A stretch of DNA of 35,382 bases from assembly GCA_900617975.1 (NCBI GenBank), contig UZAE01012624.1, positions 1 through 35,382 of the forward strand, in the 5' to 3' direction. How positions within the stretch are numbered: position 1 is the stretch's first letter; every line of letters starts with the position of its first letter. A program made the translations under genes and the position numbers. This DNA comes from Rodentolepis nana. Lineage: Eukaryota > Platyhelminthes > Cestoda > Cyclophyllidea > Hymenolepididae. Below, one piece after another: positions 1 to 35,382 of this stretch. Below the pieces are notes generated by a model, which was not told the origin of the DNA, searched no databases, and was given only the letters and a program-made list of their open reading frames with translations.

Positions 1-763
1 TTCACGAAGTCGTTGGCTAATTGACTTTGTTATCGCAATAGAAGGGAGGTTAATTGTTAAATTATAAGTAAACGTTGACCAAATGGTGATTATGATGAGT
101 TACGTGGTTATAAAACTGAAGAGCTGCAACGGTAATTTCAAGGGAAGGGTCCCGTTAGGTCACGAAAATTCCACTTCAAAATACAAGCTTCCCAACGCGT
201 TTTGTTAGCTATTATTAGCCCTTTAGTTGACTTCAGGCTTCACAGAGGGGAAGAAATATCAAAGTGAAAAAATTCGAGAGGGAGGAGGGGGGGAACAGAA
301 GAGTGTTTCAAAGATGTAAAAGAGACAGATGCAAAGGTAGAAAAAAGGTGAGGTGAGTACTGTGAAAGTAGTCGAATATGACATACAGTGGGACCATGGT
401 AGTTTGAAGTGAGAAGTCAACTGCCAGTAAATAGACTTTTTGCCGCATGAGTATACGTTGCCCAGGGTGCACCATGTGGAGGTAAGTCTATCGCACATCC
501 CGTGACTTAACATAATTATTTGCATCTGCTGTCGAAGTTACCGGCTTCCTCCCTTACTGATTGTCTTATGAGGTTTTAAATAACACTCGATTTCATTTCG
601 ATAATAAACTCCATTGAGTCAAATAAAGTGCCGATTAATTATTTAACTTTTATTTATTGTTCGAAACTCGGCAATCAGAGCAGTGGTATTAAAGCGTTTG
701 AAAGTTGATTGAATTCAATATGCTAATGTGTTGCTGAAGCCGAAGGCTTATTTCCTACTTTAG
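1..763. other. Upstream intron/flank of the MPI gene with repeat copy A
   Basis: I see no supportable exon here. The first MPI exon in the window begins at 764 after a TTTAG acceptor in mid-protein, so this stretch is probably MPI intron. About 205-500 is a copy of an interspersed repeat that recurs in the window (separate entry). The missing N-terminal exons of MPI should lie further left. Confidence 0.5.
205..506 (+). repeat. Interspersed repeat family, copy A
   Basis: Begins around GTTAGCTATTATTAGCCC and TTAGTTGACTTCAGGCTTC, passes through a purine-rich GAGGAGGGGG block and an AGATGTAAAAGAGAC block, and ends near GGTAAGTCTATCGCAC. The same order of blocks recurs at 4906-5152, 22488-22758 and 27664-27933, with a fragment at 3282. 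Length is about 250-300 bp and no coding capacity is seen, so a non-autonomous element is likely; class not determined. Confidence 0.75.
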
Positions 764-2406
764 GTCTTCCCGAATTGGCTGAATTGACATTGAATCCTTC
801 CAAAGACTCGAAAGGAGAAATGATTAGAAACCTCTATTCTTGCTTAATGCATTCTAGTTCAGAGAAAGTTGAAGGTGCCATCAACTCGTTAGTTAAGAAG
901 TTCACCCAGTCAGCTGACTCAAGACTAGAAGGTATTGAGGGTGTGGATAGCAGCAGTCTTGTTGAGCTGTTTCTTCGTTTGAACCAACAATTTCCTGGCG
1001 ATGTTGGCTGTCTCAGTGTCTTCTTTTTCAATTACATCAAAATGAAGCCAGGAGAAGCAATATTCTTGAAGGTATGCAAGTCTTTATCCGCATATTTATG
1101 TGACCTACATATATTTATTCTAATTCCCTTAATTTGACTTGAATTCTCCAGTGTAAGAACCTATGCCATCAAAAACTTTCACCGTAAGTTATGAATAGCT
1201 TAAAACGAGTTTTTTTTCAAATTTTGCCAGGCAAATACTCCACATGCCTATATTTCTGGTGATTGTGTTGAGTGTATGGCAAATTCGGACAACGTGGTAC
1301 GAGCTGGTTTGACACCAAAGTTCAAGGATGTTGAACGATTACTGGATATGCTGGAATACGAATCACTTGAAGGACCTTCAAATCTTCGATTTCCTCCTGT
1401 TGCCTCATCTAAGATATCAACACCTGAAGGAGTGAAATTCGAATGCTTTGTTCCGCCGGTTTCAGAGTTCGCTGTGAATTCGATTCAGGTAGGAGGAGTT
1501 TTTTGTTCTGTAATATTTGCTTTCTAATGGCACGTCTCGATGGTGACTCTGGGTGACGATGTAGGGAAAGTAATAAATAAAAAATGCTTCTTTTCCTCAT
1601 AATTGATTATCCGTGTTTGATGTTGATCACAGAACACGATGACCTATGGATCGTCTCTCTCTAATTGCTGCAAAGTAAATGGCAAAGAAAATAATGTCTG
1701 ATAGATTTCGTAGGTATATTTCGTTTAGCCTTTTGACACAACTTCAGTTCTGCCCTCGCTTATTGGACTTTCATACCCAGTCCCCTTACTTTCTACTCAA
1801 TCTACCATCTACCCTCTGTGGTTCAATGATTGTGTACCAGGAAAAGGATGGTGAAGGCTGTTGTGGCCTTTTAGCTTTAGAAAATCATTTTATTCGTAAG
1901 GGGGTAGATCTAGCTTTACTTGGTCATAATCTCTTGGCAGCTTTTCTGCTGGAATTAAGGTTAATTTTAATCGATTTTAATCAGTAATTTCATGATGATT
2001 CATCACTATCTTACAACAACAACCCGTTTTTCACCCCATATTGCTCTGAAAAATTGCCACAATCTTAATTGTTGAATCATTTTTGTGATTTGTTTCAGTT
2101 CGATAACGAAAGCAGAGAATTCAGCCTTCCACCAGTTCCTACAGCCAGCATTCTTCTTTTCATTCATGGGGAAGGAATTATAACAGCTGCACTTCCTTGC
2201 CAAACTAATTCAACAAAATTGTGAGTCTGATTTTAGATTGTTTAAAATTGAATTTGCTTTGATTGAAGAATTTGTTTAAATTTAGCGAGTTTGGACCCGG
2301 TTGTATTTACTTCGTGCCCGCGAAAATGAAAGTGACTCTAACCTCAAAGGCAGGTGGCCCTCACTCGTCACTCAACGCTTTCCGTGCTTACGTCAATTTG
2401 ATCTGA
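764..2406 (+). CDS. MPI: Mannose-6-phosphate isomerase (type I PMI), 3' part
   Basis: Cytosolic zinc enzyme interconverting fructose-6-phosphate and mannose-6-phosphate, feeding GDP-mannose and glycosylation. Exons read as 764-1071, 1231-1488, 2099-2220 and 2286-2406; all joins keep frame and end at TGA 2404-2406, giving about 268 residues. The second exon carries the type I PMI signature, with [18 protein letters not shown] followed by VRAGLTPKF. Within it the His of PHAY corresponds to a zinc ligand and the Arg of VRAGLT to the active-site arginine (family knowledge). The upstream part matches the helical insert region (a QFPGDVGC motif) and the last two exons the C-terminal cupin-like domain ending [10 protein letters not shown]. 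The human enzyme is about 423 residues, so the N-terminal third or more, with the other zinc ligands, is left of the window. The first exon opens in phase 1; the TTG at 775 is not a start. Confidence 0.93.
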
Positions 2407-3281
2407 CTACTTAATTGATTTCAGTCAAATTATTACAGAAACTAATCAAAATTTCTCTTCAGTTAGAATAGTTTCCATTTGCTGTACAATCAGGAATCCC
2501 ATGAAATTGGGATTTCGAAATATTTATCTAAGGTTCAATTTAGATTTTTTGGTCTTATTCATTGATTACTTTAATGAGTGGCTTGGTTAATGATCTCATT
2601 ATCAAGATGTCTAGAGCAAAATGCCTAGTGGTCTACTTTATCAAAGTCAAGTCTGGGGACTATGTTGAGCCAACAAGTAGTTGACCGGACCTGTGTTGGT
2701 ATTTATAGTAACATTGAATCATTCTCGTGGAATCACTGCCTTGGAAACCTGTCAATCTTTGCACAGAATTAATGATCTTTCCAATGGTTGACGGGTTCAG
2801 CTGCCTTTTTCTAATCAGTAGGCCAGACGTTTGAATGGAACACGCGCGTATTGAGTGTTGTGATGGTACAAAAGATAAAGGGGCGAAGGTCAAATTTCAA
2901 ACAGATTGCACCAGACTTTGGGTAGATACCTAAACAAGGTATTGCAAGGAGTATTATCCAAATGAGAATTGTCAATGGGCATTCCTATAAAAACCGGCTT
3001 AGAATGAAAGCACATAAAGATCTATATGGCACTTAAATGTAGGCATTACAGGGTAGCAGAGGGGGTGAACACTTCATCATGACCACTGCTTATTAGAGAT
3101 AGGAACTGAAGGTAGATAGATTCATTTTTAATCATCGCGCGGAGGGATCTTTGTCCGGATTAGTCTGGGCCTTAGTGGGTGCTCCCAAACAGGTTGACGA
3201 GGTTGTTCACTTAGCCAGTTTCCAGTCTTTCAGTAGCAACTTGCTCAAACATCATTTCAATAGGCAGGCTTTATGACATTT

Positions 3282-3325
3282 ATCATTAGCCCCTTAGTTG
3301 ACTTCGGCTTTCGTCTATGTCTTGC
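3282..3325 (+). repeat. Truncated copy (D) of the interspersed repeat
   Basis: Matches only the first 40 or so bases of the repeat family, with the shared block TTAGCCCCTTAGTTGACTTC, then diverges. Probably a truncated or heavily decayed insertion. Confidence 0.5.
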
Positions 3326-3821
3326 AGAATTGTAGTCCCCTTCTAAGCAAGTCAATCAGCCCGCTAATTGCCTGTAATGCCACAGTGTCCAGTGATCCAT
3401 TGAAGAACTACTTTTTTTCTCTGTTTTAAGGTTCGTATATCTCGTCTGTTTTAAGTGTCTCTCTGTTTCCAATTGAATTTATTACTGACTGTGAGTCCGA
3501 AAGAATTATTGCTTCGGGGGATTTCGTATCCAGGCTGCACTACAGCGCAAACATATTATTGGGATAATGAGCTCCATAGTGGGTTATGTATTTGTTAGTT
3601 TTCGGATGAATCTTGGTTAATAAGCTCATGTACTTAAGTGAGCATACAAAGACGAAAGTGGTGCAGTCCAAGTGGATTAGGAATTTTTTGCAAGTTGTTA
3701 TTTAAATAATCTATTTTGAACGAAAAGTAGCATTCAATTCCTTTTGCCTATTTACGCGAATGCAAATTTCAATTGTTCTAGTTATTGGTTTTCAACCTGT
3801 GGTATGTAGCGCATTCATACT

Positions 3822-3843
3822 AGGATACGCCTTGGCGTATCCT
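3822..3843. repeat. Perfect 22-nt inverted repeat
   Basis: AGGATACGCC, a TT centre, then GGCGTATCCT: two perfectly complementary 10-nt arms. Could form a hairpin or be a binding-site palindrome. No gene is nearby. Confidence 0.7.
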
Positions 3844-3982
3844 CGATACAATACCCTAGCGTGGAAAAGCTAGCGAAAATATAGAGGAAACAGTCTCACG
3901 GTGCGGAATACATTTATTTGGGGTGCGTCTGTCGCAGAACATAGCCATTAAAGTACATTGAAGGGCCCCTGCGCTCTCATCC

Positions 3983-4008
3983 CCCCNNNNCCCCCCCCCC
4001 CACCCCCC
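3983..4008. other. Assembly gap inside a C-rich run
   Basis: Four N at 3987-3990 are flanked by runs of C. The homopolymer probably stopped sequencing; its true length is unknown. The open reading frame crossing it has no meaning. Confidence 0.9.
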
Positions 4009-4905
4009 GAGGCGATTATTAGCACGACATATGTTTATATTTACACACTTGTGTTTGAAACTTATTTCTATAATACACTGACTTACAGGGCCATTGGATT
4101 GAAGAATGCAAAAAAAACCAAGCTGCCTTTGTCCTATTAACTCGAGAATTATGAATTGATTGCGTAGTTTAACAAACTGCCACCGGATTCAGGTTTTGGT
4201 TGAATTTTCCTAATTTTTTTTAAATCTCTAGCTCAATTCCGCAACTGCTTGGAGCAGCGCAATCCATAAAGAATGAGTCTAATATGAATGAAAATTGCTG
4301 ATACTTAGGCCTTTCAAAAATTCGCGATCTTTACCACCGCCACCACCACAAGAAAGGATGAAGACAGAGACGACTTCAGAATGTGTCGATCTCGACAATG
4401 TGGCAAAAATTATAATAATGATAGCAATTTCAGGAGGTTAATGATCAGCTTGAAATTGAAAGTTTGAACATTGGTCTATATGTCGATCAAGTGGGTTTAT
4501 GACCACATAAAGTAAAACCCTCATTAACTATAGCAGACAGAGGTAATTAATCTCAAATGTCGGTAATAAGTATTTCTCATGTTGTTAGACGCATGAATTT
4601 TAGGGGTGAGACCCAAAATGATCCTAGCCATGCTGACTTGCATGGGTGTTAATGTAAGATGCTTCTCCAAACGCCTTATGGAATTGAGATGGCCTAAATG
4701 GGAGTTCTTTTCTATCGATGAATATGAAAAGATACCGCAAGATCCATCCCTTAATAAACGCCTTTTAAAATGAACGACGAAACATTAGCTCTTTCAAAAG
4801 AACATGTATATTAACTTGCCGAAAGGCGTTCTATTTGCTAAGGTAAAAGAACTTTCAATTTTAAAATATTTATTAATTTATTTATATACATGGCAGGCTA
4901 TATGA

Positions 4906-5152
4906 ATATTAACATTAGCCCATTTTTTGACTTCAGGTTTCATAGAGGGGAGGAACAGCAAAGTCACAAAATGTGGAGAGGGTGAAGAGAAGAGTGATTC
5001 ACAGATGTAAATGAGACGGACAGACATAAAGGCAGGGAAAGAGTCAAGGTGAGTACCGTGAAGGTGGTCTAATTTGACACAGTCGGGTCATGGTAGACTT
5101 TTTTGCCGTATAAGTATGCCTCGCCCAGTGGAGGTAAATCTATCGCACACCC
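4906..5152 (+). repeat. Interspersed repeat family, copy C
   Basis: Same block order as copy A: ATTAGCCCATTTTTTGACTTC, a GAGGGGAGGAACAGCAAAGTC block, GTGATTCACAGATGTAAA, GTGAGTACCGTGAAG and a final GGTAAATCTATCGCACACC. Internal deletions make it a little shorter than copy A. Confidence 0.75.
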
Positions 5153-5973
5153 CCTCCCCATTTTAGAAACACAACGAAAGAGGTAATTTTGATTTCCCTT
5201 CATTTAGTATAATGGCATATGGAATTATCACATAAGCATTAATATGATTAATGTACAAGGAATTAGTTAATTTTAAATTTACAAATACATTTTTTAAAAC
5301 TGCCTCGATAATATCGAAATAAATCGAAAACTATTCATAAAATGTTTAGATGCCCATGGCGAATCCTTGTAATTAGTAAATGAGAAAGAAGTATACACGA
5401 GTAAATAGTACATATACTTATATTTAACGTGAATATACGGCTTCGACTGCCTGTAAAATGCGGATACTAATTAAACCAAAATAACAGGCTCCAATTAGAG
5501 AGTCAAATTGGCCTCAAACTGAAAGTAAGATCTCAATCACACGCGTCAAATGAACACACTCGCAATAATCATGCCTGAGTTTGGAAATCTACCGGACCAA
5601 GTGAGTGGTTTAGTCTAAATAAGCGCGTTTATAAATAAAGCTCTTATTACGCGGCTGTAATACTCGGAAATCAAGCGTCAACCTCTGTGCTCCATTCGAC
5701 CACAATTCCTCGCTGGAGTTGATTCTGGTCTGGAGTGGGAGAGAGAGATAGATCGGGAGTATAGTCATTCCGAGACACTTAATTAACAAGACTTCAAGCA
5801 ATTGATTTTTAGAGAGATTCAGAGATATACCACATAAGTGTTTCTCGCTTTTGTCGGTTTCCTACCGTTCTTCTATCAATACAATTGCGTTTTGGTCCTT
5901 TTATGTATTAGTAACAGAAGCAGTAATAACCCCTTTGAACATGGTAGACACATAGGGAAAAGAGAGCCCATTT

Positions 5974-5979
5974 TATTTT
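5974..5979 (-). terminator. Candidate poly(A) signal for VPS54
   Basis: TTTATT on the plus strand gives AATAAA on the minus strand, about 200 nt beyond the proposed VPS54 stop. Position fits a 3' UTR end, but the hexamer is common in AT-rich DNA. Confidence 0.3.
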
Positions 5980-6184
5980 TAAAGAAGATGAAAGACTTTG
6001 CTACACACATACAAACACGTATATATATAAAGAGGTAAATAATTTCTGGAATTAGGCTTGCTCCAAAACAGAGGGAGACTTTCGGGAGGGCCAAATTTCC
6101 TCGCATTCATCCTTGTAGTTCTTTAACGAGGAAGTTAAGCCGCAGAAGAAATTCATGTAGAATACTAACTCCGAGTTGACCAGG

Positions 6185-9100
6185 CTAAAATAAACAAGTG
6201 TTCTTAGTAGTCTTCATCATGTCTGTGAAACAAGGGGTAGGTGGGGTTAAGAAAGAGACTAACCCTTGCTGTGGGCCCCCATCGGGATAGACACCAAGAT
6301 CTGCCAGCCTCTGTCGAAGACTCGCCTTGAATTCCATATGACTTCGAATCAGAAGATTCTGCAAAATAAAAACGTGATGCTCTAATGACTTGTGAGCTTA
6401 AAGTGATCCTATTTCTGATTTAATTCTGGCTGTTGTTAAAGTTTACTTGCAGATTCAACTCACTTTTCCAAAACCTTCTCACTTCATTTCAGGTAAAATC
6501 CATTCCTTTTAATTAATTGCGGTAATGTAGTTGCCGCACATTAAAACACTCTCCCCACTACACCTCTCTTTTTTCCTTTTTAACAAGTGTTTGGGGGTAT
6601 ACCCTATGTGTGTGGTCATCAAAAGAGAACTTAACTATACGGGTTAGATCATAGTGAGGAAATCTCGAAGGGTCTAAGAGTGGAAGTCATCCAAATGACC
6701 AAAAATAGGAGGTAAGATGATCGTTCCGAACGAAATATGGGGTTACGAGAGGTAGGAGATCTGTGATCACTAGTTTCACAGGTAACTAGAATTGAAACTG
6801 GATGGTTCATGAGTTACACAAATTAAGCCCAGGTCAAGCTTAAGAACCTACTACATCACTGGAAATATCATGATAAATCCACACTGGAGAAATATATTCC
6901 GAAATGGGAGAAAATTCTACTAAGCCCGGTTATCGTAGTTAATTAATCCAGGCTGATTTGTCACAATAGGTTGGGAATACCGTTGACTTCAAGGCTAAAC
7001 TATAACAGTCCGATGCCTTTGCTTCAAGATACGCTACATCAACATCAACGCGTTCACATATGTAGTTCTAATTTGAACTCAGTAAAGCCTTTCAAACTGT
7101 TTTTTTTCCTACTCTATCCTATTCCAGCAATGAAAATTGGTAGATACAATGCGACCAAGAGACAAGAGGCTTATTGAAGCGTGTTGAGGTGAGCATCGAA
7201 GTACATGGTGAACACTTTCAATACCTACTGCGAAGTAATGAATATTCAATATGCTCCCATTTGTAAGATTCTGTATTAACTGCTTTTAAATAAAATATAC
7301 TTGTAAATTACCTTTCTGCATTCATCCAGAAGAACGATAGCTATATGAAAACGAAATACCTTAACTGTGGAGAAAACTTATAAACTCGGGATTAGAAAGG
7401 AGAAAGAAGTTATAGTAATAGGTTATTCATCGGCTTATACACTGAAAGTTTACCAAATAACCTCAATTCTCTTATATGCATACAGTGAGCAAGAATCTTA
7501 CAACAAATACAAAGATCGAAAGGATGGGATATATTTGAGATAACATAAGCGAAATTGGTATCTCGATATGAGCCTAACAGAACTCCCATCACACATAACT
7601 CTAAATAACATTAAAAAACCTAAGAGTAAATTAATTTCACGAATTAATCAAAGATAACAATTAGCAATCCATAAACTACCAAGAGAGAGAGAGAGAGAGA
7701 GAGAGGAGGGGGTCATTTTGACTAGCTTACGTTTAGAGTCGTCTCGGAAAGAATTTCACCAGTGGAGTCAGTGAGCTTCGAGATAGCTTGACAAACTTGA
7801 CGCATTTCGAAACTGGGAGTGGGTGGCCGAGGTTGCCATGTTTGAACTGTTCGGGAAATGCGAGTCGCCAATAAACCCGTGAGCATATGCAACACCTTAG
7901 AAATATGCGAGCTGTGTATGCCAAAAAAATAATCCACTTAATTGTATTAATAAAAGTGTCAACAATAAGGAGAGTATAAAGAAATAACGCACTGAATTGC
8001 CTGCTCCACGTCGTGAAAATGATCTGTAAAACGCGGCAGGACCTTCTCGTTCTGACCATCCATTTTCAACTGCTGTGATTTAAAATAGCTACGCAAAAAT
8101 GATGGGTTAACAAAGTTTAACTTACATCCTCTCGAAGTAAACATTAAGGACAGGAATTAGAACAAGAAGGCACTCCAGGCTGCGAATCACCAGAGCCATA
8201 TTTCGAGCAACAATTTTCTTTAAAATCTGCCGCTCGAGGGCTTCAGCACCTAACACTAGCTTACAACTCCGAGAGTTGAACAGCTGTAAGTGAATTAGTA
8301 AAGTAGTTAATTGATTTAGTGTGCTCAAACAGGAATATTCTTTTTTTTAATGAGAAAACTAACGGCAAGTAATTTGGAAAGATTTCGTTGTATATCCTGC
8401 AATTGGAGAGGCCATGTTGCTAATTGTTCACCCAACCGAAGATAATCAAAGATTAACAGGATGAGTGTAAATATAGTATCCACTACAACATATGTCTCGC
8501 CTTGGAGCAGAAGTTTTGTTGACTTCGGAGTTTGCAAATTTTGGTTATCCGAAGGAGAATCTTTCAACTAAACGAAGTGTTGAAAGTGGATAACAAAGAG
8601 TAGATTACCTCATGATGGATCAATAGATGATTTAGAAGGCCGGATAAGGCAGGATCAAATACCCTTTCGGCAGGTCGCCAGGTCTCTTGATCTAGAGACT
8701 TGTTGAGAATTCTGCATCGATCTTCGTGGAAATTCCTAACAAGTACAGCAGCTTGTGTCGCGGCGAGATTTCGAAGGGTCATTGATTGATTTACAAGTGG
8801 TAATTCCGGTCGATAGCATTGCCAAGCTGGGATAATCACTCTCTCCTAGAAATAGAATAAAACATAGGGCAAGCGCCGATTCAGACGGTTTAACTTCCAA
8901 AGTAGTGACCAGATAACAACTCCCCGTCAGGAATGAAGATAAATTTCAAAACCGAAAATTTTATTCTATTTCAATCAGAACACGCAAGGCAGAAAATTTG
9001 ATCCCATGGTTTCAAACTACAGGAATTATAATGTGTGTAAAAAGATAAAGGGATTGGCAAACAAAATAGAAAAATTAGAGAAGATCAACCATCAACACTT

Positions 9101-12100
9101 AAATAAAGAATAAAAATACGATTGAAACCAAATGTTTACCTAGCAAAACAGTAAAATTAAAAGGCAGTATCCAAAAGTACTTGAAAAAGATGTGCATTGG
9201 CGAATATAAGAGGTCACATGAGATTGGCCCTTCTGTGCAAATATGGTAACAAAAATGCTGACCATACTTATCAACTTCAATCTGTAAGTAAGATGCCAGA
9301 ATGCGAGCTTCACGTGAGAGTGGATCCAGAAGCTAACTCACCAACGATGCCTAATTTTATTGTGACAAAATGAATTGTGAATATGTGGATTTGCAGACTC
9401 ATGGTGAACAGTCTGTCATTCCAAGTAAATATACAAATTGCATATTTATAAATCAGATGGCTGGACTCCACATCATCGACCCACTCTATTTCCACCAATG
9501 GCCAGGCATCGTCTTCCCGAACTACTAGCTCTGAATGAGACAAAGGAGCTAATGTGATAAAGGTAAATCCTATACCCTGATCCCACTTAAAAGATTTGTC
9601 AGAGATAAGTGATTCACAAAATGAACTGATTTTAAAATGGACGAGGAGACATGGAAGCAAAAATTTATCGAGAAGTCTGTAATTGAGCAATGACAAAATC
9701 TAATCGTCACAGTCAAGTACCATGAATTACAATGTACGGGACATTAGCAATACTTTAACTGATCGTGAACTGTTCATATCTATTGTAACGAGTATGAATT
9801 TCTTTTTCCAATATTTCCAACTATAAAACACGGAACAAAATAATTCAAGATACCTACATGAAAGTCCTCAACAAGGTGGGCAAAAGCAACGAAGTGCTCC
9901 GAGGACGCGATTGATCGATTACCTCGAAGTTGTCGCGCGCGTCGCAAGTAGGAGGATACCAAAGAGGACAACTTCTGTTGGCCTCGATCTGCTGTCTTCC
10001 AGTACAGACCTCTCAACCGATCACTGTGTTCTTCGCCAACACTGATAGAGGATATTGACTCCACAATCAACTGCCGAGAGTAAACAACGACACAAATATT
10101 TGAAAAAAGAAAGAACCAAGAAAAAAATAATGAAATGATCCACTAAACGTACTTTAACTCGAGTAACAAGATTCTCCACATCGAGACACGAGGCTTTAAG
10201 TTTCCCAAGCCAAACACTGAAAGATTCGCTTTCGGGAGGTACAGCACTTATGGATTGAAAAAAACGACAGTAAAGGTTATGAAATAAAATGCGTAAATTA
10301 AAAGTTTCCCTAATTGTGTTACTGAGAAATCCACTATCTTACGCGAACTCTACAAAATGTGGAAAAAGATCAAGATCGTAACGTGAAGGCTGGATTGAAA
10401 GAGAGAGAGTCACGTCACTTTCTCATTACAGAATTCTAGATGATATGAACCTGTTCGAATCAATATATTGAATTTCATTGAACTCTAAGCTTGTAAGCAG
10501 ATATTGAAAGTAATACACACATATCAAGGTATAAAGTTAGACTATTGAACAGACTGCAAGAAGTACACAAAACAAATCAAACAGCTTAAAGATACTAACT
10601 TGGAGTCCTCGGACGCATGGCCATTTTCAACAGGTTGAAGGGATAACTGGCATTTTTCAAGGGTTTCATTGAGAGCCTGCTGTATCTCCTTCTCGATGGC
10701 TTCGACGAAATTTGCTTGACCAATCCTAGCCAGACCTAAAATACTCGGTAGAAGTGCCTAAAGTTGGACAAAAGTAGCACACAATTTAGATATAACCAGT
10801 AAAATCGAAATTGTTAATATCTTCGACAAACCTCAGTGATAGTGTTAGCATCAACGACCGTTTCGCTGTTAGGCGCGGTGAAAAATGAGTGTAAAGCGAC
10901 GTCGAACTCAGATTCAATCATGTTATTGATGAATTTTTCAATTTCCGTCAATTGTGCATCGAGGTGACGAAGACAGACAATTTCAGCAGTATTGTTGATG
11001 GTGGTAAGGGATTCTCGAGTGTTGGAAATCAGATCCAGAGCAGAACAGAAGTCGTTGTTTTGGAGGAGAGATTGAATGGTGGGCTGAACGCCATGTACAG
11101 AGAGTATCATCTTCAACTAATATTTAAAGACAAAACGAGAATAAATTGCACAAAACGTAAAGCTATATTTTATCTGTTAAGTTAGTCAAATGCTTTTAAA
11201 CTATGAAGAACAGATGGATGTGTGTTTCGCCGCATACTTTGACCAAAACTTTCTTTAGATTCTCCCGTCTGCGGGCCAGCTTGACTACTTGTCCGACACT
11301 ACGACAATAGACTGAGTCCACTTCTTCAAGCCGCGTCCTAATTAAGAAAAAAAAGTAAAAATAAGCGCTTGAGTAGCATTAGGAAGATGTACGGTGAAAA
11401 TGAGTTTGATATTGTGATAAGACAGGATATTCTAGTGTCCTCATGGCGAATCACATTTACCGTCCCTTAATTTTAATCAGAACAATTGGTCGTCCATGCC
11501 CCACAAGATATGAACAATAAGGATCAGTGACGAAGTTTTTAAACGATAAGAATCTCATCACTGTCCAATAAAACTGTATGACATTTTGTAATTAATTTTG
11601 GACAAATTTGCTGACGACAAGCTCTGAACAACAAATATGGTCACGCATTCCAACTTAAGGGGGGCAAAAAGAGGGCAACTTGGCAGTACTTGGATGGGAA
11701 TTCGCCTACCTCGTGATTCCAAAGTAACCTAATTGATCTCGTGGTCACCAATATGGCAACCATGCTCGTTAGCCTCACTGTTGTAATAAATTACATTACA
11801 TAGAACGGTATGAATGATGTCACAAGCATGTAAATTTATGTTACATGCTGGCGCGCAGAAAGAGAAAATCTACCAACTATGCTCTGCCCAACATACCTCG
11901 CAGCATTGACCTGAGAAATGGTCTGACTGAGTTGATCTTTCACAACATCATGGGTTCGAACAGCTTCAAAGAACGCCGGCGATCGTTCGGACACCTAAAA
12001 TGTGAAAAAATAAGCTTAAGATAAAGTATAGTCATTATTAGTGTGCGAGTATGTTAAAGTAAAGATAAAGAGAGATTGCTGCGATTGGCATAATGTGGAT

Positions 12101-15100
12101 AAAACAAATTTCCTCTTTAACAGCGGCCAGAATTAGTTGAAAACCACGAGCCCCTCATTATAGCGACTCAAGAATAACGTCACTTAGTCTAAATACACCA
12201 AGAATAGTTTGATGACAAAACTCGAATTACTGAGCCTGAAGAGTGAAAATGAAAAATGCATCGATAAAACTACTAAAATGTATAACCGATGACTTTATTC
12301 GTAAATTTCTTCCTATTACAAAGTTGAACAAAAGTGAGATTAAACATTTAACGTGGTTAGAACCATACGGTCCTCTTTCAGGATAAGTTCCATTGCTACT
12401 AGACTCTTAACAAAAGGCACTATTGTTGTTTGAAACATATTCAATACATCCGTTACCACCAAAGCAGACAGCCAGTGCCAATTTACATAAATAGTGCAAT
12501 AAATTAAATACGATTAAGAAAAAAAGTATCACAAAAGCTCAAACTTAAATGCTTTAAAGTAGAGGATGCCTTGCTAGTATCCAAAGCAAGACAAGTCAAG
12601 ATTTAAAAAGCCCTAAATCTTTAAGCGTGATTTACTGAAAATGAAAATTACTAGAGAAGCAAACGGATTAAGAACGTTTCTGGTGAAAAATTGGACGTAG
12701 CCAAGGGCAGCAGCCTTATCAACCCAGTACGCAGGAATTCCGATTAAAGCAGACGTAATAGAGCACGGAGGAACTGGCATAAAAAAAGATACTCGATATC
12801 AGGTCATGCTGTTTGAGAGAGTAGTGGCTATGTAGCGATATGACTGCTTCTTCGTACCATTTTTATTATATTAGGCCACTTGGTTCATCTATTTTTGCAC
12901 CCTAATAGATCTGTAAGCGCTTTAACTTTATAAAATGTTGTCCAATAAGTACTACGATTCCCGTAATGCCCTTTCATATCTTCCGCAAATAGTCAGGTGG
13001 GTGTAGGATGTAACAGACTAAAATCCAATGCTTTCTAAAACATACTCCCTAACCAAGGAATATCTCGAAAAATTACTTCTAAATAGCTAAATACTGAGCC
13101 TAATTGATTTTTAAATTGTGAGTACCGCTTGTATCATGAAGATTTGTCAGTAAAGCGAAACAGAAAGGTAAGACAGCCAGACACTTACGTGATTGGCAAT
13201 CGCTAATTCGACAGCATCAAGATGTTGGGAGAGTTTTTCGCTTTGGTGAGTGAAAATATCCTTCAAATTGGAACACTGTCGTCGACGATGTAAAGGAATA
13301 ACTCGATTGAATGTTTCAGGGTCGGAGAGCTTAAAATCCGAGGAGCAGAAAACACTCTCAGTTTCCTTATTAAGCGGTTCTAAAGGGAAAAATGAAAGAA
13401 TGGACATTTATAAGATATATATGTAAAGGTTGAAAACCTTGGATAGTATAGAATCGTAGTAGTGGAAGAATTTTAATAAACACATTTAACGATTACTAGA
13501 ACATTTGCTTAAAGATTATAGCAAATGATATGTATTGGACAAAATGAAATACACTTTACAAATGTTACTACCATTCTGATGTTTAAAGATTTCACCTCAA
13601 TCACTTTTTAATCTCCACCTTAAACGATTTTATTCTGAAGGTCAGTGAAATTGAAGTTCACTAAATGTAGTATTTCATAAAAGCGGTATTGAATGGTAGA
13701 CTGCTTCAGACTACTTAACAAAAAGTAAACAAATTGAAAAGCACCAACAAATGATGAAAAAAGTTACACTGACTAGAACACTTTCGAAGCTACGAACACT
13801 TGAAAGTTCGATTAATGTAAGTAATTTGCGTACTAGGAAATGCGGTTTCCATTGGTAGCATTGGCTAACCAGGTGGCGAATAAATTCTCAACGCCTATTC
13901 TCATTATATGTAGGCGTATAAAAAGTGAAAAGGAAACGTTATTTGGGGCACCTATATACCCTTTCTCTTCAATTTGAACGAAAAAGGAACACCCGTGAAC
14001 AGCCTTCATTAGAGCCTTATCTAAATGTGCCACACCATTGTCGAATCAGGCTCTGATCAATAACAGAATAAAACACGAAAAAACAACAGAAAAATGCAAT
14101 TAAGACCCTTTGTGGTTGTTTTAAGTGGTTCAGCCGATGCCAGCTAAACAAACAGGTGGGAAACATCATCCTTAACTAACAAGAAAATTCAACCAAATAA
14201 TCTAACGAAAATTGATCACATTTTAAAATTATGTTATCCTCAGATCTTAACGCCATTTAAAGGAGGTCCTTCGACGATCCAAATATTGTTAATATTATAT
14301 ACATTTACTCAGCTGTAAGCTAAAGATTCTGAAAATAAATATGCATATCACATAGAAGAGTAGCAAATCCAGAGAACCAAAAAATAAGTACAAAGGAAGG
14401 AAGATGAAGGGAAAAAAGAATATAATCGATGCAAAACTAAGAAAGCTCCTAAGAAATTACCTCACAAGACACTTGTCGTAGTATATGATCAACGATTTCT
14501 ACTGACAACTGGGATGATTACAGTAGGAATTCGGTAAATGTAAAGATTCAGAAATACTCGATCATAGTTAAGAGGATCAGTACTGAAAGAAACTGCGATT
14601 ACAGGCGTGTACCTTATAGCATTGCGTAAACAAAACGAAACTTTTGCAGGACCTTAACTGTGCCTTAAACTTCGGACAGGTAACAAAAATCTTACCAATT
14701 TGGGAACCTTCACATAAACAACGAGTGATGTATTAATGCATTTTTAATAAACTACCCACTGTGGATAGAAACACTCACCACCTGAAAGAACACGAGTAAT
14801 GAGAAAAGAAGAACGTGAAGCAACAACGATTGGCGATTTACTAGATTATTTGCCATATTCTATCTAATATTCAGAACATCGAGTAAGTTCTAAAAAGCTC
14901 TCTCCATTCAGATGTGTTTGAGTACTAATAAGTAGACAACTGAAAACTCAGATCGATTTGTATTTAATCAAAATAGATGTACTCTGGAACTCTAAAGTCT
15001 TCTCAAATTGTGTACAATGGCAATTTAACGGTTTGAAGTGGGTGACTTCATAGCGATCCTAGATTTTACGCTTAGAAGGTAGATATAAGAGATGTCTTCG

Positions 15101-16204
15101 AAGCAGCAGAAAACCCTAATTATATGCATCCATACATGCTGGACAATTCAACCCTAATATAAATGAGCAAATATAGCAAATGAAGATAGTGTACTATTAG
15201 TTATATAAGCTCGCATACAAAAATGAAGCAAAGTATTAGGAAGAGAACAAATGAGGATTGAAATTTGAGAAGAGAGCGAGGTAAAACAGCATAGGAACTC
15301 TTAGAAGTAAGCCCCCATAACATCATAACTAAATCCTATCCTCTTCGCAATATAACAATTATTGGTATAAAGCAAAATCAATTGACCATGTACTTACCAG
15401 AGTGGTGAGGAGAAGGTGTTTGATGAAGAGGAGAAATTTTTTTACGTTTGGAGAGAATAGATAAGTATGGAAAGAAGTGTTCCTCCGTAATAACAGGAAT
15501 TCTCAAGGGAGGGACGGTTGCACGTTCAAATCCTTCCCCCCAGTAGCGGGAAAATATATCCAACTGAGCAGAAAAAAGCCTAATCTTAGACTTAGAACAT
15601 TTTATCCAACATAAATGATAAAGTATCAACAAACTTCAAATATACCTGCCTATCGGTAGGATCATTTAGAACAGCAGCCATATTGACAACAGAATCATGC
15701 TGCATCCAGGAAAGTGAAGCTATTTGTACCGCACAAAGATAAAAGTTGTAAGAAGGTCAACGGAGTGCCTACATAGAATGTAAATGCTTACAAGGTTCGA
15801 AGAAAGAGCTTTTCTTAAACCGAGAAAGGCTACCAGACTGTAGATTGTTGATAAGGTGCTTGGTCACGAGATGGCGCTCATATTCGTATTCTGACTCAAA
15901 AGTTACACAGCTTTGTGGATTTGAATGAATTGAATTTAACATACTACAAATACCCGAAGAGCCATATCTACAAAAAGCAGCATTTATTTGAAGATTTCAT
16001 AGATAACGAGTGTTATTTGCAATCCAAAAGTTTTACTACATACGTGCACACGAAAATCGTACGACCATTCTCGATTTTCTTGGATAAATGATGATGTGTA
16101 ATATGCTGAATTAACTCCTCTTGAGTGGAAAATGAATGAGATGGATTATCACTACTATCAAAACCCTGAATAGTACAGGATTCACAAGTGCACACTTTAT
16201 CCAT
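6185..16204 (-). CDS. VPS54: VPS54, GARP complex subunit
   Basis: Tethers endosome-derived vesicles at the trans-Golgi as part of the GARP complex. Exons in transcription order: 16204-16044, 15967-15792, 15719-15646, 15563-15398, 13379-13189, 11994-11897, 11337-11238, 11116-10832, 10757-10600, 10246-10153, 10070-9858, 8845-8609, 8567-8364, 8283-8126, 8088-7993, 7911-7731, 6358-6185. All join in frame to about 921 residues (human about 977). Diagnostic matches: NMAAVLNDP, the RYWGEGF and SDPETFNRV N-terminal motifs, a coiled-coil run from VELAIANHV through VQPTIQSLL and SALDLI, and the C-terminal FNSRSCKLVLGAEAL with DGGPQQGLV. ATG 16204 follows an in-frame TAG nine bases upstream. The first two exons carry C2H2-like motifs. 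The acidic central linker of vertebrates is much shorter. Join 15/16 has an alternative (end 7989, start 7895), and the 3' end may instead use a 41-nt intron after 6264. Confidence 0.92.
6359..7730 (-). other. VPS54 last intron
   Basis: GTAAGC donor (7725-7730) and TTTTGCAG acceptor (ending 6359) join phase-0 exons and restore the conserved end of the protein. Contents are unremarkable except a (GA)n microsatellite at 7682-7706. No other exon seen. Confidence 0.75.
7682..7706 (+). repeat. (GA)n microsatellite
   Basis: About twelve GA units followed by GGAGGGGG, lying just downstream of the donor of VPS54 exon 16 on the minus strand (a CT tract in the transcript). Confidence 0.95.
8846..9857 (-). 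other. VPS54 intron 11
   Basis: GTAGGT donor to TTTCTAG acceptor, joining phase-0 exons. It contains a 128-codon minus-strand open frame (9310-9696) with no family resemblance and no place in the VPS54 frame, which I treat as chance. Confidence 0.7.
11995..13188 (-). other. VPS54 intron 5 with a possible cryptic exon at 12652-12773
   Basis: GTAAGT donor and TTTTAG acceptor join two phase-0 exons. Inside, 12773-12652 on the minus strand has a strong acceptor (a run of T then ATGCCAG) and a GTAATT donor, 122 nt. Read in the VPS54 frame it hits TAA after nine codons, so inclusion would truncate the protein. One other frame is open throughout, with GIPAYWVDKAAALGYVQFF; I do not recognise it. Confidence 0.4.
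13380..15397 (-). other. VPS54 intron 4 (about 2 kb)
   Basis: GTAAGTA donor at 15391-15397 and CCCTTTAG acceptor at 13380-13381, phase 1. It is the longest VPS54 intron. A 66-codon minus-strand open frame at 13833-14033 does not fit the gene and has no recognised match. Nothing else stands out. Confidence 0.7.
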
Positions 16205-16966
16205 CTTATTAAACTAGAAAGATAAAAGGAAAAGCTTCACAAATGACATTCTTCCGACACAGTTCGTAGATAGTTTCCTACCCTTATCTTTTCAAGGCCA
16301 GGTGCGAGCAACTAGATTATTTTAAATCAAAAACTCATTTAATAATTAAAAAAACTGGAATTGTATCAACAAAAATATCATTAAAAGCAAGGCTAGCAAA
16401 AACGGTGTACCCAATATATAGTAGTTTCTGGATTTCATCTACAAATTTTAGGTTTCATGCTATCATGAAAGGCAGAAAAATATAAAAGTTAATTTATTTC
16501 AATTTTAGTTCCAAAATCTTCATTTTTTCGATAATTATCTATTTGCATTTTAGGTAATTTGCGTTTCATTATCTTTTGGTAAAATCATGTAATCAACAGC
16601 TAACTAGGATATTTTATAACGAAGAATGGTGCTGCGACATTATTGAATTAAGCTGACGAGTAAGTTAGGTCACTTTCAAAGTGTAATGCTAAATGTAACA
16701 AATTGGTTAATCGACAATCTGAACTTATGAGTTTCATGTAAAGAAATTTTCGACTTCGTTTATTTACAAGCTATTTTGCAATAATAAAAGTAAGAATTTC
16801 CTTCTCTCCATGGTTTTCTACGTTTGGAATAAAGTAGTTTTCAAGAAAGTTATAGTTTGAAGAAGCCAACAATCACGCGATTTATTAGAGGTTTCAGTCT
16901 CTTTATTTTACCCAATCAGAACTCGAATAGAATATAATAGATATCGTGCTAATGAATCTCTGCTCT
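16205..16966. promoter_or_regulatory. Divergent promoter region between VPS54 and MRPL4
   Basis: The two start codons face away from each other across 762 bp, so both promoters must sit here unless an upstream non-coding exon exists. A CCAAT pentamer at 16912-16916 lies about 50 bp before the MRPL4 ATG. No clear TATA box is seen for either gene. The region is strongly AT-rich. Confidence 0.55.
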
Positions 16967-19900
16967 ATGTGGTCTAATGGTCTTTTACGTGTAGGTTTTA
17001 GTTACTTTTCAATCTCTTTTTAAGTTTTATTTTTTTGTCTTCAATTTAATCTGAAATTTACTGTCTCTTATCAATTTTAGGCTAATATATCGACATTTCT
17101 CAGTTGCTCATCTCGCTTATCTAACTCATTTCTAGGACGCAAATCAGGCGATAGAACTTCTGATTTAAAAGATATTGAAATCAATTATCAAACTGCGCGT
17201 AAAGAAGTTCCAAATTGTTTCTTATCCCAGTCAAGAAGGCTTTCACCATCAATCACTTGTTCACATCGAAATGTTTTGCCACGCCAAGTATGGGTTGAAT
17301 CTCTTGACGAAGAAAGGGAACGGTACCTCGACATTGTTGACCTTCATCCAGATGTTTTCGCCACATTCCCCCGCCTTGATCTTGTTCACCAGAACCTCTA
17401 TTGGCAAGCACACTATCGCATCGTTGTGAGTGTTATTTTTGGCGCGCTATTTCCCATATTTTAGCTGCTATACTGGAAACATCTTTTTCCTTTGCATTAG
17501 GATTGGCGCTGTATAACAACTCGTGCTGATTTGGTACACCGTAGTCGTCGTAAACCCTGGCCACAGAAGGGTACTGGTCGTGCTCGTCATGGGAACCGAA
17601 GGACGCATATTTTTAAGGGTGGTGCCCAGTGTAATGGACCTCGTGGGCCTGAATCTTTTTTCTCCATTTTACCCTACTCAGTTAGACTCTATGGATTGCT
17701 TGGAATGCTAAGTGCTAAACAAGCTCAAGTTAGTTTCTCTTCTCAGGGTACAATTATTTGTCTTTTAGTCATTTCCTTTGCTTAAATTAACTGGTAGTGC
17801 AGGTATTAAGGTGCTTAATTTATTCAAGCCGATCCTAGTTTTATTACTTATAATTAATGGACCAGAGTGCTTTGAACTATTTCCCCTGCAATCCTTTTTC
17901 TTTTACGTTTGTATAAATTTTAGATTTTTCCTATAATTGGGAACATTTAAGAATTAAAATTTTCGAATATAGTCTAATATTTGTTATTCCAATACGAAAA
18001 TGGATTTAATATGTTGTGCTCATGTTAGCAAATATAGAATTTCTTCCTTGTAGGGCGATTTGCACATTACAGAAGATTTCACACTTTCCAAGGATCTAGA
18101 ATCAGAAGCCAATGAGATCTACAATCTGGCCAACAAACGGGCTCAAAACCGATTTCGTCTGAATCCTACAGACCCAAATGAAGACGTTGTAATTCAACGT
18201 TTGCGGTCTTTGGAAGATCTCACAGCTCAAGAACCCAAAGCCAACAGCCTTGACGTCTTAACCTCCGCTATCGCCCGGGATAAAGAGGAGTCTGAGGAGT
18301 TGATGGATCTTATTAGGGGTGGCCGAGCAGCCGAGGCTGCAAATCTTGGGTATCGTGCCGCACAGTACCTCAGAGAACTGGTGGATAAACGCGGTTGGGG
18401 ACCTGCTTGTCTCTTTATTACAGAGTACGTGCTTTTTAAGTCTATTTTCTTCTAATGCCACCAAATCCCTTTAAAATTGAACCCATTTTGGCATGCATCA
18501 TGTAGCTTCCTTCGTGGGGAACTCCAAATTTACGGTCTTCTCTGTTAGCCAGTCTTATGCGGTGAAATTGTCCTTTCCGCCCACTCAGTGTGCAGTGATC
18601 ACTTCGCCTGCACGTTTCTGTGCTACGCCCGTGATCGGTATTTAATTGCGGAGCATAGTTTTCGTTTGGTTTTACACTTATGTCCGAGTTTTCATTAGTC
18701 TATATGTAATATTCTGCAGAATCTGGATAATTTGGTATTTTTTGAAATATTCATAGGCCTAGGGCCTTAATATGAAGTTACCTTTCAATATGTCGACGTA
18801 AGCACAACTCTTAAATGTTTATAAATGAGTATTTTGTTTGCAAATTTTCTCATCATGTATTTCAGAAACTACTTTGTCTTCAAAAGTAGATGTATTGTGT
18901 TTTAATTAGTTAATCGAAGGTTTAAAAATGCGGACACTACCAAAGAGAGATATATTAGGCTAAAATGACTGGCTTTCAAGTTGAACGTATGTCCCACCCA
19001 CTGTTTGAAACCTTCTTTATAAAGCGCTCGGTTATGGGGTTTGGAAGAGTATTGTAGGATTTTGTGAAAGCAATCTATAAAGATGTGCTGGAGCTATCAG
19101 ATCAACAGCAGACTTCCACATCACAGGCAATCCAAGAGTTGAAGTTTGAATAGAATTTACTGACACAAACAATTTAGAATCGAACTGGAGTGCAAGATAG
19201 CTTTTTAACATTAACGAAAATCGAGCAAAGGAATATTTTTAGAGTGCAATGATTGAGAATCTGCATTATTCGAGATTCGATAGTTTTTACAGACAGTTTT
19301 TAAGCTATAGGGAAAACGATGAGAACGATTGATTAGTCTAAATGCTCTACTTGGAAATTTTCCAAGCAGAAAAAGTACAAGCAAGATTTTTGATCAGATC
19401 GTTTTAATTAACATCGACCAAAACTGTTTTCAAAAGAAACATTTAGGAGAAAATCTTCAACCTCCTCCCAGCCTTCGCATTTACAACTAATTTCTTTTTA
19501 GTAAGCCGACAACAACAGTCATCCACTTTCTTCTCCCCATTTTAGTGTGGAGACATATTTGGATAGTGACGAAGAAACGAGCAGTGGTCTGGCTATGGCT
19601 CTCGCTTGCGCCAGTTACGCTCATTATATTGAATCCGATGTTGCACCGGAATCGGCCGCAATTCAAGCTAGACTTCGTGAGGGTTCCCAGTATGCAGCAC
19701 CCCGAAGTGTCCATCCAGGTCGAGGATTGACACTCATGCCAGTTCATGGATTGAATGTCTGGTCCATGGTGCACCATGATAGTCTAATTATCTCCCGTCG
19801 GGCATTGGATGTACTGGAATCACGTCTATTGGCTGCTCAGCGTCGTGTCACCCCACCTGGCTACCAATCAGCTTCTGAATGGAGACCCCCGATGGCTGGT

Positions 19901-20008
19901 GATTGGTTTGTTGGGAGGGCTCACGAGGCCGACAGGAGTTATATGCCGAGCCGTCACTTCTCGGGTGGTTTGGGTGATGTAAATGAATTGAAGCAGCGTT
20001 TGCAATAA
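16967..20008 (+). CDS. MRPL4: Mitochondrial large-subunit ribosomal protein uL4m (MRPL4)
   Basis: Structural protein of the mitochondrial 39S subunit; the uL4 family lines the exit tunnel. Exons: 16967-16990, 17081-17425, 17501-17728, 18054-18424, 19546-20008; all joins are in frame, about 476 residues (human about 311). The N-terminus MWSNGLLR plus an Arg/Ser-rich stretch without acidic residues looks like a mitochondrial presequence. Diagnostic core: WVESLDEERERY, LHPDVFATFPRLDLVHQ, KPWPQKGTGRARHG, NGPRGPESFF, the GDLHITEDF block, then HGLNVWSMVHHDSLII near the end. A charged insert of roughly 100 residues, absent from the human protein, sits between GDLHITEDF and GWGPACLFI. The first exon is only 8 codons; its start is inferred from the donor, frame and presequence character and could be wrong. 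Confidence 0.92.
18425..19545 (+). other. MRPL4 intron 4
   Basis: GTACGTG donor, CCCCATTTTAG acceptor, phase 2. About 1.1 kb, much longer than the other MRPL4 introns (75-325 nt). No internal exon or repeat recognised. Confidence 0.75.
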
Positions 20009-20013
20009 TCAGT

Positions 20014-20019
20014 AATAAA
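20014..20019 (+). terminator. Poly(A) signal of MRPL4
   Basis: AATAAA begins six bases after the TAA stop, giving a very short 3' UTR. Confidence 0.65.
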
Positions 20020-22140
20020 GTGTGTGATGAAATATACTGTCTTTATACCACCTCATTGGCGTTGTTGATTTTCCTTCATTGATATTGTGTGCTCTACTTA
20101 AATCTAATTAGTAGGAAGCTGTCGATATTTTTGGGTTATTTATTTCTATCAATTTGTTCACCATTGGTTTTTATTTTTAAAATGGTTTGGAAAAATCAAC
20201 AGATATCAGTTTTGTGCTATTTCAATAATGATAAAAAATGACTGCTGAAATTTTAATAATACCAAAGAGGCAAAGGTTGATGGTAAATTGTTTTCGACTT
20301 TTGCAATCGTTCGAACATCCGAAGTAGATACTTTGCACACTCGTATTTTATCTGGTTAGTAATCAGGAACGAGAAAAAAGCACGTAAGCGACTTTGTTTT
20401 CCCACTTACGTTATCACAAATTATTTGATCGATTCTAGAACAAAAATACACAAGGATGTACAATCGGGGGGTTGTTGGGGAATTCAAACTAGAGATCAGC
20501 GAGGCATTAAATTAGAATGGAACACACTTTCATCTTAATGTTCCTCAACCGAGTGGGATGAGACAGTGGTCTTTCGGGCTAGGTGGGCGCTTGCTCTCAC
20601 TTTTCACAAAAAAAATTAATGCCTTAATTTTATCTTTCAAATTTTTATTCAGCTATTCTTTCAGAACTTGCCATATTCTAAGGCAAGTGTGTGTGTGTGT
20701 TGTACTCCCAAATATTTGGCATAGCAGTTGAGTACACCTTTTGATGATGAATATTTTGACATTTCTAGGAGCACGTTCTTTCCATCAATTCGTTACTTAA
20801 CTGAACTTAGTGAGAAGATATAGAATTTCTTGTTGTTGTTAGATGGATTATTCGATTGGAGCCTACATGGTGAAGTTGATGGTAATAATTCAATGTGAAT
20901 TTACAGAAGTTAACTAGCGTCTGCTTGTACAAACTTTAACCAATTACTTTATTTAGACCTTTTCTTTAAAAATAGCCAATTACCAAGCAGTTACCCCATT
21001 TAAGGAAAACAAGGGGATATTGAATTCCATAAGCATAATTTAATAGGCTTGAAGCAGAGGAGTATAAATGGAAGCTCCGGGGTAGGGGGGGGGTGGGGAG
21101 GCAGCGATTCTCAATTACTGACCTCAAGACGAACTTCCATGCCATATAATGTTGCCTCAATGGACCCTCAATGTGTGTGTGTGTGTGTGCACAGTTAAAG
21201 AAGCGTTTGCTTTCGTTTTCGTTGAATTTTAGTCAAACCCAAGCCATTTGCAATATGCAAAGTTGAACTACCTAACTGAAAACTTTCCATTTGAACGACA
21301 AAATTATTTCTTTACTCTATCATGCATTAACTTTTGGCAAATATTTCAATTCTATTAAGCAATTTTGCATTGAAAATAGGGTTATAAAGGCAATGACCCA
21401 AGCATTTGAGTAGACGTCTTATATTTCCCTTGATTTCCAGGTATACCTTAAAGTTGTTGCGTGTGCTAGCAAATACTTTGTCTAGAAAGACGTGTTTGGG
21501 AGCACATTTTTGTTGCAAGTCTTGATTTGGATTATTGGAAAAGTTTTTTGCCGGCTAATAAACAAATTCAACCGTATCAAATAGCAACTAGATCATTTAT
21601 GAATATTTTGATTGCCATGGTGATATGTGGGATAAGCATTCACTTATCAATTTGCCCGCTATCATTTTCAAACTTTTGAGCATCTGCACAGTTAGTCCAT
21701 AAATGATCTCTCTCAACCTATTTCTTCTTTATGAATTTGCCTTGAAGAATCCCCTAAATTTCACACTTATCTCCAGAATTCAGCGATATTTTTCGTTCTT
21801 TAGACTTAATCAATCTCTCCATCCTATGATAAAACAAGTAGCCTGAAAATGTTTAACTGTTTCCTCAAATGAATAAAGGCAAATTTACCCATTGGTCTGC
21901 TTCTCCAATCTGATCATCGGTGACAATTCCGCTTTCCTGGGCAAGGTCAAGCCGCATAAATATTACTTAGCTGTGTAGTCAATAAAGATGAGTATGTTTC
22001 GGCAGTCGGATCTTGGTTACAAACGATTCTTTATATAAAAAATAAATCGACAGTAATCATTGATGGACTCTGAGAATAAAATGAAGAATGGGTTCAATAC
22101 AAATCTGTATCAAGAAGAACGACAAATATATTTAGCCATA
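20020..22140. other. Intergenic region after MRPL4
   Basis: No coding exon supported on either strand. Contains short (GT)n tracts at about 20689-20700 and 21172-21189 and a G-rich run at about 21078-21102. Confidence 0.6.
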
Positions 22141-22487
22141 TTACAGTTGAACTCTATTTTTCGCAACTTCGACAAATTATTGAATTTCGTTCACAGATCG
22201 ATTTTCCATTTATAACGAGATTAGAATACTCATCACATACAGGATCTCATGACATCAATCATTCTGGAAAGGGCTGCAAACACCACAGATATATTTAACA
22301 GTAAATAAACCGTGAAAATAGGTCATACAAAAGTTGCAAATGGATTATTTTGCACGTGTGAAAGTGTCTAACAATGATGCCAATTAGAAATATGTGATTT
22401 CACATGAAACTTTAATTTTGTATTGGAGATAATAAAATCATGTTGTTGGAATTTAGAGATTTAATTATGTCAAATAACTGGCTTTAT

Positions 22488-22758
22488 GTTAGCTATAAAT
22501 GGTCCTTTGGTTGACTTGGAGCTTCATAAAGAGGAGGAACATCAGTCACAAAAAATCGAGGAGGAGGAGGAGGTGGAGGGGTGGGGAGTTGAGGAAGTAG
22601 AGTGATTCACAGATGTAAAAGAGACACACACACAAAGGTAGAGAAAAGGGCATGGTGAGTACTGATTGAAGTGAGAAGTCAATTGCAGTTTTATCGATTC
22701 TTTTGTCCCTTGAGTATACTATGTCCAGGATACACCACGTGAGGTAAGTGCATTTCAC
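22488..22758 (+). repeat. Interspersed repeat family, copy B
   Basis: Same blocks as copies A and C: GTTAGCTATAAATGG, TTGGTTGACTTGGAGCTTC, a GAGGAGGAGGAGG tract, GTGATTCACAGATGTAAAAG, GGTGAGTACTG and a final GAGGTAAGTGCAT. Carried along in the local duplication, so 27664-27933 is its duplicate and not an independent insertion. Confidence 0.8.
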
Positions 22759-23247
22759 GGCCCAAACTTAGAGATTAAACTTTTGAAATCTGCACAATGC
22801 TCGTGGGTTCTAGAACATTTACTGCATGTACACTTCCTACGACTATAACAAAGTGGAAATCTTCTACAGAGATCAAAGCTATATCTATTCGTATATATTG
22901 TGGAAGTGATGTTTGAAAGTTAGTTGGATAGTTAGAATGTAAGTAGTTTTGCATTGGAAATAGTCGTGTGTTCAGTTTGACAGGCACAAGATATACCTCG
23001 TGAAGCCACTTAATCATTTTCACTGCCTTGTGAATGATACTGACCCATCTGTTGGAGAAGCAACCATTAGCTACTTTATTGAAATTTCTAAACCTTAATT
23101 GTCAACTTATCAATTTTGGTTCTGCAATAATTGCATGTGTATTATGAAAATTTGCTCCCAAAATGAGAATCTTGATGCCATATCAATAAGCACTGCTGAT
23201 GCAGAACGGTCACGTAGTCTGTCAGATCAAAGGTGTTATATGAACAG

Positions 23248-23257
23248 TATATAAATA
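23248..23257 (+). promoter_or_regulatory. TATA box of the mosaic FN3 gene
   Basis: TATATAAATA lies about 33-42 bp before the ATG at 23290. With normal spacing the start site would be around 23275-23285, so the 5' UTR would be about ten bases. The decayed duplicate reads CATATACCAA at the matching place. Confidence 0.65.
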
Positions 23258-23289
23258 TCAACCAAAATCTACCCACGCACTCCACGAGA

Positions 23290-23350
23290 ATGCGTTGCCT
23301 TTTCTACCTTCTTTTAACACTTGTTGTTGTCGTTGTACAATCTCAAAGTA
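23290..23350 (+). CDS. Mosaic gene exon 1: signal peptide
   Basis: ATG plus 19 codons and one base. MRCLFYLLLTLVVVVVQSQS is a classic secretion signal: an arginine at position 2, a long hydrophobic core and a polar end with likely cleavage near the exon end. Donor GTAAGT follows directly. The start is chosen for the TATA box upstream and the signal character. Confidence 0.8.
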
Positions 23351-26300
23351 GTAAGTCGAGACTTTCATCTTCAATTTGCTGATTTAATAATTTTCTCATT
23401 TTGCCTTCTAATATTATTGATTACTAATGATTATTTGCTCAAATTAAGTTATAATTAAGTAAAAAATAGAATAGTGGATTTTAAAAATGTGAAATCAAAG
23501 AGCATATTTTCATGCTTTTTATAGAAGTGCAAATAGACTGTTTACGCCGCACTAGTACATACCACTGTGTACTCTACAAAAGATCTTGCCGGTTTCGCGG
23601 GAACTCTGGCTTTTAACATTCGGTAGCTTGTCTGCACCAGCACAGTAGACCTAAAGTATTATTTGACGCAATGGTTGAAGATATAGTAATTCTACAAATT
23701 TTAATTCTAATATAAGTAATTGAACGTATTTATTGAATAGATCGAAAAGTATGGATTAAGCCATCTATTAAGGAGAAAATTCAATTATACAATACACATT
23801 TAGTAGTTCTATATTTGCAAAAAAAGTTAACTTCGGCCTTTCTACATTTAGATACAGGAATCACATCGAAAGATCCAAGCTCTACCTCAGCAAATGAAAT
23901 AAGTAAGTTGAAGGTTTGTAAATGATTGCTTATATTTTTTCAGGTATAACACATATTCTCTTTTTTGTACATGATTACTTACATTTGCAAGTTTTATAAT
24001 TGTTTAAACGTGCTCATTGCACTGAACAGCAATTATGAAATAAAAATTCTGTTGAAGAAATAATTTTATATTGTGAAATTTCAATTAAGTATCTCTATAT
24101 TTTCAAAAACAATAAACTCGGCATTTTTGACTTTTAGAAGAGGGAATCACATCGAACGGTCTCCCATCTGGCACAGCTAACTTAATAGGTGAGTTGAAGT
24201 TACTTATATTAAATGTTGCTTTATTAATAGGTCAGCTCGAACCTCCTCAAAATGTCACACTGGAGGAAGTAAATAGCACTTCGGCACGTCTTACTTGGAA
24301 TGCATTAAACCATTATGGAGTGGAATTGGCTGAATATCTGGTAAACTACATTGCCGATAATTCAGAATGGTTGAAGAAAACAACGGAGAATTGTGAAGTC
24401 ATTCTTCCATTTGAAAAGGAAAAGTTGACCGCATCAGTCATGGGGGTTTACAAACTCAATGATGGAACAGATAATACCAAGAATGGAAAAGAATCTAGTA
24501 GAGTGAAACTTATAAAGATTCCCCCAAGTAAGTTCAACAAGATATATTGCTGTTGCTTGTTAGATTTAATGAAACTCAGCTAAGCTTTTCTTTCAAAAAT
24601 AAGGCAATTTCAAAAGGCAATCATGAGATAAACAGCTTTTAAAAGCTAGATGATACGTTAGGATTAAGGTGGAAAGTGGAAGAGGCAACGCATTCATTCA
24701 ATCTCTGGAAAGTTGAAGTAGTTGCCGCTCACACGCACACACACACACAGCGATTTACTGCGTCCGAACAGGCCAGTTGAAATGGAAGTTTTAAATTGCT
24801 GGAACGGTTCGCTTTGGGCATAAAGGGGGGGGGGGGATTACATTGACGGTACTCTAAGAACTCTGAAATACCTCATCGAAAATGATCAGCTTAAGCACCT
24901 TTCTGTCCTCATAGTAAAGTAGGTTTACGTTTATAACCACTCGTTGTAACATAAGATCAGTAGGAAAAATCAATTTCAATTTGACATAATAGAAACTCAT
25001 AACTCAGTATTACTTAAATCAATTAGAATTCTATAAAGATATAACAAACACTGAGGAAACGTCATTTCCAAATTTGTACAAAAGAAGCGAAATGATAATC
25101 TTTTGCCAATCATTTGAGCGCAATAACGCAGGTAGTACATGCGTATAATAACTCATTTTCTGAATATTTTTACAATAATAAACAACAAATAAAGAAATAA
25201 AGAAAGCAAAAAATGCACAAATCTCCCGACTTCTACGCCTCTGTAGAAGTTCAGGCCTTCATAAAGAGGCATTAGCATAGTCATTCTCCTTAATTAATAT
25301 TTGCGTTGTTACAGTGAAATCGCAATTGTACAGATTTTCGAGGTTAAAATTTTGAATGTGTGTAACTGATTTCTTCCTTGAAAATAGAACACAAGCCTCC
25401 ACAAATTAGTCCACTGGAAAAAATAAATGAAACTACAGCACTTCTTAAATGGAATCCAATAAATATTATCGGAGTGTACGTGAAGAAATATTTGGTTCTA
25501 TACAATAACGATGGCTCGAATTGGCTGACGAAAGAAACAACTGAATGCTCAACCACCCTTCCATTGGGGAACACAACATTATATGCATTAGTTAAGGATG
25601 TTTATCAACTCTACAAAGGATCCGAGCTAGTATACGAGAATGATTACTCAGCCCAAGTTTCTCTTGACAAGTCTCCTCCCCAACGTAAGTGTGGAAATTT
25701 AATTTCGGATTAAATTAGTGGAACTCATTTATGGCATTGAGCAGCAAGTATGGAGTACCTCTTCTATTGAAGAAATACTTTTCTCCTGTTGAATGCTAAT
25801 TTAGCATTTCCCACTTTCAAACAAAAAGTTATATTTTACTGTTTTCAACATTTAGAAGTCAATATCACATCAAACGTTCAAAATTCTACCTCAACAAATA
25901 CACTAGGTGAGTTAAATTTGTCCCTTGTTGGTGTTATTTTGATCGAAAGATCATCTCGTTTCAATGAGATTTCAAAAATATTTGTTGTCAAGACAACTCG
26001 AGCTCCCTTTGCTTCTTAAAACTTTAAAACTCTAAATTGGGCAATCTTGATATCAGAGTTCTAACAAAATAAGAATTAATTTTGCAATTTATTTATTAAT
26101 GCTTCCTAAAATTTCGGGCCTGACAAAGACTGATGAAAGGTGACTTACTTGTAAGTGAACTCAGGGTAGTATTTTTTGAGAATAGTTTGGTAAAGCAACG
26201 CATCCAAAATCTGCTGAAATGATGCACTTGTTTGACTATGCTTTTGTAATACTTTAGTTGCGGAAAGGGCAAATAATGGAAGTGATGCATCGCGCTCAAT

Positions 26301-29300
26301 TGTGCAAGAGACCAGCACTATCGGTGAGTCAGTTAGTCAATAAGAAGTGAGTAGTGAAATGCCACTTGCTGACTTTCAATACAGCAATTTGCTTAACAGA
26401 GGAATTGAATGTGAGCTTTAATGAAATGAAACGTTTGAGTGTTGATATTGATATTTCTCTGGGTAATTCACTCTCGGAGACTCTAAAATACCCTTCGAAT
26501 CAGTTAGAAGTAATTAAGGCCATTAACTAAACACCTCAAATTGCATTCCACTCAAACAAAACAATTCAAATCATTCTTTTTAATCATTCTCAGATTTGCC
26601 AGAACACCGATAAGACAACATTGATTTTTTTAGTGAAGCATGAACAAGCTTGAGCAAGCAAAATTCGAAGCAAGGACGAATTTAATTTGTTGACTGACTA
26701 GTTCATTGCTATCTGATTTAAGAGACTTGCCATCGATAACAGCTCATCATGAGAAATGAATGCTCTCTTAAGACGTGTGAAAAAATGAGATTAGAATAAG
26801 AGCAACACATTGAAGCATATTTATTTAAAGACATTTAAAAAGCGTTTGTGTGCAGGAATTGTTTGCACAATTTATATATTAACATTGATTTTTAAGTTCA
26901 TCATATATAGATTCGCATATATTTCGGCCTCTTAAACTCTGCGAAATGGGAGAGAATTCGTTATAAATTTTAACAAGAAAGAGGCTTACGTTTACAGGGT
27001 ATTCATAATTGAAGGTAATGAAGTCATTTTCTTTTTCAAAATCCATTTTAATGTCATTAAATACCTTAAGACCAGTACTTGAGCACTCGACATTCCACTG
27101 AGGTATAAAGGAACTAAAATTGGCAATTAAAGCCCATACTGTCTTACTCATTGCAGTGGAGTTTTGCCAATTCAATAAACACTTCAACTGGTTCACCTGA
27201 CTTGAATTGATAAGAACCACCGAAATACACCCCGTCTTCAGATATCATCATGCTACTTTTATAGCATAAACGGATTACTCAAATGCTGAAACTGAAGTTT
27301 ATTTCGAAAGCATATACTCCGATTTGAACTCTTCTTTTCGCCAATTCGACAAATTGTTGAACTTAGTTCACAAATCGTTTTTGCATTTATTTCGCGATTA
27401 GAATACTCATCACATACAGGATCTCATGACATCAATCATTCTGGAAAGGGCTGCAAACACCACAGATATATTTAACAGTAAATAAACCGTGAAAATAGGT
27501 CATACAAAAGTTGCAAATGGAATATTTTGCACGTGTGAAGGTGTCTAATAATGATGCCAATTAGAAATATGTCATTTCACATGAAACTTTAATTTTGTAT
27601 TGGAGATAATAAATTCACGTTGTTGGAATTTAGAGATTTAATTATGTCAAATAACTGGCTTTATGTTAGCTATAAATGGTCCTTTGGTTGACTTGGAGCT
27701 TCATAAAGAGGAGGAACATCAGTCACAAAAAATCGAGGAGGAGGAGGAGGTGGAGGGGTGAGGAGTTGAGGAAGTAGAGTGATTCACAGATGTAAAAGAG
27801 ACACACACACAAAGGTAGAGAAAAGGGCATGGTGAGTACTGATTGAAGTGAGAAGTCAATTGCAGTTTTATCGATTCTTTTGTCCCTTGAGTATACTATG
27901 TCCAGGATACACCACGTGAGGTAAGTGCATCGCGATTTTTTACCACTATAAAATTTCTAAACCTTAATTGCCAACAACCAAATTTTGGGCCAAAAATAAA
28001 TGCATGTGTGCTATGATATTTTGCTTCCAAAATGATCCAGAACGGTCACGTAGCCTGTCAGAACAAAGTTGCTTATTTGCACTTATTCCATATACCAAAA
28101 TCCACAGATCTACCCTCACACTCTACAAGAGTGCTTTGTCTTCCCCACTTTCTTACGGCACTTCTTGTTGCTACAGTACAATCTCATTGCATTGACAGTA
28201 CCATAAAAAATCTGAAATACCTCACTGAAAATAAACAGCTTAAGCTTCTTTCTGTCCTCACTTTCTGTCCTCATAGTAAAGTAGGTTTACGTTTAAAACC
28301 ACGCGTTGGAACATAAGATCAGTAGGAAAGATCAAATTCAGTTTGACCTAATAGAAACTCATAACTCAGTATTACTTAAATCAATAAGAATTCTGTAAAG
28401 ATATAACAAACAATGAGGAAACGTCATCTCCAAATTTGTACAAAAGAAGCGAAATGATAATCTTTTGCCGATCATTTGAGCGCAATAACGCAGGTAGTAC
28501 ATGCGTATAATAACCCATTTTCTGAATATTTATAAAATAATAAACAACAAATAAAGATATAAAGAAAATAGTAGGTTTTTATGTAAGTAAGAATAAAGTT
28601 ATGCTATCGTTAAATTTCTGGTTCCAGTAAGAGTGATTAAAAATGACTTGATAATCACATAAAACAAACGATGGAGCGTGTTGAATAACGCGACTTTGCT
28701 GAGGAAACGAGCTGAAAGTGAAAGCTTTCAGCAAATTTTGAACTTTGATGATGTATTATTGTGGGTACCTATTGAACTGTGCTCAAGCGAATATTCCCAG
28801 GGTGTATTATATCAATGCGGTTCTCTGAAAACTCGGTAAGCTCACAGTTGGATATGTTGAGATTGGCCACTTTGCATTTGACGATGTCTAATTTGCAAAT
28901 TTTGAGACTGAAGGTGTACAGAAATATTGGTATTTTCACGTGCTCTGAAGTGCATTCAGAAAAGTCTTTCTGAAAGTAGTACGTCTATGAACCCTCGCAG
29001 CATCTATAAATTCGATGGTGTTGAATGACAATGCCTTGGTAATGTCTTAGGTGAGGCACATGAAGATGACAGGGGTGATGCCGTGGATAGCAATCACACC
29101 GGCGAGTTAGTTGATTTGGAGAAGGTGGCAGTTATGGCCTAATAGAGAGATATTGGGGGGAGAGGCTGAAGGAGGGTGTAGTTGAAGTAGCATATCAAGA
29201 ATTGTCTTGAAGAAGGTACCAAATAGGCCACTGGCTACGTGCATTACAAAGGCTCAACACGATGTTGAGGTGGCCAACTTCTTCTATGTCACATTGTTTG

Positions 29301-32300
29301 ACAATCATTCTCTTTAAATCTGCCAGCCAAAAAGTTCTTTTATAATCCCTAGATTAAGCAGTTAAATGATATCTGGAAATGATGTGATCCAATGAAAGTG
29401 ACCAAACATTGCAATTAGTGAGATTTTGCACAGTTTGAAGTTGATAAAACGAAGTTAAAAGTAAGGTTATGGCTACAAGTAAGATTGAGAGTATGCATTT
29501 TAGGTGCTGCAAGAAAAAAAGAGAACAACAGAAAAGGCAAGAAAGGCCACAGGAGGCCCAAAAAAGGAGGCGACCATGTTACACCTCTCTCTTCTGACGA
29601 AGAGGTCGGTCCCGACGGTGAGTTAGTTATTTAGTTTTGCGGTTTAGTATGAAGGGAGTGATATGATGTCACTTCCATACTTCCATTTGCACACTTCTTG
29701 GTTGACTGAACCGTGCGTTTACATTGGATGTGATGAGATGATTGTATGTGATCTATGTTTTTTGAAATCACCTAGACGGTACTTCAGTCAATTCGAAAGT
29801 ACCTCTTGCCAACAATGAAAGTGCAGGTAAAGAGTCAGGCAGAAATGCAGGCAAGTTACAGAGAATTTTAAATATTATACTTATCGACACTGTTGTTTGG
29901 GGTTGATTGAACGAGACCTGATTCGAGTGAGTAAGTATTAGATAAAGGTAAATTGATACTTCGTTGGAATGACTAAAGTTTCATGTTTCCTATCTGAACG
30001 GACACCAATGTGAGAAAATTTTACTTCTAAAATGATTGATTTTCACCAGTCATGCTTCATCAAGTTAGATATGCAATCACGTTATGTGCTGCAAGTTGAA
30101 ATTGTGTTCCTAAAAAGGTGTGCTGGTTCTAATTGATTGAATTTCTCCACTGCTATCTTCTAATCGCGTTGAGGCTGGTAGAGAGATGTTTAGATAGGTG
30201 CGGGGGGAAGGGGGTTGTCGAGAGAGGAAGTGAAGGAGACAGAAATGGCCTAAGGGAGAGATTGTGGGGGTACGGTGGGAAGGGAGGGGCTGAATGAGTG
30301 TGAGATTGGGGTAGGATATCAAGGAATGTCTTGAAGAAGGTACCAAAGAGGCCACTGGCTAGGTGGATTACATGGGCTCGACAAGAAGTTGAGGTGGCCT
30401 ACTTCTCTCATATGAATTGAATGGGACTAAACATGAGTGACTAAATTATAGAGTAAGTGAAACTGCCAATGGCTTTTGGAGACCAAATCGTCAGGATTCC
30501 TATTCACGCATTAGTAATCTCATCACACTAGTGATATGTTAGTTAAACTTCTATACTTGCGGATATTCATCAGTTGTGTATCAACAAGGTAGATTTGATA
30601 GCGCATAATTTGCTACACATTGAAATTTGTGTGCCGACAATGGAACGTGTTAGATCTAATCGTTTGGCTATCTCAAATCGTATCATTAAAACACACACAC
30701 AGGTAGATTGAGGGAGAGAGGGTGAGTGATACGGAGGCAGGTATGGCCTTTGGGAGTGTGAGGTTGTGATTGTGGTAGTCAATCAAGTGTTTTCGAGGCG
30801 AAGGCATCTAAACAGCCTCTGACTATGTCACATAATCTGATCGACATGGTTCCAGAGTCTACACCCTTGGTATGAACTAAGCAATTTTTCTGACACATCC
30901 ACAATTCTCTTCTCTTGGTCAATTCTTGCAGGCTACTTTATCATCTCACATGTGCTGTGGTATCCTCAAAGGACATTAGCGACTGATTGATCCAGTTGCA
31001 GAAAGCTACTTGGCTCATACTGAAATATCAACTTAAATAAACATAAGCACTGATCATTTTTTCGCGTTCTTCCATACTATTTTACATTTGCAATCTTAAA
31101 CAAATGACCACACGTCGTTAAAATAAATGGAGTATCCCAAATGAACGGCCACGCTCTCGAAGTACACGGTAGTTTTACACGAATATATTCGCAATCTCAC
31201 CTGTATGGTCGTATGTTCACATGTGATTAGCACCTCTCAAACAGTTCCTCTGCCTAAATGTTACTGATCTCATGGAGAAATGTCTGCTCAAATGAACATA
31301 AGCGTCGACAATTCTGTTTGTGTTCCTCCAAACTCTCTTATATTTGTAGGCAATAACAATGGAATAAATGAAACCGTGGCAACGCCAGAAATACCTCTCA
31401 ATAAAGCCACTTCCGAACACAAAGGTAATGTGATATTGGGGTACTTTTTATAAGTTAATATCCCTGAAGTAAACATTGAGTTTGAAGTTTATACTTCCAT
31501 GTGTACACCTTATGGTTGACCAAAATGTGCATTCACATTGGATATGATGAGGTAATCGTATGTGAAGTGGACTGTTTGGTATTCCTGGACAGCCTGCAGT
31601 CGATTGGAAATTGCCATTTAGATGCAGTAAAAGCACAGACTAAGTGTTATGTAGAAGTGTTAGTAAGTTATGTCGTTTTCATCTATCCTACTTATCTGCA
31701 CCACTGAATAGCGCAAAATGAATGGGACTAGACGTGAGGAACTAAATTGTAGAGTAAGGGGTGCTGCCACTGACGAAGTCTGGTGAGTTTGGGGCTTGGT
31801 TGTCGTCAAGTGTGTAGGAGATGAGCAACGCAAAAATATATCTCAACCTTTGAGAACGGAAATAGAGTGTGGAGAGTGGGGAGTAATATTTTGTAGATAT
31901 GATATTTTTGATTGACAATGCTTTAGGTGCGTCAATCGGTGAAAATGCAAGTGATGTATCTGGCACAACTGTTCAAGGGAAGAGCACTACTGGTGACTCA
32001 GTTTGTTGGCGAGTCACTTAATATGAGATAAATGGTAAAATGCCACTTGCATGACCTCCTGTGTTATTAGCTTTGTTGTGCAAGACGTGCAATGTCATTG
32101 GGGAGGAAGACAAAATTTCTGCTGAAATCTTCCTTTCAAAACCCATAGGTGAGGCTCCAGCCGAGTCGCATGTGTCTCGGTGAAACAGTGAAAGTGTAGA
32201 AAAAGAGGATCTTGATCTTTGGCGTGTTATATGCAAATCTACTGGCTCATCAACTATTGCCCTCTCTTCACTAATTCATGCAGTCTGCTTTTCTACTTCA

Positions 32301-33866
32301 CTTGTGCTGTTATATGACCAGACGTGATTTGCGCCTGCCTAAGTGACCCGCTGGTTAGAAGCTACTGATCACATTGAGAAATTTCTGATTAAATAAACAT
32401 AAGCACTGACTAATTCCCTTGTGTTCCTCTGAACTATTTTACATTTGTAAACATAAATAAGGAAATATATGTCGCAGGTTTCATGGAAGGAACCTAAATG
32501 AACAATCGTGTATTTGGAGTACTGGGCAATTCGAAATTGAGTTAACTTCTGAGTGATGATGTTTCATTGGGAAAGTTGAGACTGTAGTACTGAAATATTG
32601 GCATTTCAACTTCCTTGGTAGATCGTTCATTGTAGACCTTTTAGATGCACTATCGCTATCAAACCTAGTAACATCTGGAGATTCGTTCGTTTTGCTTGAC
32701 AACACTTTTGTTTTGCTTTAGCTGCGTCAGAGGGAACAAGCGCGCATGATGCACCTGCCTCTCCTGTTGAAAAGGCCAGTCCTGACGGTAAGTCAGTTAT
32801 TTAGTTTGCGGTTTATTATGAAGGGAATGATATGATGTCACTTCCATACTACCATTTACGTACCTCTGAAAGGGAGAGAAGGAGACTGATGGTGGGGCTA
32901 GGGTTGGGAGAGGAGTGTCTAAAGTAGGGTGTAGTTGAGGTTGCATATCAAGAATTGTCTTGAAGAAGGTACCAAAGAGGCCACTGGCTACGTGCATTAC
33001 ATAGGCTCAACAAGAAGTTTTACAATCATTCTCTTTGAACTGTCAGCCAAAAGACTTGTTTAATTCCAAAAGTAAGCAGTTAAATGATATCTGGAAATGA
33101 TGTGATCCAATGAAAGTGACCAAACATTGCAATTAGTGAGATTTTGCACAGTTTGAAGTTGATAAAACGAAGTTAAAAGTAAGGTTATGGCTACAAGTAA
33201 GATTGAGAGTATGCATTTTAGGTGCTGCAAGAAAAAAAGAGAACAACAGAAAAGGCAAGAAAGGCCACAGGAGGCCCAAAAAAGGAGGCGACCATGTTAC
33301 ACCTCTCTCTTCTGACGAAGAGGTCGGTCCCGACGGTGAGTTAGTTATTTAGTTTTGCGGTTTAGTATGAAGGGAGTGATATGATGTCACTTCCATACTT
33401 CCATTTGCACACTTCTTGGTTGACTGAACCGTGCGTTGACATTGGATGTGATGAGTTAATTGAATGTGAACAATGTTTTTTGAAATCACCAAGACGGTAC
33501 TTCAGTCAACTCGAAAGTACATCTTGGTAACAATGAAAGTGCAGATGAAGAGTTAGATAGAAATGCAGGCAAGTTGCAGAGCATCTTAAATATTATACTT
33601 ATCGACACTGTTGTTTGGGGTTGATTGAATTAGACCACTTATGTTTCACCAATTTGGATTTACAATCAAGAAATGTGCTGCAAGTTAAAATTATTTTACT
33701 AGAATGAGGTGCGTTGGTTCTGATCGTTTGATTTTCTCGGTTGATATCTTCAAACCGCGTTGAGGCATGTAGAGAGTGGGAGAGAGAGGTTTGGGGGAGG
33801 GGGGAGGGTGTGGTCGTGAGAGGAAGTGAAGGAGGTAGATATGACTTCAGGGAGAGATGGTGGTGG

Positions 33867-33899
<33 letters not shown>

Positions 33900-35107
33900 A
33901 GAGGCGGACGGAGGGTGAGATTGAGGTAGGATATCAAGGAATGTCTTGAGGAAGGTACCAAAGAGGCAACTGGCAGATGCTTTGAATGGAGCGAGTTAAA
34001 TTCATTTGAACTAGCATACCCGGATTCTCTAAGAGAATGCAGATATGTCATATATCCATCAAATATCAAAATATGTACACTACCGAAGTGGGACTGAAGT
34101 AAAATAATTTCCATTTGATTATCTGTGAATTCAGAGTAGTTATCATGGAAGTAGTCTGTAAATTCAACCCACGTAAAAGCAGTTGATGTGGCGAACGGTT
34201 TGTTGGGTCTAAGCATGCAATGAACGCAGGTAGAACCAATTAAATACTGGTCAACAAGTATTCTTAGTGTTCTCGATGAAGCTGCAATGGATTGGAAAGT
34301 CTCTCTTGGAAACAGGGTAAGTGCAGTCAAAGTGTTTAGTGAAAGTGCGGAAATGTCATATAACCTTCAAATATTTCACATATATATTCGCTATCTCATT
34401 AGTTTGGTCCTATGTTCACATGTGATTAGCACCTCTCCAACTGTTCCTCTGCCTAAATGTTACTGATCTCATTGAGAAATGTCTGCTCAAATGAACATAA
34501 GCATCGAGAATTCTGTTTGTGTTCCTCCAAACACTCTCTTAATATTATTGGCAAAATAACACAACACATATAACTTTGGTAACGAAAGAAGTATCGCTGA
34601 AAATCTCACGGAGAACCTAAAGATAATGTGGAATTGTGGTAGATTTAATTTGATAATGTCCTTGATGTAAAGATTAAGATTGAAATTAAGATGTTGTGTA
34701 CTAACATTTCCACAGGCTTTCAAGCATAGCAGAGCGTGGGGTGGCTGAGCAACCCTCAAGGCCACTATAGATTTGATGTTGTTGATTGACAACACTTTGG
34801 TTATGCTTTAGATGTGCTAAATGCAAATAATGCAAGCGTTGCAACTGGTTCAAATGTTCTAAAGAACATCAACCTGGGTGAGAGAGTTTGTTAACGGGTA
34901 AATTAGAATGAGGTAAATGGGAGAATGTCTCTTGTAGGCACTTATTTGTTATCATTTTGGTTGTGCAAGAAGTGCAAAATCATTTAATGGGAAAGCAAAA
35001 TTACGCTTTAATCTTGTTTCTAAATCTCCTAGGTGAGCCTGCAGCCGAGTCGCATGTGCCTCGGGGAAACAGTGAAAGTGTAGGCATGGAGGTGCTCCCA
35101 AATATTA
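23290..35107 (+). CDS. Secreted mosaic gene of phase-1 exons with two FN3 domains (3' end outside window)
   Basis: Not a gene I can name. A signal-peptide exon is followed by symmetric phase-1 exons: 23290-23350, 23852-23902, 24138-24188, 24231-24527, 25388-25684, 25856-25906, 26258-26323, possibly 26385-26462, then 29051-29101, 29504-29617, 29776-29850 (or 29826), 31350-31424, 31927-31992, 32722-32787, 33222-33335, 33494-33568, 34812-34877, 35033-35107. Every exon keeps the frame whichever neighbours are included. Product: secreted, two FN3 domains with NVT, NST, NET and NTT N-glycosylation sequons, Ser/Thr/Asn/Gly-rich linkers and polybasic segments. Signal exon plus one-exon FN3 domains resembles tapeworm oncosphere antigens; the many tiny symmetric exons resemble flatworm micro-exon genes. 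Whether exons from 29051 on belong to this transcript or to a second gene is open: a 2.6-kb gap containing a decayed first exon separates them. Confidence 0.6.
23852..23902 (+). CDS. Mosaic gene exon 2: 51-nt linker
   Basis: Acceptor ACATTTAG, donor GTAAGT, phase 1 on both sides. Encodes NTGITSKDPSSTSANEI, rich in Ser and Thr. Homologous to the 51-nt exons at 24138 and 25856 through the shared ITS core. Confidence 0.65.
   Translation: MQESHRKIQALPQQMK
24138..24188 (+). CDS. Mosaic gene exon 3: 51-nt linker
   Basis: Acceptor CTTTTAG, donor GTGAGT, phase 1 on both sides. Encodes KEGITSNGLPSGTANLI, aligning end to end with the previous exon without gaps. The intron to the next exon is only 42 nt (24189-24230). 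Confidence 0.65.
24231..24527 (+). CDS. Mosaic gene exon 4: FN3 domain 1
   Basis: One whole fibronectin-III domain of 99 codons in a single phase-1 exon. It opens with EPPQNVTLEEV, has the strand-B tryptophan in SARLTWNAL, a YLVNYIAD strand C and a second tryptophan in SEWLKK. It ends in VKLIKIPP before GTAAGT. Sequons NVT and NST are present. One cysteine (TENC) aligns with the single cysteine (TTEC) of the next FN3 exon. Confidence 0.75.
24826..24837 (+). repeat. Poly(G) run at a duplication breakpoint
   Basis: About a dozen G in a row, immediately before the point (about 24840) where similarity to the second copy (28190 onward) resumes. Confidence 0.8.
24840..25190 (+). repeat. Duplicated intron block, matching 28190-28568
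   Basis: Part of the intron between the two FN3 exons. It matches the downstream block with scattered substitutions; the long shared stretch around CAGTATTACTTAAATCAATA is easy to see. Confidence 0.85.
25388..25684 (+). CDS. Mosaic gene exon 5: FN3 domain 2
   Basis: Same length as the first FN3 exon, 297 nt, and the same phase. Motifs in the same order: KPPQISPLEKI, TTALLKWNPI, KKYLVLYNND, SNWLTKETTEC, LYALVKDVYQLY, SLDKSPPQ. The two domains are clear tandem paralogues that have diverged substantially. Sequons NET and NTT are present. Acceptor GAAAATAG, donor GTAAGT. Confidence 0.75.
25856..25906 (+). CDS. Mosaic gene exon 6: 51-nt linker
   Basis: Acceptor ACATTTAG, donor GTGAGT, phase 1. 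Encodes QVNITSNVQNSTSTNTL, homologous to the linker exons before the FN3 pair. Contains sequons NIT and NST. Confidence 0.6.
   Translation, partial: KSISHQTFKILPQQIH
26258..26323 (+). CDS. Mosaic gene exon 7: 66-nt exon
   Basis: Acceptor ATACTTTAG, donor GTGAGTCAG, phase 1. Encodes 22 residues including ERANNGSDASRSIVQETSTI. Related to the 66-nt exon at 31927 in sequence, size and flanks: both acceptors end in CTTTAG and both donors are followed by the same bases. Confidence 0.6.
26385..26462 (+). CDS. Possible mosaic gene exon 8
   Basis: Open in phase 1 from either ATACAG (exon from 26385) or TTAACAG (from 26400) to donor GTAATT at 26463. Encodes ELNVSFNEMKRLSVDIDISL with an NVS sequon. 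No second copy was found and the acceptors lack good pyrimidine tracts, so support is weak. Confidence 0.35.
26879..27220 (-). CDS. Antisense FN3-domain paralogue (partial gene or pseudogene)
   Basis: An open frame of about 113 codons on the minus strand, ending in TAA. It aligns by eye with the FN3 exons of the + gene: KCLLNWQNS matches ALLKWNP, FIPQWNVEC matches NWLTKETTEC, and VSLFLVKIYNEF matches LYALVKDVYQLY. Unlike the plus-strand exons it ends with a stop, DELKNQC, rather than a phase-1 donor. No signal peptide exon is seen. A TATAAAA lies upstream at 27257-27263, but the only ATG codons just after it are in another frame. The first in-frame ATG is inside the domain (AMSKTVW). It may be a processed or inverted relic, or the 3' exon of a gene whose 5' end I missed. 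Confidence 0.5.
   Translation of the reverse strand: MVLINSSQVNQLKCLLNWQNSTAMSKTVWALIANFSSFIPQWNVECSSTGLKVFNDIKMDFEKENDFITFNYEYPVNVSLFLVKIYNEFSPISQSLRGRNICESIYDELKNQC
27257..27263 (-). promoter_or_regulatory. TATA-like box before the antisense FN3 paralogue
   Basis: TATAAAA on the minus strand, about 40 bp before the open frame. Spacing to a start site is plausible, but no usable in-frame ATG follows at the right place. Confidence 0.35.
27324..28568 (+). pseudogene. Decayed, internally deleted copy of the promoter and first exon region
   Basis: 27324-28187 matches the segment from about 22146 to 23345, and 28190-28568 matches 24840-25190; everything between, including two linker exons and the first FN3 exon, is missing. 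The signal-peptide exon is recognisable at 28131 onward, but its ATG is GTG and the TATA box has become CATATACCAA. The reading frame of the leader is still open past the junction. A 13-bp tandem duplication (TTTCTGTCCTCAC) lies at about 28249-28273. Best explained as duplication followed by a deletion. Confidence 0.8.
27664..27933 (+). repeat. Interspersed repeat family, copy B' (duplicate of copy B)
   Basis: Nearly identical to 22488-22758, because it was copied in the same segmental duplication. Confidence 0.85.
29051..29101 (+). CDS. Mosaic array exon, 51 nt, with GC donor
   Basis: Acceptor AATGTCTTAG, phase 1 on both sides, donor GCGAGT. Encodes an acidic peptide, EAHEDDRGDAVDSNHT. Size matches the other 51-nt exons. 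Its upstream flank is related to those of the exons at 31927, 32722 and 34812. Confidence 0.5.
29135..29290 (+). repeat. G-rich intron repeat, copy 1
   Basis: Purine-rich block (TTGGGGGGAGAGGCTGAAGG) followed by the conserved tail TCTTGAAGAAGGTACCAAA and AGGCCACTGGCTACGTGCATTAC. Related copies occur at about 30175-30400, 30705-30830, 32880-33015 and 33770-33975. Confidence 0.7.
29360..29735 (+). repeat. Near-identical duplication, copy 1
   Basis: Appears base-for-base identical to 33080-33454 over roughly 370 bp, including the whole 114-nt exon and both flanking intron pieces; the first difference after the exon is a T/G in GCGTTTAC versus GCGTTGAC. A very recent duplication, gene conversion or an assembly duplicate. 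Confidence 0.9.
29504..29617 (+). CDS. Mosaic array exon, 114 nt, polybasic
   Basis: Acceptor GCATTTTAG, donor GTGAGT, phase 1 on both sides. Encodes 38 residues: a strongly basic half containing RKKENNRKGKKGHRRPKK, then an acidic tail ending SSDEEVGPD. In a secreted protein the basic cluster could bind heparan sulfate or other polyanions; this is inference. Confidence 0.6.
29776..29850 (+). CDS. Mosaic array exon, 75 nt (GC donor) or 51 nt (GT donor)
   Basis: Acceptor TCACCTAG. Two phase-1 donors are available: GTAAAG after 29826 (51 nt) or GCAAGT after 29850 (75 nt). Encodes TSVNSKVPLANNES and then, if extended, KESGRNA. In the duplicate at 33494 the first donor is destroyed and only the GC donor remains. 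Confidence 0.5.
30175..30400 (+). repeat. G-rich intron repeat, copy 2
   Basis: Purine-rich block with GTGCGGGGGGAAGGGGG, then AGGATATCAAGGAATGTCTT and GAAGAAGGTACCAAAGAGGC. On the minus strand it gives a proline/serine-rich open frame, which I regard as a by-product of composition. Confidence 0.7.
30463..30667 (+). repeat. Duplicated block matching 35178-35382
   Basis: CTGCCAATGGCTTTTGGAGA through GTTAGATCTAATCGTTTG occurs again at the very end of the window with few differences. The second copy is cut by the window edge, so the array continues to the right. Confidence 0.9.
30705..30830 (+). repeat. G-rich intron repeat, copy 3 (degenerate)
   Basis: Short GGGAGAGAGGGTGAGTGATA block and a decayed tail (GAAGGCATCTAAACAGCCTC) where the other copies read GAAGGTACCAAAGAGGCCAC. 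Confidence 0.5.
31205..31345 (+). repeat. Duplicated intron block matching 34408-34535
   Basis: Shared sequence around TTCACATGTGATTAGCACCT and TTCTGTTTGTGTTCCTCCAA, just before the 31350 exon. In the second copy the exon after it has decayed. Confidence 0.8.
31350..31424 (+). CDS. Mosaic array exon, 75 nt
   Basis: Acceptor TATATTTGTAG, donor GTAATG, phase 1 on both sides. Encodes a peptide with NNNGINETVATPEIPLNKAT, containing the sequon NET. The matching place in the duplicated block near 34545-34617 no longer has an open exon. Confidence 0.5.
31927..31992 (+). CDS. Mosaic array exon, 66 nt
   Basis: Acceptor AATGCTTTAG, donor GTGACT, phase 1. Encodes ASIGENASDVSGTTVQGKST, related to the 66-nt exon at 26258 and containing the sequon NAS. 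Confidence 0.55.
32149..32223 (+). pseudogene. Dead copy of the 75-nt exon at 35033
   Basis: Aligns with 35033-35107, sharing GCCGAGTCGCATGTG and AACAGTGAAAGTGTAG. A G-to-T change turns GGA into TGA after the tenth complete codon, and there is no GT or GC donor at the matching exon end. An upstream GTGAAA could act as a donor but would shift the frame. Confidence 0.65.
32722..32787 (+). CDS. Mosaic array exon, 66 nt
   Basis: Acceptor TTTTGCTTTAG, donor GTAAGTCAG, phase 1. Encodes a peptide with ASEGTSAHDAPASPVEKASP. The bases after the donor resemble those after the 114-nt exons (GTTAGTTATTTAG), so donor-side flanks were also shared. Confidence 0.55.
32880..33015 (+). repeat. G-rich intron repeat, copy 4
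   Basis: GGTGGGGCTAGGGTTGGGAG block, then TCTTGAAGAAGGTACCAAAG and GGCCACTGGCTACGTGCATT, very close to copy 1. Confidence 0.7.
33080..33454 (+). repeat. Near-identical duplication, copy 2
   Basis: Second copy of 29360-29735, offset 3720 bp at the left end and through the exon. Confidence 0.9.
33222..33335 (+). CDS. Mosaic array exon, 114 nt, second copy
   Basis: Identical to 29504-29617 as read, with the same phase-1 splice sites and the same polybasic-then-acidic peptide. Confidence 0.6.
33494..33568 (+). CDS. Mosaic array exon, 75 nt, GC donor only
   Basis: Copy of the 29776 exon. The acceptor is CACCAAG rather than CACCTAG. The internal GTAAAG donor has become GATGAAG, so the exon can only end at the GCAAGT site. 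Encodes TSVNSKVHLGNNESADEEL and RNA. Confidence 0.5.
33770..33975 (+). repeat. G-rich intron repeat, copy 5, with long poly(G)
   Basis: Contains an uninterrupted run of more than 25 G (about 33870-33898), then the family tail AGGATATCAAGGAATGTCTT and GAAGGTACCAAAGAGGCAAC. The run may be longer or shorter in the real genome. Confidence 0.75.
33985..34327 (-). pseudogene. Unrecognised antisense coding-like insert
   Basis: About 114 codons open on the minus strand with natural protein composition, unlike the proline-rich repeat that follows it. Visible motifs: LFPRETFQSIAASSRTLRIL, VDQYLIGSTCVHCMLRPNKP, FTWVEFTDYFHDNYSEF, MEIILLQSHFGSVHILIF, YMTYLHSLRESGYASS. I do not recognise the family. Copy 2 of the G-rich repeat lacks this segment at the matching point (after CACTGGC), so it looks inserted. 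No intron interrupts it and no convincing acceptor precedes it, which would fit a captured exon or a retrocopy fragment. A real minus-strand exon cannot be excluded. Confidence 0.45.
34812..34877 (+). CDS. Mosaic array exon, 66 nt
   Basis: Acceptor TTATGCTTTAG, donor GTGAGA, phase 1. Encodes VLNANNASVATGSNVLKNIN with an NAS sequon, related to the exons at 26258 and 31927. Confidence 0.55.
35033..35107 (+). CDS. Mosaic array exon, 75 nt
   Basis: Acceptor AATCTCCTAG, donor GTAAGT, phase 1. Encodes EPAAESHVPRGNSESVGMEV and LPN. Intact counterpart of the dead copy at 32149. Confidence 0.55.
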
Positions 35108-35177
35108 GTAAGTTATATAGAGTTCAAATGTTTTACTTATCAACACAATTGTTGACTAATTGTTAGAGTTAGAGGAG

Positions 35178-35382
35178 CTGCCAATGGCTTTTGGAGACGA
35201 AATCGTCCGGATTCCTATTCACTCATTAGTAATCTCTCCACAGCAGCGATATGTTAATTGAACTTCTATACTTGCGGACATTCATCAGTTGTGTATCAAC
35301 AAGGTAGATTTGATAGCGCATAATTTGCTACACATTGAAATTTGTGTGCCGACAATGGAACGTGTTAGATCTAATCGTTTGA
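35178..35382 (+). repeat. Duplicated block matching 30463-30667, cut by window end
   Basis: See the entry at 30463. Its presence at the window edge predicts that further array units lie to the right. Confidence 0.9.

Follow-up and report, generated by a model that had tools for sequence, protein, structure and literature searches.

A signal-peptide exon followed by an array of phase-1 exons

The window analyzed is the whole of a 35,382-nt contig, C2822, from the Rodentolepis nana assembly (107.1 Mb in 4701 contigs). A TPI exon agrees with chain 6oog, from Taenia solium, at 65 of 74 residues by hand count, as would suit a tapeworm, perhaps one outside Taenia. It carries a TATA box, a signal-peptide exon called by eye and, 3′ of these and up to position 35107, 16 candidate exons. 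The TATA box was read from the sequence and from DNA matches, and an alignment of the family promoters has a TATA-like element in five of its eight rows. The exons were recovered by reading the sequence and by a phase-1 exon scan; 15 of the 16 were scored together, and the one at 29051-29101 was found through a profile of the 66-nt exon type. An ordinary neighbor gene is marked at 727-1137 by a phosphomannose isomerase helical domain (49.3 bits in Pfam).

23250-23255, + strand, TATAAA box, about 40 nt 5′ of the ATG, inside a promoter stretch common to the family
23290-23350, + strand, signal-peptide exon, 61 nt, running from the ATG at 23290 to a donor exactly 61 nt on, ending in phase 1
23852-23902, + strand, 51-nt exon, phase 1-1
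24138-24188, + strand, 51-nt exon, phase 1-1, related to the 23852 exon and followed by a 42-nt intron
24231-24527, + strand, FN3 exon a (FN3a), 297 nt, phase 1-1, Pfam fn3
25388-25684, + strand, FN3 exon b (FN3b), 297 nt, phase 1-1, resembling FN3a
25856-25906, + strand, 51-nt exon, phase 1-1, two sequons
26258-26323, + strand, 66-nt family exon (exon profile and phase scoring)
29051-29101, + strand, 51-nt open phase-1 copy, GC donor, encoding an RGD tripeptide (profile search)
29504-29617, + strand, 114-nt polybasic exon, its 3′ part related to the 66-nt exons
29776-29850, + strand, 75-nt exon, GC donor; use of a second, GT donor would shorten it to 51 nt (29776-29826)
31350-31424, + strand, 75-nt exon (phase-1 scan and scoring)
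31927-31992, + strand, 66-nt family exon (exon profile and phase scoring)
32722-32787, + strand, 66-nt family exon (exon profile and phase scoring)
33222-33335, + strand, duplicate of the polybasic exon 29504-29617, matching it at all 114 bases
33494-33568, + strand, second copy of the 75-nt GC-donor exon (alignment of duplicates and scoring)
34812-34877, + strand, 66-nt family exon (exon profile and alignment of duplicates)
35033-35107, + strand, 75-nt exon (scan and alignment with its counterpart on contig C1239)

Each of the 16 exons has a length divisible by three and an open phase 1; 13 are flanked by AG-GT, and three have a GC donor. The preliminary description had counted about 17 phase-1 exons after the signal-peptide exon, and its mosaic layout is borne out by the phase scan and by Pfam: symmetric phase-1 exons, FN3 domains, sequons and polybasic pieces are all present. 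Among 23 short exons from the window and its paralogues, Ser, Thr and Asn together make up 33% of the residues and an N-glycosylation sequon occurs in 15, and the 114-nt exon is strongly basic. Pfam gave nothing above a cut-off for two terminal exons, the 114-nt exon or the 31350 exon. The tripeptide RGD, known from integrin ligands, may be present by chance in the exon at 29051-29101. The 42-nt intron at 24189-24230, between a 51-nt exon and FN3a, is itself open in frame, and its retention would add 14 residues with no frameshift. A run of 30 G lies inside the array at 33869-33898.

FN3a scores 29.1 bits against the Pfam fn3 model, for which the cut-off is 25, and FN3b, at 16.2 bits, falls below it; the two are 41% identical over their full length. 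The best solved relative by sequence is titin (E 0.0003). When 5.8 billion proteins were searched with the FN3a frame, 28 candidates came up, none at E 0.01; the collection is perhaps poor in animal sequences. An AlphaFold model of FN3b, built from two sequences, has a pLDDT of 36 and is useless. Outside the window, FN3a finds 11 places on C2487, three on C4340, one on C628 and two weak ones on C4088. The 11 places on C2487 form a cluster, mostly of 297-nt exons, that resembles an oncosphere-antigen locus.

Because the signal-peptide, FN3 and short Ser/Thr/Asn-rich or basic exons share phase-1 boundaries, any set of them would join in frame. The structure permits alternative splicing and variable proteins, and such swappable exons could let the parasite vary what the host sees. 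The same exons might instead encode a constitutively spliced surface protein with one main isoform, in which duplication just lengthens a glycosylated stalk. Duplication within phase-1 introns yields symmetric arrays automatically, as in many extracellular modular proteins, and scans of C2487 and C4340 that required an open phase-1 exon recovered 13 FN3 exons, likewise in phase 1-1 and 297 nt long in nine cases. Against this stand the GC donors on three of the 16 exons and the nested GT and GC donors of one exon, which suggest weak, possibly optional splicing, and the alternative splicing of similar layouts that is described in the available text on TSOL45 (PMC3383989) and on micro-exon genes, or MEGs (PMC7653826, PMC4350168). 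We regard a constitutive array as rather unlikely, though to be taken seriously.

Phase 1 and the gene family across the genome

As the exon list was partly picked for openness in phase 1, the list alone is no test of phase. The profile of the 66-nt exon retrieved 22 sense-strand rows, 12 of which keep both AG and GT; these 12 all have lengths divisible by three (66, 57 or 42 nt) and an open phase 1, and since six of them had seeded the profile, the independent support is six out of six. Among the other ten rows, two have one site changed yet stay open, two are without either site and carry stops, and six are 3′ pieces, two of which are part of 114-nt exons. Between 23290 and 35382, donors with a high-scoring phase-1 exon, at a score threshold of our own choice, number six on the + strand and none on the − strand, against a mean of 0.30 and a maximum of 2 in 60 dinucleotide shuffles. 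Phases 0 and 2 of the + strand give two donors and one donor, with shuffle maxima of 3 and 3, and the upstream 22 kb gives, in phases 0, 1 and 2, counts of 3, 1 and 0 on the + strand and 1, 0 and 1 on the − strand. From these shuffle and upstream counts it follows that just some of the 16 exons stand out on score alone.

Short open AG..GT stretches could arise by chance in AT-rich repetitive DNA: lone short exons may be open by luck, and phase 0 is likewise open in 10 of the 25 listed exons. The shuffle control of the phase-1 donors argues against such an origin, as do the identical exon type, sites and phase on C3969, C4135, C2368 and C4079 and the signal-peptide donor position shared across the family, and we consider it very improbable.

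Further copies of the promoter and signal-peptide exon lie on C4079 (three), C4135 (two), C3969 (two), C2368, C1239, C4340 and other contigs. A signal-peptide profile gave 18 matches, of which 11 retain the ATG together with a GT donor at exactly 61 nt, in a set biased by its choice of stretches that matched. The 66-nt exon type is also present on C1239, C3969, C4135, C4079 and C2368, and the third gene of C4079 holds a signal peptide, a 66-nt exon and a transmembrane exon within about 1.4 kb; a terminal-exon scan of the examined part of C3969 gave no transmembrane end exon. On C4340, the FN3 exons are preceded, in the same orientation, by two family signal-peptide exons, a physical arrangement in which the family start and FN3 exons could be mixed; a different signal-peptide-like frame lies nearer to these FN3 exons than the family signal-peptide exons do. 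The family size, derived from DNA and pattern searches of the genome, is a lower bound. In all likelihood the family is genuine and encodes extracellular proteins, and its combination of parts is unusual.

A probable membrane anchor on C1239 and duplications within the array

The array reaches the contig end, so that the gene runs off C2822. In DNA searches of the genome with the stretches 29480-29860, 31000-32000 and 32600-35382, E values of 0.001 or better are confined, among the matches listed, to C2822 and C1239. In a local comparison of higher sensitivity, weaker array-like pieces, at about 66-82% identity, also emerge on C3969, C4135, C2368 and C4079. C1239 begins within array sequence, in the orientation and order seen in the window, and carries exons at 1258-1323, 1478-1552 and 1633-1698, followed at 3352-3533 by a terminal exon with a phase-1 acceptor, a hydrophobic helix, a short basic tail and then a stop. 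This terminal exon is without another good match in the genome. The transmembrane exon of a C4079 paralogue opens with a similar motif. The two contigs are 83-86% identical, which argues against alleles, and we infer that the gene consists of C2822, then a gap, then C1239. The array would thus go on in C1239, where the transmembrane helix and short tail exon would close the reading frame.

The terminal-exon scan covers hydrophobic phase-1 ends only. On C1239 it gives exactly two strong matches, the second belonging to the next gene on that contig. Over 23400-35382 it yields two weak candidates, with hydropathies of 2.05 and 2.02 against 2.98 for the C1239 exon, and no hydrophobic phase-1 terminal exon passed between 26323 and 35382. 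With C1239 as its predicted 3′ part, the product is probably membrane-anchored rather than secreted, since the sole convincing hydrophobic end exon encodes a transmembrane helix with a cytoplasmic tail; the term "secreted" in the preliminary description is therefore probably wrong in this detail. A purely secreted product is not our first choice, the only good hydrophobic terminal exon being transmembrane. Between two family genes of C1239, at 5123-5787, lie open frames that by eye resemble a broken retrotransposon reverse transcriptase.

The array is interrupted by a duplicate that may mark a gene boundary, and it contains dead exons:

27324-28567, + strand, partial duplicate of the gene's own 5′ region (copies of 22147-22753, 23082-23345 and 24837-25205), inside the array
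32149-32213, + strand, copy of the 75-nt exon 35033, dead through an in-frame stop, with a 66.7% match to the 35033 peptide

The duplicate includes a degraded copy of the promoter and signal-peptide exon at 27951-28186, in which the signal-peptide copy near 28130 is without an ATG. The stretches 22147-22753 and 27324-27930 are 97% identical copies, whose second half forms part of a genome-wide dispersed repeat (1430 first-look candidates, 40 of them scored), so that a mobile-type repeat adjoins the duplicated gene start. The stop of the 32149 exon is common to its C1239 copy, which makes the death of this exon old, and a dead copy of the 31350 exon lies near 34549. Read from the sequence, this looks like birth and death of exons.

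The degraded start and the dead copies at 32149 and near 34549 would also suit two separate units, a working signal-peptide and FN3 gene that ends before about 28 kb and a decaying array from 28.1 kb, untranslated because its own signal-peptide exon is broken. Without a hydrophobic phase-1 end between 26323 and 35382, however, a different kind of end would have to be assumed for the upstream gene. Past 28.1 kb, moreover, 10 exons are open in phase 1, seven of them with AG-GT, and the two polybasic exons differ at 0 of 114 positions against 34 of 536 non-exon positions (P 0.0019), which indicates constraint or recent conversion. We judge this division distinctly unlikely. The reading that we favor, with slightly better than even confidence, is that a real gene, whose 5′ and middle parts lie in the window, encodes a modular, membrane-anchored, MEG-like tapeworm surface protein with two FN3 exons. 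The likely function of such a protein would be that of a glycosylated stalk with an adhesion head at the host interface.

Micro-exon genes, oncosphere antigens and exon divergence

Arrays of this kind, which had been taken as little described in tapeworms, are in fact on record: the available text of PMC7653826 reports 52 MEGs in Hymenolepis microstoma and 35 in Echinococcus multilocularis. Under the rule given there, a MEG has seven or more exons, at least half of which are micro-exons (shorter than 70 nt, with a length divisible by three), including four in a row. Here 21 exons are predicted (signal peptide, 16 in the window, three plus the terminal exon on C1239, with splicing and join as proposed above), well over seven; 10 of the 21, by hand count, are shorter than 70 nt and divisible by three, short of half, and the longest run is three (25856, 26258, 29051). 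With a limit of 81 nt, to which the range of S. mansoni micro-exons extends in the available text of PMC10526429, 15 of the 21 are micro and a run of four appears (29776, 31350, 31927, 32722). The gene, which narrowly fails the counting rule of PMC7653826 and would pass at the 81-nt limit, is MEG-like.

The accessible text of PMC4350168 describes MEG products as having a signal peptide, symmetric exons and a fast-evolving mature part and as predicted to be secreted or membrane-anchored, and MEGs as enriched in transposable elements. A signal peptide (called by eye) and symmetric exons are both found here. As in the MEGs of schistosomes and tapeworms (available text of PMC4350168 and PMC7653826), a signal-peptide exon precedes many short symmetric exons, the product is secreted or membrane-anchored, and the family is tandemly duplicated, with a conserved signal peptide and a fast-changing mature part. 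Unlike them, the present gene has short exons of 51-114 nt and two 297-nt FN3 exons within the array; the main text of a MEG review (PMC10526429) contains neither the term fibronectin nor the term transmembrane.

The taeniid antigens 45W/TSOL45, 16k/18k and EG95 likewise have a signal-peptide exon and then one or more separate FnIII exons (available text of PMC3383989 and PMC2671473). In the portion of PMC3383989 at hand, the number of FnIII domains encoded by TSOL45 transcripts is two, one or zero, in some cases through alternative splicing; EG95 consists of a signal-peptide exon, an FnIII exon and a third exon (PMC2671473, in the text available), and tm16, tm18 and EG95 each have three coding exons (likewise in PMC2671473 and PMC2706984). 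The 45W/TSOL45 layout of a signal peptide and two FnIII exons is found in the window, its second FN3 being below the Pfam cut-off, whereas the consulted portions of PMC3383989, PMC2671473 and PMC2706984 describe no short-exon array for 45W/TSOL45, EG95 or tm16/tm18. Two TSOL45-1B primers have no match at four or fewer mismatches in the window and 12 further sequences, though the species may differ; the best match of six T. multiceps tm16/tm18 primers in the examined sequence has five mismatches, and one such primer finds none within three mismatches in the whole genome. By analogy of layout, the gene would work like a MEG and carry an FnIII part like 45W. Tapeworm MEGs being already known, it is the combination with two FN3 exons that is unusual, and in the part of the literature covered by our search for FN3 with MEG and for exons evolving faster, no paper was recognized as describing such a gene.

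Duplicated segments were aligned and exon differences compared with non-exon differences by Fisher tests (12 comparisons, P as single-test values). Exons diverge significantly faster than introns in five comparisons, in three of which both copies are open, and significantly slower in one, that of the polybasic exon; six show no significant difference (34812, 31927, 29776, a C4135 exon and two signal-peptide exons). The 35033 exon and its C1239 copy, open in both, differ at 25 of 75 positions against 117 of 972 non-exon positions (P 4e-6), with sharp edges, the adjoining 25-base bins differing at 0-3 positions. Between C3969 and C2368, two exons differ at 11 of 66 and 8 of 57 positions against 56 of 1235 (P 3.3e-4 and 5.6e-3), again with sharp edges; both are open in both copies, the first with a changed acceptor in C2368. 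None of the control AG..GT stretches of the 35033 and C3969/C2368 alignments (26 and 97) reaches the exon values. The two comparisons of exon 31350 (27 of 75 and 27 of 72) also show an excess, which extends past the exon and involves dead partners without an AG acceptor.

Synonymous sites are as divergent as nonsynonymous ones (pN 0.30 and pS 0.46 for 35033), and the counts do not show positive selection by point mutation. This equality suggests that exon cassettes were replaced, or that introns were homogenized by conversion while diverse exons were kept; in MHC genes, introns are homogenized around diverse exons. Since the duplicates differ in exon sequence, variation between gene copies is better supported than variation by splicing. 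Under the favored reading of a membrane-anchored, MEG-like protein, the promoter and signal peptide would serve as a common scaffold on which segmental duplication adds, replaces and kills exon cassettes, and diversification would take place between gene copies and perhaps also by exon skipping.

In a stronger form, this would be a germline exon-cassette system, in which promoter, signal peptide, introns and splice sites form a fixed scaffold and divergent short exons are swapped on it, with near-identical introns and with FN3 exons slotted in by the phase-1 rule; we put it forward tentatively and with considerable doubt. If true, it would provide two layers of surface variation, cassette recombination and optional splicing, and MEG-type genes would share a single exon-exchange pool with the oncosphere antigens used in vaccines. 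Tapeworm vaccines are based on oncosphere FnIII antigens, and MEGs are believed to vary the proteins that the host encounters. A gene that unites both layouts and has some exons outpacing its introns would point to the way in which tapeworms diversify their surface proteins, and with it simple long-read sequencing could measure antigen variability. Outside the 12 comparisons, the 33494 exon and its C1239 copy, which has lost its donor, are identical at 53 of 64 positions, against 332 of 371.
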